Source: Thermoplasmata archaeon
GTDB lineage: Archaea > Thermoplasmatota > Thermoplasmata > GCA-020350865
DNA length: 64,000 nucleotides
Reading direction: 5' to 3'
NCBI GenBank assembly: GCA_020348445.1
Contig: CP070751.1
Coordinates: 2,712,750-2,776,749, forward strand
The position numbers were made by a program, and so were the translations under genes. How positions within the stretch are numbered: the first letter of the stretch is position 1; each line of letters opens with the position of its first letter. Positions 1 to 64,000 of the stretch are shown here, piece by piece. Below the pieces are notes generated by a model that saw nothing but the letters and a program-made list of their open reading frames with translations, made no database searches and was not told the origin of the DNA.

Positions 1-2
1 GT

Positions 3-2153
3 GATCTTACGATTCTTGCCCCGAGAATAGACTACATAACAATCATGGATTCTCAAAATGGAAGTGGAGCGTGGGTCGGAGATATCACATACAATGAAGA
101 GGACAAAGATGTCTTTTGGGCAGCAGGTTACAACGACACAGCAGATTACGTCAAAGATGTAGAGGCAACATGGGAGAGCGACAATACAACAGTTGGAAAG
201 GTCACTTTGGGACCTGATGAATACACAGATTTCACGGCAGGGATAAAAGGAGGATACTGCAAGGTAACGGCAACCTTTGGCACCTTGTCAAATCTGACCG
301 GTAATTTATTTGTGATAAATGTCAATACCCTACCTTCTGCAGAGGCCAAATATCACAACGGAACCGGTTTTTCAGGGGGTAATTTCACATTTTCAACTGA
401 TATTACATTGAGGGTCACAGGAAGAAAACAGAACATAATAACAATGAAATTGGAGGAAGATGGCACTATCGTAAAAGAAGTTGAAGTTACAAGGCATTCT
501 GGTAACCCTGATACAGGAGAGATTTCCCATGAAATGAGCGTTCAAAAGGTGTACAGGATCGTTCTTGTTTATAATGGACATAATGGGGGCTCAAATCCCA
601 TAATTGTAACATTTGAATTCTTGGAGAGAATATATTCTGTGCATTTGCTCTTCAACTCCCAGGATGGAGAAAATCAGGAAGCAATTTTGCCATTCAATGA
701 TGTCATACCATTGGTAGGAGTTGTCTTTTTCGATGCTTCTTTATCATCAGATTTTGAGGGATATTTAGACGACTATCAATGGAACTTTGGTGATGAATCT
801 ACAGGATCAGGAGAAACACTGGCCCATGCCTATGATGAAAATGACGAGTATACAGTGACCTTGACAGTTACAGACGATGAAGGTGGAACTGATTCAAGCA
901 CAATAACTGTACCAGTGGAAAACATTGACGACAACAATCAGGCAAATGCCATACCCAGTCAAAAAGGTGCCAAGGGATTTTTAAATGAAAGCGGTGAATG
1001 CGTTGTTATTCTACAGTGTCCTGCCGATCTCCTGATAAAGAATCCTGAAGGCAGGCAAATTGGATTTTTAGAGGGTCACCCAATAATGGAAATCGAAGGG
1101 GCATTTATTTCAATGAGGTACAGCGATATCGAGGTGTACTATATTCCATTGGATGAAAGATATACATTTGAAGTGAGAGGAACTGGAGTTGGCATTTATG
1201 ATTTAAGCGTGATTCGAGTAAGTGATGATATCGTTAGAAAATACGGTGTACTGGATGTGACATGTTCTGAAAATACTGTAGATATATATGTCTTCGATTT
1301 TAATGAAGAGCAAATATCAATCTCCACAAATGAGGACGATAAACTCTATTCTCTGGGGATCTCAACATCCATAGATGATCAACTGGATAATTTTATTTTG
1401 ACAGATATGAAATTAAAAGAGGATGCAACTCACATATATAGAATAAAAAACTGGGAAGTTCTAAGTTCAGGTAAACCTGTTACCCTATATATCGATGAGG
1501 ACGGCGATGGTACAATAGACGAGAGAATCGATCTAAAAACAGGACTTTCCGGTGATGAGGTCGATACATTAATTTTGAAGGAACCAGTTTCTGAGCCTTT
1601 CCCGCTTCTGTTGTTAATAATAGCTTGTTCCATTTTTGCCCTTGGAGCGGGAGGTCTTCTTACAGAGGTGGGAAAGGTGGCATTGCTCACATTGTTTTTA
1701 CCCCTGTATACTAGACTTAAGAAAGAGGAGCTGCTTGATCAACCCACAAGGTACAAGATCTACGGTTACGTACTTGGTAATCCCGGTGCCTATTTCCTGC
1801 TCATGAAAGAAGTGCTGGAACTGGGTAGCGGCCAGCTTGTCTATCACCTTAAGCAATTGGAGGAAGCAAAGTTGATATATTCAAGGGTTGACGGGGCAAA
1901 AAAACGCTTTTATCCTGCACATGTTCCAAAGTTAAAGGGTGGACTGCACCATTTAAGTGCAATAGAACAAAAAATATTTGGAATAATAAGGAACAACTCC
2001 GGTATTGGTCAGAAAAAAATAGCTTCTACAATGGGTATAAGCCGGCAGGTTGCAGGCTATCATCTTACACAGATGGCGAGAAAAGGTATGATAAACAAGG
2101 AGGTCGTCGGTAGAAGGAACAGGTACTATCCTTCAGAAGAATATGGCATTTAG
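3..2153 (+). CDS. Membrane-anchored PKD protein with two cytoplasmic winged-helix domains (5' partial)
   Basis: The frame is open back to the left edge of the window, so the gene begins upstream; the first ATG inside is at 45. Counting from that ATG, a PKD-like Ig domain (WNFGDES motif, aspartate-rich end) lies at about 226-290. It is followed by a second beta-rich region, one or two hydrophobic segments at about 518-555, and two winged-helix domains at about 567-625 and 637-698. The second has a clear helix-turn-helix (QKKIASTMGISRQVAGYHL). The expected topology is PKD outside and the DNA-binding domains in the cytoplasm, as in one-component membrane-bound regulators. That reading is inferred from the order of domains; the ligand is unknown. 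Tandem ArsR/MarR-like winged helices at the C-terminus of membrane proteins are common in archaea. Downstream is larB, on the same strand after a 145-bp gap. Confidence 0.85.
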   Translation, partial: DLTILAPRIDYITIMDSQNGSGAWVGDITYNEEDKDVFWAAGYNDTADYVKDVEATWESDNTTVGKVTLGPDEYTDFTAGIKGGYCKVTATFGTLSNLTGNLFVINVNTLPSAEAKYHNGTGFSGGNFTFSTDITLRVTGRKQNIITMKLEEDGTIVKEVEVTRHSGNPDTGEISHEMSVQKVYRIVLVYNGHNGGSNPIIVTFEFLERIYSVHLLFNSQDGENQEAILPFNDVIPLVGVVFFDASLSSDFEGYLDDYQWNFGDESTGSGETLAHAYDENDEYTVTLTVTDDEGGTDSSTITVPVENIDDNNQANAIPSQKGAKGFLNESGECVVILQCPADLLIKNPEGRQIGFLEGHPIMEIEGAFISMRYSDIEVYYIPLDERYTFEVRGTGVGIYDLSVIRVSDDIVRKYGVLDVTCSENTVDIYVFDFNEEQISISTNEDDKLYSLGISTSIDDQLDNFILTDMKLKEDATHIYRIKNWEVLSSGKPVTLYIDEDGDGTIDERIDLKTGLSGDEVDTLILKEPVSEPFPLLLLIIACSIFALGAGGLLTEVGKVALLTLFLPLYTRLKKEELLDQPTRYKIYGYVLGNPGAYFLLMKEVLELGSGQLVYHLKQLEEAKLIYSRVDGAKKRFYPAHVPKLKGGLHHLSAIEQKIFGIIRNNSGIGQKKIASTMGISRQVAGYHLTQMARKGMINKEVVGRRNRYYPSEEYGI

Positions 2154-2215
2154 ATCATTTCCTAATTGAAGCATTATAGGTACGAATTGTCCCTTCAAAT
2201 ACCCTTTTGATTCTA

Positions 2216-2257
2216 TTGACTATTTCATCTAAGGTGTAAGTAAAAATAAATAGTCAA
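2216..2257. promoter_or_regulatory. 10-bp perfect inverted repeat upstream of larB
   Basis: TTGACTATTT at 2216-2225 is the exact reverse complement of AAATAGTCAA at 2248-2257, with a 22-nt spacer. The right arm overlaps an A/T-rich stretch (AAAAATAAATA) that could be the TATA box of larB, so it may be an operator. A hairpin in the 3' end of the preceding mRNA is the alternative. Confidence 0.4.
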
Positions 2258-2298
2258 ATTGCTATGGGGCCGTAAGAAATGATAAAAAGGCCATTAAA

Positions 2299-2988
2299 AT
2301 GACGAGAAAAAGCACTAAGAACCACCATTCAGATATACTTAGGCAGTGCAGAACCAATATTCCCGAGGTTGTATTTGCCAGATTCAAGGATGATAAAGGC
2401 CTTGTTGATTCTACAAAATCCCTTTTGGATGCCAATGGGAGGGTGCTCGTTACAAAATGCACAAAAGACCAGGTTAGGTTGCTGAAAAAGAAGTTCGGAA
2501 CTAAAGTCGTAAAAGCTGATGAGATATCGGGCACAATAGCCATCTATAAGAAGAAATCCAGGCAAAAAAAAATTGGAACTGTGGTTGTGGTCTCTGCTGG
2601 AACCTCCGATTACTTTGTAGCTGAAGAGGCCAGTCTATCGGCTGAATTCTTTGGTTTACAGGTATATCGTCACTACGATTGTGGTGTTGCAGGAATACAC
2701 AGAGTTGAGGAAGCATTAAAGACCATCGATGAAAAAGAGGTGGATGTTATTATCGTAGTGGCTGGAATGGAAGGAGCCCTGCCATCAATTGTATCTGGGT
2801 TGGTAAAACAACCAATTATCGCTGTTCCAACTTCTGTAGGCTACGGTGCAAGCCTAGACGGTATCACAGCATTGCTTGCCATGCTCAACAGCTGCTCCCC
2901 TGGAGTTGTTGTCGTGAACATTGACAACGGTTTTGGAGCTGCGGCAAGTGCTTATAAAACTATTAAATGGATGAAGGGAAAGAGTTGA
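2299..2988 (+). CDS. larB: LarB, nickel-pincer cofactor biosynthesis carboxylase
   Basis: LarB carboxylates and hydrolyses nicotinic acid adenine dinucleotide to give pyridinium-3,5-biscarboxylic acid mononucleotide, the first step to the nickel pincer nucleotide cofactor of lactate racemase-type enzymes. The C-terminal half is a PurE-like domain. It shows the family signatures VSAGTSD at about 100, GIHR at about 132, VVAGMEGALPS near 158 and VVNIDNGFGA near 208, and the total of 229 aa is normal for LarB. The N-terminal 90 residues are the usual less conserved LarB extension. No larA, larC or larE lies in the window, so the partners must be elsewhere. No strong ribosome-binding site precedes the ATG. 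Confidence 0.92.
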   Translation: MTRKSTKNHHSDILRQCRTNIPEVVFARFKDDKGLVDSTKSLLDANGRVLVTKCTKDQVRLLKKKFGTKVVKADEISGTIAIYKKKSRQKKIGTVVVVSAGTSDYFVAEEASLSAEFFGLQVYRHYDCGVAGIHRVEEALKTIDEKEVDVIIVVAGMEGALPSIVSGLVKQPIIAVPTSVGYGASLDGITALLAMLNSCSPGVVVVNIDNGFGAAASAYKTIKWMKGKS

Positions 2989-2995
2989 TTTTTTT
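2989..2995 (+). terminator. Oligo-T terminator after larB
   Basis: Seven T residues follow the larB stop codon directly and a second short T-run comes a few bases later. Oligo-T tracts are the usual archaeal termination signal. The next gene points the other way. Confidence 0.45.
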
Positions 2996-3003
2996 CTGTT
3001 TTC

Positions 3004-6000
3004 CTACCAATCAACATCCCAGATGCAGTTGTCTGTAACGTGAATATACAATCCATATCCAGGCTCTATCTGGACGAGGTCATCAGGTGAATATGAACCT
3101 GGGTCCCACATCTTCCATGGATCTGATGCATCGCTTGCATTATAATACATAACCATGTCAATTGACCCAGGACCTGAAATGAACTCGAAAGCCTCGTTTG
3201 CACCTGTACCTGAGAACCTTGTGGTAAGAGAAGGATACCCCACAAGATTCCAGCCTGATCTAAGCTGAATTCCTGTAGTAGTGGGTGAAGGCACACTCCC
3301 AACCAAACTCAAAACATCATCCTGATACATGTAGATCCAGATACCCATTTTGCGATCGATGTTTTGCAGATCATTTCCAAATGGTTTACCTACTCTGTAA
3401 TGCTTCCATTGATCGGTGCCGTCGCTGGCATCGTACCATTGGACAGCACGATACTTACCATCAATATACTCCAGCACTTTTGTTATTGTAGTATCGCTCT
3501 GATTCATAGGAACTGATATCATATTCCAGCCTTTCTTCAATGGAATCTGAAATTGTATGCCATCCAAAACAACGATCACATTTCTACTAATATACATATC
3601 TGCAATTGTATATCCAAATCTCAAACCTTCTGTCGCAGATGCGTTGTGAGGTGTATAGTAGAATTTGCCACTGGTTTGATTCTCAATGTATTCTGTGACA
3701 ACAACCCACCTTACCCATCCATCAAAAGGAGTTACAAAAGGTGCTCCTATATGAGGTGTCCCAAAGGTGTCATTGACCCATAATAACGCGCTTGGAACAC
3801 CTATGTTGTCCACATCCACGACCCTGACATTCATGTACCAATTTACTGTGAGGCTGGACTGGGTATCGCCGAAATCGGTCTTGGCCTTGTCAAATGTTGT
3901 GTTCAAAGTCCAGGGGTGGGAATTTCCGGTTACATAAAAATCATCCACCAGAGGATTCGCAGAGGATATGGTACAGTTGTAGAAGCTGGGATTAGAGCCC
4001 GAATCGCAATGGACACTGGCCACATTGGAATCTATAATTTGGGTGCGGAATATGTTTGCATTGGAGTTCTGTGTAAAATTCATTCCTATCTCCGAATCTG
4101 TTATCACATTATTAGTAATAGTTGGATTGGAGGATCTGCAGGTGATACCATGATCATTATTAGTAAGAGTGTTTGCATCTCCAACTGTGGCATCAGAATT
4201 CCAAAGGTAAATACCATGGGTGTTGTCGTAAATTCGATTGTAATCTCCAATTTGAGCAAGATCTTTGTTTATGAGATAGACACCGTAATCATTCTCGTAT
4301 ATATCATTGTCCAAGACATAGACAGAACTTATATCGTCCTGTGTTATATATATTCCATAATTACATTTATAGACCCTATTTAAATCGACATACAGGCCGT
4401 TTGCACTGCCCAAATAAATGCCGTAAGTGTCCCAATTATCGGGTTTTGCAGTTATTTCATTTTGAGCAATAATTACGCCGGATGTCCACCATCCATATAC
4501 ACAATAGGAGCCATTGGCTCCCTGCTGGCCACTGGAGATGTTGATGCCTCCAACTCCGGTGGTAATATTGTTATTGTCGAGGATAATATCAGAAGAGGAT
4601 TGGATGTTCATCGTAGCTCCAGCAGCGTAACCAGGTTCTGCTCCCATAATTACATCTCCTCCATCTCCACCAACGATCAGATCGCTTTTTTCTATCCTTA
4701 TGTTGTTACAATCCAAGATATTTGCTGCCTCGCCTCCCCAGCCAGCCATAATACCTTGAGAGTGGTAATTGTTGCCACCCTTTCCACCTTTGATATCTGT
4801 TATGTCACAAACCATATCGTAAGCGTTTGTGCCATAAAATCCAGAACCGCCGGGTCCGGCCATAGCACCGGGACCGTAATTATCCCCTCCCCTTCCTCCA
4901 GTCAAATCGCAACCTTCAACAGAACCAGTGCTTTGGATGGAGTAAAGGGCATTACCACCCCTACCATTTAGACCCTCTCCGAGCATCATCACCCAATTGT
5001 CTCCGCCCTCACCACCAATTAGATCAGATCCAGTTATCGTGGCATTTGAATCCAATAAAGCCAAAGAATTTAGAACCACACCATGTCCTCCATTTCCAGA
5101 AGATGTCTCTGTGGCAAAAGGTGTATTATTTCCCCCGTCTCCACCAGTTGATGTGGATCTGGTAATAGTGACACTGTCTGATGCTGAAAGACTAATACCG
5201 TTGCCCCCATTGCCACCTGATGGGAAAGGAAATATCATCATAGTGCCTGTACCCGTGGTGTTTCCTCCCTTGCCACCTCTGATATTCGGATTCAGGGAAA
5301 TATCGCAAACGCAAGGATATCTGCAGTTATAAAGGGAAACGGCGCCGCCACCATCACCACTTGTCCAAACATTGTTTGGCATTCCTCCCCAATTTGCATG
5401 GTTGTCTCCACCGTCCCCGCCAAGTATGTTATCATTGTTATAGATGAGAACCTGACCGTTGTTATCATTGTCTGTTATGTTAATTGCGTCGCCGCCATCA
5501 CTGGCATTTCCGTCGAATAGGGCGTAGTTTTCTCCACCTCGCCCTCCTTTTATGATGTTATTATCACTGATTTCTATGGCATTTGCCATGTTCGGCACAG
5601 GAAACAAATAGATTCCCCCTCCGCCTTTGCCTGCAGTGCGATCGCTTCCTGTGTTGTTACCTCCGCGGCCCCCTAAAATCAGTTCATTGTTGATGATTCT
5701 GATGAATCCATCGTAATTGTCATCGTAGATTGCATAGCCGCCAGCTCCACCACCGAGGCCTGCATCATCACCACCAGAACCTCCAATAATTGTATTTTTT
5801 GAGATGGTCACGCCATTTGCAGGACCAAAGGGATTTTCAAGATATATCCCACCTCCTCCGTCTCCACCACCTGCTGAAGCATTCAGTCCATAAATGGTGT
5901 TATCGTCGATAAATGCATCAGAACTGTCAACTGAGATTGCGTATCCTTCATTTTCGTAAAAATCGTTTTTCACGATATTTGGTGATGGCATAATCGATAT

Positions 6001-6594
6001 GCCAGGTTCACCGAGACATCTGATTCCATTGGCAATATTGTATCTAAATGTGGAATTGGAGATCGTGACATCTCCATTGGTGCTGATGCGAAGCGAGTAC
6101 CCTGCAATACCAGCATATTCCACTGTGCAATAATCCATGGTGGCGTTACCTGGCTCATCTATGAAAATCCATTCCCAATCCCCTGGTACAGGAAGGGTTT
6201 CATTTGATGTGAACGTTATTGTGCTGGCAGGAGAACCCTTTGCTGTAAGATCACCAAAATTTATTAAGAAACCTGAATTGGCAAATCTCACTGTGCATCC
6301 CTGCTCTATTATAAGTTCATAGCTTCCATCGATGAAATATCCAGAATCGATTACATGTACCGGATCCGGTGTATTTTTCCAAACTACAACGCCATTTACT
6401 GTCCCGTCACCATCCTTGGGCCCGCCATCTTCCAACGATGTAGAGGAAAATGGATCATGCATTACATAGCCCTCTGCAGTGTCTATAATAATTGGAAACA
6501 CTATAATAAATCCACCGAAGACCATACTCAATGTCAGAACCAAGGAGCACACCTTTCTAATAACGTCTTTTCTACTATAATCCACACTTTTCAT
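3004..6594 (-). CDS. Secreted Gly-rich parallel beta-helix surface protein
   Basis: The N-terminus is a signal peptide (basic start, hydrophobic segment at about 14-40). After it comes a region of repeated right-handed beta-helix turns of the NosD/pectate-lyase type (xxxISxNxI patterns). The middle, about residues 240-690, carries many copies of a GGxGGDN/GGxGGEN loop, giving a strongly glycine-rich ladder. The C-terminal part has two copies of a GWNMISVP/GWNLVGYP module at about 1022 and 1113, a domain often seen at the end of archaeal and planctomycete surface proteins. No C-terminal membrane anchor is seen. The start has an ideal ribosome-binding site, GGAGGAATAGC, before the ATG. The role is probably cell-surface binding or polysaccharide interaction; the substrate is unknown. 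It is transcribed convergently with larB. Confidence 0.85.
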   Translation of the reverse strand: MKSVDYSRKDVIRKVCSLVLTLSMVFGGFIIVFPIIIDTAEGYVMHDPFSSTSLEDGGPKDGDGTVNGVVVWKNTPDPVHVIDSGYFIDGSYELIIEQGCTVRFANSGFLINFGDLTAKGSPASTITFTSNETLPVPGDWEWIFIDEPGNATMDYCTVEYAGIAGYSLRISTNGDVTISNSTFRYNIANGIRCLGEPGISIMPSPNIVKNDFYENEGYAISVDSSDAFIDDNTIYGLNASAGGGDGGGGIYLENPFGPANGVTISKNTIIGGSGGDDAGLGGGAGGYAIYDDNYDGFIRIINNELILGGRGGNNTGSDRTAGKGGGGIYLFPVPNMANAIEISDNNIIKGGRGGENYALFDGNASDGGDAINITDNDNNGQVLIYNNDNILGGDGGDNHANWGGMPNNVWTSGDGGGAVSLYNCRYPCVCDISLNPNIRGGKGGNTTGTGTMMIFPFPSGGNGGNGISLSASDSVTITRSTSTGGDGGNNTPFATETSSGNGGHGVVLNSLALLDSNATITGSDLIGGEGGDNWVMMLGEGLNGRGGNALYSIQSTGSVEGCDLTGGRGGDNYGPGAMAGPGGSGFYGTNAYDMVCDITDIKGGKGGNNYHSQGIMAGWGGEAANILDCNNIRIEKSDLIVGGDGGDVIMGAEPGYAAGATMNIQSSSDIILDNNNITTGVGGINISSGQQGANGSYCVYGWWTSGVIIAQNEITAKPDNWDTYGIYLGSANGLYVDLNRVYKCNYGIYITQDDISSVYVLDNDIYENDYGVYLINKDLAQIGDYNRIYDNTHGIYLWNSDATVGDANTLTNNDHGITCRSSNPTITNNVITDSEIGMNFTQNSNANIFRTQIIDSNVASVHCDSGSNPSFYNCTISSANPLVDDFYVTGNSHPWTLNTTFDKAKTDFGDTQSSLTVNWYMNVRVVDVDNIGVPSALLWVNDTFGTPHIGAPFVTPFDGWVRWVVVTEYIENQTSGKFYYTPHNASATEGLRFGYTIADMYISRNVIVVLDGIQFQIPLKKGWNMISVPMNQSDTTITKVLEYIDGKYRAVQWYDASDGTDQWKHYRVGKPFGNDLQNIDRKMGIWIYMYQDDVLSLVGSVPSPTTTGIQLRSGWNLVGYPSLTTRFSGTGANEAFEFISGPGSIDMVMYYNASDASDPWKMWDPGSYSPDDLVQIEPGYGLYIHVTDNCIWDVDW

Positions 6595-6835
6595 TGCTAT
6601 TCCTCCTTTAAAAACGCTGCTTTATCTTCTATTTGATTATGTTTAAGTCCTATTTAATTGTTTTAGAACATTTTTTGAATTTTAGTGATATGATATTGAC
6701 ACCCTTGTACAATGTTGATATATAATATACTTTTAACAAGGGAAATAATGTGGGTTTTGTTCCAATTCCTAAATCTTTATTTATCATGCCCAACCTTAAG
6801 GTGTAAAGAGATATTCCTTATTAAATGGTGAGCCA

Positions 6836-7318
6836 ATGAACATCTACATTACCATGACAGGTTTTTCAGACTGGGCAATTTTCAACAGTCTATGGGCCGT
6901 GGTGAGGTTGAGGCAATATATTCCCGATAGAATATATATTTTCACGACAAAGAAGAGAAGAAGGCAGGCTGAGCTTGCGAAAAGGAGATTCATTATATTA
7001 CTCAAGGAGTACGGTAAAAAGCCAAACATTGTGATCAGTGAGGTGCCTAAAGCAGATTTTGTGACATCGGGATGGCGCATCAACGATGTAGTAAAAAAAG
7101 AAAAATCACTGGGGAATAAAATAGCAATCGAAGTAACGCCTGGAAGGAAGGCCATGGTTGCGGGAGCCCTGGTTCCCAGCATCCAGGGTAAGGTTGATCA
7201 TGTGTTCTACCTCTATCTAGAGGATGTCGATTATGCGGACAACCTATTTTTACGAATTCCTCTGACTGTACAGCATTCCCATGATTTCATGGAGGAGATC
7301 AAGTTTGCGGGTAAGTAA
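6836..7318 (+). CDS. CARF-like Rossmann sensor protein (putative)
   Basis: This 160-aa protein has a Rossmann-like beta-alpha-beta start (NIYITMTGFSDWAIFNSL), a second strand (DRIYIFTT), and a late motif EVTPGRKAMVAGAL at about 97-110. The order and spacing recall CARF domains of the Csm6, Csx1 and Can2 type, whose second signature is usually TGGTKxM or TPGxKxM before an alanine-rich helix. CARF domains bind cyclic oligoadenylate or related nucleotides. The gene overlaps the downstream PIN-domain gene, so the pair is probably translated together. It is preceded by GGTGA a few bases before the ATG and by a TATA-like box near 6772. No cas gene lies in the window. The family assignment rests on motif reading only; a different Rossmann-fold nucleotide binder is possible. 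Confidence 0.55.
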   Translation: MNIYITMTGFSDWAIFNSLWAVVRLRQYIPDRIYIFTTKKRRRQAELAKRRFIILLKEYGKKPNIVISEVPKADFVTSGWRINDVVKKEKSLGNKIAIEVTPGRKAMVAGALVPSIQGKVDHVFYLYLEDVDYADNLFLRIPLTVQHSHDFMEEIKFAGK

Positions 7319-8399
7319 AGTAATTTCAAAAAAAGACCTCATGATCCTCTTCAATGAGATATACCTCTCAAAAAAGAGATGGTTTGATGTAAAATTTCCA
7401 TTTTATGATGTAAATCTTTTTAGCTGTGATATTGGAGCATATGAAATCAGAAATATAATTACCAGAAATGAGTTCGAGAAAGTAAAGCGTGAGCACAACC
7501 CTGAAAATGATTTTCTTCAAAACGATCTGCCGCGATTTTCTGATCTCAGGGACTGTTTTTTATCCTCCACCTTTCTGCCTTTTTCGAACTTCACAGCAGT
7601 GAAGGAGAGATTAATGGAACTTGCTAAGACGATAAAAAGCCCTGGGGGAAGGTCAAAACCTCTTTATTTGGCCTTGGATACCAATCTCGTTTACTTTAAG
7701 TTCTTTTCCAGATATTTTCCTTTGGATAGTACAGACGGTGATTTACGGGTGACAGCCGTAGATTTCAGGATCGCTTTAAGCGACATAGTGAGGGAGGAAA
7801 TCGACACAAATATCAAATACAAGTACAGATCCTCAAATCTCAAGAAGATGAGAGAGGCATTTGGCCATGCCCAGATTGTGGATGAGTTCATTAACGCAAG
7901 TGCCAGAAAAACAAGAATGGCAAAGAGCGCTCAGAACGAAATTAAGCTCCTTTTTGCCCAGTTGGAGGCTGAAAGGGCCGAATCCGGAAATTTCCCAAAG
8001 GACAAGGAGGAAAGGGATAGACTCATTGCAAAGTCATACTCAAACTTCGAGAAGGACAGAAACGGTGAAGTGTTGCTTCTCACCGCTGATGAGGATATGG
8101 CATATCATGCCAAGAATGCTGGTCTGCTTCAAGAGACCCTGATAATCCCGCATAACATAGGTTCTAAAGGGAAAATCGAGCCCATAAGTCTGGTGAACCT
8201 GATTTTCGACTGTGCCCTGACGTTTGGTGTTGTCAGATTAGGTGGTGTTGGGGTAACAATTTTCGGAGAGTGGAAAGGGAAAAGCTTCGATGATTACACA
8301 AGGGAACATTTGAAAATATGGCTCGAAAATGACAGTAGGATCAAGAAAGAATTTGAAAGGGATATAGGTATAGCAAATGCCATTGATGAAATCGGTTGA
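7305..8399 (+). CDS. PIN-domain ribonuclease paired with the CARF-like protein
   Basis: The frame is open from an ATG at 7281. I prefer the TTG at 7305 because GGAGGAG at 7291-7297 sits at the right distance from it, giving a 364-aa protein that overlaps the upstream gene by 14 nt. A PIN nuclease domain fills the middle: the first aspartate in LALDTN (about 125), an acidic pair in IVREEID (about 161-165) and the aspartates of TADEDMA (about 260-265) match the metal-binding set of active PIN RNases. The N-terminal 110 residues and the C-terminal 70 are not recognised. Translational coupling with the sensor-like gene suggests a two-subunit ligand-gated RNase. The activity and its ligand are inferred. 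Confidence 0.7.
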   Translation: MRVSKVISKKDLMILFNEIYLSKKRWFDVKFPFYDVNLFSCDIGAYEIRNIITRNEFEKVKREHNPENDFLQNDLPRFSDLRDCFLSSTFLPFSNFTAVKERLMELAKTIKSPGGRSKPLYLALDTNLVYFKFFSRYFPLDSTDGDLRVTAVDFRIALSDIVREEIDTNIKYKYRSSNLKKMREAFGHAQIVDEFINASARKTRMAKSAQNEIKLLFAQLEAERAESGNFPKDKEERDRLIAKSYSNFEKDRNGEVLLLTADEDMAYHAKNAGLLQETLIIPHNIGSKGKIEPISLVNLIFDCALTFGVVRLGGVGVTIFGEWKGKSFDDYTREHLKIWLENDSRIKKEFERDIGIANAIDEIG

Positions 8400-8531
8400 G
8401 AAATCACCGTTTTCAGACATTTTTTCCGATAAATAGGTATAATCAGCAACTTAACGTCCTAAGTAATGCGATAAGGTAAAATTAAGCGAAAATTTTATGA
8501 CGGTCCACTGTCTTACTCTATTTGGAATAGC

Positions 8532-8693
8532 ATGACACCAGAAGAGGGAGTAATGATACTGACAATAGGCATTATTCTTGTTATCGGTTTGTGGCTGACC
8601 ACGCTCACGTACCTGGTTCTTGCCAAAAAGGAGCTGAGAAAGGAGAAAGCGAAGACCAAGGAACCTGAAGAAAGCCAGAAAGAAGAACCATAA
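8532..8693 (+). CDS. Small single-span membrane protein (53 aa)
   Basis: A short ORF starts MTPEEGVMILTIG. It has one hydrophobic span at about 8-30 and a charged tail rich in Lys and Glu (KKELRKEKAKTKEPEE). The shape resembles CcmD-like or other tiny archaeal membrane proteins. Beyond the TAA stop the same frame continues with another acidic stretch (SDEEEETKTEE) before a TAG, as if the original protein was 12 residues longer. No ribosome-binding site is obvious; a TATA-like AATTTTATGA lies about 40 bp upstream. The function is unknown. Confidence 0.45.
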   Translation: MTPEEGVMILTIGIILVIGLWLTTLTYLVLAKKELRKEKAKTKEPEESQKEEP

Positions 8694-8862
8694 TCCGATG
8701 AAGAGGAAGAAACCAAAACCGAAGAATAGGAAACCTGAAAAAGCCAATCAGACGAGCAATGCAGGGCAATGGATGCAGGAGAATGCCTAAATAAGAAAAA
8801 ATGTATTGACTACCTTATTTTTCCCTGTTTAGGGTAAGTTATCTTAATTTTTTACAAATAAC

Positions 8863-9915
8863 TCATTTACTCCATCTAAATTCCCGTCTGCACTGGGGGC
8901 ACATGCCGGTGCCATCCATGAAGAACTGCAGGTTCTTACAGTCACAGTTTGAGCATATGAACTGCTTATGCTTCTGTTTTGATCTGATCGTTGTGGGTCT
9001 GCGGCTATATCTGAATCTGTGTCCACATCCTGGGCAGCGTCCCAATCCATCTGCAAAAAATTGGAGACTTGGATTTCCGCAGTTCTCGCATTTAAATTGC
9101 TCTTTCCCCCCTTCCCTTCCTGGGCCAGAAGGCCTTGGTCCAGGTCTTATTAAGGATTCTCTTCCCCTTCTCCTTTCAGGTCTTCTTACGCCCATTTTAT
9201 CATCGATACGTCTTTCCCATCCCTCAGGAGGATACCTTCTTTGGGAATCCCGTTGATAATCCTGTCTTTGTCTTGGAGGATAACCCCTCCTGGAATCTTC
9301 ATAACGGGGTGCTCTTCTTTCCTGTTGGGCCCTGCTCCACCCGCAAAGTACGCAGTTATCAGGATCAGTATACATCTCGCTTTGGCAGTTGGGGCAGTAG
9401 TTTCTTCCAGGCTCCTTATATCTGGGATCCCTTATTTGGTCCGGGGGCCTTCTTCTGTCTTCGTACCCATAACCCGAATCTGGTCTCTCCCTGGCTCTCC
9501 CTCTCTGATAGGGGGGCTCTCTTCTTTGGGGATAGGCCACTCTTTGTTGGTAACCCCTTTGCATACGAGGATCTTCTCTTTGCATTCTTTGAGGATATCG
9601 TCTTTCTTGGGGAGGATACTGCCTTCTAGGCCTGTCCTGGTAACCTGTGCGTTGGGGTGGTGGATAATCATATTCTCTTCTCGGCCCCTCTCGATATCTG
9701 TCTTCGTATCTATCCCTTGGATATCGTGGTGGTGGTCTTTGGGGTGGTGGCCGCGCCTGTGGGGGCCTTTGTGGAGGATATTCTCTATCATAACGAGGAC
9801 CCGGCTGCCTACCTCTTTCTCTAGGGGAAGATGCCCCTCTCTTCCAGCCACACATGACACATGAATCAGGGTCCGAGAATATTTCCCTCCCGCAATTGGG
9901 GCAAATTACCACCAT
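8863..9915 (-). CDS. Four-zinc-ribbon protein with Arg/Pro/Tyr-rich disordered linkers
   Basis: Four short zinc ribbons are visible. Two are near-identical N-terminal and central units (CPNCGREIFSDPDSCVMCGW and CPNCQSEMYTDPDNCVLCGW). Two are at the C-terminus (CENCGNPSLQFF...CPGCGHRF and CSNCDCKNLQFF...CPQCRREF). Between them lie about 120 and 70 residues almost entirely of Arg, Pro, Tyr, Gln and acidic residues, with no predicted fold. The composition is like RNA-binding or condensate-forming tails, and the ribbons could bind nucleic acid or protein; both points are inference. The protein has no signal peptide or membrane segment, so it is cytoplasmic. GGAGAG precedes the ATG. It stands alone, divergent from the antiporter gene. 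Confidence 0.75.
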   Translation of the reverse strand: MVVICPNCGREIFSDPDSCVMCGWKRGASSPRERGRQPGPRYDREYPPQRPPQARPPPQRPPPRYPRDRYEDRYREGPRREYDYPPPQRTGYQDRPRRQYPPQERRYPQRMQREDPRMQRGYQQRVAYPQRREPPYQRGRARERPDSGYGYEDRRRPPDQIRDPRYKEPGRNYCPNCQSEMYTDPDNCVLCGWSRAQQERRAPRYEDSRRGYPPRQRQDYQRDSQRRYPPEGWERRIDDKMGVRRPERRRGRESLIRPGPRPSGPGREGGKEQFKCENCGNPSLQFFADGLGRCPGCGHRFRYSRRPTTIRSKQKHKQFICSNCDCKNLQFFMDGTGMCPQCRREFRWSK

Positions 9916-10086
9916 AATTTCTCTCCATTATCATAAACGATTAGGGATTATTTCAATTTTGGGGTGTTATTTTCGAGGCGAAGAGTAAATCCAGTTTTAC
10001 GGTTCGGGTTTTTAGAATCCTTAAAATCACTCCGAAAGGGTTAAATCCAACAAAATATATGCTTTTTGAGCACGGAGTAACCATAG

Positions 10087-11340
10087 ATGGAATTGGAGTA
10101 TCTATACTGGCTCATACTTCTCCTTCTCTTTGGACGGGCCCTAGGCGAGTTATTTCGTCGTTTTGATTTTCAGCCTTTAATAGGGGAGGTCATAGCAGGC
10201 CTTATATTGGGGCCTGCGGTCCTTGGTTTGATAGTTTTTTCAGCTGGAGAAGAAACACCCTTAGAATATTTCAGCCAGTTTGGAATTATAATGCTCATGC
10301 TACTTGCAGGGCTTATCACAGATTTCGAATCCTTTGCAGAAAATAAGATATCCAGCATAGTAATTGGAGCAGTTGGTGTGGTGGTCTCTTTTATCATAGT
10401 GTTCCTCCCACTTAGGTTCCTTTTTGGCCTTGATCTTCTTGCTTCGCTCTTTTTAGCCGCCGTTCTCAGCAATACCGCAATCGAGGTCTGTGCCGGGATA
10501 TTCATACATAGTCCAAATCATAAAATAAAGAATATAGTCCTGGGAGCAAGCTTCGTGGACGATATCATAGCTGTATTTCTTATCGGTATCGTGTCTTCCA
10601 TGGTTCTATTGCCTGATAAAACCCTTGATATCATGGAGATAGTATGGCTTGCCGCAAGGGTCATCATATTTTTATTTTTGGCCCTGGTTGTGGTTAGCTG
10701 GCCCTTGGAGAAGCTCTTTGATAAACTCCATAAAGGAACAGAGGAGTTCAAATGGATGCTTACAACCACGTTCATTCTCACTTTTTTATTCGCACTCGTT
10801 GCCACATGGGTTGATTTGCACTATGTGATCGGCGCATATATAGCGGGCTTGATAGTTGGGAAATGGGGATCCAAAGTCGGACCACTTTTGAGGCGTCGCA
10901 TTACATGGCGCAGGATCGTAGATGACGTAGATCCCCCTCTTAGGGCCATCTTTGGCCCCATATTCTTCGGTTATATCGGGCTTTCTGCCAGTATATTGAT
11001 TGCCGAAGGTGACACTTCAGTAGGAGTGGTGGTACCTCTAATTACCGTTTTAGTGATATTGGTATTTGCAGGGAAAATACTGGGATGCGGTCTAGGAGCG
11101 AAAATTTGCAGATTCACAAACAACGAGTCCTTCACAATAGGAGTGGCAATGTGCGGACGTGGTGCCCTTGAGTTGGTTCTTCTGAGTTTCGGACTGGAGA
11201 TCGAGGCTATTTCTGAATCGCAGTTCATATCTGTCATCATAGTGACCCTATTTACGATAGTGCTCACACCGATTTTCTATACTCTCTCTGTTAAAAGAAG
11301 TGAAAAAAAGAAAACGAAATCCTCTGAAAAACCCGCCTAA
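10087..11340 (+). CDS. CPA2-family cation/proton antiporter (KefB/NapA-like)
   Basis: This 417-aa integral membrane protein has about 12 hydrophobic segments. The N-terminal FQPLIGEVIAGLILGPAVLG and the later AVLSNTAIEV and SFVDDIIAV stretches match the Na+/H+ exchanger domain of the CPA2 family; the two aspartates of FVDD are at the usual ion-binding position. It lacks a TrkA-N or RCK domain at the C-terminus, which ends in a short Lys-rich tail. It should exchange Na+ or K+ for protons across the cytoplasmic membrane; the ion is not decided by the sequence. A TATA box (AAAATATATG) lies about 25-30 bp before the ATG. The gene ends four bases inside the opposing queE. Confidence 0.88.
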   Translation: MELEYLYWLILLLLFGRALGELFRRFDFQPLIGEVIAGLILGPAVLGLIVFSAGEETPLEYFSQFGIIMLMLLAGLITDFESFAENKISSIVIGAVGVVVSFIIVFLPLRFLFGLDLLASLFLAAVLSNTAIEVCAGIFIHSPNHKIKNIVLGASFVDDIIAVFLIGIVSSMVLLPDKTLDIMEIVWLAARVIIFLFLALVVVSWPLEKLFDKLHKGTEEFKWMLTTTFILTFLFALVATWVDLHYVIGAYIAGLIVGKWGSKVGPLLRRRITWRRIVDDVDPPLRAIFGPIFFGYIGLSASILIAEGDTSVGVVVPLITVLVILVFAGKILGCGLGAKICRFTNNESFTIGVAMCGRGALELVLLSFGLEIEAISESQFISVIIVTLFTIVLTPIFYTLSVKRSEKKKTKSSEKPA

Positions 11341-11966
11341 ACTCCCTTCTTCTCTCCCCAAATGAGCTTATGAAGCTGAGGTAAAACTCTCACATAAAGC
11401 CCATCGGCAAGAACCCATTCGGCGAGTTCCTTCAATTTCCTACCTCCCACAGGTGTCATAATAAGGCTGCACGTGGGTTTATATTTTGCGATTATTTCCT
11501 TTGCATATTCATAATCCTTATTATCGGCTATTATGAACTTCAACTGGTCATTTAAGCTCAAAAGCTCGAGATTAGAGAAGTTCATTTTTTCCTGCATACC
11601 TGATGAGGGGCATTTGATATCAAGGCTGATTACCATGGATCCTAAACAAGGAATATTCTCGATTGATTTTGAGCCGTTGGTCTCCAGGCAGACCTCATAG
11701 CCTTTGTCCATAAGTTTTTGGATAAGTGAAATAACCTCATTTTGTAAAAGCGGTTCCCCGCCTGTTATACAGACATGATTTTGTGAAAAATCCTTTACCT
11801 TGGCCATCACTTCCTCGCAGGACATCTCCTTTCCTTCCTCGTAAGCGTACTTGGTATCACACCATGAGCACCTGAGATTGCAGCCAGTCATTCTCACAAA
11901 TGTTGTGGGGATGCCTATCAGGATACCTTCGCCCTGAATGGATGCGAAAATCTCGTTGACCTTCAT
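11337..11966 (-). CDS. queE: 7-carboxy-7-deazaguanine synthase (radical SAM)
   Basis: QueE turns 6-carboxy-5,6,7,8-tetrahydropterin into 7-carboxy-7-deazaguanine, on the path to preQ0 and the archaeosine of archaeal tRNAs. The radical-SAM cluster motif is CNLRCSWC with Cys29, Cys33 and Cys36. The GEP motif follows in CITGGEPLLQ, and the N-terminus EIFASIQGEG is the QueE hallmark. The length of 209 aa is normal. It lies 11 bp downstream of queC on the same strand, so the two form an operon. Confidence 0.95.
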   Translation of the reverse strand: MKVNEIFASIQGEGILIGIPTTFVRMTGCNLRCSWCDTKYAYEEGKEMSCEEVMAKVKDFSQNHVCITGGEPLLQNEVISLIQKLMDKGYEVCLETNGSKSIENIPCLGSMVISLDIKCPSSGMQEKMNFSNLELLSLNDQLKFIIADNKDYEYAKEIIAKYKPTCSLIMTPVGGRKLKELAEWVLADGLYVRVLPQLHKLIWGEKKGV

Positions 11967-11977
11967 TTTCTTTCCTC

Positions 11978-12682
11978 TTAGTCTTCATATTCCATGGGAT
12001 CCTCTATTCCCGCTTCTTTGAAACCCTTTAGCCTGAGAATGCAGGAATCACATTTTCCGCAGGCTAAATCGCCACCTTTATAGCAAGACCATGTAAGGTG
12101 AAATGGTACATTCAGCCTCTCACCTTCTTTTACTATTTCGGCCTTTGTCAGATTGATTAAGGGGTATTTGATCACAACGGGTTTTCCTTCTATTCCGGTT
12201 TTGGTTCCCAGTTCTGCCACCTCCTGGAAGGCCTCAAAGTATTCAGGTCTACAATCCGGGTATCCGCTGTAATCCAGGGCATTGGCCCCTATAAAAATAG
12301 CTTGGGCCTCAATAACCTCGGCATATCCCAGGGCAAGGGAAAGAAGTATGGTATTTCTGGCTGGGACATAGGTTATGGGAACATCGGATCCTATTTTATT
12401 TTCATCTCGCTTTTCGGGAATTTTAATTTTCATGTCAGTTAAGGCTGAGCCACCTACCTGTGATATATCGATTTTTAGTATTTTATGTTCTTTTACTTCA
12501 TACCAGTTCGCGATTTTTTGTGCACTTTCCAGCTCCTTATCATGCCTTTGGCCATAATCAATAGACAGTGGATATAATTCATAATCTTCCTCGTGGGTAC
12601 GGGCCAGGGTTACTGTGGAATCCAGACCACCTGAAAGTAGTACCACTGCCTTTTTTCTCAAATCCTTCACCTTGGCATCCAT
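11978..12682 (-). CDS. queC: 7-cyano-7-deazaguanine (preQ0) synthase
   Basis: QueC is an ATP-dependent enzyme that amidates and dehydrates carboxy-deazaguanine to preQ0, the precursor that archaeal TGT inserts into tRNA. The PP-loop SGGLDST at residues 17-23 binds ATP. The C-terminal zinc site is formed by Cys200, Cys208, Cys211 and Cys214 (CYKGGDLACGKCDSC). It is the first gene of the queC-queE operon. A TATA-like stretch (TTTTTTATACT) lies about 20-25 bp before the ATG, so translation may be nearly leaderless. queD and archaeosine synthase genes are not in the window. Confidence 0.95.
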   Translation of the reverse strand: MDAKVKDLRKKAVVLLSGGLDSTVTLARTHEEDYELYPLSIDYGQRHDKELESAQKIANWYEVKEHKILKIDISQVGGSALTDMKIKIPEKRDENKIGSDVPITYVPARNTILLSLALGYAEVIEAQAIFIGANALDYSGYPDCRPEYFEAFQEVAELGTKTGIEGKPVVIKYPLINLTKAEIVKEGERLNVPFHLTWSCYKGGDLACGKCDSCILRLKGFKEAGIEDPMEYED

Positions 12683-12800
12683 TACAGTTTAGCAGTATAA
12701 AAAATATTGGGGTATAATATTGTATGTTTTGGGATTAGCATTATATACCCTCGATTCAGTTCAGGCCAAGTAATGTACAATCAATAAAAGAGGAGATTAA

Positions 12801-13310
12801 ATGGAAATTATGGTGGTTTTAGCAATGCACGGCTCACCTCCAAGGGATTTTCCTCCCGATGAGCTTTCGGAATTTTTCAGGCTGCACGCCCAACTGGGGC
12901 ATGTTCCCAATAAAAGACAGCAGAATCTTACAGAGCGCTTTTTAGAACTAGATAGCAAGATGAAAAGTTGGCCGAGAACAAAAGAAAATGATCCCTTCTT
13001 TGCAGGGGCACAGGAGATGGCCCAACAATTAAGGAAGGTAACAGGATATGAAGTCATAGTGGGATTCAACGAGTTTTGCTCCCCAAGTTTAGATAAGGCA
13101 ATTGATCAAGCAGTATCCCAGAAGGTAGACAAGATAATTGTAATAACTCCCATGATGACCAAGGGAGGCGAGCATTCAGAAATTGAAATCCCCAAAGTAA
13201 TAAACAGCTCACAAAATCGGTATCCAGACATTGAAATTATCTATGCATGGCCCTTTAAGGTTTCTGAGGTTGCAGAATTTCTTGGAGCGCATATAAAAAG
13301 GTTCATATAG
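12801..13310 (+). CDS. CbiX/SirB-type chelatase domain protein
   Basis: This 169-aa protein starts with a strand and a histidine (VLAMHGSPP, His10) and carries the second family motif GGEHSEIEIP near residue 122, with its conserved histidine. These two histidines bind the metal in CbiX-type sirohydrochlorin cobalto- or ferrochelatases. The single-domain length is slightly longer than archaeal CbiXS (about 120-140 aa) because of an insertion around residues 20-65. It may insert cobalt or iron into a tetrapyrrole, but no other tetrapyrrole gene is adjacent, so the substrate is uncertain. GAGGAG before the ATG is a good ribosome-binding site. Confidence 0.75.
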   Translation: MEIMVVLAMHGSPPRDFPPDELSEFFRLHAQLGHVPNKRQQNLTERFLELDSKMKSWPRTKENDPFFAGAQEMAQQLRKVTGYEVIVGFNEFCSPSLDKAIDQAVSQKVDKIIVITPMMTKGGEHSEIEIPKVINSSQNRYPDIEIIYAWPFKVSEVAEFLGAHIKRFI

Positions 13311-13349
13311 ACGTAATTTTAATTTCTTTTGGCAGAGGGGGAATGATCA

Positions 13350-13769
13350 CTGGGTTCAAACAAGAATAAAAAAGAGAAAAATCGCATTAAAAGTGCTCTT
13401 TGGACTCTTGCGGGAACGATCTTCTTGTGCCTCGGGATAATTGGGATTGTCCTCCCACTTCTTCCCACAACTCCATTTCTTCTTCTGGCAGCGGCATGCT
13501 ATCTTCGGGGTTCTGAGCGGATGTACAAATGGCTTATAGGTCATAAATGGTTTGGAAAATACATAAAGAATTATCAGGAAGGGAGGGGAATTCCCCTTAA
13601 AGTAAAAGTTATGGCTATCTCTTTTTTATGGATCATGATAGGATTTTCGGCTATGTTCATTATTGACAATTTCTGGATAAGGATTATTTTATTAATAATC
13701 GCCCTTGGGGTCAGTATACATATTATTACCCTGAAAACATATACAGGTAAAGAGGAAACTAATGAATGA
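13350..13769 (+). CDS. DUF454 (YbaN-like) small membrane protein
   Basis: The core GIIGIVLPLLPTTPFLLLAAACYLRGSERMYKWL is the DUF454 signature, followed by two more hydrophobic spans. A TTG at 13425 would cut the first membrane span in half. The frame is open back to 13347, and the upstream residues (a Lys/Asn-rich tail, then ALWTLAGTIFLCLG) look like the normal N-terminus of this family. The best ribosome-binding site, GAGGGGG at 13335-13341, faces the CTG at 13350, so a CTG or other non-standard start is likely. The function of the family is not known. It lies 40 bp after the chelatase gene on the same strand. Confidence 0.75.
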   Translation: MGSNKNKKEKNRIKSALWTLAGTIFLCLGIIGIVLPLLPTTPFLLLAAACYLRGSERMYKWLIGHKWFGKYIKNYQEGRGIPLKVKVMAISFLWIMIGFSAMFIIDNFWIRIILLIIALGVSIHIITLKTYTGKEETNE

Positions 13770-13799
13770 TTATCATCTACATATACGGTGTACTGTTAT

Positions 13800-14210
13800 T
13801 TAATATCTCACGAACTGGATTATTGTAGGCCGTCTTCTTATCATATCATTGGCAAGGGTCTTGCTCATCCAATACCTTCCATTATCAAGCTCAGCATCCT
13901 TGGGAACCTCGCCTAGCCGTTTTAAAACCGATAGTGCAAGTTTATCAGCGACATACACCATATCCTTTACATCCAGGGAAAAGTACATGGAAATCGGCAG
14001 CATAATCGAATGCTTGTCTTTTGACAACTCGTTTTTGAGACAATAAAGTGCCTTTTTGTCGTAGTAAAAAATACTTCCGTCCTTTGCCTCAGTAATTGGT
14101 GTTTTTTCCTCAGTAAGCTCACCTAAAGGTCTTTTTTTGGTGACTATACCGCTGTTGATTTTAGCAATTTCGAATTTAAACCATTTTTCCATGGCCGATT
14201 CTTTGAGCAC
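13800..14210 (-). CDS. DUF61/UPF0216-like archaeal protein
   Basis: This 136-aa protein contains EKWFKFEIAKIN, then a DGSIFYYDKKAL segment, LPISMYF, and an ending RRRPTIIQFVRY. The pattern resembles the archaeal DUF61 (UPF0216) family, which has no known function. No membrane segment or metal motif is visible. The reading frame opens with GTG at 14210, just after the upstream stop and preceded by AAAGGGG; an ATG at 14192 gives the shorter MEKWFKF form, which looks more like the family's N-terminus. It follows the 312-aa HTH protein with no gap, so the two are co-transcribed. Confidence 0.6.
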   Translation of the reverse strand: MLKESAMEKWFKFEIAKINSGIVTKKRPLGELTEEKTPITEAKDGSIFYYDKKALYCLKNELSKDKHSIMLPISMYFSLDVKDMVYVADKLALSVLKRLGEVPKDAELDNGRYWMSKTLANDMIRRRPTIIQFVRY

Positions 14211-15149
14211 CTATTTCCCCTTTCCCGAGATTTTCTTGATGTTATCCAGGATGATTTCATAGCGTGCTTTTGGAGGTTTTCCCTTGGCCTCAACTAGGCC
14301 CCTTTTTGCCAGGGCGGATATGTTATCCCTTGCCATCTTCTCGGTGATCCCAAGACCTATCTGGATGTCAGCGGCATCTCCATCTTCCAGCTCAAAGAAT
14401 ATACAAAGTACCTTTTTTGCCAAATCAGGTATTTCCTGCTTCGAGAGAAAATAATCGAGGTGATAATAGTCCCATGGGTCCCTTAGTACCCTGTTCTTGA
14501 TTGGGATCTTCTTGTTCCTGAAATCCATAATCAAAGAATTGTTCAGAATATCCAATTGATACAGATACCTTCTTTCTTTTGAGTATGCGCAAAGGTTCAT
14601 TTGAAATGGTACAATACCTTTGAATCTAATATCCTCCCAGAATTCAAAAGGAGTGCACAATGGTCTCGGTGGAACCAAAGGGCGCTCATCCATCTTTTTT
14701 GATTGCGTCTTGATGGACTCGGGTGAGTAGAAATGGGCTGCATAGCTTCGGAACATCGCAGTCTCAACTATTGGCTCCTGTTTTGGATCCCATTGATTCA
14801 AAGCAAAGTGATTGATCTGATAGAGCATCAAAGCCCCCCTTCCAGGTCCTGTCAATTTAACGAGCTTTGTGGGGATATCATATTCCCATATCTCCTCGGT
14901 GTTTGGATGAAAGAAGTGGATTTCTATCTCGTTCCAATCCTCTATTAGGTATATGGCATCCAAAAGTGAGGAATATTGTTTGCCGTCAATTATATAGTAT
15001 ACATCTGCCAATTTCTTCTCAATTGATTGCTCGTATTTATTGAGGTTTTTGGACAGCTGTTTTTTAGCGTAGCTGTCGACCTCCTTTTTAGGTGCAAAGC
15101 TCATGATTCTATTACACTTGTCAAGGACTTCAGACATCACTACACGCAA
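14211..15149 (-). CDS. Unrecognised protein with C-terminal winged helix
   Basis: I do not recognise residues 1-230 of this 312-aa protein, which are rich in Tyr, Trp and Phe and end with VLRDPWDYYHLDYFL. The last 80 residues look like a winged helix: EIPDLAKKVLCIFFELEDGDAADIQIGLG, then MARDNISALAKRGLVEAKGKPPKARYEII as recognition helix and wing. This could be a transcription regulator with an unknown sensing domain. There is no signal peptide or membrane span. It is immediately upstream of the DUF61-like gene with no gap. Confidence 0.6.
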   Translation of the reverse strand: MRVVMSEVLDKCNRIMSFAPKKEVDSYAKKQLSKNLNKYEQSIEKKLADVYYIIDGKQYSSLLDAIYLIEDWNEIEIHFFHPNTEEIWEYDIPTKLVKLTGPGRGALMLYQINHFALNQWDPKQEPIVETAMFRSYAAHFYSPESIKTQSKKMDERPLVPPRPLCTPFEFWEDIRFKGIVPFQMNLCAYSKERRYLYQLDILNNSLIMDFRNKKIPIKNRVLRDPWDYYHLDYFLSKQEIPDLAKKVLCIFFELEDGDAADIQIGLGITEKMARDNISALAKRGLVEAKGKPPKARYEIILDNIKKISGKGK

Positions 15150-15270
15150 CGTTTTTTTGGTTTATAAAAGATATCATTAAAATATCGAATACAATAGCGG
15201 TACGTACATTGACCCTTCTAGTATATTTGGATGGCCCCTTTCTTGTAGGACCTGGTGTTTTTAATAAATA

Positions 15271-15561
15271 TCATGATTTCATCAGAAGAACCAGCATTAA
15301 TCCCACCATCAATGCAGCTCCCACTATTCCTCCAATGATGACCACGATCATGATCACAAGAAATTCGGGATTCCATAGGAATAGGTAAAGGCCAAATAGG
15401 GCTATCCACCCAACTGACATCTGTAGAAAGCCCATGGCTCTGCTTTTCTCGCGACCGAGAACGGCCATTATCAAGCCCAGTAGGAGGGAGCAAATACCAA
15501 ACACCAGAACCAGTGCGAACACAAAGGCGCTTGCGGGATTTATATCTATTATCTCGTGCAT
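15271..15561 (-). CDS. Small three-span membrane protein
   Basis: The 96-aa protein has three hydrophobic spans at about 11-35, 47-64 and 68-95, and a basic loop GREKSRAM between the first two. GGAGGT stands at the right distance before the ATG. It lies 11 bp downstream of the 1463-aa surface protein on the same strand, so it is probably co-translated with it and may be a membrane partner. No family was recognised. Confidence 0.65.
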   Translation of the reverse strand: MHEIIDINPASAFVFALVLVFGICSLLLGLIMAVLGREKSRAMGFLQMSVGWIALFGLYLFLWNPEFLVIMIVVIIGGIVGAALMVGLMLVLLMKS

Positions 15562-15572
15562 TTTATTACCTC

Positions 15573-18500
15573 CTAAATCTCCTCCTCTGTTTTAGGAATA
15601 TCCAGTTTACTTGCATCATCATCACTCATTTCTTCAGGTGTTGATAAATCTGTAAGGGGAGGAGCAACAATCTCCTCTTCTTTCTCTTCTTCATGGCCTT
15701 CAAGTTCCACACCGCATTGGGGGCAACTCGAGTCCCCGGGGCCGACATTGGCTCCGCATTCAGGGCATGCAAATCCCTCAATTACCTCAGTTTCTTCCTC
15801 CACTGGTGACACCGAGGGCTCTTCAATTTTCGCGGGTTTTTCCTTTTTAGGTCCTTTGGACCAGCTTATCACCATTAGCACCACAAGTATAACTAGAATC
15901 ACAATGAATACCAGGAATGCAAGCATTGGGAAGTTGTCTACTTTGATTTCAGATGATCCAACGGCCTCGTTGCCCAAGGTGTCCACGGCTTTTACATCTA
16001 CATCGTATTTGCCGTTGTAGGCTTTTCTCGAGTTCCAGTTGTATACATACTTCCCATCCTCTTCTTTCATGTCTATCCATTCTCCCTTGTCTATTCTGAT
16101 CTGGACGACATCGATTCCCGTGGCATCTGTTAATTCCACAATGAATTTGACATCCCCTTCGACTGTCTTTCCCTTTGCTGGTTCAGAAATTGTTATTGTA
16201 GGACCTGTATTATCAACTGTTATTGTGGTTGAGATTTGTGTGCTTAAATCCACAGAGTCTGTGGCCATGATTTTAAGTTCATGGTCTCCATCGGGAAGTC
16301 CAAGTCCAGAAGAGTCCACAACGATCTCAGCCTCATAGAATCCTATGGCCTTGTTTTCGAACATACGAACAGATGTTAGATTGTTTATCTGATATGTGAC
16401 CTCCACAAGCTCCACTGCATCCATTGCATACATCTGTATATGGAAACTCGAGGCCACATTCTCAGTTGGCCAGTAAACTGGATAAAGGTCAGGTGCCGTG
16501 TTATCTGTTTTGACAGAGACTGTTTGAGTTGCCATATGGCCTGCTTTGTCTGTCAGTTTTATATCTATGGTATGTGCTCCATCATTGACCAATGACGTAT
16601 CCCAGGCAGTTGACAAATCCACCCATGCTCCCCCATCTATCCTGTAGACCATGTCAACAAGGAATACATCAGAGTAATCAACATCTATTGCCACACTACC
16701 TGTCAGCAGCTCTCCATTGAGGGGAGCCGTTAGCATTAATTTAGGAGCGTTGTTATCAACCATGAAGTTCACTGTGGAAGCCCCTGAATCCTTTCCTGAG
16801 ATATCGTATGATGTGGCTGTTATGGAGTAGTTACCGTCTGCAAGGGTCATTGTATCTAATGTATATTCGTAATGGCCTGATACCTCGTTGAGGATTATTG
16901 ATATGTCATCAACAACTGTTTCAGCTGAATCAGTGTTTGTGATGGTGATTCGTACATCAGACAGGCCCACCATGTCCTCTGCCCTGATTCTAAAGGTAAA
17001 GTCGTCGGAAAGGAACTGATTATTCACAGGATTTAGAATTGCTATTTCAGGTGCATTGTTGTCTACAACAAGATCAAGTGTTATCATAGTGTAGTGACCC
17101 GATTCATCCGCTGCCTTTATACTCACCATGTGTTCCCCGTCATTGAAAGTTCTTGTGTCCCAGTCTGTGTCAATGTCCACCCAGCTATTACCGTCTATCT
17201 TGTACATCACAGATGAAAGGTATGTATCTGTGGCAGTGTAATTGAACTCCACAATCCCGCTTACTATGGCATTGTCCAAAGGAGACGATACTGCAAGTGT
17301 GGGGGCTGTGTTGTCTATTTTGAAATTAACAGTTCCTGAAGAGGCCGAACTGCCTGCAGTGTCCCATGAGACAGCTGAAACAGAATAGTCGCCATCTGTA
17401 AGTGCTGTTGTATCCAGGGTATATTCGTAATATCCGCTTGCACTGTTATACCCTATGGGCATATCGGTAATTACCGTGGGTATTGTGAGTTCCACGCTTG
17501 CCAAATCAGAGGTGTCGCACTGAACCTTGAATACAAAGGTACCGTCAATGTACTGTCCATCTATCAAGGATGCAATTGTTGGGGTTCCCGGCTCGATATT
17601 GTCCACATAAATTGTCACCATGTCCATGAGCTTGTTTCCTTCTGGATCGTACACGAACATCTTAACTTGGTGCGCGCCTTCGGAAAGAAGTTCGGTGTCC
17701 AATTCAAATGTTACAGCTCCAGTTGCTGTGTCATCTGAGAAGGACCAGAACATGTCATCAACATAAAGCTCTGCATATTCACCTGAGTTGTCTGCTACAA
17801 AATCGCCAACCACGTTTATGGAACCGTTTTGTGACGTACCAGTGATTGGGTCGGTTATGGACAGGGTATTTAGGTCCCAGTTGTCGAATTCATATACCAT
17901 TGCATCCCAGGTCTCACCGGCGATATTAACAGCTCGAATAGAAACGATATGTCCGCCATCTGCATATAAAGTTGTATCCAAGGATGCCTGATATGGACTC
18001 GTTATATCCACTGAAAAGAGCTCACCATCCACGTAGAATTCCACATAACTTGCTCCAAGGGCAGTGGCTTCGATGAGCTCGGGACCAGTAAGGGGCCCAA
18101 CTGCAGGATCGGTTATCTCAACCCCAGAAGGTGGATTGCCTCCAGCCCCTGCATTTGATATCATCACATTGATGTATATGTATACGGTGATGCCTTCATC
18201 GTCCTGTGCAACAATTGTAACCCTGGTGGGGCCGTTATCCTCGGCAGTTGTATCCCAGTAGGTGGACCAGAATCCGGTTCCAGGTTCTCGGAAGAGGTTC
18301 TTGAACGTGTCCATTTTCTCTGTTTTAAAAGCGGTAAAGGTAATGAAGTCTATACCATTTGGTGGCTCGTCCTCAGCGTAAATCCTGAATCGGAAATCTA
18401 TTCCAGAAACCATTCCACCATCATCAGGCTGAACAGGGGAGACTGCAGGGCCTCCCATCTGTAAGTCCACCCATCCAACTGAAACGTGAACATCGTCAGG

Positions 18501-19964
18501 CTCATTGAGTCGTATCAGCTCATCGTTTGCAGTCATTTCCCAGAAGAATTCCTGCTCTCCTGCGGGCATATCAGAATCAATGAACTTCATGAAGAATCCA
18601 AAGAGACCGTTGTCTAACATGTTCAAGTCCTCATTTCCTCCATTGTAGGGGATTTCGAATTCGAATTCGTAGCGTGGTGTAGGAGATGGAAAGTACTGAA
18701 CTGCACCGAGGGCGGTTTGGTCATCATCGTCAATGTTCCATGTTCCTCCATCATATTCCCAGTCCTCCCAAGTTCCTCCAACAACGACATAAACAAGATT
18801 CTCAAAATTTGTATCTAATAGAAAATTCCGGTTATTTCCTGGATCAGGCGCGGTCTCTCTTTCTTGATAGATGTAGAATTCGTCATTTCCATTGAAGTCG
18901 TCATCCTCCACCCTAAAGCCGCACCAAATGTTCTTTGAGGTTTGATCCTGCACTGAATAGAATTTAACCTCCATTGTTGTTCCATGAAAGTTCGTAAATT
19001 TCATCTCACGTTTGTATGAATTGATCCATGCAATATCATTGGAGATATCACCATCTACCGCAGGTGCTCCATTGATGTTCACAGTTGAATAGAGTTTGGT
19101 TTCATCCCTCATGAGGCCTAGTTTCAAATCGCCCCACTGGTTTGTGGTTGCGTCAGCAGCCAATGGCTCGTAATCTCCACCTAGGTTCTTGTTGCCTGGC
19201 TGTACAGTTGTTACATCCCAATAATAATGCCCAGGTTCAACTGTAACTCCTCCTCCCACTACATGTACAATAATATAAATACCAATCTCATCTGTACCAA
19301 TTATATCGAGATTTGAGTCGTCTATATCGTCGTTTTCTCTACTCAAGGGTATCCTGAACTCAGCATTGAAATAAGGACCGTTACCGAAATTATCTACATC
19401 CATAACTTTGTCAGTGGTATCGACATCGTCTGCCCAGACGCTCCCAGCATTATTCCAGTTCAGATCCCGACCACTACCATCGTTCTTATTTCTGTACACG
19501 CCATCTTCATTCCTCTCCCCTGAGGGATTGGTGAGCCCATCTAGGTGGCTGCCATCAGAGATGGAACCTGCGTTGTCCCCTTCATCGAGAAATAGCCAAA
19601 CACCATTATTGGCACCATTATTGCCGGCGTCCCATGCCAGTGCAATGTACAAATAGCTGTTGCTGTTTACGAAGAACATACTAACAGGAATGGTCTCAGC
19701 AGGTAACTCATTGCTCCTGAAGGTCACATTCCTTGCATATGCCCTGGCCCAGAACCCAGCATCATTGGCAATATCTCCATCAATGTTTACTGTATCGTTG
19801 TTAAAGAAGTAGCTATAGAGCTGAAGAGGATGTCCTTCACCTTCTGCCACATGCGCCTTTGCGTTGTCTACAAAGCTTATCGTCGAAAACATGCCCACAA
19901 TCATGGCAAATGCCATGACAGATGCTAAACTATATCGTGTATACCTAGACATAACATTTTTCAT
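15573..19964 (-). CDS. Giant surface protein: CBM9-like and Ig-like repeats, membrane anchor, cytoplasmic zinc ribbon
   Basis: A signal peptide (about 7-38, ending VDNAKA) is followed by two CBM9/DOMON-like beta-sandwich domains at about 40-280 and 285-500 (VDGDIANDAGF and VDGDISNDIAW motifs). About seven to eight Ig-like modules follow, each starting near DNTAPxL or DNIEPGTP. One transmembrane span lies at about 1343-1366. The cytoplasmic tail holds a zinc ribbon (CPECGANVG...CPQCGVEL, about 1398-1420) and a Glu-rich end. CBM9-like domains bind carbohydrate ends in other proteins. The zinc ribbon on the inside suggests contact with a cytoplasmic partner, which is inference. GGGGGGAT precedes the ATG. 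The small membrane protein downstream appears to share its mRNA. Confidence 0.85.
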   Translation of the reverse strand: MKNVMSRYTRYSLASVMAFAMIVGMFSTISFVDNAKAHVAEGEGHPLQLYSYFFNNDTVNIDGDIANDAGFWARAYARNVTFRSNELPAETIPVSMFFVNSNSYLYIALAWDAGNNGANNGVWLFLDEGDNAGSISDGSHLDGLTNPSGERNEDGVYRNKNDGSGRDLNWNNAGSVWADDVDTTDKVMDVDNFGNGPYFNAEFRIPLSRENDDIDDSNLDIIGTDEIGIYIIVHVVGGGVTVEPGHYYWDVTTVQPGNKNLGGDYEPLAADATTNQWGDLKLGLMRDETKLYSTVNINGAPAVDGDISNDIAWINSYKREMKFTNFHGTTMEVKFYSVQDQTSKNIWCGFRVEDDDFNGNDEFYIYQERETAPDPGNNRNFLLDTNFENLVYVVVGGTWEDWEYDGGTWNIDDDDQTALGAVQYFPSPTPRYEFEFEIPYNGGNEDLNMLDNGLFGFFMKFIDSDMPAGEQEFFWEMTANDELIRLNEPDDVHVSVGWVDLQMGGPAVSPVQPDDGGMVSGIDFRFRIYAEDEPPNGIDFITFTAFKTEKMDTFKNLFREPGTGFWSTYWDTTAEDNGPTRVTIVAQDDEGITVYIYINVMISNAGAGGNPPSGVEITDPAVGPLTGPELIEATALGASYVEFYVDGELFSVDITSPYQASLDTTLYADGGHIVSIRAVNIAGETWDAMVYEFDNWDLNTLSITDPITGTSQNGSINVVGDFVADNSGEYAELYVDDMFWSFSDDTATGAVTFELDTELLSEGAHQVKMFVYDPEGNKLMDMVTIYVDNIEPGTPTIASLIDGQYIDGTFVFKVQCDTSDLASVELTIPTVITDMPIGYNSASGYYEYTLDTTALTDGDYSVSAVSWDTAGSSASSGTVNFKIDNTAPTLAVSSPLDNAIVSGIVEFNYTATDTYLSSVMYKIDGNSWVDIDTDWDTRTFNDGEHMVSIKAADESGHYTMITLDLVVDNNAPEIAILNPVNNQFLSDDFTFRIRAEDMVGLSDVRITITNTDSAETVVDDISIILNEVSGHYEYTLDTMTLADGNYSITATSYDISGKDSGASTVNFMVDNNAPKLMLTAPLNGELLTGSVAIDVDYSDVFLVDMVYRIDGGAWVDLSTAWDTSLVNDGAHTIDIKLTDKAGHMATQTVSVKTDNTAPDLYPVYWPTENVASSFHIQMYAMDAVELVEVTYQINNLTSVRMFENKAIGFYEAEIVVDSSGLGLPDGDHELKIMATDSVDLSTQISTTITVDNTGPTITISEPAKGKTVEGDVKFIVELTDATGIDVVQIRIDKGEWIDMKEEDGKYVYNWNSRKAYNGKYDVDVKAVDTLGNEAVGSSEIKVDNFPMLAFLVFIVILVILVVLMVISWSKGPKKEKPAKIEEPSVSPVEEETEVIEGFACPECGANVGPGDSSCPQCGVELEGHEEEKEEEIVAPPLTDLSTPEEMSDDDASKLDIPKTEEEI

Positions 19965-20099
19965 ATGTTATCCCCCCTTGTTGACGGTTAGAGTAAAGAG
20001 TGTAAATACGACAAAATATAAGTAATTATTGGTGTGGTTATTTGGTACTGGCCTATATCTATTGCACTATTAATTAAAATGAGGTTAAAATCCCAAAAA

Positions 20100-20117
20100 A
20101 TCCCAAAATATTGGGAT
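20100..20117. promoter_or_regulatory. Palindrome upstream of acyl-CoA dehydrogenase
   Basis: ATCCCAA and TTGGGAT flank a 4-bp centre, and a further direct copy of TCCCAAAA begins at about 20091. The element lies about 25-40 bp upstream of the TATA-like TTTTTATAG at about 20141, so it is well placed for a regulator of the dehydrogenase gene. Confidence 0.4.
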
Positions 20118-20204
20118 ATTGAATATTATTTAGTATGGCCTTTTTATAGAAAGATTCATAAAATCCTAAAGCCTTTCTCCCCTTCCGCCCAAAGAGGGGG
20201 ATAT

Positions 20205-21344
20205 ATGAAATTCCAGCTGACAAAAGAACAGGAAATGATAAGGAAGATGGTCAGGGAGTTTGCAGAAAACGAAATCAAACCAATTGCAGCGGAGTATGAC
20301 GAAACCCAGGAGTTCCCATGGGACACTGTCAAGAGAATGGGGGAGCTGAACCTCCTTGGTCTGATATTCCCAAAAGAGTACGGTGGAGCCGATGTTGGTT
20401 ACATAGGCTATGCTATTGCAGTGGAGGAGGTATCCAGGGTATGCGGTGCCCATGGCATCACAGTTGCAGCCCATAATTCTCTCTGTTCAAATCATATTTA
20501 TATTGCAGGTTCTGAGGAGCAGAAGCAGAAGTATCTTGTTCCCCTAGCAAAGGGTGAAAAGATCGGGGCCTGGGGTCTTACTGAGGCCAATGCAGGAAGC
20601 GATGCAGGAGCCACTCAAACAACTGCGGTTTTGGATAAAGATGAATGGGTAATTAACGGCTCAAAGACGTTCATCACACATGGAAGTGTCGGAGACATAG
20701 CAGTTGTCCTGGCCTCCACAGACAAAACAAAGAAGCAAAGAGGAATTACCGCCTTCATCATAGAGAAGGGGACACCTGGTTTTTCCCCAGGGACAAAGGA
20801 GAACAAGCTCGGTCTTAGAGCCAGCGATACTGCCGAGATGTTCTTTGAAGACTGCAGAATTCCCAAGGAAAATCAACTGGGTCAGTTGAACAAGGCCTTC
20901 TACGATACAATGCAGGTTCTGGATGGAGGGAGAATCAGCATAGGTGCAATGGCCTTGGGCCTTGCCCAGGGTGCCTTAGATGAAAGCATAAAGTATGCAA
21001 AGGAAAGGGAGCAGTTCGGTAAGAAGATAGCCAAGTTCCAAGCCATACAATGGATGATCGCGGATATGGCATCTGAGGTGGAAGCAGCAAGGATGCTTGT
21101 CTACTATGCCGGCTGGTTAAAGGACCACGATATGAAGGTTACCAAGCTATCTGCAATGGCAAAGATGTACGCCTCTGAGGTTGGAATGAGGGCAGCCACA
21201 AAGGCAATCCAGATCCACGGTGGTTATGGTTACACAAAGGATTACCCTGTTGAAAGGATCTTTCGGGATGTGAAGCTTACTGAGATAGGGGAAGGAACCT
21301 CAGAAATTCAGAGGATGGTCATTGCCAGGCAGATGGGGCTTTAG
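20205..21344 (+). CDS. Acyl-CoA dehydrogenase
   Basis: This FAD enzyme makes the trans-2 double bond in acyl-CoA, the first step of beta-oxidation, and passes electrons to an ETF-like acceptor. The start at 20205 is chosen because GAGGGGG stands just before this ATG, and the resulting 379 aa is the family's usual length; an ATG at 20034 would add 57 residues of no family character. Visible signatures are the FAD-binding [14 protein letters not shown], the ATP-free middle domain, [36 protein letters not shown] and the C-terminal [10 protein letters not shown] with the likely catalytic Glu363. No etfAB is adjacent; the HADH/ECH fusion near 49-51 kb could do the next two steps. Confidence 0.93.
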
Positions 21345-21380
21345 ACCATTTCAATCCGATTTTTTCTTACAAAAATGATG

Positions 21381-21425
21381 TATGATATGTATGATATGTA
21401 TGATATAAATGATAAGTTTTATATA
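21381..21425 (+). promoter_or_regulatory. 9-bp tandem repeats and TATA box of the AbrB-RND unit
   Basis: TATGATATG occurs twice at 21381-21398, then as TATGATATA and AATGATAAG up to 21416, directly followed by a strong TATA box TTTTATATA at 21417-21425. Start codons at 21448 and 21451 lie 23-30 bp downstream, the expected distance for a leaderless transcript. The repeats are a candidate operator, possibly for the AbrB-type protein itself. Confidence 0.5.
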
Positions 21426-21450
21426 CGTGTTTTTACTTTTCGGCATCTTG

Positions 21451-21723
21451 GTGAGTGTTTTGTTTCCCAAACCAGAGTTTCAAGGAAGTACAACAGTTGG
21501 CGAAAGAGGACAGATCGTTCTCCCTGCAGAGTTGAGAAAGAAGCATGGAATAAAACCAGGGGACAAACTCCTGGTTATTTCGAACCCACTTCCCAGTGGA
21601 GCATCAATTATCATGCTAATGGAAAGTAGTGTATTAAATCAGATGCTTTCAGATATGACCGAGCAAATCGGGCAGATCCTGGAAGCCCATGGCAAAGAAC
21701 AAAATAACGACAATACAGAGTAA
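21451..21723 (+). CDS. AbrB/SpoVT-type DNA-binding regulator
   Basis: The swapped-hairpin AbrB domain is clear in GSTTVGERGQIVLPAELRKKHGIKPGDKLLVI. A C-terminal helix of about 35 residues follows that could mediate oligomerisation. The frame is open from 21409, but that ATG overlaps the TATA box, so the start is downstream; I chose GTG 21451, with TTG 21448 just as possible. The protein is then 90 aa. In archaea such proteins are antitoxins or local repressors; here it stands 18-28 bp before the RND transporter gene, suggesting that it controls its own unit. Confidence 0.8.
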   Translation: MSVLFPKPEFQGSTTVGERGQIVLPAELRKKHGIKPGDKLLVISNPLPSGASIIMLMESSVLNQMLSDMTEQIGQILEAHGKEQNNDNTE

Positions 21724-21750
21724 TTCAGTGAATATGTTGAGGTGATTCAT

Positions 21751-24495
21751 TTGGTGATGAAATCTTTAGGCCAAGCAGTATCAGCATTTCCAAAGGTGAC
21801 AATCGCAATTATAATTGTAATAACAATCATTGCAATGGCTTTCATTGGAATTCTTGGCATCGATCAAGAGTTCTCGGAATCCTCTTTCATGCCTGAGAAT
21901 GAGGTTGTCATCGCACAGGAAGAGGTTGCAGATCTATTCAGAACCTCTAATGAGTACAGAGTTTCTATCCTCGTCAAGGATAAGGACAAGGATGTCTTAA
22001 CAAAGGGTGCTATGGAAGAGATGCTCATGGTAGAGCGAGATATTGTCAACGATCCTACAATAGCACCCACCCTAATGTATCCGAGTAATCCTTCCTCTAA
22101 TGCAAACTCGGTAGCAGACATTGTAACACGTTCTTTTTTGGCTGGACAGGGTAACAGTGAGCCGACCTTGGATGAGAAGATCGCTGCTATACAAATCATG
22201 AATGACACACTTATTAAGCAAACTATTACTGGGATTCTATCCTCGGACTTCACTCCTCCAGAGGTTAAGGGCTTTTTCTTCATGCTACTGACCAGCGACT
22301 TCTCTTTTGAAACAGGCAATATTCAGGCCAAAGGAACCATGATAATCATCACCTTAAACGGGACCCTTGGAGAGGATGAGACAGGGGAACACATGACCAC
22401 TGAAGAAAGTCCCTTGTCCCTATCCGAACAACGCATGGACGCCATTGTTAAAGACATGGACCTCCAATCCACAGAAATGCGGGTTATGGGAATGAGCATT
22501 ATCATGGATGAGATCATGGGTGCCATGAACAATGATATGGGTATATTGTTACCAGCTGCGTTTATTTTGGTCTTGATAATATTAGGTGTGGTGTTCAGGA
22601 ACGGATGGGATATGGCAATCAGTCTCACTGCACTTGTAATGGGAATCGTGTGGATGTATGGATTTGGTACAGCTTTAGGTTTTTCATTCAATCCAATGAC
22701 GATCGTGGTACCTGTCCTCATAGTCGGCTTGGGAATAGATTATGGTATACATCTGACCATGCGTCATCGTGAAGAGCTCGGAAAGGGAAAGGAGGTGGAT
22801 CATGCCGTGGAAAAGACCATCAGCCACGTTGGCATGGCCCTGCTACTTGTGACAATCACAACAATGGCAGCCTTCCTCTCGAATATTGCTTCCCCCATGG
22901 ATCCGCTAAAAGATTTCGGCATCATCGCTACCATTGGGATCGTAAGCTGTTTCTTCACTATGGTCACCTTTGTTCCGGCCTGTTTGCATATCAAGGACAC
23001 AAGAAAGGCTAAAAAACTTACAGAAAAAGAAAAGAATAACAAGGAGCTCAAACCAAAGAAAGAATCAAGACTGAAGAAAGCCGCAAAACCAAAATTGGAC
23101 AAGGGCATTAGTGCTGGTGCCAAAGTAGCAGAACGGTTACCAATTTTGGTTATTGTTGTGGTGCTAGTAATTTCAGCTGGAGCGATTATGGCTGCTATGA
23201 ACCTCAAAACAACTTTCGAATTCGAGGATTTTTTACCGGAAAACCTTGAACTAACCGAGGATTTGGAATACATGTTAAACGAATTTACAACAGTAGGAGG
23301 CGAGGGCACAGAGGTGCAATTGCTAATCAAGGGTGATATCGCAAATCCAGAACTGTTTCGGAGCATGGACATGACAATCACCAACATGGCAGATGATAAA
23401 TATGTTGTTAAATCTGGAGAAACACCTTCTGTCAAATCCATCAATTCATTGATACGAGATTGGGCTACGAATAGTACAATATACGGTTTTTCAGATAAAA
23501 AATACGATCCTACTTTCCACGCAATGTACAACAACACATTTGAGGTGGACGGCTCCCTATCTACAGATGCTACCAGGGATGAGTTACTTGCACTCTACAA
23601 CTGGCTGTACACGAATTCGTCCTCTGCATTGGACGCAATGTCCCTGCTTCACAGGACCGAGGATGGAAATTATGATGCTACTGTTCTTCGGATTTCCATA
23701 ACCCTCATTGGAACCGAAAGTAAAGAGATGAAGGAACTTATGAGTGATATTGATGATGATAAAGCTCCCCTCGAATCAACCTCAGACAATTCCATTTTGA
23801 CAGGTGGTAGTGTAGTGGGAGTGTTGATGCTGGACCTTCTAAACGAAAGCCAGACAAGAACTCTGATTCTTACTCTCATTGTTTGTCTTGTTTTCATGGT
23901 CGTCGTTTTCTATATCAAGGACCGCTCCGTTATGCTCGGCATTATGACGATGTTGCCTGTGGTATTTTGTGTGATATGGATATTAGGAACAATGTATATC
24001 ATGGATATCTCATTGAACATTATGACACTCATGGTCACCTCACTTACAATCGGTATTGGAGTGGATTATGGAATACACATCTCCCACAGATTCGGAGAGG
24101 ATATTGGGGAGTTCGATAACATATCTGATGCCATCCACAATACTGTAACGCATACAGGTCTTGCTCTGTTCGGAGGTGCAACCACCACAATCGCCGGATT
24201 TGGTTTGATAGGTTTTGCCTCCATGCCACCCATTGCCCAGTTTGGCCTCATCACTGCATTGACCATCTTTTACAGTTCCATTGCTTCTGTCTTTGTACTG
24301 CCGACATTCCTTGTTATGTGGGCAAAATGGAAGAAGCGGAAAGAAGAAGATATTCCGAGATATATGAAGGAAAAGGACGAGAAAATCTCCGAAGAAAACG
24401 GTGGGGAGGACAAGATAGTGGAGAAGAAGGAGGAAAAATCAGAGGGGGAAATCCCAAAGGAGGTTCCTTTGGAAACATCTTCCAAATCTTCCTGA
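21751..24495 (+). CDS. RND/MMPL-family membrane transporter
   Basis: This protein of about 914 aa has the two-fold RND layout: one N-terminal span, a large outside loop, a bundle of spans, a charged cytoplasmic linker (KKLTEKEKNNKELKPKK), and the same arrangement again. Both halves carry the MMPL/SSD signature with GLGIDYGIHLTMRHREE near 335 and IGIGVDYGIHISHRFGE near 770. The C-terminal tail is long and Glu/Lys-rich. It could export lipids or drugs; archaeal members of this family are rarely characterised. GAGGTGAT precedes a TTG/GTG/ATG series at 21751-21759, so the start is uncertain by three codons. An AbrB-type regulator is immediately upstream. Confidence 0.88.
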   Translation: MVMKSLGQAVSAFPKVTIAIIIVITIIAMAFIGILGIDQEFSESSFMPENEVVIAQEEVADLFRTSNEYRVSILVKDKDKDVLTKGAMEEMLMVERDIVNDPTIAPTLMYPSNPSSNANSVADIVTRSFLAGQGNSEPTLDEKIAAIQIMNDTLIKQTITGILSSDFTPPEVKGFFFMLLTSDFSFETGNIQAKGTMIIITLNGTLGEDETGEHMTTEESPLSLSEQRMDAIVKDMDLQSTEMRVMGMSIIMDEIMGAMNNDMGILLPAAFILVLIILGVVFRNGWDMAISLTALVMGIVWMYGFGTALGFSFNPMTIVVPVLIVGLGIDYGIHLTMRHREELGKGKEVDHAVEKTISHVGMALLLVTITTMAAFLSNIASPMDPLKDFGIIATIGIVSCFFTMVTFVPACLHIKDTRKAKKLTEKEKNNKELKPKKESRLKKAAKPKLDKGISAGAKVAERLPILVIVVVLVISAGAIMAAMNLKTTFEFEDFLPENLELTEDLEYMLNEFTTVGGEGTEVQLLIKGDIANPELFRSMDMTITNMADDKYVVKSGETPSVKSINSLIRDWATNSTIYGFSDKKYDPTFHAMYNNTFEVDGSLSTDATRDELLALYNWLYTNSSSALDAMSLLHRTEDGNYDATVLRISITLIGTESKEMKELMSDIDDDKAPLESTSDNSILTGGSVVGVLMLDLLNESQTRTLILTLIVCLVFMVVVFYIKDRSVMLGIMTMLPVVFCVIWILGTMYIMDISLNIMTLMVTSLTIGIGVDYGIHISHRFGEDIGEFDNISDAIHNTVTHTGLALFGGATTTIAGFGLIGFASMPPIAQFGLITALTIFYSSIASVFVLPTFLVMWAKWKKRKEEDIPRYMKEKDEKISEENGGEDKIVEKKEEKSEGEIPKEVPLETSSKSS

Positions 24496-24509
24496 GGTTT
24501 TCAATTTTA

Positions 24510-24671
24510 GGTCCCCATTCCCATATGCAAGCTTAAATTTTAAATTATTGGTCCCGACCCCGGATGTTCAAGCTTAAGACCAAAGCATTAACAAACATAA
24601 CATGAACATGAGGGAGGAGGGGCCACGGATATGAACAATAAAAAAGAGAAGTGGTCCCGACTCCCGGATTT
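24510..24671 (-). repeat. Partial copies of the tRNA-Tyr 3' end
   Basis: A 19-nt stretch equal to the tRNA 3' end (GGTCCCGACTCCCGGATTT on the plus strand; at 24807-24825 in the tRNA) recurs unchanged at 24653-24671. It recurs in weaker form at 24550-24568, and weaker still from 24510. Each copy includes the CCA and is followed on the minus strand by a T-rich stretch. They lie downstream of the tRNA in its own direction. Apart from these copies and the inverted repeat at 24710-24751, the 310 bases between the transporter and the tRNA hold no gene. Confidence 0.65.
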
Positions 24672-24709
24672 TCAGATGAAGGCCTCCCCTATTGTTCCTC
24701 TTCATCTTC

Positions 24710-24751
24710 TTGACAAATTAGGTTATCAAATGCCTGTATCAAATTTGTCAA
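24710..24751. repeat. 10-bp perfect inverted repeat
   Basis: TTGACAAATT at 24710-24719 pairs exactly with AATTTGTCAA at 24742-24751 across a 22-nt spacer. Arm length, spacer and the first five bases equal those of the repeat at 2216-2257. Confidence 0.45.
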
Positions 24752-24805
24752 TGAACCCAAGGGTTCAAATCCTTGAAATTGATTGAAATAAAAATAAATA
24801 GAAAA

Positions 24806-24924
24806 TGGTCCCGACTCCCGGATTTGAACCGGGGATCTATGGATATCGGCCAAAGCTTTGGCAATCGGTTATAGCCGAAAGCAAACTACAGTCCATCGCT
24901 CTAGCCAGTCTAAGCTAAGTCGGG
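24806..24924 (-). tRNA. tRNA-Tyr (GUA) with a 41-nt intron
   Basis: All parts of the cloverleaf are visible on the minus strand. The acceptor stem is CCCGACU/AGUCGGG, with discriminator A and an encoded CCA. The D arm is GCUU/GAGC, the anticodon stem AUGGA/UCCAU, the variable loop 5 nt, and the T arm CCCGG-UUCAAAU-CCGGG. The C1-G72 pair and the loop CUGUAG-A identify archaeal tRNA-Tyr. The intron lies after position 37, as usual in archaea, and is about 41 nt; a few-nt shift of the borders cannot be excluded. Intron bases GCUAUA can pair with the anticodon region UGUAGU, and GCCAAAGCUUUGGC forms an intron hairpin. A TATA-like CATTTAAATT lies about 30 bp upstream. Confidence 0.93.
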
Positions 24925-25118
24925 ATTTAATTGTATTATAGTTGACAACGAATTTAAATGTTGTCTACATGCAAAAAATCCTTTTTGATGTTTTTGCATG
25001 CCAGGGGAAACTTGCTTTCCCCGACGAGCTAAGTCGGGATTTAGGTATATTATAGCTAACGATGGATATAAACGTTACCAGGGGAAACTCGCTTCCCCCG
25101 TCGGGCTAAGTGGGGATT
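24912..25118 (-). repeat. Tandem copies of the tRNA-Tyr promoter and first 12 nt, with conserved hairpins
   Basis: Upstream of the tRNA (rightwards), the block of TATA box, about 30 bp of leader and CCCGACTTAGCT recurs in the unit ending at 25001. Its transcribed part then forms a GGGGAAA-GCAAG-TTTCCCC hairpin. A second unit up to about 25118 has CCCCACTTAGCC and GGGGGAA-GCGAG-TTTCCCC, keeping the stem by G-U pairing. Each unit has its own TATA box (GTTTATATCC; TTTATAAACC near 25148). These may be degenerate tRNA copies or small transcribed RNAs. The 329 bases between the tRNA and the DsrE-like gene hold no protein gene. Confidence 0.6.
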
Positions 25119-25253
25119 TACTGAATGGAACTGCACATATTCAAGGGTTTATAAAGATTTTTCGTAAATAGTGACTGATATTGGTAACAGCGTAAATAAT
25201 AAGAATTAAAAAGGCATAGATGCTAAGGAATTAAGTAAAAAGGAGGTTGAGAA

Positions 25254-25619
25254 ATGAGTGGCGAAAAAATATTGTATGTTCAGACTAGCGGAACTGACAG
25301 GCCTGAGCGGCTTTACTCTCCCTTCGTCTTGGCACAGACTGCAAAAGCAATGGATATTGATGCGGCTGTATATTTTCTTGGAATGGGGCTGACGGTCCTC
25401 AAGAAGGGTGAGGCAGAGAAAATACAGATGGGGACTTTTCCAAATCTAAAGGAAGTAATGGATCAAACCCTTAAAGCAGGAGTGAAATTCTATGTCTGCG
25501 AGCAGAGCAAGCAGATGCTAGGCTGGGATGAAGCAAATCTAATTGAAGAGGCAAAGATAGTTGGAGCAGCAACATTGAATGACTTGGTGTTGGAGTACGA
25601 TAGTGTAATGTGGTTTTAG
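25254..25619 (+). CDS. DsrE-like sulfur-relay family protein
   Basis: This 121-aa single-domain protein has the DsrE/DsrF/TusD layout. An N-terminal strand (KILYVQTSG) is followed by a helix with PERLYSPFVLAQTAKAMD, then VYFLGMGLTVLKKGEA, and a late strand with a single cysteine, Cys82, in KFYVCEQSKQML. In TusD/DsrE proteins the cysteine at this place carries persulfide sulfur. An ideal GGAGG precedes the ATG. The next gene, 38 bp downstream, is a cysteine-desulfurase homologue, so a role in sulfur transfer is likely though not proven. It might also be a peroxiredoxin-like DsrE relative with another role. Confidence 0.75.
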   Translation: MSGEKILYVQTSGTDRPERLYSPFVLAQTAKAMDIDAAVYFLGMGLTVLKKGEAEKIQMGTFPNLKEVMDQTLKAGVKFYVCEQSKQMLGWDEANLIEEAKIVGAATLNDLVLEYDSVMWF

Positions 25620-25657
25620 ACGTTCTTGAAAACCGTGTAAGCGAGGGAGATGATAAT

Positions 25658-26824
25658 ATGGAAAGGGTCTATCTAGATCATGGGGCTTCAATGCCTGTTG
25701 ATAAAAGAATAGAAGAGGCCATTTTAAAGCATATGACTGAAAATTTCGGCAATCCATTTTCCCTTCATAAGGAAGGAAGGGCCAGTAAAAGATCAGTTGA
25801 AGAGGCTAGAGAAAATGTAGCAAAACTTATTAGTGCTGAAGATAAAGCATCGGTGATATTTACCGCAAGTGCCACAGAATCAAATAATTTAGCAATAAGG
25901 GGTGTAGCCCATAGAAACAAAAACAAGGGGAATCATATTATAACATCTGCAATAGAGCATATGTCAGTGATCAATCCCTTAAAGGACCTTCAAAAGGAAG
26001 GATTTGAAGTCACATTCTTACCTGTGGACAAGGATGGTTTGTTAGATCCAGAGAAAGTGAAGGAGGCCATAACAGATAAGACCATTCTCATCTCGATAAT
26101 GTACGCAAACGGCGAAATAGGTACCATGGAGCCTGTTAGGGAGATAGGAGAAATTGCCAAGGACAAGGATATTTACTTTCATTCAGATTGCGTGGCTGCC
26201 GAAGGTCAAATTCCTATTGATGTTGAAAGGGACAATATCGACCTGCTAAGTCTCTCTTCTAATGACTTATATGGTCCAAAGGGTGTCGGGGGTCTTTATA
26301 TAAAAAAGGGTGTAAAGATTCAGCCCATCATGTATGGAGGAGGACAAGAAAGAGGCCTTAGATCAGGAACCGAAAATGTGTACAGTATATTTGGGATGGG
26401 ATTGGCTGCAAAAATCACCAAGGATGATATGGAGAAAGACTCCCAGAGACTGAAAAGACTAAGGGATAAATTGATCCAAGGTGTGCTGGATAATATTGAT
26501 GAGGCATATCTTACTGGTCATCGGACAAAGAGATTACCTCATCACGCAAGCTTCAGATTCGATTATATCGAGGGTGAGAGTATAATCCTAAATCTCGATA
26601 TGGAAGGGATTTCAGCCTCCACAGGTTCGGCATGTTCATCCAAGACCCTTGAACCCTCACATGTGCTTATTGCCCTTGGCTTAAAACATGAGCAGGCACA
26701 TGGATCATTGGTTCTAACATTGGGTAGGCAAAACACAGATGATCATGTTAATCGAGCATTGGAGGTAATTCCAACAACAGTTCAGAGGTTAAGGGAGATG
26801 TCGCCGTTATATAAGAAAAAATAA
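25658..26824 (+). CDS. IscS/NifS-family homologue lacking the PLP lysine
   Basis: Cysteine desulfurases take sulfur from cysteine with PLP. The start at 25658 (MERVYLDHGAS) fits the family; an ATG-less extension upstream does not. The N-terminal half, His101 (SAIEHMSV), Asp177 (HSDCVAAEG) and the sulfur-accepting Cys326 (GSACSS) are in place. But the usual SxHKxxGPKG reads SSNDLYGPKG, so the Schiff-base lysine is Asp203, and the PLP-contacting glutamine is Ala180. I recall that Archaeoglobus fulgidus IscS has the same Lys-to-Asp change and lacks desulfurase activity. So this protein may be a scaffold or a partner for external sulfur, perhaps with the DsrE-like protein upstream. Confidence 0.88.
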   Translation: MERVYLDHGASMPVDKRIEEAILKHMTENFGNPFSLHKEGRASKRSVEEARENVAKLISAEDKASVIFTASATESNNLAIRGVAHRNKNKGNHIITSAIEHMSVINPLKDLQKEGFEVTFLPVDKDGLLDPEKVKEAITDKTILISIMYANGEIGTMEPVREIGEIAKDKDIYFHSDCVAAEGQIPIDVERDNIDLLSLSSNDLYGPKGVGGLYIKKGVKIQPIMYGGGQERGLRSGTENVYSIFGMGLAAKITKDDMEKDSQRLKRLRDKLIQGVLDNIDEAYLTGHRTKRLPHHASFRFDYIEGESIILNLDMEGISASTGSACSSKTLEPSHVLIALGLKHEQAHGSLVLTLGRQNTDDHVNRALEVIPTTVQRLREMSPLYKKK

Positions 26825-26871
26825 AAGAGTAAATTATAGTAGATTCGAATACGTCAATAGGAAGTATAAAT

Positions 26872-27447
26872 ATGCTGAAGGTTTTGGGAATTTTAGGCAG
26901 CCCAAGATATGGTGGAAATTCTGATATGCTCCTGGATAGCGCCTTAGAAGGAGCCAAGGAAGGAGGGGCTGAAGTCGAGAAAATCAGATTATGTGATTTA
27001 AAAATATCACCGTGTATAGAATGTCATGGCTGCGATGAGACCGGGGAATGTATTGTAGAGGATGATATGCAGATACTGTACCCGAAAATTGTTGCATCTG
27101 ATAGATTGTTTCTTGCCTCACCTATATTCTTTATGAATGTTTCTGCACAGACAAAAGCCATGATAGACAGATGCCAGTGTATCTGGGTAAGAAGGTACGT
27201 CCTTAAACAGACTATAGGAAAGGGAAGGGAACATAGGAAAGGATTTTTCTTAGCAGTGGGTGGCTCCAAAAACCCTGAGAAATTCATGGGAGCCGAAAAA
27301 ACTATCAGAGCTTTTTTTGCTACCTTGGACTTCACTTATGAGAAGGATCTGCTGATTGCGGGTGTTGATGAGATGGGGGGAATAATAAAGCATCCTTCTG
27401 CTTTGGATGATGCAAGGAACCTCGGGAGGGAGATTGCCTCAGTATAA
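26872..27447 (+). CDS. Iron-sulfur flavoprotein (Isf-like, flavodoxin fold)
   Basis: The 191-aa protein begins with the FMN-binding loop GSPRYGGNSDML of NADPH-dependent FMN reductases. It then carries the compact cluster motif Cys48-x2-Cys51-x2-Cys54-x5-Cys60 (CIECHGCDETGEC), typical of archaeal Isf proteins with FMN and a [4Fe-4S] cluster. ASPIFFMNVSAQTKAMIDR is the second flavin-binding segment. Isf proteins move electrons from ferredoxin to oxygen species or other acceptors. It lies 47 bp after the IscS-like gene and may belong to the same sulfur or iron-sulfur unit. Confidence 0.85.
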   Translation: MLKVLGILGSPRYGGNSDMLLDSALEGAKEGGAEVEKIRLCDLKISPCIECHGCDETGECIVEDDMQILYPKIVASDRLFLASPIFFMNVSAQTKAMIDRCQCIWVRRYVLKQTIGKGREHRKGFFLAVGGSKNPEKFMGAEKTIRAFFATLDFTYEKDLLIAGVDEMGGIIKHPSALDDARNLGREIASV

Positions 27448-27498
27448 ATTTTTTAGATGAGCACAGATCCATTTAAAAAAAACCTTTAAAGAAAAATT

Positions 27499-27670
27499 GG
27501 GTGAGGTCGAATTTGACGGATTGGAGCTAGGATAAAACTCTCCGAATGATTTGCTATTTCTGTTATGCAAATCGGAAGTATGAGCCTGAAGTCAGTATCA
27601 TACCTCAAACGAGCGCCGAGGAGTTGGGGAATATCTTTCTCCAATCTATCGTCTTCTTCTGACCTCACCT
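27499..27670 (+). ncRNA. Candidate structured RNA, about 172 nt, unknown family
   Basis: Nested helices cover the whole segment. Closing stem GGTGAGGTC (27500-27508) pairs with GACCTCACC (27661-27669). An inner stem GATTGGAG (27519-27526) pairs with CTCCAATC (27639-27646). A hairpin of 10 bp with a 4-nt bulge is formed by 27541-27554 with 27567-27576, and another by GTATGA (27578-27583) with TCATAC (27598-27603). A TATA-like CATTTAAAAA at about 27470-27479 puts the transcript start at the 5' end of the closing stem. No known RNA (SRP, RNase P, riboswitch) is recognised. The plus strand is preferred only because of the TATA box. The rest of this gap, to 28000, shows nothing further except the next gene's promoter. 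Confidence 0.55.
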
Positions 27671-28000
27671 CCTATTGCCTGAGATAGGATATTGATAGTG
27701 TTTCCCTAGAAAATCTATGCTTTAGTTTCCATATCGTGTAGGAGTTGAATCCTCACTTTATGGGGTTGTTATTTCCTCATGAATAGCTAACGGCTCGCTG
27801 TCCCTTGTCAACCAAAGTCGGTATCTGCTTTTTTCTTCAATTACTAAATGTCCTCATGAACATATAAAGTTTACGCATTTTAAATGACAGAACCTGGAGA
27901 TTACCTGGCTGAAAACCCAGATATTCGGTGTTTTGAGGAATTTATTAAATCCACACCCTACCAGAAAGAATATATCTCTGTAGTGTTTGATGAGGAAGTG

Positions 28001-28522
28001 ATGTTGATATCCTTAAGCGGAACCCCTGGAGTAGGAAAAACCACGGCATCTCTGATATTAAAGAAAAGAGGACATAAAATAGTTGACCTTAATCAGCTTG
28101 CAGAGGAAAACGAATTTGTGGTTGGATTTGATGATAAACGTGGCTCTAAGATAATAGACGTCGAGCGGCTTGACGATTTTATTTGCGAACATTTCACGAA
28201 GGAAAAAACCATTATCGAGGGTCATCTGTCCCACCTACTTTCTGTGGATATTGCGATTATCCTAAGATGTGATCCCATTGTATTGGAGGAGAGATTAAAG
28301 AGGAAAGGATGGCCCGAGGCAAAAATAAAAGAAAATGTGGGAGCTGAAATACTGGATGTGATCAAAGTCGAGGCTTTCGAGGTTGTGGACAAGGTCTATG
28401 AGATTGACACAACAAGTAAAACTCCATTGGAGGTAGCTAAGGTTTGTGAAAATATCCTCGAGGGTATTTACGAGGAGCCCAAGATCAACTGGCTGGATAA
28501 ATACGAGCACCTACTGTTTTGA
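28001..28522 (+). CDS. Fap7/AK6-like adenylate kinase family protein
   Basis: The P-loop GTPGVGKT at residues 7-14 follows the typical archaeal Fap7 beginning MLISLSGTPG. IVDLNQLAEEN, EGHLSHLL, ILRCDP and LEERLKRKGWPEAKIKENVGAEILDV are the other family signatures. Fap7/AK6 binds ribosomal protein S11 and helps small-subunit maturation; it has weak adenylate kinase activity. The frame is open from an ATG at 27884, but the TATA box CATATAAAGT at 27861-27870 lies too close to that ATG, and GAGG stands before the ATG at 28001. So I take the shorter 173-aa form, the normal archaeal length. Confidence 0.85.
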   Translation: MLISLSGTPGVGKTTASLILKKRGHKIVDLNQLAEENEFVVGFDDKRGSKIIDVERLDDFICEHFTKEKTIIEGHLSHLLSVDIAIILRCDPIVLEERLKRKGWPEAKIKENVGAEILDVIKVEAFEVVDKVYEIDTTSKTPLEVAKVCENILEGIYEEPKINWLDKYEHLLF

Positions 28523-28527
28523 TTAAT

Positions 28528-29826
28528 TCACCTTAGCCATGCAAAATCCGAGCCCTCTAAAAGGGCGTGAATGACAACTATGGCAACAGCAGCAATTGTT
28601 AATATTAAATGAAGTCTACTCCACGTATCCATACCCAACCGTTTTTTAAGTGGCTTTTGCTGCCACCCTAAATATCCCAATGCAGTTAGAGCTAGGAATG
28701 CGGTGGTACCAAGTGCCAATCCCTTGAGGCTTCTGGCATGAGGGCTGAATGGTAACATTATCCCATGCAGCAAAGATAAGAAGATTAAAACCAGGGATAC
28801 CCTGCAGTGCCATTTTATTCTGCTAGCTCTGCCACCTGTTACCTTTTCAATCCAAGAAGATATAGGCTTTAAATAACCACATAATCCAATGGATAATATA
28901 AGAAGAACACCAGATAAAAGTCCTGTTACCCTTTCCAATAAGAGGATACTTATTGAACCTTGAAATTCCTCTTTTGGAGGCTCGTATACATATTTGTCAC
29001 CCACCTTTAAATTGGACGATTTCTCAATGGTGTAGTCCTTGCTGTCGGTTGTCAGTGGATCCTCATTTTCGCTATGCTCATGATGTGCTGTTCCTGAAAC
29101 TGCAATGAGAACGGTGTTGTCTCCTTTTTCACTGGAGCTAAGAGGCCAGGTGAAGGTGTGTGATTCTCCAGAACCCAGATCCGGTCCTTTAAGAAGTTGT
29201 TGTTCCACACTGTATTCAACATCCATTGTGAGTGTGAACGATATGCTCGGGCCACCTATAAAATATGAAATCGTGACATCATAATCTCCCGCTCCTCCCC
29301 TCTCTAGTTCACCTGCATCGAGACTTATTTGTTCATCTGCTCCTGATTCCTCTGAAATCCATTCCTGGCCACTTGGGCTCGTCACTGCCAGATCGATATT
29401 GTTCCTTCCATGAAGGCCTTCATCTCCGTCCAAAATTATCTCAGCCCTGACAGCCCCGAAAGTAACAGGGAATGAATAGCTCTGTGTCCCACCAATGCCA
29501 ACTGAGCCACTCATCTCTTCATGATATGGTTCTCCACCCTCCATTGTAGCCTTTAAATTAGGAGCTTCAGATAGAATCATCACAGTCTGTAGTTTCTGGA
29601 CTTTATGCTCTCCAGTATTTCTGACGATCACTTTATATTCGAAATCATAGTTATCTGGAACCTCTTTGGGTGCATCTATGGTGACAGTGAACGCCTTAAA
29701 TTCGCTGTGGCAGTCTTCACAACCGTCATCCCCATATGAGATAGGGTTGGAAATACCTGCTGGAGATATGATGAATGCACAGAGAATAAGGATAGCCCCA
29801 AAGACCAATGCATGGCGTCTTTTCAT
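28528..29826 (-). CDS. Membrane protein with CxxCH motif and C-terminal cytochrome b-like spans
   Basis: Starting from the ATG at 29826 the protein is 432 aa; a TATA box (CTTTAAATA) about 33 bp before it supports this start over the ATG at 29964. A signal-like segment (1-24) is followed by Cys36-x2-Cys39-His40, one haem-c attachment motif. Two beta-sandwich regions come next (about 42-150 and 155-280), and then about five hydrophobic spans. The last four contain paired histidines (WHCRVSLVLIFLSLLHGIM; RLHLILTIAAVAIVVIHALL) as in b-haem four-helix bundles. The likely role is electron transfer from or to the outside; its partner is not known. It lacks further CxxCH motifs. Confidence 0.7.
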   Translation of the reverse strand: MKRRHALVFGAILILCAFIISPAGISNPISYGDDGCEDCHSEFKAFTVTIDAPKEVPDNYDFEYKVIVRNTGEHKVQKLQTVMILSEAPNLKATMEGGEPYHEEMSGSVGIGGTQSYSFPVTFGAVRAEIILDGDEGLHGRNNIDLAVTSPSGQEWISEESGADEQISLDAGELERGGAGDYDVTISYFIGGPSISFTLTMDVEYSVEQQLLKGPDLGSGESHTFTWPLSSSEKGDNTVLIAVSGTAHHEHSENEDPLTTDSKDYTIEKSSNLKVGDKYVYEPPKEEFQGSISILLLERVTGLLSGVLLILSIGLCGYLKPISSWIEKVTGGRASRIKWHCRVSLVLIFLSLLHGIMLPFSPHARSLKGLALGTTAFLALTALGYLGWQQKPLKKRLGMDTWSRLHLILTIAAVAIVVIHALLEGSDFAWLR

Positions 29827-30073
29827 GCCACTCGCAAACGAAATTACTTTATTTAAAGATTCGGAGGTAACTATAAAAGAATTCATAAAACAAATGCAAT
29901 TTTTGTTTAATTTGGTTTTGTTATTTGCTCCAATAAAAATATTAATGATAATCTCAATGCACATGGGAAATTCGTAGAAATATTACACACTCAAATCCGT
30001 TTAAAATAGTATAAAGAGGATAACTAAATGACTGTATCGTTAGGTTGTAGCAAGTTGGATAGAAGGTGGGCCC

Positions 30074-30631
30074 ATGAAGATTGGCGCTGTTCTGAGACAG
30101 AGTTTACCTTTACTTTTACTCTGCGGAATCGGCGAGGTCTTCGCAGGGATGCTCTTTGGGCACAGCGGCAAGTCCCTGGAAATCCTGCCTGGTTTGATCA
30201 TCCTGGTTCCCGCCTTGATTGGACTAAGAGGTAATATTAATACAACATTGGGCTCAAGATTGGGCAGTGCCGCCCACATGGGTTTAATATCGCATAAGAA
30301 CTTTTGGAATGACGAGATGAAGGAGAATGTTAAAGCTTCCCTTTTTTTAAGCGTTGTCATGGCTTTTATTGCAGGCCTTTTGGCAGCCATTACCACCTTC
30401 ATTATGAGGAGTTCATCATTTAATGTTGTAATGAAGATAGTCACAATTGCCGTAGTTGCAGGTTCCATTGCAGGTATAATTTTGGCGTTTATTACCATCG
30501 GGATAATAATGTACGCATTCAAAAGGGGCCTTGATCCTGATAATGTAACTGGTCCGTCCCTGTCCACATTCGGGGATTTAATCACCCTTGGCTGTATATT
30601 CGGCATTGCTTTTATTGTGGGGGGAATTTAG
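30074..30631 (+). CDS. MgtE/SLC41-type membrane domain protein, first copy
   Basis: The 185-aa protein is only the membrane domain of the MgtE Mg2+ channel: five hydrophobic spans with LIILVPALIGLRGNINTTLGSRLGSAAHMG and a C-terminal RGLDPDNVTGPSLSTFGDLITL. The latter is the divalent-metal binding segment of MgtE. The usual N-terminal and CBS domains are missing. AGGTGGG precedes the ATG. It is the first of four tightly packed genes (gaps or overlaps of 0-4 nt), and the next gene is a second copy, so the channel is probably a heterodimer. Confidence 0.85.
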   Translation: MKIGAVLRQSLPLLLLCGIGEVFAGMLFGHSGKSLEILPGLIILVPALIGLRGNINTTLGSRLGSAAHMGLISHKNFWNDEMKENVKASLFLSVVMAFIAGLLAAITTFIMRSSSFNVVMKIVTIAVVAGSIAGIILAFITIGIIMYAFKRGLDPDNVTGPSLSTFGDLITLGCIFGIAFIVGGI

Positions 30632-31204
30632 ATGACAGTATACAACACCAAGAAGATAATGAAGGAGAGCATGCCCCTTCTTTCAATGCTTATCGCCCTG
30701 GAGATAGTTGGTGGTCAGATATTGAGCCAGAACGAGGATTTCCTGCTTAAGGCACCGATATTTCTTGTCATGATTCCAGTAATAAACGGTGTGGGTGGTA
30801 ATATAGGGAGTATCCTTGGAGCCAGGTTGTCATCTGGCCTTCATGTGGGGTCAATTGATCCTTCGCATTATGGTAAAGAACTACAGCAAAACGTGATAAG
30901 CATCATACTTCTTGGGATAATTTCTTATACCTCCCTTGCCATTTTTGTTTTGATAGTCACCCCACAGATGGGGATAAATATTGGGTCAAATGGACTTGAA
31001 ACCCTCTTAAAAGCAGGTTACATCATGATAGGTACCGGGTTGTTGCTTACTGCCATTGTAATAGTGATATCGGTGTTTGTGGCGAGATTTTCTTTTGAAA
31101 ACGGTTTTGATCCTGATAACACCGTTATACCCATTGTCACAACGTTGTGTGATGTACTGGGAATAATTTGTCTTATAATGATGATAGGGGTGGTAGGAGT
31201 ATGA
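30632..31204 (+). CDS. MgtE/SLC41-type membrane domain protein, second copy
   Basis: This 190-aa paralogue of the preceding gene keeps PVINGVGGNIGSILGARLSSGLHVGS and NGFDPDNTVIPIVTTLCDVLG, which matches the metal-binding segment of MgtE. It starts immediately after the upstream TAG, with no spacer, and its TGA overlaps the ATG of the next gene (ATGA). Both membrane halves are needed in the SLC41 layout, where the two domains are fused. Confidence 0.85.
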   Translation: MTVYNTKKIMKESMPLLSMLIALEIVGGQILSQNEDFLLKAPIFLVMIPVINGVGGNIGSILGARLSSGLHVGSIDPSHYGKELQQNVISIILLGIISYTSLAIFVLIVTPQMGINIGSNGLETLLKAGYIMIGTGLLLTAIVIVISVFVARFSFENGFDPDNTVIPIVTTLCDVLGIICLIMMIGVVGV

Positions 31205-31872
31205 AATTACCATGGAAAAAGGAAGAATTCGAGCAAATAGAATACGAGCCAACAAGTGTGAAGGAGCTTCTCACCGAGATGAAGGATGTCTCCGAGCTCA
31301 TCGTGGATTTAGCCTATTCTGCAGTGGTCTTTGACAGCAAGGAGATAGGAGATGAGGTCAGTTATCTTGAATCAAAAATGGATAAGCTCAAGTACCAGAT
31401 AAGGTTGGCCTCCATGCTGGCAGCCAGAACTGTGGATGAGGCAGAGCAGTTGACTGGCATCCTTCAGGTGGCCTCAGCAGCAGAAACCATAGCAAATGCT
31501 GCGGGCGATATGGTGAAGCTTCTAGATATTGATATAGAATCAAGGCCTTTTATTCCTTCGATTCTCAAGGATGCTGACGAGAAGATCAACACGACAGTAA
31601 TTGAGAAATCATCCACAATATCCAATAAGACACTGGGTGAACTATCCTTGGAGTCTGAACTCGGAGTAAGAATAATCGCGCTCAGGCGTGTGAAAAAATG
31701 GATATACGACCCTGAGGGCGACATGAGATTGAAGGTCGGGGACAGGCTCATTGCAAGGGGTGTAATGGATGGATTCAATCTTCTGAAAAAGCTTGCAGAA
31801 GGGGAGATCACGTGGGATGCCCGGGAGGCTGAGATTGGAAAGAGCTCAGGTGGTGCGGGGGTGAAAAAATGA
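31201..31872 (+). CDS. PhoU-like/RCK_C (TrkA-C) regulatory protein, first copy
   Basis: The protein starts at the ATG that overlaps the upstream stop, giving MKLPWKK. Residues about 20-110 are a helical PhoU-like domain (SVKELLTEMKDVSELIVDLAYSAVVFDSKEIGDEV) and residues about 135-200 an RCK_C/TrkA-C domain (LGELSLESELGVRIIALRRVKKWIYDPEGDMRLKVGDRLIARG). RCK_C domains bind small ligands and gate channels. Its place behind the MgtE halves suggests control of the Mg2+ channel. A 4-nt overlap links it with the next gene. Confidence 0.85.
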   Translation: MKLPWKKEEFEQIEYEPTSVKELLTEMKDVSELIVDLAYSAVVFDSKEIGDEVSYLESKMDKLKYQIRLASMLAARTVDEAEQLTGILQVASAAETIANAAGDMVKLLDIDIESRPFIPSILKDADEKINTTVIEKSSTISNKTLGELSLESELGVRIIALRRVKKWIYDPEGDMRLKVGDRLIARGVMDGFNLLKKLAEGEITWDAREAEIGKSSGGAGVKK

Positions 31873-32447
31873 CAGAAAACTTAGAGGGGATGGAGGAGCA
31901 ATTCCTAGAACTAAAGGACACCTCTGAGCTTATGGTAGATCTTGCCTATTCAGCCCTATTATACGACAATGAGGAGATAGCAAAGGAGGTTCAGTTATTA
32001 GAGGAGCTCGTAGACAAGTTGAACTACAAGATCCAAAGAACTGCCTTTATGATCTCTTTGGATGACAAGAACGTGGATAAAGCATTGGCCATAATAAGAC
32101 TTGCAACCAGTATCGAAGCCATTGCAGATGCTGCAATGGAGATTGCCGATGTGGTCCTACGGGATATCGAGCCCCATCCTATTTTCAAGATGAGTGTAAT
32201 GGACTCTGATGTCATAATAACAAAAACCCCGGTTTCAAAATCTTCATTTTTAGCGAATAAAACCCTGGGTCAATCGAGACTAATGACTGATACAGGAATG
32301 TGGGTCATCGCAATAAAGCGTGGAAAAACATGGATATACGGACCTGATGAGAATACCAAAATAAAGAATGGGGATGTTCTTTTTGCAAGGGGCCCTAGGG
32401 AAGGGGAAAAAGAGTTTCTAAAGCTGACAAAAGGAAGAAAAAAATAA
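31869..32447 (+). CDS. PhoU-like/RCK_C regulatory protein, second copy
   Basis: This 192-aa paralogue of the upstream gene has the same two parts: a PhoU-like helical part (LKDTSELMVDLAYSALLYDNEEIAKEVQLLEELVDKL) and an RCK_C part (LGQSRLMTDTGMWVIAIKRGKTWIYGPDENTKIKNGDVLFARG). Two membrane and two regulatory genes in one operon suggest a 2+2 assembly. The gene ends in a Lys-rich tail, followed by an A/T-rich stretch. Confidence 0.85.
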   Translation: MTENLEGMEEQFLELKDTSELMVDLAYSALLYDNEEIAKEVQLLEELVDKLNYKIQRTAFMISLDDKNVDKALAIIRLATSIEAIADAAMEIADVVLRDIEPHPIFKMSVMDSDVIITKTPVSKSSFLANKTLGQSRLMTDTGMWVIAIKRGKTWIYGPDENTKIKNGDVLFARGPREGEKEFLKLTKGRKK

Positions 32448-32541
32448 AAAGAGGGAGCGGTTTTATTAAGAAGTAACATTCATTTATCCCTTTTCATCAG
32501 AGAATCCAGAAAGAACTGCTTCAATAAAATAAAGATAGATT

Positions 32542-32627
32542 CTAGTAGACATGATGTCCACATCCGATAAAATGGCTATTTAATTCCACCTCCCAAGAAT
32601 CTATGTGATTCTGGTAGTTTCTGTTTC
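32542..32627 (-). pseudogene. Fragment of a PQQ/PKD-type surface protein gene
   Basis: On the minus strand this reads HIDSWEVELNSHFIGC and then runs into a stop at 32542. The full gene at 34584-36893 encodes HIEPWEVDLNSHFIGC in the same orientation (plus-strand positions about 34854-34915). The DNA is also clearly alike over about 65 bp. No start or further coding sequence is present, so it is a remnant of a related gene. Apart from it the 264 bases between the RCK_C gene and the DUF4411 gene are empty. Confidence 0.7.
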
Positions 32628-32711
32628 GCTTCCTCTATACCATTGCGATCGGTGAAATCCATATATGGGAACTCACTTGCTCGAAGCGGATAGTTGGAAA
32701 TTTATCACTTT

Positions 32712-33197
32712 CTAATATTTCCAACCTTGCTCTCTAAAGAATTCTATTAATGAAATACATTTCATATTATAATCTTTACAAACATCCGGTATTTTTGGCC
32801 GAGCAGTGGGATCAGTCCTTGGGTGTTCAGATGTTATGACTGTCCATTTTCTTGTTTTTGCTAAAGCAATTAGAAATGGATCTGCTTCTGGAATAGTCTT
32901 ATCAGGATCTATAAGTCTCTGGTATTTTGATGAAATAATACTGACTTCTTTAAGTTGTTCCTCATCTAAATCAATGAACATAGTTTTATGTTTCTTAGCC
33001 CATTCCAACATCTCATCATCAACTTTTTTAAGCTCATTATAAACTTCTTTTGGAGCGATTAATAATCTTTGTTTAATGAGAGCTTCAATATCTTTCCATA
33101 ATTTATTAAAAATATCTGGAGGATAAAATCTTCTCCATAAATCTATCAAGGCACATGTATCAATACAATAACCCTTGGTTAGCCTTGCTTGAATCAT
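32712..33197 (-). CDS. DUF4411 PIN-like protein (putative toxin)
   Basis: The 161-aa protein has a PIN-like fold start, GYCIDTCALIDLW, with the first aspartate at about 13. An acidic APKEVYNELKK helix follows, then EADPFLIALA and VITSEHPR near the end, as in DUF4411. Members of this family sit next to Xre-ImmA/IrrE proteins and are predicted RNase toxins. Its ATG overlaps the stop of the upstream partner gene by 4 nt. It has not been shown to be toxic here; this is inference from the family. Confidence 0.8.
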   Translation of the reverse strand: MIQARLTKGYCIDTCALIDLWRRFYPPDIFNKLWKDIEALIKQRLLIAPKEVYNELKKVDDEMLEWAKKHKTMFIDLDEEQLKEVSIISSKYQRLIDPDKTIPEADPFLIALAKTRKWTVITSEHPRTDPTARPKIPDVCKDYNMKCISLIEFFREQGWKY

Positions 33198-34393
33198 GCA
33201 TTAACCTCAAGTAACTTCTCCACCTTAGGAAGATATTTGAGATGAATATCGAGGTAATCAGCCACATCACTGCAGGTGATCCTATCATTCTTATATGATT
33301 CTAAGACTAATGTAACGAATGGAGTTCCATTTTTTTGAATGCATTCTTTAGGCGGATCTCGCCGCCCTCCCGTTTTTTTCTCTTGCTCTCTTTTTGCTTT
33401 TGTTTCCCATTCACCATGTTTTCTTTGATAATATCTTCTCGATGTTCGCTTGAATAGGAGTAACCGCCTAAGAATCACTTCTGGACTTACATTAAAATCT
33501 TTAGCAATTTTCCCAAGGGTTCTACTAGACCATTCTTGGGGGGTGTTTATTCCCCTAACAAAGTCATGATTTAATAGATCCTCTTCGGGAACCAAAAATG
33601 AACCTGAAAAATGATTACAAAATATTTCAATTGCTCTTATTTCCCCAGATGAGGTGATGCGGTTTTTGGATTCCCAATTCTCTACTCTAATTGGATCACA
33701 TATCCCTCCCTTTTTTAAAAGAAGATGTCCGAATTCGTGCCAAAGAGAAAAGGTTCGACCTGTAATACTATCTTTTGTATTTAGAATAATAACTGGAATG
33801 TCACCATCAGTTAAAGAAAAAGCTCTTAATTCTTCGATAGGCATGGACATCTGAAATACCAACACACCGAGATTTTCAATTGACATTTTCCATTGATTAA
33901 ATGCATCAGTATGGTTCTCCCAGCTGAATTGTTGATGGACTGGGATGTTAATAATTTTCCTCACCTTCTTTGCTAAACTTTCCGGATTCGCTGAGAGTGT
34001 AACATGACCGATTTTCTTCATAATGTCGCTATGAAAATCGCTTTCTAGTTCCTTAGTCAAAGAATGAAGCCGTCTCGCTCTTCTAATTGCTAGTCTAGTT
34101 TTAGGAGAAACAGGTATTTTATCTTCTCCCGGTAATGTTCGAAAATCCTTAGGAAGCGGGGGTTCTTTTGGAGGCTCTGTTAAAAAAAACACTGCAAGCG
34201 GTCTCTTGTAATAAGTAGAAAGGGTTTTTACTTGGTTCAATGTGGGTTTTTTATCTCCCGATTCCCACATTTCTACCAGATTAGTGCTGATATTAAGCCT
34301 AGAGGCGACATCATTTATAGTCCTTCCAATACTCTCCCTTGCCCATATAAGGACCTTTGGTTTAACATCAACCTCTAAAGATTTTTTTGACAT
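33194..34393 (-). CDS. Xre-HTH plus ImmA/IrrE metallopeptidase (putative antitoxin/regulator)
   Basis: The start at 34393 is chosen for the GGAGGG before it, giving 399 aa; an earlier ATG adds 51 residues without family character. An Xre helix-turn-helix at about 18-70 (TINDVASRLNISTNLVEMWESGDKKPTLNQVKTLS) is followed by the ImmA/IrrE zinc-peptidase domain with SLWHEFGHLL (His219, Glu220, His223). A charged C-terminal part is not recognised. ImmA/IrrE proteins cleave repressors or antitoxins. The gene precedes DUF4411 in one unit of a type II toxin-antitoxin-like module. An in-gene EIRAIEIFCNHFSGSFLVPEE segment supplies the usual third zinc ligand region. Confidence 0.85.
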   Translation of the reverse strand: MSKKSLEVDVKPKVLIWARESIGRTINDVASRLNISTNLVEMWESGDKKPTLNQVKTLSTYYKRPLAVFFLTEPPKEPPLPKDFRTLPGEDKIPVSPKTRLAIRRARRLHSLTKELESDFHSDIMKKIGHVTLSANPESLAKKVRKIINIPVHQQFSWENHTDAFNQWKMSIENLGVLVFQMSMPIEELRAFSLTDGDIPVIILNTKDSITGRTFSLWHEFGHLLLKKGGICDPIRVENWESKNRITSSGEIRAIEIFCNHFSGSFLVPEEDLLNHDFVRGINTPQEWSSRTLGKIAKDFNVSPEVILRRLLLFKRTSRRYYQRKHGEWETKAKREQEKKTGGRRDPPKECIQKNGTPFVTLVLESYKNDRITCSDVADYLDIHLKYLPKVEKLLEVNA

Positions 34394-34583
34394 AGCTATA
34401 TTCCCTCCAAATGCTGTTTCAGCTCCTATACACTCGGAATGGGCACACAGCTTTATCTTTTTATCGCTCCTCTCCTCAATTTGATATGTTTTTTCGCTAT
34501 AATCTGAATGCTCAAAAAAGCTATAAAATCGATTTTGGATTACCAAACCTCAACCTCATTTTAAGGCTTTGATGGGAGATACC

Positions 34584-36893
34584 TTATGTTATATCAATAG
34601 AATCAGAACCTTGACCCACTCCCAACCTGATATTATCATCATCTCTCACAACCAAAATCACTGTCCCAGGCCCTTCATATGTCAATGCAGTCGTGTCTAT
34701 GATGTCCATGGGACTTACTTTTGGTGAGGGATAGGGATCAGTATTTGGAGGATTGTTCAGGTATAAAACAGTCACGGTCTGAGTGCCATAGGAGTAAGTC
34801 AGAGTTAAATCATCACTTCCAGGTTCTGTGATATGAGAGGTAACCTCAAATGTGCATCCGATAAAATGGCTATTTAAATCCACCTCCCAGGGTTCTATGT
34901 GATTCCAGTGGTCGCTGTTTTTCTTCTTTGACTGCTGGACATTGAAGGTGTGGTGGATCTTTTTTATACTCCCGTTCTGGGATTTTAAATATATCCAGAC
35001 CGGATTACCCCCTACATTTGGCGGGTCTTCGGGTATGTAGGTAACTGTTGCGGAATATGATTTTGAAAAGTTGATGCGGACTGGAATCCAGGCCATCTGC
35101 TCGTCTGGTGAGCCTGGCAAGCGCTCAATAGAGACGTAGCCTTGGCTATTACCTTCTTCATAGAGTGTCATACTCACATTGTTGTACTTTCTACCTGCGA
35201 CTCTTAATCCTATTTCTAAATTCATGACCGCTGATTCGATGGTTGCTGTTGGGTTTACATTTACTACAGTGATGTTGCAGGTATCCATGGCTGTTAAATT
35301 ATCGTAATCTGTCACTCTCAAGGTCGCAACAAAAACACCATCATCGCCATAGATGTGGATTGGAGTTGGACCTGTTGCGTCGGGTGGTGCACCTGTTTGC
35401 CACCATAGGCCATCGCTTGAATCGAAGTCCCATTCGTAGGATTCGATTGTGCCATCGGTATCGTAGGAGGATGAGGCGTTTAGTTGGACGGGGGAGACTT
35501 CGATTATGGATTGATCTGGGCCCGCGTTGGCGATGGGTGGTATATTTGTTGATCCGATAGCATAAACATTATAATCGGTGGAACCGAAATAAATAGTTCC
35601 ATCATAATTTATTGCAGGAGAAGAGTGCAATGAAGAACCAGTTGCGAAATTCCATTTCTCGGTACCATTTGGATTGATTGCGTAAAGTATATCATCTTGA
35701 GAACCGATGTAAATAGTACCGTCGGAGCCAATTGTTGGTGATGAAGATATATAGTCATTTGTCTTGAAATCCCATTTCTTGGTACCATTTGGATTAATCG
35801 CATAAAGCTTTCCATCTAAAGAGCCCACATAAATTGTACCATCGTAACCGATTGCGGGTGACGAACGGACTGAGCCATCTGTTACGAAATTCCATTTTTC
35901 GGTCCCATCTGGATAAATTGCGTAAAGTTTATTATCGCGAGAGCCAACATAAATCGTCCCATCAGAGCCTATAGCAGGTGATGAATCTACCCATAATCCA
36001 GTTATAAAACTCCATTTTACAGTGCCATCTGGGTTAAACGCATATAATTTATGATCTTGAGAACCTACATAAATAGTTTTATCGAAATCAATAGCTGGTG
36101 ATGACGATATACGGTAACCAGTAATGAAGTTCCATTTTTCGGTTCCATCTGGATTAATTGCATAGAACTTGTGATCACTTGAACCGACGTAAATTGTACC
36201 ATCAGAGTCAATTGCAGGGGATGAACTTACACCCCAACCAGTAATAAAACGCCATTTCTCTGTGCCGTCTGGGTTTATTGCCCAGAAATAATAGTTATTA
36301 GAGCCCACATAAATTGTACCTTCAGCGCTTATTGCAGGTGAAGAGAGTATAGAACCTCCGGTTGTAAAATTCCATTTTTCGGTTCCATCTGGATTGATTG
36401 CATAAAGCTTTTTATCACCAATAGAACCGATATATATTGTCCCATCTGACCCTATAGCAGGAGATGATTCCACATTACTACCGGTTGTGAAACTCCATTT
36501 CAATTGCCCATTATTTCCACTTGTATCATATGGACTTTGACCTGTATGATTGAGATTCTGACGAAACATTGGCCATGGAGAGTTTGCGAGACCGCCTATT
36601 CCGTTGGAACTTAAACTTGTCTTTCTTTTATTTTGAGATGAGGAGCTTATAAGATCACTACTACCACTACAATTAGAAATAGGATCATTATCCTCCTGAG
36701 AAAACGAGTCTGCAAGATTCTTCGTTTCACTTGAGCTCGGATCTGAGTTACTAATATTTGGAGAAATAGGTTCGCCAAATTCTTCAGTCCCACTTAAAAC
36801 AGAACTCGAATTACTTTCATTTTGAGGGATTATCTCAAAATAATTTGTTATCATTATTGCACAAATAAATATGCTTGCAAACTTGGATTTCAT
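34584..36893 (-). CDS. Secreted PQQ-type beta-propeller plus PKD protein
   Basis: After a signal peptide (about 1-22) and a Ser/Asn-rich stretch to about 115 come eight 40-residue blades of the form SSPAIGSDGTIYVGSxDxKLYAINPDGTEKWNF at about 125-450. They make a complete eight-bladed propeller. A PKD domain follows (YEWDFDSSDGLWW, about 470-550), then two unrecognised beta domains. Blades are also very similar at DNA level with a period of about 120 bp, so recent duplication is likely. No membrane anchor is seen at the C-terminus. The bound ligand is unknown. The region around HIEPWEVDLNSHFIGC recurs as a gene fragment at 32542-32627. Confidence 0.85.
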   Translation of the reverse strand: MKSKFASIFICAIMITNYFEIIPQNESNSSSVLSGTEEFGEPISPNISNSDPSSSETKNLADSFSQEDNDPISNCSGSSDLISSSSQNKRKTSLSSNGIGGLANSPWPMFRQNLNHTGQSPYDTSGNNGQLKWSFTTGSNVESSPAIGSDGTIYIGSIGDKKLYAINPDGTEKWNFTTGGSILSSPAISAEGTIYVGSNNYYFWAINPDGTEKWRFITGWGVSSSPAIDSDGTIYVGSSDHKFYAINPDGTEKWNFITGYRISSSPAIDFDKTIYVGSQDHKLYAFNPDGTVKWSFITGLWVDSSPAIGSDGTIYVGSRDNKLYAIYPDGTEKWNFVTDGSVRSSPAIGYDGTIYVGSLDGKLYAINPNGTKKWDFKTNDYISSSPTIGSDGTIYIGSQDDILYAINPNGTEKWNFATGSSLHSSPAINYDGTIYFGSTDYNVYAIGSTNIPPIANAGPDQSIIEVSPVQLNASSSYDTDGTIESYEWDFDSSDGLWWQTGAPPDATGPTPIHIYGDDGVFVATLRVTDYDNLTAMDTCNITVVNVNPTATIESAVMNLEIGLRVAGRKYNNVSMTLYEEGNSQGYVSIERLPGSPDEQMAWIPVRINFSKSYSATVTYIPEDPPNVGGNPVWIYLKSQNGSIKKIHHTFNVQQSKKKNSDHWNHIEPWEVDLNSHFIGCTFEVTSHITEPGSDDLTLTYSYGTQTVTVLYLNNPPNTDPYPSPKVSPMDIIDTTALTYEGPGTVILVVRDDDNIRLGVGQGSDSIDIT

Positions 36894-37130
36894 TTCCTAC
36901 TCTCCACTATCGCCAGCTCTATTAGAAACACCCTTCCTGGTGTCTCCCTCCAGGCTTTGATAGTTATAATGGGAGTTTTGTGTATTTATAATTTTACCTA
37001 CTAACAATATTTCGGTGTTCTTCTTAAATAGAAGAAATGTTAAAATTGGATAATGAGACATTCATAAAAGATGTTATCCTAATCGATATCCATGAGTAGA
37101 GAACAACAAAATAAACAGACAAAAAAAAAA

Positions 37131-38771
37131 TCACATCATAGGCGGCATTCCACCCATCCCGCCTCCACCAGGTGGCCCACCTGCAGGCATCTCTGTGTGC
37201 TTTGCTGCAATCACATCATCTATCCTTAAGATCATGGTGGCAACCTCGGTTGCAGACTCAAGAGCCTGGGTTTTTACCCTGAGTGGTTCCAGAACCTTCA
37301 TCTTTGCCATGTCAGTGACCTTTCCTGTGATGACATTTATACCTGAGTTTTTGTTCTTCGATTTTCCACCATGCGCCTTTTTCAGGTCAATTATTGTATC
37401 AATACCATCCAGGCCAGCATTTTCTGCCAGGGCTCTTGGAATGACCTCCATAGCCTCGGCAAAGGCCTCGATTGCTAGCTGCTCCCTACCTCCAACAGTG
37501 GCTGCGAACCGCCTCAGATGAATTGCAAGCTCGATTTCTGTTGCACCTCCACCTGCCACTACCTTTTGATCCTCGATTGTTACTGCCACCACCTTCAGTG
37601 CATCATGCAGGGAGCGCTCCACTTCATCTACTACATGCTCTGTTCCTCCTCTTACAAGGATGGATACTGCCTTTGGATTCTTGCAGCCCGAAACAAAAGT
37701 CATCTCGTCATTTGCCACCTTCTTTTCCTCCACATGTTTTGCTTCTCCCAGTTCCTTTTTAGTGAGTTCGTTTAGGCTGCTTACGATTTTTGCGGAAGTT
37801 GCCTTTGCCAGTTTCTTCATATCTGATTCCTTTACTCTTCTTACCGCGTATATACCCTCCTTTGCCAGGTAATGCTGGGCCAGATCATCTATTCCTTTTT
37901 GACAGAATAAAACATTGGCTTTGGAATCTTTGACTTTCTCAACCATCTCCTTTAACATTCTTTCCTCTTCATCCAGGAATTTCGAAAGTTGTGAGACATC
38001 CTCTATCTTTATCTCTGCAGAAACCTCGGTCTTTTTCACTTCCATTGCCGCATTTAACAGGGCGATTTTAGCATTTTTCACGTGCTGGGGCATCCTCGGA
38101 TGTACCCTCTCCTTATCAACGATTATCCCATTTAACATCATGGTGTCGTGGGCTGAGCCGCCGTATTTCTTTTCCACCTTAATATTATCGATATCTGCTA
38201 TAGATTTACCATCGATCTTCTCCTTTATGGCCATGACTGCCGCAACCGCGATTTGGGAAAGATGCTCGCTTGCACCTATGCTCTTTCCAGTCATGGCTGT
38301 CTTTGCTATGTCACCAAGCAGTTTCTTATCCTCAGGTGATGTTTTTATACTCATTTTTACAAGCACCTTCTTTGCTTCGTCAGCTGCCAGACGATAGCCA
38401 TTGGCAACGATTGTAGCATGAATATTTGACTCAGTGAGCTCCTCAGCTTTCTTTAAAAGCTCACCCGCTATGACAACCGCCGTGGTCGTACCATCACCGC
38501 ATTCATTGTCTTGGGTCTTGGAGACCTCTACCACCATCTTGGCTGCAGGGTGCTCGATATCGATTTCTTTTAAAATGGTTGCACCATCGTTTGTAATCAC
38601 CACATCGCCAAGACTGTCCACAAGCATTTTATCCATGCCCCTTGGTCCCAAGGTGGTTCGAACCGCGTCTGCGATTGCTTTGGCAGCCGCGATGTTGTTG
38701 GACTGAGCTCCTTTTCCTTTATCCCTTTTTGTTCCTTCCTTTAAAATTACAATGGGTGTTCCTGTCATCAT
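37131..38771 (-). CDS. thsA: Thermosome subunit (group II chaperonin)
   Basis: This 546-aa protein is a full-length CCT/thermosome subunit that folds proteins inside a double-ring cage driven by ATP. The ATP site motifs are [12 protein letters not shown] (39-50), NDGATIL (61-67) and [10 protein letters not shown] (91-100); [11 protein letters not shown] and [11 protein letters not shown] are in the C-terminal equatorial half. It ends with the GGM-rich tail [16 protein letters not shown] typical of archaeal subunits. GGAGGGAATGTT precedes two start codons (38771 and 38768). Only one subunit gene is in the window. It is divergent from the giant 1.9 kb-residue protein gene. Confidence 0.96.
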
Positions 38772-38848
38772 AACATTCCCTCCGACTCAAATCATTAACA
38801 TCTTTGAATTTCCGATTCTCTTGGATTTCAAGAGGGTATGATAGTTCT

Positions 38849-38861
38849 TCTATATATAATT
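38849..38861 (-). promoter_or_regulatory. TATA box of the thermosome gene
   Basis: ATTATATATAGAA on the minus strand is a strong TATA element about 80 bp before the ATG. Between this and the plus-strand TATA box near 39000 lies an A/T-rich region with TTGGTAA and TTACCAA half-sites; nothing else is visible in the 352 bases between the two genes. Confidence 0.5.
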
Positions 38862-38998
38862 TCCTTGATGGTGGGTGGATGGTTTTTATAAACGGTTTTG
38901 ATTAGTTTTCAGTCGTTGAATTGGTAATTATTTCCGCATTTAGCCCCATAAAATCGACTATTTACCAATAGAAAAATATATGAGGCAATCCAACTATT

Positions 38999-39008
38999 CT
39001 ATATAAAT
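38999..39008 (+). promoter_or_regulatory. TATA box of the Cys/SAP-repeat protein gene
   Basis: CTATATAAAT is a good archaeal TATA box. Transcription would start near 39025, leaving a leader of about 100 nt before the ATG at 39124, which carries a GGGGGAG site. Confidence 0.45.
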
Positions 39009-39123
39009 TAGTTTGTACAGGAAAAGGCTGTAAATAAACGCATAAATAGTGGGCGAAATTTATTGGCATTTTCCATTCGAATGGTGGAAAAACAATGATG
39101 TCGATTCGGGGGAGAAATGGAAA

Positions 39124-42100
39124 ATGAACCAGGGCGGTGAGAGAAAGACTCTTAAAGAGTTCCTAGAGGACCTTCCCAAGGAACCATGCTTTACTCCGCT
39201 TCCTAATCAATATTGTGTTATATGTTCAGTATCCAATAAAGATGTGGCCGAAGCATGCATAAAAAGCGGGAATATCCCTTCGAAACTTAAGGCATTGAAA
39301 AAGGATCAACTCATGGAAATCGCCGAGTGCTTTGGGCAATCCACAGAGGGATCCAAATCAGAATTGATAGAAAGGGTAATAAATGTAATTGAGGGAGCCG
39401 AGGAGGAGGTTGAAGAGGTTGCCCCTTCAGAGGAGGAGGTTGTAGAGTTCGAGGTAATGGAGGAAGGAGAGGAAGAAATCGAAAGGCCCCCTCCAACAAT
39501 GGAGAAAGAGGAAAAAGAAGAAAGGATTGCTGAAAATCCTCTTATGGAGTTTCGGGAAAACCTACCTATTGATCCGTGTTTCACACCCCTTCCAAATCAA
39601 CATTGTACAATATGTTCAATTATGAATAAAGATGTGGCCTCAAGATGTATAAAGGGTGGGCAGATACCTTCTAAACTCGCGGCTATGGAAAAGAACCAGC
39701 TAGTGGATATCGCCTCCTGTCTTGGCTTATCTTGGGAGGGAACAAATGATGATTTGATTCAAAGAATTATCACTGCATCTGAGGAAGGTGAAGTTGAATT
39801 GGAAAAGGTGGCTGAAGAAGAAGTGGAAGAGCAAGTACAAGAGGAGGAGGAAGAAGAGGTTCCAATCGAAGAGGAAGTAATTGAGGAAGAGGTTGTCGAG
39901 CCTGAAGAAGGTGGGGTAGAATTTGAATTGATGGCTGAAGAAGAAGTCGAAGAGCAGGCAGAAGAGGAAGAACCCTCGGAAGAAGAACCTGAAGAAGAGG
40001 TAGTTGAGGAACCAGAAGAGGAGGTTCCAATTGAAGAGGAAGAGGTTGCTGAAGAGGTCGAAGAGGAAGGTCCAACAGAAAAAGAAGAAGAAATTGAGAA
40101 ATCCCCTCTCAGAAAATTTCTTGACGAGCCTCCCAAAGAGCCTTGTTTTTCTCCACTTCCTAACGAATACTGCATCATATGTTCAATATCAAATAAAGAT
40201 GTTGCCTCAACATGCATAAAAGGTGGCCAAATATCATCGAAACTAAAAGCACAAAAAAAGGCTCAACTCATGGAGATTGCAGAATGTCTAAATCAATCTA
40301 CCGAAGGGACGAAGCCTGAATTGATAAAAAGAATCCTTCGTGTGTCTGGGGAAGCTGAAGAGAAGGATGAGTTGGTTGAGCCTGAAGAGGAAGAAATAGA
40401 AATCGAGGAGGAGGCAGAGGAAGGCGAGGAAGAAGTCAAAGCAGGTGAAATAGAAGAAGGAGTAAAAGAATCCCCTCTCAGAGAGTTTTTGAAAAATCTT
40501 CCCAAAGAACCGTGCTTTACTCCACTTCCCAACGATTTTTGCACCATATGTACAATTTCAAATGAAGATGTGGCCTCGGCATGTATAAAGGGGGGAGATG
40601 TGTCCTCGAAGCTCAAGCCCATGAAAAAGGCCAAGCTTATCGAAATCGCAGAGTGCCTCAGCCTCTCAATTAAGGGTACAAAATCAGATTTGTTGAAAAG
40701 GATACTTGCTCAAACGATAGAAGGTGAAGCAGAGGTTCCGGAGGAGGAATCACTTCCCTCTTTGCTTGAAGAGTTCACAGATAGGATGGAAAAGGCAGCC
40801 ATCGGGCCAAAAGAAGAAAAAGAACTGACCCTCAGGGGATTTATACTCGATCTTCCAACACAACCTTGTTTCACACCGCTTCCTGACAGCTATTGTATCT
40901 TATGCTCAAGGCTCAACAAAGAGGTTGCTGATTCATGCATAAAGGGTGGGCAGCCACTGTCGAAGCTCAAGCGTATGAAGAAGATTCATCTCATTGAAAT
41001 CGCGAGTTGCCTGGGCCTTTCCACAGATAGAACGAAGATGGAATTGGTAGAAGACATCTTGGCTGCAACCGAGCAACCCGAATTAGCTATAAGAGAGGTA
41101 AAAAAGGTAGAGGAGAAAAAAAGGATCGAAGCACCACCCGTTCCAGTGGTTGAAAAGGAAGCACCGAAGGTCATGGAAGGTGAACTGGAACTTGAATGTC
41201 CAGATTGTGGAACTTCGGTTGAGATCGATGCATCAGTGTGCCCTTCTTGTGGATTTGATTTTGCACTTGCAGAAAAGGAGGAATTGCCCGAGGAGGGGTA
41301 CGAGTGTCCAGAATGCGGCAGAATTTTTACTGAACCTGTTCCCTCTTGTCCGGATTGTGGGACCGAATTTGAAGGAGTAGAAGCATTTGAAGAGGAAGCA
41401 GAGGAGGAGCTTGAAGAGTACGAGTGCCCTGATTGCGGTTCCTTAGTCACTGTAAAGGATTCAGTGTGTCCGTGGTGCGGTCTGGAATTTGACGTGGAAG
41501 CCCGGGAAGAGGAAGTTATTGAACATGAATTTGAAGAGTTCGAGGAAGTGGGGGAAGAGGAAAGAGGTCTTGAAAGTCGTGTATCTGAGATTGGGGAACC
41601 TGAAAAAGCGGTTTTTACGGCAGGTATTACCAACGGTCTTCGCGAGGGCGAGGGTGGATTGACAAATGGCATTACCAATGGATTGAAGGTGGCCAGGCCG
41701 GGTCTCACAAATGGACTTACCAATGGCTATAGAAAGGGTAAGCCTGGTCTGACCAACGGTTTGACCAATGGCCTAACAAACGGTCTTCGAGCCTTGAAAG
41801 TGGGCATTACAAATGGATTGACCAACGGTAACGGTATTACAAACGGTCTGGGTCCTAAACGCCCTGTTATCAAGGAGAAAAGCAATAAATTGAAACTCAT
41901 TGCTGTACCGATAATACTGATTATGCTGATTTTAACTCCCTATATTATAGTGGACATGGCCGAGCCAGAAGAGCGGATTGAAATCGATGGTAGTTTCGGT
42001 GATTGGAGTGGCGTGGATAAATTCTCAGAGGAAGCCGATGTACCTCCAGAAAACATAAATGTCGATATCACCTCCTTTGGAGTTGACAGCAGGCAGCAGG

Positions 42101-44778
42101 AGCTCTCCTTCTATTTGGAGGTTAAGGGGCAAATGCTTCAAGGTGAGCCTGAAGATATTGGCAGACATATGGATACTGCCTACATTTTCATCGATGTAGA
42201 CCAATCTCAAGAATCAGGCTATCTCATAGATAATATAGGTGCAGATTACATGGTTGAGGTCGCTGGGTGGAGGGGTGAAATTTACTCACAAATTTTAAAT
42301 TCATATACAGAGGAAGTTAATGATTGGAATCTTTGGGAGTTTATTGGCCGGATTTCTGCAGATGCTTCAGACTCAAGACTTGAGGTGCAGGTTGATTACA
42401 GCGAATTGGGCATGAAGAACAATGAAAAGGTTGATGTCCTGTTCTACATGCAGGGATACGATGGATCTGAGGATTTTGCAGATACCGTGATTTCCAATGA
42501 AAAGGGAGTTTTAATTGTTAACCAACAACCATTGGGTGATTCCTTTGTAACAGGTGAGAAACAGGTTATGTTGATGCTTCAGTTGACAGCAAGAAACGAG
42601 GATATTACAGTAACTGGCATTAAGATCTCCAGAAAAGGAGTTGGCTCTGATGCTGATGTGAGTGAGGTAAGGCTCATTAGTGGTTCAACTGACAAAGGTA
42701 CATTGAACAACGGCGTGTGCGAATTCCAAACCGACATAAAACTGTCAAAGGATGTTCATGAAGCCGTGTTCGTTGAGGTTGATATAGCTCCTGCTGCTCT
42801 TGATATGGGAAGCATCGGATTTAAGGTTGATTCACCCCATGATATAACAACCAATAAAGGTACCATAACACTGAAGTCAGTGGAACCGGAATCCTATCAA
42901 TATGATATCAGCTATATCAAATCAATTCCCAAGGAAATAGTGGTTGATGGTGCATTTGCTGATTGGGAGATGATAAACAAGATTAGCGATGATGCAAATG
43001 ATGTGAATAAAGAAAACTTGAATATAAAAGAGTACGGAGTATCAAATTCATCGCAGATGGCCTCATTCTATCTAAAAGTTGATGGAAAAATGTGTTATGG
43101 GGCGGCTGTGCCGTATTGGAATTACGTGGCGGCAGCTATACCGCAAGAGCCTTCAGAGCCCGGGGAACCTGGATCTCCCGGGGAAACTCCAACTCTAAAG
43201 CCAAGAACTGGCGAGGATTTCGTGTATATTTTTATAGACAGCGACAATTTATCCACAACTGGTTACAGAATCGGTGACATGGGTGCAGATCACCTCATCG
43301 AAATCATAGGAAGGTACGGTGATATAACCTCCAGAACGCATCTGAGTTTCTTAGGCCCATCACAACATAATTGGATTTGGTTAAATGAAGGAGATGTCAA
43401 GGCAGAAACAAACAGTGCATGTTTGGAGACTCAAATCTCAGTTAGTGGGTTGAATATAACAGGGAATTTTCAGGTCTACTTTCAAACCACAGATTGGAGC
43501 AAGAGCGTATCTGATTATTCGGATGGCACGGTGTCAAGGGGAACAAGGGGAATCGTCACAATTCAGGAATTTAACGCTGCATCCATTGGAGCAACTGCAA
43601 CTTCGAATCAAAGATCCCTTATCAGAACAATAGGCCAGTCCACCAATTATTTCTTTAGTTTCTATTACAATGAAGATGTTCAGAATATTACGTGGAAATG
43701 GAGTTTGACAGGTGACGACAATCCATGGCCTAATCCCCCGCAATTTGTATTTACAGAGGCTCATCAAAACATGACAAATATATCGGTTTGGTACGATGAT
43801 ACCAATCAGAAGATATATGTTGTTGCTGATAATGATAGTGCTGACTATAATGTCACTGTTCGCAAAGGAACAATTTCTGGAAACACCATCACTTGGGGAT
43901 TTGAAGTCGATGTCAACGTATCAGCCATAGGTGTGGGAAATAAAAATGCCTTCATTTCAAGGGATGCAGATGGGCACCTCTGGGTGATATCAAGCATGAT
44001 GGAAGCAGTTGGGAATTATGGAGTTGTGGCAAATAGATCGGTGAGTCAAGATGATATTACTCAATGGCAGGTCGGTGAACCCTTGACCACATCAGCTGAT
44101 GATGATCCCTCACCAATAGACGTTTATCCCATAATCCTTTCAATAGGAACTTTAGGCGATCCAGACATGTACGCAATTTGGTATGACTCATCAGGTATCA
44201 TTCAAGGAAGACGTTATGATGGATCATCTTGGAGTGGAACTACCGATTATATTGATAATACGGGTACCGATGACGTTGATGGGCAAAAGTGGGGCCCATC
44301 TGCGGTTGTAGATTCTTCAAGTAGGGATGTCCATATTATATATGTGAACGCAACAGGGAATGTAAATTACACAAAATATAATACCGGCGGGACTTATGTT
44401 GAATCCCCAAAGACTCTCCGTTACACAGAAGCTGCTTTTCCCACTATATCATTGGTTGGATCAACTGGACTGAATGTTTATTGGATTAATGAATCAGTGG
44501 GAGGTAACAACCGGATTGAAGGTAACTCTTCAAATGATCTTGGCTCTACTTGGTCCTCAATTGTCGATTTTACCCCTGATACGTTTGCCAAACGATTTCT
44601 AACCTCCGTTTATTATGCACCAAACGAATTTTTTAGTGGATGGCATTGGACACAAAATGTGAGCAATGACAATGACGTTCTTTTTGAGCGTATTCCCGAA
44701 TACCAAGATGTTCTTATCCCGTTATTCGTAACGATTTTAATGGCAGCGGTCTGGCAAAGAAAGAGGAGAAAGTGTTAA
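39124..44778 (+). CDS. Giant transmembrane protein: five Cys4/SAP-like modules, zinc ribbons, TNG repeats, CBM9-like and BNR-like outer domains
   Basis: The frame is open from a GTG at 39049; I take ATG 39124 because of GGGGGAG at 39108-39114. Five modules of about 80 aa (near 10-85, 139-218, 328-407, 449-528, 569-648) each have a Cys set (PCFTPLPNxxCxIC...C) and a SAP/LEM-like helix pair (LKxMKKxxLxEIAxCLGLSTxGTKxELI). Glu-rich linkers separate them. Three zinc ribbons (about 691-805), eleven TNG tripeptides (about 834-915) and a membrane span (about 923-945) follow. Outside come two CBM9-like domains, a BNR/sialidase-like propeller and a final hydrophobic span with RKRRKC at the very end. 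The N-terminal half should face the cytoplasm. SAP folds often bind nucleic acid; whether these do is open. Confidence 0.85.
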   Translation: MNQGGERKTLKEFLEDLPKEPCFTPLPNQYCVICSVSNKDVAEACIKSGNIPSKLKALKKDQLMEIAECFGQSTEGSKSELIERVINVIEGAEEEVEEVAPSEEEVVEFEVMEEGEEEIERPPPTMEKEEKEERIAENPLMEFRENLPIDPCFTPLPNQHCTICSIMNKDVASRCIKGGQIPSKLAAMEKNQLVDIASCLGLSWEGTNDDLIQRIITASEEGEVELEKVAEEEVEEQVQEEEEEEVPIEEEVIEEEVVEPEEGGVEFELMAEEEVEEQAEEEEPSEEEPEEEVVEEPEEEVPIEEEEVAEEVEEEGPTEKEEEIEKSPLRKFLDEPPKEPCFSPLPNEYCIICSISNKDVASTCIKGGQISSKLKAQKKAQLMEIAECLNQSTEGTKPELIKRILRVSGEAEEKDELVEPEEEEIEIEEEAEEGEEEVKAGEIEEGVKESPLREFLKNLPKEPCFTPLPNDFCTICTISNEDVASACIKGGDVSSKLKPMKKAKLIEIAECLSLSIKGTKSDLLKRILAQTIEGEAEVPEEESLPSLLEEFTDRMEKAAIGPKEEKELTLRGFILDLPTQPCFTPLPDSYCILCSRLNKEVADSCIKGGQPLSKLKRMKKIHLIEIASCLGLSTDRTKMELVEDILAATEQPELAIREVKKVEEKKRIEAPPVPVVEKEAPKVMEGELELECPDCGTSVEIDASVCPSCGFDFALAEKEELPEEGYECPECGRIFTEPVPSCPDCGTEFEGVEAFEEEAEEELEEYECPDCGSLVTVKDSVCPWCGLEFDVEAREEEVIEHEFEEFEEVGEEERGLESRVSEIGEPEKAVFTAGITNGLREGEGGLTNGITNGLKVARPGLTNGLTNGYRKGKPGLTNGLTNGLTNGLRALKVGITNGLTNGNGITNGLGPKRPVIKEKSNKLKLIAVPIILIMLILTPYIIVDMAEPEERIEIDGSFGDWSGVDKFSEEADVPPENINVDITSFGVDSRQQELSFYLEVKGQMLQGEPEDIGRHMDTAYIFIDVDQSQESGYLIDNIGADYMVEVAGWRGEIYSQILNSYTEEVNDWNLWEFIGRISADASDSRLEVQVDYSELGMKNNEKVDVLFYMQGYDGSEDFADTVISNEKGVLIVNQQPLGDSFVTGEKQVMLMLQLTARNEDITVTGIKISRKGVGSDADVSEVRLISGSTDKGTLNNGVCEFQTDIKLSKDVHEAVFVEVDIAPAALDMGSIGFKVDSPHDITTNKGTITLKSVEPESYQYDISYIKSIPKEIVVDGAFADWEMINKISDDANDVNKENLNIKEYGVSNSSQMASFYLKVDGKMCYGAAVPYWNYVAAAIPQEPSEPGEPGSPGETPTLKPRTGEDFVYIFIDSDNLSTTGYRIGDMGADHLIEIIGRYGDITSRTHLSFLGPSQHNWIWLNEGDVKAETNSACLETQISVSGLNITGNFQVYFQTTDWSKSVSDYSDGTVSRGTRGIVTIQEFNAASIGATATSNQRSLIRTIGQSTNYFFSFYYNEDVQNITWKWSLTGDDNPWPNPPQFVFTEAHQNMTNISVWYDDTNQKIYVVADNDSADYNVTVRKGTISGNTITWGFEVDVNVSAIGVGNKNAFISRDADGHLWVISSMMEAVGNYGVVANRSVSQDDITQWQVGEPLTTSADDDPSPIDVYPIILSIGTLGDPDMYAIWYDSSGIIQGRRYDGSSWSGTTDYIDNTGTDDVDGQKWGPSAVVDSSSRDVHIIYVNATGNVNYTKYNTGGTYVESPKTLRYTEAAFPTISLVGSTGLNVYWINESVGGNNRIEGNSSNDLGSTWSSIVDFTPDTFAKRFLTSVYYAPNEFFSGWHWTQNVSNDNDVLFERIPEYQDVLIPLFVTILMAAVWQRKRRKC
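41613..41855 (+). repeat. In-frame TNG tripeptide repeat tract
   Basis: The region encodes eleven copies of (L/I)TNG separated by short basic spacers, located between the zinc ribbons and the membrane span of the giant protein. The DNA uses varied codons (ACAAATGG, ACCAACGG and others), so the repeat is kept at protein level rather than by recent DNA duplication. Confidence 0.85.
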
Positions 44779-45959
44779 TCCTTTTTTTCATCCAGAACCT
44801 CTTTATAAACCTTCTCCAGCTTGTCCACCACTTTTGGCCAGGTAAAATTCTCCTTCACCCTTTTTCTTCCTGCCCTGCCCATGATTTTTCTCTTGTTCTC
44901 GTCCTTGAGTAACTCGATAATGGCATCTGCCAAGGCACCAGGGTTTCCGTATTCCACGAGCATGCCGGTTTTATGTTCGTCCAAAACCTCGGGAACTCCC
45001 CCCACTCTTGTTGCAACACAGGGTTTTTCACATGCCATGGCCTCCAGTAAAACCAGGCCAAAGGCCTCATATTCTGAGGGAAGAACAAAGACATCGCATG
45101 CAGAAAAGGCGCTTTTAAAAAGTTCATCATCTTTTATGTATCCTGTAAACAGCACTTCGTCACTTATTTTAAGCTTTACTGCCCTTTTCTCTAATCTCTT
45201 TCTTTCTCCCTCATCTTCACCCACCAGGACAAAGGTTGTGTCCTTTACCTGGGAAATGATTTGAGGCGCTGCGTCCATGAGATGATGAAGTCCCTTGTTC
45301 GAGGCTAATCTACCCGTGTAAAGTACGATTCTTCCATTGATGTTGTAGTAGTCCCTAAAGATATCGGGTGAAGGTATATTCTCGAACCTGTTAAAATCCA
45401 CGCCAGCGGGAATGATTCTAATCTTTTCATGGGGAATAGAAAATTCAGACAGCAGTCTTTGTTCATTTTTTGAATGACAGACAACGATATCAGGTGCATT
45501 GAGTATGGATTTGCCAAACATTTTATCATAAACTTTTCTCAGCTTTTTTCTTTTTTTACCGCCCCACATGCTCCATGAGGGATGAAAATGCGGTGTGATG
45601 ACCATGGGGATTTTCTTGAGTTTCTTGGTAAAGGCTCCTGCAGTGGTTTGGTAGTAACCATAGGAATGTGTATGGATGAGATCAGTTTCCTCTTTTAAAA
45701 GGGATTTTAACATGGATGAAATGAAGATATAATGCGCATCTCCCCCGAGAGAGTAGGATTTGAACCTTGTTACAGGAACACCATCATAGTTGGAGCTGGA
45801 TTTTTCAATTCGTACAAATGGTACCTCAGTATAAAGATCAGTTGTGAACACCTGTAAATCGTGTCCTCGGCTCATGAGCTCCTTTGATATGTGGTACACA
45901 TGATTTTCGGCTCCTCCTGGCCCTGGAGGAAAACGAATGCAGAGCTGTAAAATATTCAT
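44775..45959 (-). CDS. GT4-family glycosyltransferase
   Basis: This 394-aa GT-B enzyme starts at MNILQLCIRFPPGPGGAENHVYHISKEL, with GTGA in front of this ATG; an in-frame start 21 bp earlier is possible. The acceptor-domain loop PGPGGAE, the linker VLYTGRLASNKGLHHLMDA and the donor site PSEYEAFGLVLLEAMACEKPCVATRVGGVPEVL (E-x7-E motif) are typical for GT4 retaining transferases that use nucleotide sugars. There is no membrane span. It may glycosylate surface proteins such as the one encoded on the other strand, whose 3' end it overlaps by 4 nt, but the sugar and acceptor are not known. Confidence 0.9.
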   Translation of the reverse strand: MNILQLCIRFPPGPGGAENHVYHISKELMSRGHDLQVFTTDLYTEVPFVRIEKSSSNYDGVPVTRFKSYSLGGDAHYIFISSMLKSLLKEETDLIHTHSYGYYQTTAGAFTKKLKKIPMVITPHFHPSWSMWGGKKRKKLRKVYDKMFGKSILNAPDIVVCHSKNEQRLLSEFSIPHEKIRIIPAGVDFNRFENIPSPDIFRDYYNINGRIVLYTGRLASNKGLHHLMDAAPQIISQVKDTTFVLVGEDEGERKRLEKRAVKLKISDEVLFTGYIKDDELFKSAFSACDVFVLPSEYEAFGLVLLEAMACEKPCVATRVGGVPEVLDEHKTGMLVEYGNPGALADAIIELLKDENKRKIMGRAGRKRVKENFTWPKVVDKLEKVYKEVLDEKKD

Positions 45960-46075
45960 TTCATCACTTTTGAACTTCAACAGACAAACTGAAAATATCT
46001 ATGTCGATTTTAATGTTTTTCCCCCAAGTTCTAAAAACAGGCTAAAAAAGGATCCCTTTTATGGTAAAGAATGAA

Positions 46076-46594
46076 TTAGGAGACCAGTTCTGAACCTTTT
46101 TCTATAACGATTCTGCACGGGGTGGGCAGCTTCATACTGGCCCTTCTAAGGGCTTCTTTTGCCACTTTAAAATACGCTTTTGTGGTGGCTACGGAGATCA
46201 AGCTCTGGCCAACCTCCACCCGAGCTGCGGTCCCTACAGCCTTTCCAAAGGCACTTCTCATACCATCCGAGACCCTATCTGCCCCAGCACCTGTTGCCTG
46301 CTTATTCTCACGAAGAACAACGTTTGGATATATCCTGATCTTCAAATGGTAATTAATTGAGCCCGCTTTCTTGTTCAGATGCCTGACTGCTGCAATACGT
46401 GCAGCTTCCAAGGCATTATGCCTTATTTGGCATGCTTCCTCACCTTTTAAAGTGATCTTAAGTGGGAAATCCCCTCTGGGATTGCCCAAGTCGAACTGGG
46501 TTATCCTTGAGGCAGGAATGCCGCCCATATACTCCCGTCTCGTATATGCTTGACCTCTGATTTGCCTGTACATCCGCGCAGGTTTTCTTGACAC
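46076..46594 (-). CDS. rpl10e: 50S ribosomal protein L10e (uL16)
   Basis: The protein matches archaeal/eukaryotic L10e over its whole 172 aa: [27 protein letters not shown] at the start, [21 protein letters not shown] in the middle and [16 protein letters not shown] near the tRNA-facing loop. It is a large-subunit protein at the central protuberance, near the A and P sites. Translation begins at GTG 46594 with GGTGATG in front. A TATA box (CGTTATAAAG) lies further upstream. It is a single-gene unit. Confidence 0.96.
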
Positions 46595-46769
46595 GCCATC
46601 ACCAATTCTAGATTTCGCAGGTGGCCACTAATGCGAAACCCCTTTATAACGATTTTGCTTTTACACTTAAAAATGGCCTTTATTCCTTATACAATCCCTC
46701 TAAGTGTAAATTATCATTAATGATTGTGATTACTCAATTTTTAAATACAAAGAGAGCGTTTGAAAATCG

Positions 46770-46919
46770 ATGACCAAAGAAGATGACAGTATGTGGAAGG
46801 ACTGTAACTGTATGAACTGCAGACTCGCCCGCATAGAAGATAATGTCAATAGAATAATTACCTATATAAATACGAAATTCGAAGATGCTCCCAAGGGTAC
46901 AACCGGACATCCACGTTGA
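46770..46919 (+). CDS. Small CNCMNC cysteine protein (49 aa)
   Basis: The ORF starts MTKEDDSMWKDCNCMNCRLARIED and ends after 49 residues. The CxCxxC motif at about 12-17 could bind a metal. An ATTTTTAAATAC TATA-like box at about 46736-46747 lies 25-30 bp before the ATG, which would make the transcript leaderless. No relatives are recognised. It lies in the otherwise gene-poor gap between L10e and dcd. The 247 bases from here to 47166 are very A/T-rich and show nothing else. Confidence 0.45.
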   Translation: MTKEDDSMWKDCNCMNCRLARIEDNVNRIITYINTKFEDAPKGTTGHPR

Positions 46920-47166
46920 ACAGATAAGGAAACATCTGCCGGTCAATTTCAAAAATGATGTATAATTATTTAATAAGATATTATCTATATGTATTATTAT
47001 ATAAGGGATGTTGTTTACTTTGATTCATTTTTTCTAAATTTATAGATGGAGAATTTAATAAACTTGGAGAGCGGGCTACCTATTTATTAAACATACAAAA
47101 AAAAAGCCAATTAAAGAGTCCCGAATTTCAGCAAATATTAAGTACACGGATATCTATGTTACACCC

Positions 47167-47328
47167 ATGGACCCGTTTTGGATTATGGTCTGTATACCTT
47201 TATTAGTGCTTGTGGCGATACTGGTTATTATTGGCATCGTCAAACTTATAAAAATGTTGATCATAGTGGGGATATTGCTTTTAATTTGCGCTGCGGCAGT
47301 TTTGTGGTACTTGGGCTATATACCGTAA
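47167..47328 (+). CDS. Small two-span membrane protein (53 aa)
   Basis: The ORF begins MDPFWIMVCIPLLVLVAIL and has two hydrophobic spans separated by KLIKM, ending in WYLGYIP. The codon pattern in this frame is coherent, while the other frames have no such order. No ribosome-binding site is obvious. It ends 11 bp before the 3' end of the opposing dcd gene. The function is not known. Confidence 0.45.
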   Translation: MDPFWIMVCIPLLVLVAILVIIGIVKLIKMLIIVGILLLICAAAVLWYLGYIP

Positions 47329-47339
47329 TTGGTATCTTT

Positions 47340-47828
47340 TCAATGATCATTTTTTTCTAATGTCACTCCTTTTTGGCCCATATAGTTGCCTGATCTCTCT
47401 TCATATAATTTCTCTGGTAGGCTTTCCATCCTCTCGAAGATCATCTGTGCAAAGGTGTCCATGACTTTTATCTCCACAGGGTGATCGGAAGCATTAAAGG
47501 CTGATAAAGTCAAATTCCCCTCAAAACCTGCATCCACCTTTCCAAAGGAGCTTAAAATTCCGGATCTTGCATATGAAGTCCGAATCCAAAGTTGTGCTGT
47601 AATCTCCCCTCCCAGCTTTATATACTCCTTTGTACTTACCAAAAACCACCGCATTGCTGAAACACATGCAACCCCTTCGCAAACCTTCTCATTCAATTCT
47701 GGTATAAAGATCTCCTCTATTGTCAGATCATAGCCATTTGGAGTGAGATTTTTCTCCAAAAATGGTTCTATGTAGAGCTTCCCCTCCTTGATATGGTCTT
47801 TTATGTCCGAATCTGACAGTATTCCCAT
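47340..47828 (-). CDS. dcd: dCTP deaminase / dUTPase family enzyme
   Basis: Dcd deaminates dCTP to dUTP, and in some archaea also hydrolyses it to dUMP. The motifs PNGYDLTI near the start, RTSYARSGILSSFGKVDAGFEGNLTLSA in the middle and FAQMIFERM near the end are those of the Dcd/dUTPase fold; the glutamate in DAGFEG is the deaminase catalytic residue. The ATG at 47828 (MGILSDSDI) is preferred over the GTG nine bases upstream, since GTGA stands at a normal distance. Its length (162 aa) is on the short side. The upstream neighbour (23-bp gap) is the adenosine-specific kinase, so both may act in nucleotide metabolism. Confidence 0.88.
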   Translation of the reverse strand: MGILSDSDIKDHIKEGKLYIEPFLEKNLTPNGYDLTIEEIFIPELNEKVCEGVACVSAMRWFLVSTKEYIKLGGEITAQLWIRTSYARSGILSSFGKVDAGFEGNLTLSAFNASDHPVEIKVMDTFAQMIFERMESLPEKLYEERSGNYMGQKGVTLEKNDH

Positions 47829-47851
47829 GAAAATCACTTACTTCAATCGTC

Positions 47852-48334
47852 TTAAAGTTTATATCCAATTTTTCTAAGAAATTCCTTCCTTGTCTTGCGC
47901 TGCTCCTCTTTTTCGATTCCTTTGGGTTTTTCCCCATCTATTACACCCAAAATTCCCCTGCCTCTTTCATTTTCTGCAACCACGACGTCCACCTTGTTTG
48001 CTGTTGCGCAGAATATAGAGCAAACCTCGGGTACATTCTTTAGGGCCCCCAAGACGTTGATCGGGTACGCCTCCTTCATTACTATTATGAATGTGTGCCC
48101 TGCCCCTATGTTCAATGCATTCTTTGCAGCTATTGATTTAAGCTCATCATCATTTCCCTCTACCCTCACCAGACATTCCATGGAGGCCTCGCAGAAAGCC
48201 ACTCCGAACTTAATACATGGTGCGGAGTTCACCAGGGCCTCATAAATGTCCTCTGCTGTTTTGATAAAATGCGTCTGGCCAATGATCACATTGGAATCTG
48301 GGGGCATTTCAACAGAAACCAGTTTTGTCTCCAT
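47852..48334 (-). CDS. Adenosine-specific kinase family protein (DUF355)
   Basis: The 160-aa protein follows the conserved family pattern throughout: METKLVSVEMPPDSNVIIGQTHFIKT, KFGVAFCEASMECLVRVEGND, KNALNIGAGHTFIIV, PINVLGALKNVPEVCSIFCATAN and ERGRGILGVIDGEKP. A relative from Pyrobaculum was crystallised as an adenosine-specific kinase, but the physiological role is not settled. GGTGG stands before the ATG at 48334. It is upstream of dcd in the same transcription unit. Confidence 0.9.
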   Translation of the reverse strand: METKLVSVEMPPDSNVIIGQTHFIKTAEDIYEALVNSAPCIKFGVAFCEASMECLVRVEGNDDELKSIAAKNALNIGAGHTFIIVMKEAYPINVLGALKNVPEVCSIFCATANKVDVVVAENERGRGILGVIDGEKPKGIEKEEQRKTRKEFLRKIGYKL

Positions 48335-48405
48335 ACAAACCACCTGCTCCTATCATTGGGTGTAAAACATTGGAGCTTTAAATAGGATGCGGTGAGATCA
48401 ATTTT

Positions 48406-49131
48406 CTATTTGAAGATTTCCCCAGTCTCCTTGTACCACAATAGAAGGTCCAAGTGGGCCATGGGAATTTTGATTCTTTCTGCATAATTTTTCATCTTTC
48501 CCTCTATCTCAAGGTATCTTTTTTTGGATAATGAAGATGGTACCTCCTTTATCACCCCTTGCAGCTTCATATTCTTTAAAATGTGCCTATCGAGAATTGC
48601 CAATTCCTCCCCAAATCCTATGTTTCTTAAAAAGTGGCTTGCCTCCTTGTATCCCATTCCCTTTATGTTGGCTACCAGCCATTCTCTTGTATCTATCGGA
48701 TTGTCAAATTCTGCTATTCTTTTTTTGATTTGGAGCTTTCCTTTTTGAGTGAATAACTTTCTTGCATCCACGATGTTTTCTGCCTTTGTGTTGTGGAATC
48801 TAACACTGCCCCTCAACTCCTTGGCAATCTGTGTTTTACTTCCTTTAAGAAGCAGTTCCTTTTCTAGGATGGTCCTTACTGCTAAGTCGCAGGATTTTGC
48901 CTTGGACTGGGGTGTTAAAAGACAGAATATGAGTTCTGCGAAGATGTCTTTCTCAGATCCTTTATCCCTTACTCTCTTAAATTCCCTTAGCCGTGATACA
49001 ATATCTTTTTCGATTGGTTGGTAAAGCTTTTCTATTTCTTTGATTGGATTTTTTTTTATTGGGGAACCTTTACCTTGCATCTTTTCGTCCGTCCTGTCTT
49101 TTTGGGTAATGAGCCTTAATGTCTTTTGCAT
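48406..49131 (-). CDS. Archaeal 8-oxoguanine DNA glycosylase/lyase (Ogg2)
   Basis: Ogg2 excises 8-oxoguanine and nicks the strand. A helix-hairpin-helix ends in IKGMGYKEASHFLRNIG with the likely catalytic Lys162, followed 18 residues later by the aspartate of AILDRHILKN, the same spacing as in other archaeal Ogg2 enzymes. LLTPQSKAKSCDLAVRTI is the N-terminal family stretch, and the last residues WYKETGEIFK fit the C-terminal base-reading end. An in-frame ATG at 49080 would remove 17 poorly conserved residues. The gene is divergent from the HADH/ECH fusion. Confidence 0.88.
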   Translation of the reverse strand: MQKTLRLITQKDRTDEKMQGKGSPIKKNPIKEIEKLYQPIEKDIVSRLREFKRVRDKGSEKDIFAELIFCLLTPQSKAKSCDLAVRTILEKELLLKGSKTQIAKELRGSVRFHNTKAENIVDARKLFTQKGKLQIKKRIAEFDNPIDTREWLVANIKGMGYKEASHFLRNIGFGEELAILDRHILKNMKLQGVIKEVPSSLSKKRYLEIEGKMKNYAERIKIPMAHLDLLLWYKETGEIFK

Positions 49132-49256
49132 ATCTGTATTTTGCGTTGGTTGGTCTTAAATTAGAAGGAAAAACAAAAACCTTTATTATAATCTTATATT
49201 ATTCACAATCCAAATTTACAGTCATTTTATGTGGGACTGATATGGGGGAGATACGT

Positions 49257-51140
49257 ATGAATAAGATGAAGATAACAGTTATTGGAGCAGGAACAATGGG
49301 TGCTGGGATTGCCCAGCGCGCATCCCAATCCGGATTTGCAGTTTCTTTGGTGGATGTAAAGGACGAGTTTTTGAAAAAGGGATTTGAAGGCATAGAAAAA
49401 ACCCTGAAAAAAGGAATTGAGCTGGGAAAGGTCACTGAAGAGCAGTCAAAAAGCATCATCGAAAACATAAAGGGCACCACTGAATTAAAGGAGGGTGCAG
49501 CTGATACCAATTTGGTAATCGAGGCCATCTTCGAAGATATGGAGGTAAAGAAAAAATTGTTTACCGAGCTAGATGAACTTTGTGACGACAGCGTGATATT
49601 TGCATCCAACACATCCTCTCTGAGCATAACAGAACTTGCCAAGGCTACAAAGCGGGAAGACAAATTTGGAGGCCTACACTTCTTCTATCCTGCCGCCATA
49701 AACAGGCTTGTTGAGGTAATAGCAGGTGAAAAAACGTCATCTGATACAGTTGACAAATTAATGGACATATCCCAGGCCCTGGGAAAAACACCGATTTTGG
49801 CAAAGGACGCACCTGGCTTTGCAGTAAACAGATTCTTTGTGCCCTGGCTAAACGAAGCCTGCAGGATGCTTGAAGACAATACAGCAAACATACCAACAAT
49901 TGACAAGGGTGCCAAGGATGCCTTTGGAATTGGTATGGGTCCATTTGAGCTGATGAATGCAACAGGCATTCCAATTGCATATCATTCCCAGGAGTCCCTG
50001 CACAAGGGATTAGGCGAATTCTACAAACCAAGTGAACGCCTTAAGGTTCAATTTGAATTAAATGAAACATGGGATATGACAGGTGAGATAAATGATAGTG
50101 CTCTGGGTACTGTTAAAAGACGTTTTTATGGTGTGGTGTTCGGAGTGGCATGCCAGCTTGCACAAGAAAAAGTGGCAAGCAAGGAGGATACAGATCGGGG
50201 GGCCACAATTGGCCTGAGATGGGCGCAGGGTCCTTTTGCATTGATGAACGAGGTGGGAATTCAGGAAGCCTATGACATGGTTAACAACATTGCAGAGATA
50301 TCAAATGGTACATTCAAGGTACCTGACCTTTTAAAGGAACAGGCTGAATCTAAAAAGCCCTGGGATCTTAAGACAGTTCGTGTGACAAAGGAGAACAAAA
50401 CCGCGATTATCACAATGGACAGACCAGAGGCCCTAAATGCGTTGAACTCCAAGGTACTCTCCGATTTAAGGGATATAATAAAACAGATCCAAAAGGATGA
50501 AGAAATCACAACTGTAATAATTACAGGCTCGGGTAAAGCCTTTGTTGCAGGTGCAGACATCAAGGAGATGATGGAGAAAAGTCCAATTGAAGCCAGGGAG
50601 TTCACATATCTGGGTCAGGCCGTACTCAAGGAACTGGAAGATCTGAATAAGCCTGTGATTGCAGCAGTAAATGGAGTTGCCCTTGGTGGAGGCTGTGAAC
50701 TAGCACTTGCATGCGACATAATCCTAGCCTCTGAAAAAGCGAGGCTGGGATTTCCCGAGGTGGGTTTGGGAATACATCCAGGTTTTGGAGGAACACAGCG
50801 ACTGCCAAGACTTGTGGGAAGGGCCAAGGCAAAGGAACTGATCTTCACCGCCGATATCTTGGACGCAAAGGAGGCGGAGCGAATAGGACTTGTTAACAGG
50901 GTGGTTGCACCTGATAAGCTTCTTGAGGAGGCAAGGGGGATTGCAAACAAGATATCAAGACAGGCACCTATTGCGATTCGTCTGGCAAAATCCGCAATAA
51001 ACAAAGGATGTGAAATGGATTTGGATACAGGATTGGCGTATGAGGTTGAATCTGTATCCATGGCCTTCTCCACAAAGGACAGCAAGGAGGGTATGTCTGC
51101 CTTTACAAAAAGAAGAAAACCAGAATTTGAAGGGAAATAA
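49257..51140 (+). CDS. 3-hydroxyacyl-CoA dehydrogenase / enoyl-CoA hydratase fusion
   Basis: This 627-aa enzyme does two steps of beta-oxidation. The first part (about 1-370) is the NAD-dependent dehydrogenase: GAGTMGAGIAQ Rossmann loop, SNTSSLSI, and the catalytic histidine in GLHFFYPA, where the usual HFFNP asparagine is Tyr. The second part (about 385-627) is a crotonase: GKAFVAGADIKEM (oxyanion hole), GGGCELALACD and FPEVGLGIHPGFGGTQRL, with both catalytic glutamates present. The dehydrogenase-first order is the archaeal type. GGGGGAG at the right distance supports ATG 49257 rather than the in-frame ATG at 49119. Confidence 0.94.
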   Translation: MNKMKITVIGAGTMGAGIAQRASQSGFAVSLVDVKDEFLKKGFEGIEKTLKKGIELGKVTEEQSKSIIENIKGTTELKEGAADTNLVIEAIFEDMEVKKKLFTELDELCDDSVIFASNTSSLSITELAKATKREDKFGGLHFFYPAAINRLVEVIAGEKTSSDTVDKLMDISQALGKTPILAKDAPGFAVNRFFVPWLNEACRMLEDNTANIPTIDKGAKDAFGIGMGPFELMNATGIPIAYHSQESLHKGLGEFYKPSERLKVQFELNETWDMTGEINDSALGTVKRRFYGVVFGVACQLAQEKVASKEDTDRGATIGLRWAQGPFALMNEVGIQEAYDMVNNIAEISNGTFKVPDLLKEQAESKKPWDLKTVRVTKENKTAIITMDRPEALNALNSKVLSDLRDIIKQIQKDEEITTVIITGSGKAFVAGADIKEMMEKSPIEAREFTYLGQAVLKELEDLNKPVIAAVNGVALGGGCELALACDIILASEKARLGFPEVGLGIHPGFGGTQRLPRLVGRAKAKELIFTADILDAKEAERIGLVNRVVAPDKLLEEARGIANKISRQAPIAIRLAKSAINKGCEMDLDTGLAYEVESVSMAFSTKDSKEGMSAFTKRRKPEFEGK

Positions 51141-51155
51141 GAGGAGGTATGATAT

Positions 51156-51632
51156 TTGGTAAAAATACTTGTTTGTTATTATTCGAGAAGTGGGAACACA
51201 AAGAGTATGGCCGAGTTCATTGCACAAGGGGCGCAAAGGGAAGGTGCAGAAGTTGACTTAAAGGAAGTCGAGAAAGTAGGGGCCGATGAACTTTTGGGAT
51301 ACGATGGTATCATATTTGGCTCACCAACGTACTACGGTACGTGTGCAGCTCCGATTAAGGAGTTGATCGATGAGAGCGTCAAGCTTCATGGAGAACTAAA
51401 TGGTAAAGTGGGAGGAGCCTTCTCATCCAGTGCAAACGTGGCAGGTGGAAACGAGACAACAATAATCAACATCCTTCAGATGCTCATGATTCACGGGATG
51501 ATAGTCAAGGGCGATCCCAGGGGTAGTCACTATGGACCCGTGTCCGTGGGCATACCTGATGAAAATGTCATAGAGGAGTGCAAAGCCTACGGCAGGAACA
51601 TAGCGAGCTTGACCAAGAAATTATTTGGGTGA
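51156..51632 (+). CDS. Flavodoxin / WrbA-like flavoprotein
   Basis: The 158-aa protein has the flavodoxin FMN loop SRSGNTKSMAEFIAQGA and the second binding segment FGSPTYYGTCAAPIKELID; FSSSANVAGGNETTIINILQ follows as in the WrbA family. It should carry electrons or reduce quinones. It begins with TTG at 51156 after GAGGAGGT, only 15 bp behind the HADH/ECH gene. Co-transcription suggests a link with fatty-acid oxidation or redox balance. Confidence 0.9.
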   Translation: MVKILVCYYSRSGNTKSMAEFIAQGAQREGAEVDLKEVEKVGADELLGYDGIIFGSPTYYGTCAAPIKELIDESVKLHGELNGKVGGAFSSSANVAGGNETTIINILQMLMIHGMIVKGDPRGSHYGPVSVGIPDENVIEECKAYGRNIASLTKKLFG

Positions 51633-51636
51633 AAGT

Positions 51637-52158
51637 ATGTTTGAAAAAAGGGACTACCGTGTTTATCAGGGTGTGGATAGAGAGCAAATCTACCAGCAGG
51701 TTTGTGATTTCTGGACAAGGCAGGGCTTCTATGTTGCTCAGATTTCACCTTTTCATATTCAGGGGCACAGCTATCATCAAAAAATTGGATTGCGAAGGGA
51801 GTTTTTTCTGAGGATGAACGAACATGATGGTAACACCTACATAGACCTCCAACTGCAGGCAAGGATATCTGATGAGGGTCTCATCGGTGGAGCTGCAGCA
51901 GCCATTATATTTTGGCCTGTTGCTGTTGTGGGTGGAGCATTGTCATATTCAGAATATGAAAACGATGCCAACAATCTCATGATAAACTTTTGGGGCTTTG
52001 TAGATCAAATTACGAATATTAGAGGCACAATGTCCCAGGCACCCCAAGTTCCTTCCCCCCAACCTCAGCCTCAGGATACTATTCCATGTCAGGGATGTGG
52101 GGCAATACTGCTTAAAAATTGGAAGGCATGCCCATACTGCGGTGATGCTTTGGAATAA
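51637..52158 (+). CDS. Unknown protein with C-terminal zinc ribbon
   Basis: The ATG at 51637 is preceded by GGTGA at 51628-51632, giving a 173-aa protein. Residues 1-105 form an unrecognised alpha/beta domain (YRVYQGVDREQIYQQVCDFW; then REFFLRMNEHDGNTYIDLQL), and GLIGGAAAAIIFWPVAVVGG may be a hydrophobic hairpin. A Pro/Gln linker leads to a zinc ribbon (CQGCGAILLKNWKACPYCG). It follows the flavodoxin gene with 4 bp between, so it shares its mRNA. No function can be named. Confidence 0.7.
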   Translation: MFEKRDYRVYQGVDREQIYQQVCDFWTRQGFYVAQISPFHIQGHSYHQKIGLRREFFLRMNEHDGNTYIDLQLQARISDEGLIGGAAAAIIFWPVAVVGGALSYSEYENDANNLMINFWGFVDQITNIRGTMSQAPQVPSPQPQPQDTIPCQGCGAILLKNWKACPYCGDALE

Positions 52159-52204
52159 AATAGAGTATTAAAAGTATGGTCTATATATGATGTCTTGTTG
52201 AATA

Positions 52205-52813
52205 TCATGAATGTTTTTTAGCCTCTGTAATTCCAAGCTCGAAGGCTTTTATGTTCTCATCTACATACTTAATAGGCACATTCTGTTTGATCGTTTCTTT
52301 AATAGTCTCATAAGATACAGGAAAATCTGGACATGCACCCAAGATTGCCCCGAGCATGATCATGTTACTTACAATATTAGGCAATCCAGAATCTAACGTA
52401 ATTTTCTCAGCATCGAGTTTAATAAGTTTTTTAGGGTAGGCTGATAGAATGGACAATAAATCTTCTAAATTGGGGTATTCCTCATCACCAGAAGTCACAG
52501 TAAATGGATACACAGGATTTGTGCTGGTAACTACAGTGGTATTCTTTGAGGCCATATTTAGATGACGATATGTTTCCACAGGTTCCATACCTAAAATGAT
52601 ATCAGCCTCCCCTTCTCCGATCATGGGACTGTGGACATCACCTATGCGAATTGTGGACATAACCTGCCCTCCCCTTTGGGCCATGCCATGAATCTCGCTT
52701 TCCATGACATTCAAATTCGAGTCCAGTGCAGTTTCACCGAGGATCCTCGTGAGTAAAATTATGCCTTGACCGCCCACACCCACGATCACCAAGTTCGTGC
52801 ATTCCCCGGTCAT
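52205..52813 (-). CDS. iorB: Indolepyruvate ferredoxin oxidoreductase, beta subunit
   Basis: The 202-aa subunit has the gamma-type 2-oxoacid oxidoreductase fold: VIVGVGGQGIILLTRILGETAL at the start, ESEIHGMAQRGGQVMSTIRIGDVHSPMI, and the final PIKYVDENIKAFELGITEAKK. With IorA it oxidatively decarboxylates aryl pyruvates from aromatic amino acids to aryl-acetyl-CoA, reducing ferredoxin. Its start overlaps the iorA stop by 4 nt, the usual iorAB arrangement. Confidence 0.93.
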   Translation of the reverse strand: MTGECTNLVIVGVGGQGIILLTRILGETALDSNLNVMESEIHGMAQRGGQVMSTIRIGDVHSPMIGEGEADIILGMEPVETYRHLNMASKNTTVVTSTNPVYPFTVTSGDEEYPNLEDLLSILSAYPKKLIKLDAEKITLDSGLPNIVSNMIMLGAILGACPDFPVSYETIKETIKQNVPIKYVDENIKAFELGITEAKKHS

Positions 52814-54702
52814 TGCCCCTCCTCCTTTTCAGAAATCAGTTTTATGGAATTCGTGGGACAAACTTCTGCACACACCCCACAGCCAACACAGAGATTGGGA
52901 GAGATTCTGGGAAAATCATCCTCCCCTTTCCAGGATGCTGGGCATCCGAACTCGGAGGTGCAGGTATAGCACTTGATGCAAGTTTCATGGTTGACATAAT
53001 AGGGTACTATTTTTTCCCCTCTTCTTCTCTTTTGTCTTGTTTCTACCAATGCACATGGATGCCTTGATACTACCACAGAGAGTCCATTGTATGCGATGGC
53101 CTCTGAAAAGATGACGAGAGATTTCTTTAGATCGTACGGATCAATTAGAGATACAAAATCGACTCCGCAGCCCTTTACAACCTTAAATATATCGACTGCC
53201 TTGGCCTTGTCATCATTATCTTTGCGTTCTACACCAGGATGGGGCTGAAAACCTGTCATTGCAGTTGTGCTGTTATCAAGTATTGTCAAAACAAAATTGT
53301 GACCCTGGTGCACTGCATTAATCAAGCCTGGAATCCCAGCATGAAAGAAAGTAGAGTCCCCGATAAATGCAATCACATCCTGATCTGTGGCCTTGGAAAA
53401 TCCACAGGCTGTCCCCACACTTGAGCCCATGCATAAAACTATATCAGCAGTTTTTAGGGGGTGCTCAAACACCAATGTATAACAGCCTATATCCATGGGA
53501 TAAATGGTATCCTTTTTTGCCACCTTTTTTATTGCATATGCAGTGGCCCTATGAGGGCATCCAGGGCATAAGACAGGAGGACGCGAGGGCAGTTGCATTG
53601 GATTGATGGGAGCAAGCTCTACTTTAGAATCCTTTAATTGCATCATTGGTAGGTTCTTTTTAATCACCTTTACAATTCCCAATTCGACAATATCGGGAGT
53701 GTATTCATTTGTCCAAGGAAAATGTCCTGAGTCCTTTCCATATATATGTACCTGGATTTTATTCTCACCAGCAATTGATTTTATCTCATTTTCCAAATAG
53801 GGATCCAACTCCTCAAGAACGATTACATTATCAACACTCTTTAGAAAATCACAACACATCTTCTTTGGCATTGGATTTGTCATTCCCAATTTCAGAACCT
53901 TGGCTTGTACATCCAATTTCTTTAGAACATCCATTGCATAAGCATAGGAAACACCTGATGCTATAATTCCGAGCCTTGATTGCTTTTCTTTATTTGAAAT
54001 GAAGTTGAAGTTAGAGCTTTCACTTACCTCTTGTGCTGATTCCATTTTACATACAAGCAAGATATGGTTTTTTCGAGCAATTTCGGGAACCAGCATAAAC
54101 CTTGTGTGCTCCTTTTCAAATCGAGATTTCCCTTTCCCCCTTTTTATTTCTCCCAATGTAATTGGCGCCCTTGTATGGGCAACCCGCGTTGTGGTTCTCA
54201 AAAGAATGGGAAGCTTCAGTTCGTGGGATAACTCAAATCCACAAACTATCATGTCCTTTGCCTCTTGGGGTGAAGAAGGCTCAAGCATGGGTATATTGGC
54301 CAGCTTTGCATACCACCTGTTGTCCTGCTCATTTTGGCTTGAATGGGACCCGGGATCGTCTGCTGAGATTATCACATGAGCACCCCTGACGCCCACGTAA
54401 GCAAGGCTCACAAAGGCATCGGAGGCCACGTTGAGACCCACATGCTTCATGAAGGTCAGGGCATTCAAGCCTGAGATGGATGCCGCGATCCCTGATTCAA
54501 GTGCCACCTTCTCGTTTGCGGAGTATTCAAAATAAAGACCGGCTTTATCTGCGATCTGATAGAGGATATCGCCTATTTCAGATGAAGGTGTACCTGGATA
54601 AGTAGAGGCAAAGTCCACACCTGCTTCCAGGGCTCCTCTTACTATGGCCTCGTTTCCCAAGGCAAGGACTTTTTTTCCTTCCCCATCCATAATCCCCTTC
54701 AT
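52810..54702 (-). CDS. iorA: Indolepyruvate ferredoxin oxidoreductase, alpha subunit
   Basis: This protein of about 630 aa binds thiamine diphosphate (GDSTFFHAGIPGLINAVHQG with NSTTAMTGFQPHPG), has the pyrimidine domain GTPSSEIGDIL near the N-terminus, and ends in two ferredoxin-type [4Fe-4S] sites (CIKCYTCTSEFGC and CVGCGVCAEVCP). It lets the cell use aromatic amino acids. The window's first in-frame ATG is 54711; the ATG at 54702 has the better-placed GGTGGATG. The gene is followed directly by iorB and is divergent from taw2. Confidence 0.95.
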   Translation of the reverse strand: MKGIMDGEGKKVLALGNEAIVRGALEAGVDFASTYPGTPSSEIGDILYQIADKAGLYFEYSANEKVALESGIAASISGLNALTFMKHVGLNVASDAFVSLAYVGVRGAHVIISADDPGSHSSQNEQDNRWYAKLANIPMLEPSSPQEAKDMIVCGFELSHELKLPILLRTTTRVAHTRAPITLGEIKRGKGKSRFEKEHTRFMLVPEIARKNHILLVCKMESAQEVSESSNFNFISNKEKQSRLGIIASGVSYAYAMDVLKKLDVQAKVLKLGMTNPMPKKMCCDFLKSVDNVIVLEELDPYLENEIKSIAGENKIQVHIYGKDSGHFPWTNEYTPDIVELGIVKVIKKNLPMMQLKDSKVELAPINPMQLPSRPPVLCPGCPHRATAYAIKKVAKKDTIYPMDIGCYTLVFEHPLKTADIVLCMGSSVGTACGFSKATDQDVIAFIGDSTFFHAGIPGLINAVHQGHNFVLTILDNSTTAMTGFQPHPGVERKDNDDKAKAVDIFKVVKGCGVDFVSLIDPYDLKKSLVIFSEAIAYNGLSVVVSRHPCALVETRQKRRRGEKIVPYYVNHETCIKCYTCTSEFGCPASWKGEDDFPRISPNLCVGCGVCAEVCPTNSIKLISEKEEGQ

Positions 54703-54764
54703 TTTATGCATCCACCGAGGCTAGGTAATGCTTTTGGGTAAATAATATTTAGCTTCTCATTCTC

Positions 54765-54811
54765 ATGTAAATCATCGCCTCCTGGCCATATTATACTGCG
54801 ATGATTTACAT
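54765..54811. promoter_or_regulatory. 14-bp perfect inverted repeat in the iorA-taw2 intergenic region
   Basis: ATGTAAATCATCGC at 54765-54778 pairs with GCGATGATTTACAT at 54798-54811 across 19 bp. It lies 54 bp or more before iorA and well upstream of the taw2 promoter, so it is a candidate operator for iorAB or an RNA hairpin. Besides this, the 303-bp gap shows TATA-like GATATATAAAC near 54842 and TTTTTATAG near 54975. Confidence 0.5.
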
Positions 54812-55014
54812 AAGAGGATTATCGTATTCAATCAATCACCTAGATATATAAACTCACGATTATCAGTTAATCCCATTGAAGAGGGTTTATATGTTGAGGA
54901 TATTCGAGAATGAACGTTTTCCAAGATAGATGAGCCATCACAGATAAGCCTTGTCAAATCAATTCAGCCACATGTTTTTATAGAGGATAGTTCATTTGCG
55001 ACTTTGTGTCTAGA

Positions 55015-55884
55015 ATGTCCAACGATAGCAACTTTGGATACAACCGCACAACACCCTTTCAAAACATCACAGAAAACTTGGTGATACCCACACATCTTAA
55101 GGTCTTCCTACCGAGAAAGTGGGAACTGATAGGTGATGTTCTACTCATGAAGATACCAGTGGAGTTGGAGCCTTTAAGGGAGGATATCGCCTGTGCATAT
55201 GCCAAGGAGCTGGGTGCCAAGACCGTACTTCAGGATATGGGAATTACGGGCAATCTAAGGGAGCCGAAGGTGGAGCTTCTTTGGGGCAGTGAAACTGAGA
55301 CCATACACAAGGAAAACGGTGTTTCGTTCAAACTCGACTGCGCAAGGCTCATGTTCTCTTCAGGTAACATAGACGAGAGAATCAGGATGGCTACAATTGC
55401 TGAAAAGGATGAGATTGTGGTGGACATGTTCGCGGGAATAGGATTTTTCTCAATTCCAATTGCAGTCCATTCTAAACCAAGGAAGATTTATGCCTGCGAG
55501 CTGAATCCAGCTGCCTATGATTATCTTTGTGAAAGTGTTCAAATAAATGATGTGGGGGACATTGTAAATCCTGTCCTTGGTGATAATCGGAATTTTCAAA
55601 GGGAGGGCATTGCAGATAGGATCGTCATGGGATATCTTGAGGATACACACCTTTTCCTTCCCAAAGCCCTTTCAATTCTGAAAAAAGAGGGGGGGGTGAT
55701 ACATTACCACGAGAAGTGTCCCAATGAACTACTAAATTCCCGGCCCCTTGAGAATGTGAAAAAAGAGGTAGTGAAGATAGGGCGGAAGATGGAGCTATTA
55801 GAAATGAGAACTGTAAAATCCTATGCTCCTGGAGTTTCACATGTTGTTTTGGATATTAAGATTGAAAGTAGGATCACTAAATAG
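55015..55884 (+). CDS. taw2: Taw2, wyosine-pathway aminocarboxypropyl transferase
   Basis: Taw2 (TYW2) transfers the 3-amino-3-carboxypropyl group of SAM to the imG-14 base at position 37 of tRNA-Phe. The Trm5/TYW2 fold is clear: FSSGNIDERIRMA, then the SAM loop DMFAGIGFFSIPIAVHS, ACELNPAAYDYL, and IVMGYLEDTHLFLPKAL. In Trm5 this last segment has the N-P-P-Y-like catalytic set of the methyltransferases; here MGYLE points to Taw2 instead. The length of 289 aa fits. A TATA-like TTTTTATAG lies 30-40 bp before the start, so the transcript may be nearly leaderless; GTG 55006 is an alternative start. Confidence 0.85.
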   Translation: MSNDSNFGYNRTTPFQNITENLVIPTHLKVFLPRKWELIGDVLLMKIPVELEPLREDIACAYAKELGAKTVLQDMGITGNLREPKVELLWGSETETIHKENGVSFKLDCARLMFSSGNIDERIRMATIAEKDEIVVDMFAGIGFFSIPIAVHSKPRKIYACELNPAAYDYLCESVQINDVGDIVNPVLGDNRNFQREGIADRIVMGYLEDTHLFLPKALSILKKEGGVIHYHEKCPNELLNSRPLENVKKEVVKIGRKMELLEMRTVKSYAPGVSHVVLDIKIESRITK

Positions 55885-55942
55885 GTAATTTATGGATGGA
55901 GAACCTAGAACTAATTACTTAAAGTTTGAGATAACGAAATGA

Positions 55943-56395
55943 TTACATGCTTTTATTTCGCGACCTAGGTGGCTCAGTATTTTGTAATGATTCTTTCCGC
56001 TTCTTCTCCTTTTGTTTTTTATAAATAGCGATTTCAATGGACGCCCGAATCTCCTGATCCTGTACAGGTTTGACTATGTATCCCGCTGGCTCGCAGATTT
56101 TCGCTTTTTCAACGATTTTATCATCTGCAAAGGCAGTCATAAAAATGACAGGTAAATCCAGTTCGTTTTTTATCTCTGCAGCTGCATCCATACCTGTTTT
56201 TTCTCCTGGCATTATTATGTCCATGATAATCAAATCTGGATATAATTCCCTAGCCTTCGTAAGAGCCTCTTCTGCATTTGATGCAGTTCCCACCACATTA
56301 TATCCCATGTTCGAGAGGAGTTTCTCCATGTGCATTGTTATTATTTTTTCATCATCAACAAGCAAAATTCTGATTTTTTCTCCTTTTTGTGGCAT
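55943..56395 (-). CDS. Response regulator, single receiver domain
   Basis: The 150-aa protein has a CheY-like receiver domain: acidic pocket LLVDDEKI, phosphate-accepting Asp59 in LIIMDIIMPG, threonine in FMTAFAD and lysine in IVKPVQDQEI. The last 25 residues are a basic tail (KKQKEKKRKE). There is no output domain, so it acts by binding a partner. Its ATG overlaps the stop of the histidine-kinase gene by one base (TAATG), making translational coupling likely. Confidence 0.93.
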   Translation of the reverse strand: MPQKGEKIRILLVDDEKIITMHMEKLLSNMGYNVVGTASNAEEALTKARELYPDLIIMDIIMPGEKTGMDAAAEIKNELDLPVIFMTAFADDKIVEKAKICEPAGYIVKPVQDQEIRASIEIAIYKKQKEKKRKESLQNTEPPRSRNKSM

Positions 56396-59300
56396 TATTT
56401 AACATCCTCCCTTGGTACCTCTATTACGAATTCTGTTCCATCCTTTCTGATTATCTCTATATCTCCTGAAAGTTGTTCTGTTAAGTTCTTCACAATTTTC
56501 AATCCAAGTGTTTCCGATTTATTGATATCGATATCAGGTGATAATCCTATACCATCATCTTTTACCACCATTGATATGTTTGGGCCAAGATCCTTGAGAA
56601 TGATGCATATACTGCCCTGATCTTTGTTTACGAAGGCGTGTTTTAATGCGTTGAAAATAAGCTCATTGGCGATGAGGGCCATAGGTATGGCTTGGTCTGT
56701 GTTTAATTGGATGTCGTCTCCCTCAACACTGTAATTGACTTTCATATCTTTATGCGTTTTAAACTTCAAAAGGTCGGTTAACAATTCTTCAATGAAGTTC
56801 TTCAGATTCAAGCCACTGATTGTTTGTCCTTCATATGCTCTTGAATAAATGAGGGCAATAGTCTCTATCACGCTTTGAATCTCTTGAAACTTCTTTACCA
56901 TAGCATCATCTTTTGCCTGCATGCTTTGCATGCTCACCATGCTGGATAACAGTTGGAGGTTGTTCTTGACCCGATGTTTCAATTCCTTGAACAGGAGTTC
57001 TCTCTCCTTTAGGGAGCGTTTAAGTTCTTTTTCCTGTTTCTTGCGTTCCGTGATATCAGTTACTATACCAAGAATCGCGTTCTCCCCCTCGAATTTAATT
57101 AATTTAGTCGTACAAATTCCCTCGATTCGTTTACCTTCTTTTGTGATGATGGCATATTCAAGTGTGCCTACTTCCTCACCCCTCATATGAGCAGCGAAGT
57201 TGGACCTTAATTTTTCTTTATACTCAGGTGCAATTAATTTGAGATAGTCAAAATCTGTTGAGTATAATTCCTCTCTTTTATATCCCATAATTTCCTCGCA
57301 TTTCTCATTTGCATATACTATGGGACCCAATTTGTTTATAAAGATCATATTAGGTGATTTTTCTGCAAGATTCCTGAATTTTTCTTCACTTTCCCGTATC
57401 ACTTCCTCGACGTTTTTACGATCAGTTATATCATTGAATGTCGTGTACACTTGATATGGCTTGTCCTCCCCAGGCTTAAATTGCGGTATGGCATTGATAT
57501 TTATCCAATTATAATCCATCTTTTCTGGATTAAAAATACCCATTATCACATTCCGTACCTCGTTTCCAGTCCCAAGAGCAACCATTGATGGATGATCCTC
57601 TCCTAAAAAATCAGAGCCATCTTCACGTACTGCCTTCCATCGGGGGTCCTTAGATGTCCTACCTAGCATTTCATCCAATGTCAAACCTAAGATTCTTTCA
57701 GCGGCAGGATTAGCTGAAATAATTTTTCCATCTGCCGCTTGATATACAACACCTTGTGCCATAGTCTCGAATAAAGTTCGATGTTTCTTTTCACTTTCAC
57801 GAAGTGCTAATACAGCTTGTTTACTGTCCGTAATATCCTCTAATATGGTAGCAAAATAACCTTTTTCAGGACTATAAGCGGTGATAGAGAACCATTTCCC
57901 AGTTTGTTCCAGATACTCCTCAAAACGAATCTCCCCTTCCTGTAAAGCCACGGCAGCAGCCTTCTCTATCCAACCTGCCGCATCATTTTCGATATCGGGA
58001 AATATTTCAGTGACCCGTTTTCCTATGATTTCCTCTCTGCGTAAACCCGTCATTCTCTCAAAAGCTGGATTCACCTCTAGGAACGAAAAATCTACAGGAT
58101 TTTTATTTTCATCCAATTCGATTTTATGGTATGTAAAACCGTCGATCATATTGTTGAATAAAGCATGGTACCGCTTTTTGCTATTACGGAGAGCTTCTTC
58201 AGCCTGCTTGCGATCAGTGACATCATGAAGAATGGTCTGTATTGCTGGCTTGTCTTTGTATGAAAAGGAAGTGGTAAACCCTTCCACATATCGCGATGTT
58301 CCATCCATTCGAACTATTCTTGCATCAACAATTGGAGGTTCTTTTTCCCCATTTGCTATTTGACGCATTCGTCCCTTTACATTATCTTTACTTTCGGAGT
58401 GTACGAAATCGAGAAGAGGTTTACCAATAAGATCCTCTGGATTTTTTACACCAACAAGTTTCGCTGCTGCGGGATTGACAAAGATAATAATGCCCTCACT
58501 GTGTACAACTATGGCATTGGGAATCTGCTCTATGAGCACCCGATACTTTTTCTCGCTCTCCCGCAATGCCTTTTCGGTCTTTTTTCGCTCAGTTATATCG
58601 GAAAGAATCCCCTGCATTCCGATAGTCCCATCTTCCGAATATACTGGTCGACTTGAAGTGAGTACCCATCGAATCTCACCAGATTTGGTTAAAATTCTGT
58701 ACTCATTTGATGAAAGATTGCCTGATAGAATACTCTGGATATTCTTGGTTAAATAAGGTAAATCTTCTTCATAAACATATTCTTTAAAAGATCGGCCGAT
58801 TATATTTGAGGGATTATATCCCAATAAAGCTTCTATTGCAGGACTGACATAGGTTATTTCCCCATCTAAATTTACTCTGTAAATGACTTCGTTTATATTT
58901 TCTACTAAATCACGAAACTTATCCTCACTTTCCCTCAAAGCCTCCTCAGATATTTTTTGCTCGGTGATGTCGGTTATGATAAGTCCAAGACCATCGCCCA
59001 CTTTAAAGCTCTTAACTGCTAAATGAACATCTCCAAATTTTGGATGGGGAACAAGATCCTCAACAAATGAGGGATTTCCTGATTTAATAACCTCCATATA
59101 CTCATTGAGTCTATCAGTGGCCTTTATATATGGCATAATGTCCACGATATTCTTTCCCAGTATCTCCTTTCTGGGAATCCCAAAGGTCATCAATGTAGCA
59201 CTATTTACATCTAAAAGATTCAGTTGTGAATCGAAAAGAGCAAAGCCATCGGTTGCAGATTCCATAAATGTCCTTATCTGTTCTTCGCGTATTTGGAGCT

Positions 59301-60210
59301 GTTTTTCTGCCAACTTTCGCTCGGTTATATCCTGTTGGAAACCAATCATAGAGATAAAATTCCCTTTCTTATCCAACATTTTATAAATCAACGCTTGTAT
59401 GTAAAATAATTCACCATTTTTCTTTTTATTAAGAATTTCTCCTTCCCAATACCCCTTTTCCTCAAGAGCTTCATAGATCTCCTTTTGCGTCCCTTCTGCG
59501 TTTGAATCTGCGTTGAGTATGCCGGGATCCTTTCCTAAAAGTTCTCCTTTCTCATAACCAAACATTTTTTCAGTAGAGGGATTTACATAGTTTATCATAT
59601 AGTTTTTATCAGTTGTAATAACTGAAAATGGAACACTTCGCATCACTTCTTTGTAGAAAATGTTTTGAGCCTCTGCGCGCTTTCGCTCAATAACCTCTTT
59701 CCTCAAATCCTCATTAGCCTTTTGTAGATCAGCTGTGCGTTCTTTTACACGTTCCTCCAATTCATCCCGGGCTTTTCTTAATTCCTCCTCTATTTCTTTT
59801 CTTTGGGTGATGTTTCTCGCGATTCCGAAAGCGGCAGAAACCTTTTTCTCGGAATCAAAAATTGGAGCTGCATTGTTTAGGATATGGATATAAGAACCAT
59901 CTTTGGTTCTATATCTGTATTCGAGATCATTTACCGTTTTCCCTTCTATTAATAGGGCGAATCTCTCTTTAACAACCTCGAGATCATCTGGGTGGACCAA
60001 TTCAAATCCATTTATCTTTTTCATTTCCTCCTCAGAATAGCCTAGGTGTTTCTGAACCGCATTATTGGTAAACAGAAAATTTCCCATAAGATCTACAGTA
60101 AAAATTATATCGTCAGATGTTTCTACTAAAGTGCGGTATATTTCATCGGACTTTTGAAGAACCTTTTCTACAGAATCATGTTGGTATTCATTTTTTTTCC
60201 TTTCCATCAT
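56395..60210 (-). CDS. Sensor histidine kinase with eight PAS domains
   Basis: The 1271-aa kinase is soluble: no membrane span is visible. Eight PAS domains follow one another, each about 120 aa and most ending in a DITERK-type motif, with a coiled coil of about 35 residues after the first. The kinase core is of the HisKA_2/HWE-like type: phosphate-accepting His1079 in FKELKHRVKNNLQLLSS, the N-box NELIFNALKHAF, and the G-box DDGIGLSPD with LGLKIVKNL. It probably senses redox, light or small molecules through PAS cofactors; which one is not evident. The first codons overlap the stop of the upstream HTH-REC gene by 4 nt. Confidence 0.92.
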   Translation of the reverse strand: MMERKKNEYQHDSVEKVLQKSDEIYRTLVETSDDIIFTVDLMGNFLFTNNAVQKHLGYSEEEMKKINGFELVHPDDLEVVKERFALLIEGKTVNDLEYRYRTKDGSYIHILNNAAPIFDSEKKVSAAFGIARNITQRKEIEEELRKARDELEERVKERTADLQKANEDLRKEVIERKRAEAQNIFYKEVMRSVPFSVITTDKNYMINYVNPSTEKMFGYEKGELLGKDPGILNADSNAEGTQKEIYEALEEKGYWEGEILNKKKNGELFYIQALIYKMLDKKGNFISMIGFQQDITERKLAEKQLQIREEQIRTFMESATDGFALFDSQLNLLDVNSATLMTFGIPRKEILGKNIVDIMPYIKATDRLNEYMEVIKSGNPSFVEDLVPHPKFGDVHLAVKSFKVGDGLGLIITDITEQKISEEALRESEDKFRDLVENINEVIYRVNLDGEITYVSPAIEALLGYNPSNIIGRSFKEYVYEEDLPYLTKNIQSILSGNLSSNEYRILTKSGEIRWVLTSSRPVYSEDGTIGMQGILSDITERKKTEKALRESEKKYRVLIEQIPNAIVVHSEGIIIFVNPAAAKLVGVKNPEDLIGKPLLDFVHSESKDNVKGRMRQIANGEKEPPIVDARIVRMDGTSRYVEGFTTSFSYKDKPAIQTILHDVTDRKQAEEALRNSKKRYHALFNNMIDGFTYHKIELDENKNPVDFSFLEVNPAFERMTGLRREEIIGKRVTEIFPDIENDAAGWIEKAAAVALQEGEIRFEEYLEQTGKWFSITAYSPEKGYFATILEDITDSKQAVLALRESEKKHRTLFETMAQGVVYQAADGKIISANPAAERILGLTLDEMLGRTSKDPRWKAVREDGSDFLGEDHPSMVALGTGNEVRNVIMGIFNPEKMDYNWININAIPQFKPGEDKPYQVYTTFNDITDRKNVEEVIRESEEKFRNLAEKSPNMIFINKLGPIVYANEKCEEIMGYKREELYSTDFDYLKLIAPEYKEKLRSNFAAHMRGEEVGTLEYAIITKEGKRIEGICTTKLIKFEGENAILGIVTDITERKKQEKELKRSLKERELLFKELKHRVKNNLQLLSSMVSMQSMQAKDDAMVKKFQEIQSVIETIALIYSRAYEGQTISGLNLKNFIEELLTDLLKFKTHKDMKVNYSVEGDDIQLNTDQAIPMALIANELIFNALKHAFVNKDQGSICIILKDLGPNISMVVKDDGIGLSPDIDINKSETLGLKIVKNLTEQLSGDIEIIRKDGTEFVIEVPREDVK

Positions 60211-61943
60211 TTCATCATCCCCTTTCTTTTGGCTATGGATTGTTCCAGAGTGGTTATAAGTTGGATCTTAGTTACAGGTTTTATAAGATATTCGTCCACA
60301 CCCATTGACGTTAATTTTGTCTTTATCTTGCTGTCTAGCGATGATGTAAAAACCACAATGCATGCTGAGGGATCATAGTCCATAATCCTCTTCGTTGCCT
60401 CGATCCCGTTTCCTCCTTTTACAAATATATCCATTAGGACAACATCGGGTTTAACATCGTTCTCGCACAGCTCCTTATAACGGTCGAAAGCGCCTTGGCC
60501 ATTGTCAACCGCACCAACAACATCGAAATCTGCCTCGGAAAAAATATCCTTTAATAAATCAACCATGACCTTCGAATCTTCTACAATAAGTACTTTATTC
60601 TTTTTTCCAGAATCTCCAAATCTATATTGAATATCGGTTAAGGCTCGCAGATAATTTAATTTCTCGATCAGCACAGCCTGCAAAGAGGTTCTATCATTTT
60701 TATTAAGTGGTAATATATATTTGGGTTCAGTTAGCAATTCCAATATCATGCTCAAGACCGTTTTTGAAGGGACTTTTTTAGAAGGTTCAAGATCCAAATC
60801 TTTTTTAACCTCTGTAATGATGGATGTTGCTTCCTCTAAAGCAAAATACTTCTTTAATATATTCATAAGTTGTTGTTCTGTATCTTCTGAAATCATGTCT
60901 TTTTTCTCTCCGGATGGTGAGGCAAACATTTTAGTGGTTGGCTCAGGATTTAAATTCACATTAAAACTGGAATTATCTAAAGAAAAATAATTAAAATTGA
61001 TGTTTTCGTAAGATATAATGGTATTGGACATGAAATCATTGATCTTTTGCTGGCCGTTTAACAGTTCCCTAATATTTAAAAAGACAGATAGTATAAATAT
61101 ATTATCTTTATCATTTACACATAATATTATAGTGGGATCAGAACACAAGTTGGAAAGTATTTTTTTTTCCACTACCTTACCCTCTAGTCTGATATTGAAC
61201 CATGCCAATATCGAGAAACCAAAGTCGCTGAGATTTGGTTTGATGGTGCTTTTTACGATACCCCGTTTAATAAGTGACTTTCTTAATTTGGTTATGGTTG
61301 GATGCGATACATTTATAGTTTGTGATCGTTGGAAATCAGAAGGCTGCGAATCTCTTAAAAGGCTCTGTATAATGATCTTCTCATTCTTTTTTAATTCATC
61401 AAAAGACCATGTTGATAAATTATGATTAATCTTTGCTGGTATATTTATATTGAGTGTTTTGCACAACAGATGACCGTAGTCAAAATATCTCCAAACTTTC
61501 ACATTATCTGTATCGAACCAGATTTTATTTATGTCAAAGGTCATTTCATTTATATATTGCTCATTGACTGTGGAGGTTTGTTCTTTTAAAAGATCGCTTT
61601 CCTTTGGAGGAACCAGACCCATAACCAACCATGATATATTATCTGAAGCCATGAAAAAGGGAGTAGCGGGGTGTGTAACAAAACCTGTTATAGTATTTCG
61701 GACATCATTGGGGAACTGAAACCGATATTTCCCACTTGCAATTATAACTAAACCCGAATCAATATTGAAGAACTCAGGAACATACTTTTTCTTTATCATC
61801 CCTTTCTCATTTAATCTTTGTTTAGCAGTAGAAATTGTGGAGGTATTAACAGAGAGTATTTTTGCTAACATTTTATTGCTTTCTTCTGGATAATGGGAGA
61901 TTCCGCACAGAACCTTTCTCATGTTTCCCGACAATTTCTGCAT
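60207..61943 (-). CDS. HTH regulator with C-terminal receiver domain
   Basis: The N-terminal half has two winged-helix regions: one at about 1-50 (ESNKMLAKILSVNTSTISTAKQRLNEKG) and one at about 185-240 (LLRDSQPSDFQRSQTINVSHPTITKLRKSLIKRG). Each is followed by a beta-rich region. The last 125 residues are a receiver domain: VLIVEDSKVMVDLLKD, phosphate-accepting Asp505 in VVLMDIFVKGG, VVFTSS and YLIKPVTK. Response regulators usually carry the receiver first; here the order is reversed. It is the first gene of the three-gene phosphorelay operon (HTH-REC, kinase, REC) and may control it. Confidence 0.85.
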   Translation of the reverse strand: MQKLSGNMRKVLCGISHYPEESNKMLAKILSVNTSTISTAKQRLNEKGMIKKKYVPEFFNIDSGLVIIASGKYRFQFPNDVRNTITGFVTHPATPFFMASDNISWLVMGLVPPKESDLLKEQTSTVNEQYINEMTFDINKIWFDTDNVKVWRYFDYGHLLCKTLNINIPAKINHNLSTWSFDELKKNEKIIIQSLLRDSQPSDFQRSQTINVSHPTITKLRKSLIKRGIVKSTIKPNLSDFGFSILAWFNIRLEGKVVEKKILSNLCSDPTIILCVNDKDNIFILSVFLNIRELLNGQQKINDFMSNTIISYENINFNYFSLDNSSFNVNLNPEPTTKMFASPSGEKKDMISEDTEQQLMNILKKYFALEEATSIITEVKKDLDLEPSKKVPSKTVLSMILELLTEPKYILPLNKNDRTSLQAVLIEKLNYLRALTDIQYRFGDSGKKNKVLIVEDSKVMVDLLKDIFSEADFDVVGAVDNGQGAFDRYKELCENDVKPDVVLMDIFVKGGNGIEATKRIMDYDPSACIVVFTSSLDSKIKTKLTSMGVDEYLIKPVTKIQLITTLEQSIAKRKGMMK

Positions 61944-62182
61944 AAATATCGTCTATTGTAACTCAGAGCAAATATATTAATATATCTATTAAAATGAGAT
62001 ATATTGAAAAAAAGCAATAAAGAATCATCTGTATGCTCTTACTTTTTTCGAACTATCCCATATCTTTGGTAAAGGAAAAAGAGACCTTGGCCTTCCATCA
62101 ACAAGGCTGGTGTTCTACGGATGGGATATGGGGAGTTGCGTGAAAAAGGTTAATTAAATAACTCATCTAAGGAGAAATCGAG

Positions 62183-62287
62183 ATGGGCAATAAGGTTGAT
62201 TTGGAGTCTCATAATCAAGAAAGGAAAGAGAAATATTTCAGAGTTGTAAGGAATTACAAGGCAGAGAGATCTAAAAGTGAGACCTAA
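62183..62287 (+). CDS. Small basic protein (34 aa, putative)
   Basis: A 34-codon ORF, MGNKVDLESHNQERKEKYFRVVRNYKAERSKSET, is preceded by AAGGAG 9 bp before the ATG, one of the best ribosome-binding sites in the area. Its composition (Lys, Arg, Glu) suggests a soluble helical peptide. It lies in a 360-bp gap between two minus-strand genes; the rest of that gap holds A/T-rich TATATT repeats near 61975-62010 and nothing else recognised. Confidence 0.35.
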   Translation: MGNKVDLESHNQERKEKYFRVVRNYKAERSKSET

Positions 62288-62304
62288 TAAAAATTCTGTT
62301 CTTT

Positions 62305-64000
62305 CTAATAAAGAGGAGGCTGTGACGGCGGCCTCCTGTATGGTTCTTGTGGATTTATCCTTCTGTTTGATTCCCATCCTGTGTTTTGCCCCTCATATGT
62401 CACAACTTTCGGAATAACTTCTTGTACCTGAGCTGGTTTATCTCCCTTTTTTCCTCCTAAAAGATACCCCACAAGTAATGCAACTACACCGATTATGATA
62501 CACAATAGTATCCATATGAAATCGAACTGCGATCCCTCACCTTCCTTATCTCCAGGTTCAGATCCACCATCTCCACCATCTCCATCTCCACCATCTCCAT
62601 CTCCACCATCCCCATCTCCACCATCACCACCAACCCCATCATCACCATCTCCATCACCGTCTCCATCTCCTTCGGCAACATCGATGGATTTGCTAGATTT
62701 TTCTTTTCTAGCTGCATCAGAATGGTCTATCTCCACTTCTAATATTAATGACTCACCTTCCTTATCAGGAACCTCCCAGTCAACGGACACCTCTTTAGTT
62801 TCTCCGAAGTCCAAATCAATGCTCTTTGAGCCGATGGCCTTTCCCCCGTACAGGAAAGTCACAGAGATATCGTCCGCATTCCCACCATTATTTTGCACAT
62901 AGGCAGTGATCGTGATCCTATCTTTGGGATTGGGATTGGAATTGTTGAATTTGATCTCTTCTCCATAAAATGAGAAATCAGGTCTGAGATCCAAGTATAT
63001 GGTAGCCTCATTGTTGCCCTCGTTTATCTCCTGTATCGGTACTGCCTTCACTTTTAGCTCTACCTGTTCAGCCACCACGGTCCATCTGAAGTCTACATCC
63101 CTCTGGCCCATTGGATCCAAGGAGGAAATGGATTTGGTATCCACCACAGTGCTGCCCTCGTAGAATTTGACCTGAATACTTTCGGCCCTACTTGTGCCCT
63201 CATTATGAACAGTAGCTGTTATCGTAATAGCAGTTCCCACACGACCTTTTAGATATTCTGTGTCTTCGAGTCCTGAAATGTCCCCCGAGGAAATAACCAG
63301 ATCTGGCATTACCACAGATATCGTGATAACCACATGCTGGGATTCCACTGATGGATCAGCTGATGATACAACATAAACATCCATTTCATAATCGTCCACA
63401 TCCCCATCAGGGGGTATTGTAAATTCTATTTGAAAGGTTATTGTTTCACCAGGTTCCAAAATATCAGGGATAATCTTGGGAGTAAAGTCCCAATCCTCTG
63501 GGAGATCCCCCACTATAACCTCTATGCTGTCCTCGTCTATGTTGCCGTAGTTGGTTACCCTGAATGAGAACTCTGGAGATTTTTCATTTGGATTATAATC
63601 CTTTTGGGGTAATCCACTGCCTGCATAAGCAAGATCCAGCTCCACCCATTGCTCTACATTGGTTGAAACCATTGCTGAATCGTGAACACCCTCTAAAATT
63701 GTTGAAGTCGCTTTTAAGGTGATAGGATATATCTGATATGCTATGGTTTCACCAGCACCTGGTATCGTTACCCTCACGATAACATCAACAAAGTAACCTG
63801 GAACGCCCAAAGCCTGCAGTGTAACTTCAGATATGGGATTCTCGGAGGTGTCCAAAATCTCTGCCCAATCCTTGTTGGGGCCTTCTAGCGTCAACAAAAA
63901 GGTATCTTGAGTGTTGCCGGAATTTTGGATTTCGACTAAGTAATCTATAATATCCTCCGGATAGCCATCATCCCCCTGATTATCGGGTGTTAATGTTACA
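62305..64000 (-). CDS. CARDB-type surface protein with membrane anchor (5' partial)
   Basis: The frame stays open from a TTG at 63897 to the right edge, so the N-terminus is outside the window. The visible part holds three or four CARDB/Ig-like beta-sandwich repeats (LVISSGDISGLEDTEY; DFSFYGEEIKFNNSNP; motifs such as EGSTVVDTKSI). It then has a tract of about 35 residues of Gly and Asp only, and a membrane span FIWILLCIIIGVVALLVGYLL. A cytoplasmic tail ends in PPSQPPLY. The Asp-rich tract could bind calcium outside the cell. The gene is transcribed towards the HTH-REC operon. Confidence 0.8.
   Translation of the reverse strand, partial: VTLTPDNQGDDGYPEDIIDYLVEIQNSGNTQDTFLLTLEGPNKDWAEILDTSENPISEVTLQALGVPGYFVDVIVRVTIPGAGETIAYQIYPITLKATSTILEGVHDSAMVSTNVEQWVELDLAYAGSGLPQKDYNPNEKSPEFSFRVTNYGNIDEDSIEVIVGDLPEDWDFTPKIIPDILEPGETITFQIEFTIPPDGDVDDYEMDVYVVSSADPSVESQHVVITISVVMPDLVISSGDISGLEDTEYLKGRVGTAITITATVHNEGTSRAESIQVKFYEGSTVVDTKSISSLDPMGQRDVDFRWTVVAEQVELKVKAVPIQEINEGNNEATIYLDLRPDFSFYGEEIKFNNSNPNPKDRITITAYVQNNGGNADDISVTFLYGGKAIGSKSIDLDFGETKEVSVDWEVPDKEGESLILEVEIDHSDAARKEKSSKSIDVAEGDGDGDGDGDDGVGGDGGDGDGGDGDGGDGDGGDGGSEPGDKEGEGSQFDFIWILLCIIIGVVALLVGYLLGGKKGDKPAQVQEVIPKVVTYEGQNTGWESNRRINPQEPYRRPPSQPPLY
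62563..62670 (-). repeat. Short tandem repeat encoding the Gly-Asp tract
   Basis: CCATCTCCACCATCTCCAT-like units of 9 and 18 bp recur in tandem, encoding GDGGDG steps just before the membrane span of the surface protein. The repeat is likely to vary in length between strains. Confidence 0.75.

Follow-up and report, generated by a model that had tools for sequence, protein, structure and literature searches.

A conserved CARF–PIN gene pair in archaeal genomes, mostly without Cas10, as a candidate two-subunit ligand-gated RNase

Two overlapping genes on the forward strand of the window (the whole 64,000-nt stretch of archaeal DNA analysed here) encode proteins of 160 and 364 aa, as the first-pass annotation had reported; Table 1 collects their positions and those of the sites discussed below. 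The upstream ORF is intact. The 364-aa length of the downstream protein is counted from a TTG, which gives a 14-nt gene overlap; an alternative start, the upstream ATG at 7281, would give 372 aa. The TTG is the better supported start, because the apparently strong ribosome-binding site GGAGGAGAT lies a few bases upstream of it, within the first gene, and because the closest homologue, in a sister genome, starts at the equivalent position. Sensor and nuclease are not carried on one chain here: there are two ORFs, which overlap, and the first ends at its own stop codon (7316–7318).

Table 1. Positions in the window of the two genes and of the sites and residues discussed
Feature	Positions	Strand	Basis
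Ribosome-binding-site-like GGTGA, 5′ of CARF gene	6827..6831	+	sequence; from consensus
Stand-alone CARF protein, 160 aa, CARF_m1 group	6836..7318	+	PADLOC, AlphaFold2, Foldseek, profile to Sso2081
CARF motif I, G9-F10-S11, equivalent to GTS of ring nuclease Sso2081	6860..6868	+	alignment, PMC10018336
CARF N17, equivalent to adenine-contacting E17 of Sso2081	6884..6886	+	alignment; invariant in relatives
CARF motif II, T101-P-G-R-K105, predicted ligand loop	7136..7150	+	conservation; Sso2081 equivalents R105/K106
Ribosome-binding-site-like GGAGGAGAT, within CARF gene, few bases 5′ of PIN TTG	7291..7299	+	sequence
PIN-domain protein, 364 aa (372 aa if ATG 7281)	7305..8399	+	PADLOC, Pfam, AlphaFold2, Foldseek
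PIN acid D125	7677..7679	+	66/66 PIN proteins
PIN acid E165	7797..7799	+	66/66 PIN proteins
Invariant E212	7938..7940	+	66/66 PIN proteins
PIN acid D238	8016..8018	+	66/66 PIN proteins
PIN acid D262	8088..8090	+	D in 65/66, E in one

The smaller protein had been called CARF-like, and comparison with known families and structures bears this out. The PADLOC model PDLC01971 (CARF_m1-CARF) matches it over nearly its whole length (E 1.5e-36), and there are further matches to PDLC01972 (E 5.7e-23) and to the N-terminal part of the 465-aa PDLC01973 (CARF_m1-CARF_PIN; E 2.9e-31); in Pfam, Csa3_N fell slightly below cut-off. The AlphaFold2 model, built like that of its partner on an alignment of natural relatives, is confident (pLDDT 83) and has the Rossmann-like fold of CARF domains. 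Its best Foldseek matches are CARF proteins (cA4-bound Sso2081, cA6-bound Cam1, and Csa3; E 1.7e-6 downward), and a CARF profile matched both Sso2081 (E 1.7e-7) and residues 26–134 of the SiRe_0806 chain (E 2.6e-5).

Sso2081 binds cA4 through R105 and K106; its S11 holds the scissile phosphate in position, and its E17 makes contact with the adenine (PMC10018336). The residues aligned with these in the window protein are R104, K105, S11, and N17, the first two falling within a string already singled out in the first-pass annotation (EVTPGRKAM, residues 99–107). The protein has GFS at motif I and GRK at motif II, where the pattern of Crn1 ring nucleases is GTS with GRK. Among 61 CARF proteins, N17 is found in all, K105 in 58, and R104 in 42. 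S11 is found in just 24, so ring cleavage does not appear to be a family trait. With the ligand loop conserved while the S11 motif is not, the pattern would be that expected of a sensor, and binding of a cyclic oligoadenylate by the window protein can be predicted from its conserved residues.

The larger protein matches positions 169–454 of PDLC01973, the fused CARF_m1-PIN model (E 8.3e-25), with PIN_4 slightly above cut-off in Pfam. Its AlphaFold2 model is also confident (pLDDT 89); with it, Foldseek found SiRe_0806 of Sulfolobus islandicus (E 8.9e-6, but with a high rmsd), and a PIN profile matched residues 248–357 of that protein weakly (E 0.16). The first-pass annotation had credited the protein with a complete PIN active-site set in the motifs LALDTN, IVREEID, and TADEDMA; all three are present, but a further acid, D238, and the invariant E212 had been missed. 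Together, the Pfam match, the residue conservation (Table 1), and the model indicate a PIN fold with a conserved acidic site, and the protein would be expected to cleave RNA. At the level of sequence, each of the two window proteins corresponds to one half of the fused CARF_m1-PIN family already known.

The arrangement itself is conserved. In a set of 60 relatives the CARF gene was found in 20, and in every one the PIN gene comes after it. A survey of 330 genomes of the same class (completeness at least 80%), searched with profiles from the CARF and PIN alignments, gave 70 PIN loci that were kept for pairing analysis; 65 of them, spread over 62 genomes (62/330, or about one fifth), are immediately preceded by a CARF gene on the same strand. 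Since the two genes are neighbours in dozens of genomes, the pairing is more than chance. Of the two observations that had been named beforehand as fatal to a CARF–PIN unit, a high-confidence match of the small protein to a non-CARF Rossmann family and a pair not conserved as neighbours, neither was made. Among the five unpaired PIN loci, two stop at a contig edge (G091 and G336), two fall at apparent contig breaks, judging by their coordinates (G007 and G167), and the last is in G200. A single gene in G289 (L096:1-979, minus strand) is a natural in-frame CARF–PIN fusion, the only one seen. The named relatives are Thermoplasmata-type MAGs, and in a phylum-wide search the pair was present in further classes too.

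Inheritance within the class looks largely vertical, with losses, because the PIN tree mostly tracks families (f1, f3, f14, f15, f18, f30, and f6 are monophyletic; f7, f19, and f20 are not) and because the recurrent neighbours in same-class genomes are mostly housekeeping genes (M24 peptidase, homoserine dehydrogenase, cysteinyl-tRNA synthetase). One genome, G069, has three PIN loci paired with CARF, L070 and L071 among them; L071 branches far from the other copies of its family in the PIN tree, which suggests either transfer or an old paralogue. A viral origin for the pair was considered and dropped, as no relative was found in a phage collection (tblastn) or in viral contigs.

Around the window copy, too, the neighbours are housekeeping rather than defence genes; clear defence-gene neighbours were found only for the haloarchaeal plasmid relatives. 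Eight such plasmids encode a PIN relative, always with a small gene upstream of it. On the five plasmids that were scanned, this small gene matches CARF_m1 at 1e-52 to 1e-66, and its PIN partner matches the fused CARF_m1-PIN model at 1e-20 to 1e-31. These copies lie in a defence-island setting (BREX, DISARM-type, and other defence genes): they adjoin pglX and BrxE, a DrmE-family gene, Csa3 (next to the pair in Haloferax), and a BREX ATP-binding-domain gene, with ADP-ribosylglycohydrolase, VWA/HEAT/AAA, and UvrD plus PD-(D/E)xK genes as further neighbours. At five loci from two families (L022, L023, L062, L069, and L075), two adjacent CARF3 genes (Csa3/CasR-like, winged-helix) lie directly upstream of the pair; four signalling-type genes stand in a row there, and no cas genes were recognised at these loci.

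Some other features of the surroundings may be recorded here. Downstream of the pair, at a distance of 3 kb, are a QueE-like radical-SAM gene (by sequence similarity) and QueC (window 11337–12682, minus strand). Besides the window, L027, L035, L037, and L038 have QueE close to the pair; the first comparison, of 20 loci, gave 5 with this proximity, and TGT and QueD-like genes stand by the pair on a Haloferax alexandrinus plasmid (L103). This proximity could reflect a link to 7-deazaguanine chemistry or a shared ancestral gene order; the former was not adopted, as the distances vary. Elsewhere in the window, a DUF4411 gene overlaps a gene for an HTH and IrrE/M78 peptidase protein (32712–34546, minus strand), likely as a toxin-antitoxin or defence-type pair; PADLOC reports a capP match; and a 1909-aa ORF (39049–44778, plus strand) has matches to zinc-ribbon and SAP-domain only.

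So far, CARF domains have been seen almost exclusively as sensors of the cyclic oligoadenylates that Cas10 makes. The window holds no sign of such a source: a PADLOC scan of its 41 ORFs found neither a cas gene nor a nucleotide synthase, and a simple scan found no CRISPR-like repeats, in agreement with the first-pass annotation, which had placed no CRISPR locus nearby. The genome to which it belongs consists of one 5.16-Mb contig with a completeness score of 82%; searches of it for Cas10 palm, Cas1, and mCpol gave no match, and its sole SMODS match is below cut-off. Of the 330 class genomes, 8 have Cas10; of the 62 pair carriers, 3 do, leaving 59 without it (Fisher p 0.17), in a survey that includes many incomplete MAGs and would overlook a cyclase that had diverged very far. 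Cas1 was found in 5 of 21 carriers in a smaller genome set, and mCpol in none of 60 relatives. Whether the pair co-occurs with type III CRISPR had been raised as a question: it can do without such a system and shows no clear association with one. It does not keep company with Cas10 as a type III ancillary effector would, nor was a synthase found in its operon or genome, as for CBASS or mCpol-linked signalling. The source of any ligand in this genome is probably not Cas10.

SMODS matches were set aside as probable CCA-adding enzymes, on protein size and mostly sub-threshold scores. One 265-aa short ORF in a pair-bearing genome (G012:C5:27395-27751, L109) has an SMODS match above cut-off, and is possibly a CD-NTase-like protein. 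Repeats at L034 and L038 (three exact copies, with 51 and 45 bp spacing) were rejected as CRISPR, the intervals being too short for spacers.

The reading that we favour, with moderate confidence, is that the pair forms a ligand-gated RNase of two subunits. Most likely the CARF protein dimerises, and its conserved TPGRK loop would take up a small nucleotide, either a cyclic oligoadenylate or some similar ligand derived from RNA. The dimer would probably contact the PIN protein through the N-terminal domain of the latter; once bound to ligand, it would turn the RNase on allosterically, and the resulting cuts in host or invader RNA would bring on dormancy or block the invader. Such a function would probably be defensive. 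The proposed complex, ligand, gating, and cleavage draw on the known families, the natural fusion, and SiRe_0806, by analogy.

Several lines of evidence support this two-subunit reading: both proteins match halves of one fused model; their predicted folds are those of a sensor and a nuclease, and cA4-bound SiRe_0806 matches both; the pairing is nearly constant, one genome has the genes fused, and the PIN acids and CARF K105 are strongly conserved. The plasmid copies beside defence genes, the adjacent CARF3-HTH regulators, and Csa3 in Haloferax also speak for it. Weighing against it are the lack of Cas10 and mCpol matches in the window's own genome, where the one SMODS match is sub-threshold, and the housekeeping neighbours of the window copy and most same-class relatives. 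More tentatively, and short of an even bet, the pair may represent a stable, mostly vertically inherited, CRISPR-independent archaeal signalling module, in which a stand-alone CARF sensor controls a PIN RNase encoded by a gene of its own and responds to a ligand that comes neither from Cas10 or mCpol nor from any known CD-NTase; the trigger would then come from an as yet unknown nucleotide synthase, or from RNA-end products.

The main alternative differs from the two-subunit reading in ligand and purpose only. RNA ends with a 2′,3′-cyclic phosphate have been proposed as the ligand of RtcR-type CARFs (PMC11090510), and might be the ligand here as well. That would explain how the ligand loop could be conserved in carriers of which nearly all lack Cas10, and both the vertical inheritance and the housekeeping neighbours would fit a role in cell maintenance. 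We nevertheless regard it as unlikely: the solved structures nearest to the CARF protein, and SiRe_0806 as well, are bound to cyclic oligoadenylates, and the haloarchaeal copies sit among defence genes.

As a second alternative, the CARF protein might serve mainly as an off-switch, either a ring nuclease or an antitoxin-like restraint on an otherwise active PIN protein, the whole being a toxin-antitoxin-like pair. In VapBC systems, a DNA-binding antitoxin is encoded upstream of a short PIN toxin, and the small gene overlapping the PIN gene recalls that order. PGAP names two haloarchaeal CARF homologues CRISPR-associated ring nuclease, and the window protein has G9 and S11 as well as G103-R104-K105 as in Sso2081. 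Against this, S11 is missing from most relatives, the CARF protein is no DNA-binding antitoxin, and VapC is much smaller than this PIN protein; we consider an off-switch rather improbable. A third idea, that the pair outlived a type III CRISPR system since lost and has no present role, might be supposed of proteins that are classically type III accessories in a genome lacking Cas10. It is very improbable and was rejected: both genes are intact, and their functional residues are conserved at about 60 loci from many families that have no Cas10, which largely refutes it.

A sharply delimited pair of genes, with ligand and catalytic residues conserved, in dozens of genomes where no Cas10 was detected poses the question of what the CARF protein binds and what makes its ligand. 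Two small purified proteins could answer it, and the pair may shed light on CARF effector function outside CRISPR.

Among known systems, the closest is the CARF_m1 group (PDLC01971, PDLC01972, and PDLC01973), which both window proteins match at high significance; the fused CARF_m1-PIN form is one chain, whereas in the window and at nearly all class loci the genes are separate (overlapping, in the window). SiRe_0806 (PDB 9JXW and 9JXX, with cA4) is a PIN-domain protein, and among solved structures it lies nearest to the PIN model. Since the CARF profile matches one part of it and the PIN profile, weakly, another, it appears to be a CARF–PIN counterpart in one piece; it is a single chain, distant in sequence from the window PIN protein, whereas the window has two proteins. 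A literature search found no paper on it. The CARF protein resembles Crn1/Sso2081 in being small and stand-alone, with equivalent GxS and GRK motifs, but Sso2081 is an off-switch in a type III host, while the window family does not conserve S11 and has a PIN RNase as an obligate neighbour. Csm6, Csx1, Can2, Card1, Cam1, and Cad1 join the same sensor fold to a toxic or enzymatic effector, but are fused and fed by Cas10, where the window pair is split and its carriers mostly lack Cas10. As in VapBC, a small gene precedes and overlaps one for a PIN RNase, but the likeness goes no further: the smaller gene encodes a CARF sensor, and its 364-aa PIN partner carries additional parts at both the N and the C terminus.

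The CARF–PIN combination is not without precedent: an association of CARF families with PIN was already remarked on in 2014 (PMC4012209), PIN was listed among cOA-activated effectors in 2025 (PMC12669027), and PADLOC has models for both fused and stand-alone CARF_m1. Outside the 2020 CARF census, a literature search found neither the conserved two-gene form nor its Cas10 independence described. The CARF protein, the PIN protein, and their fusion were thus already known; the conserved split, Cas10-free form appears to be new.
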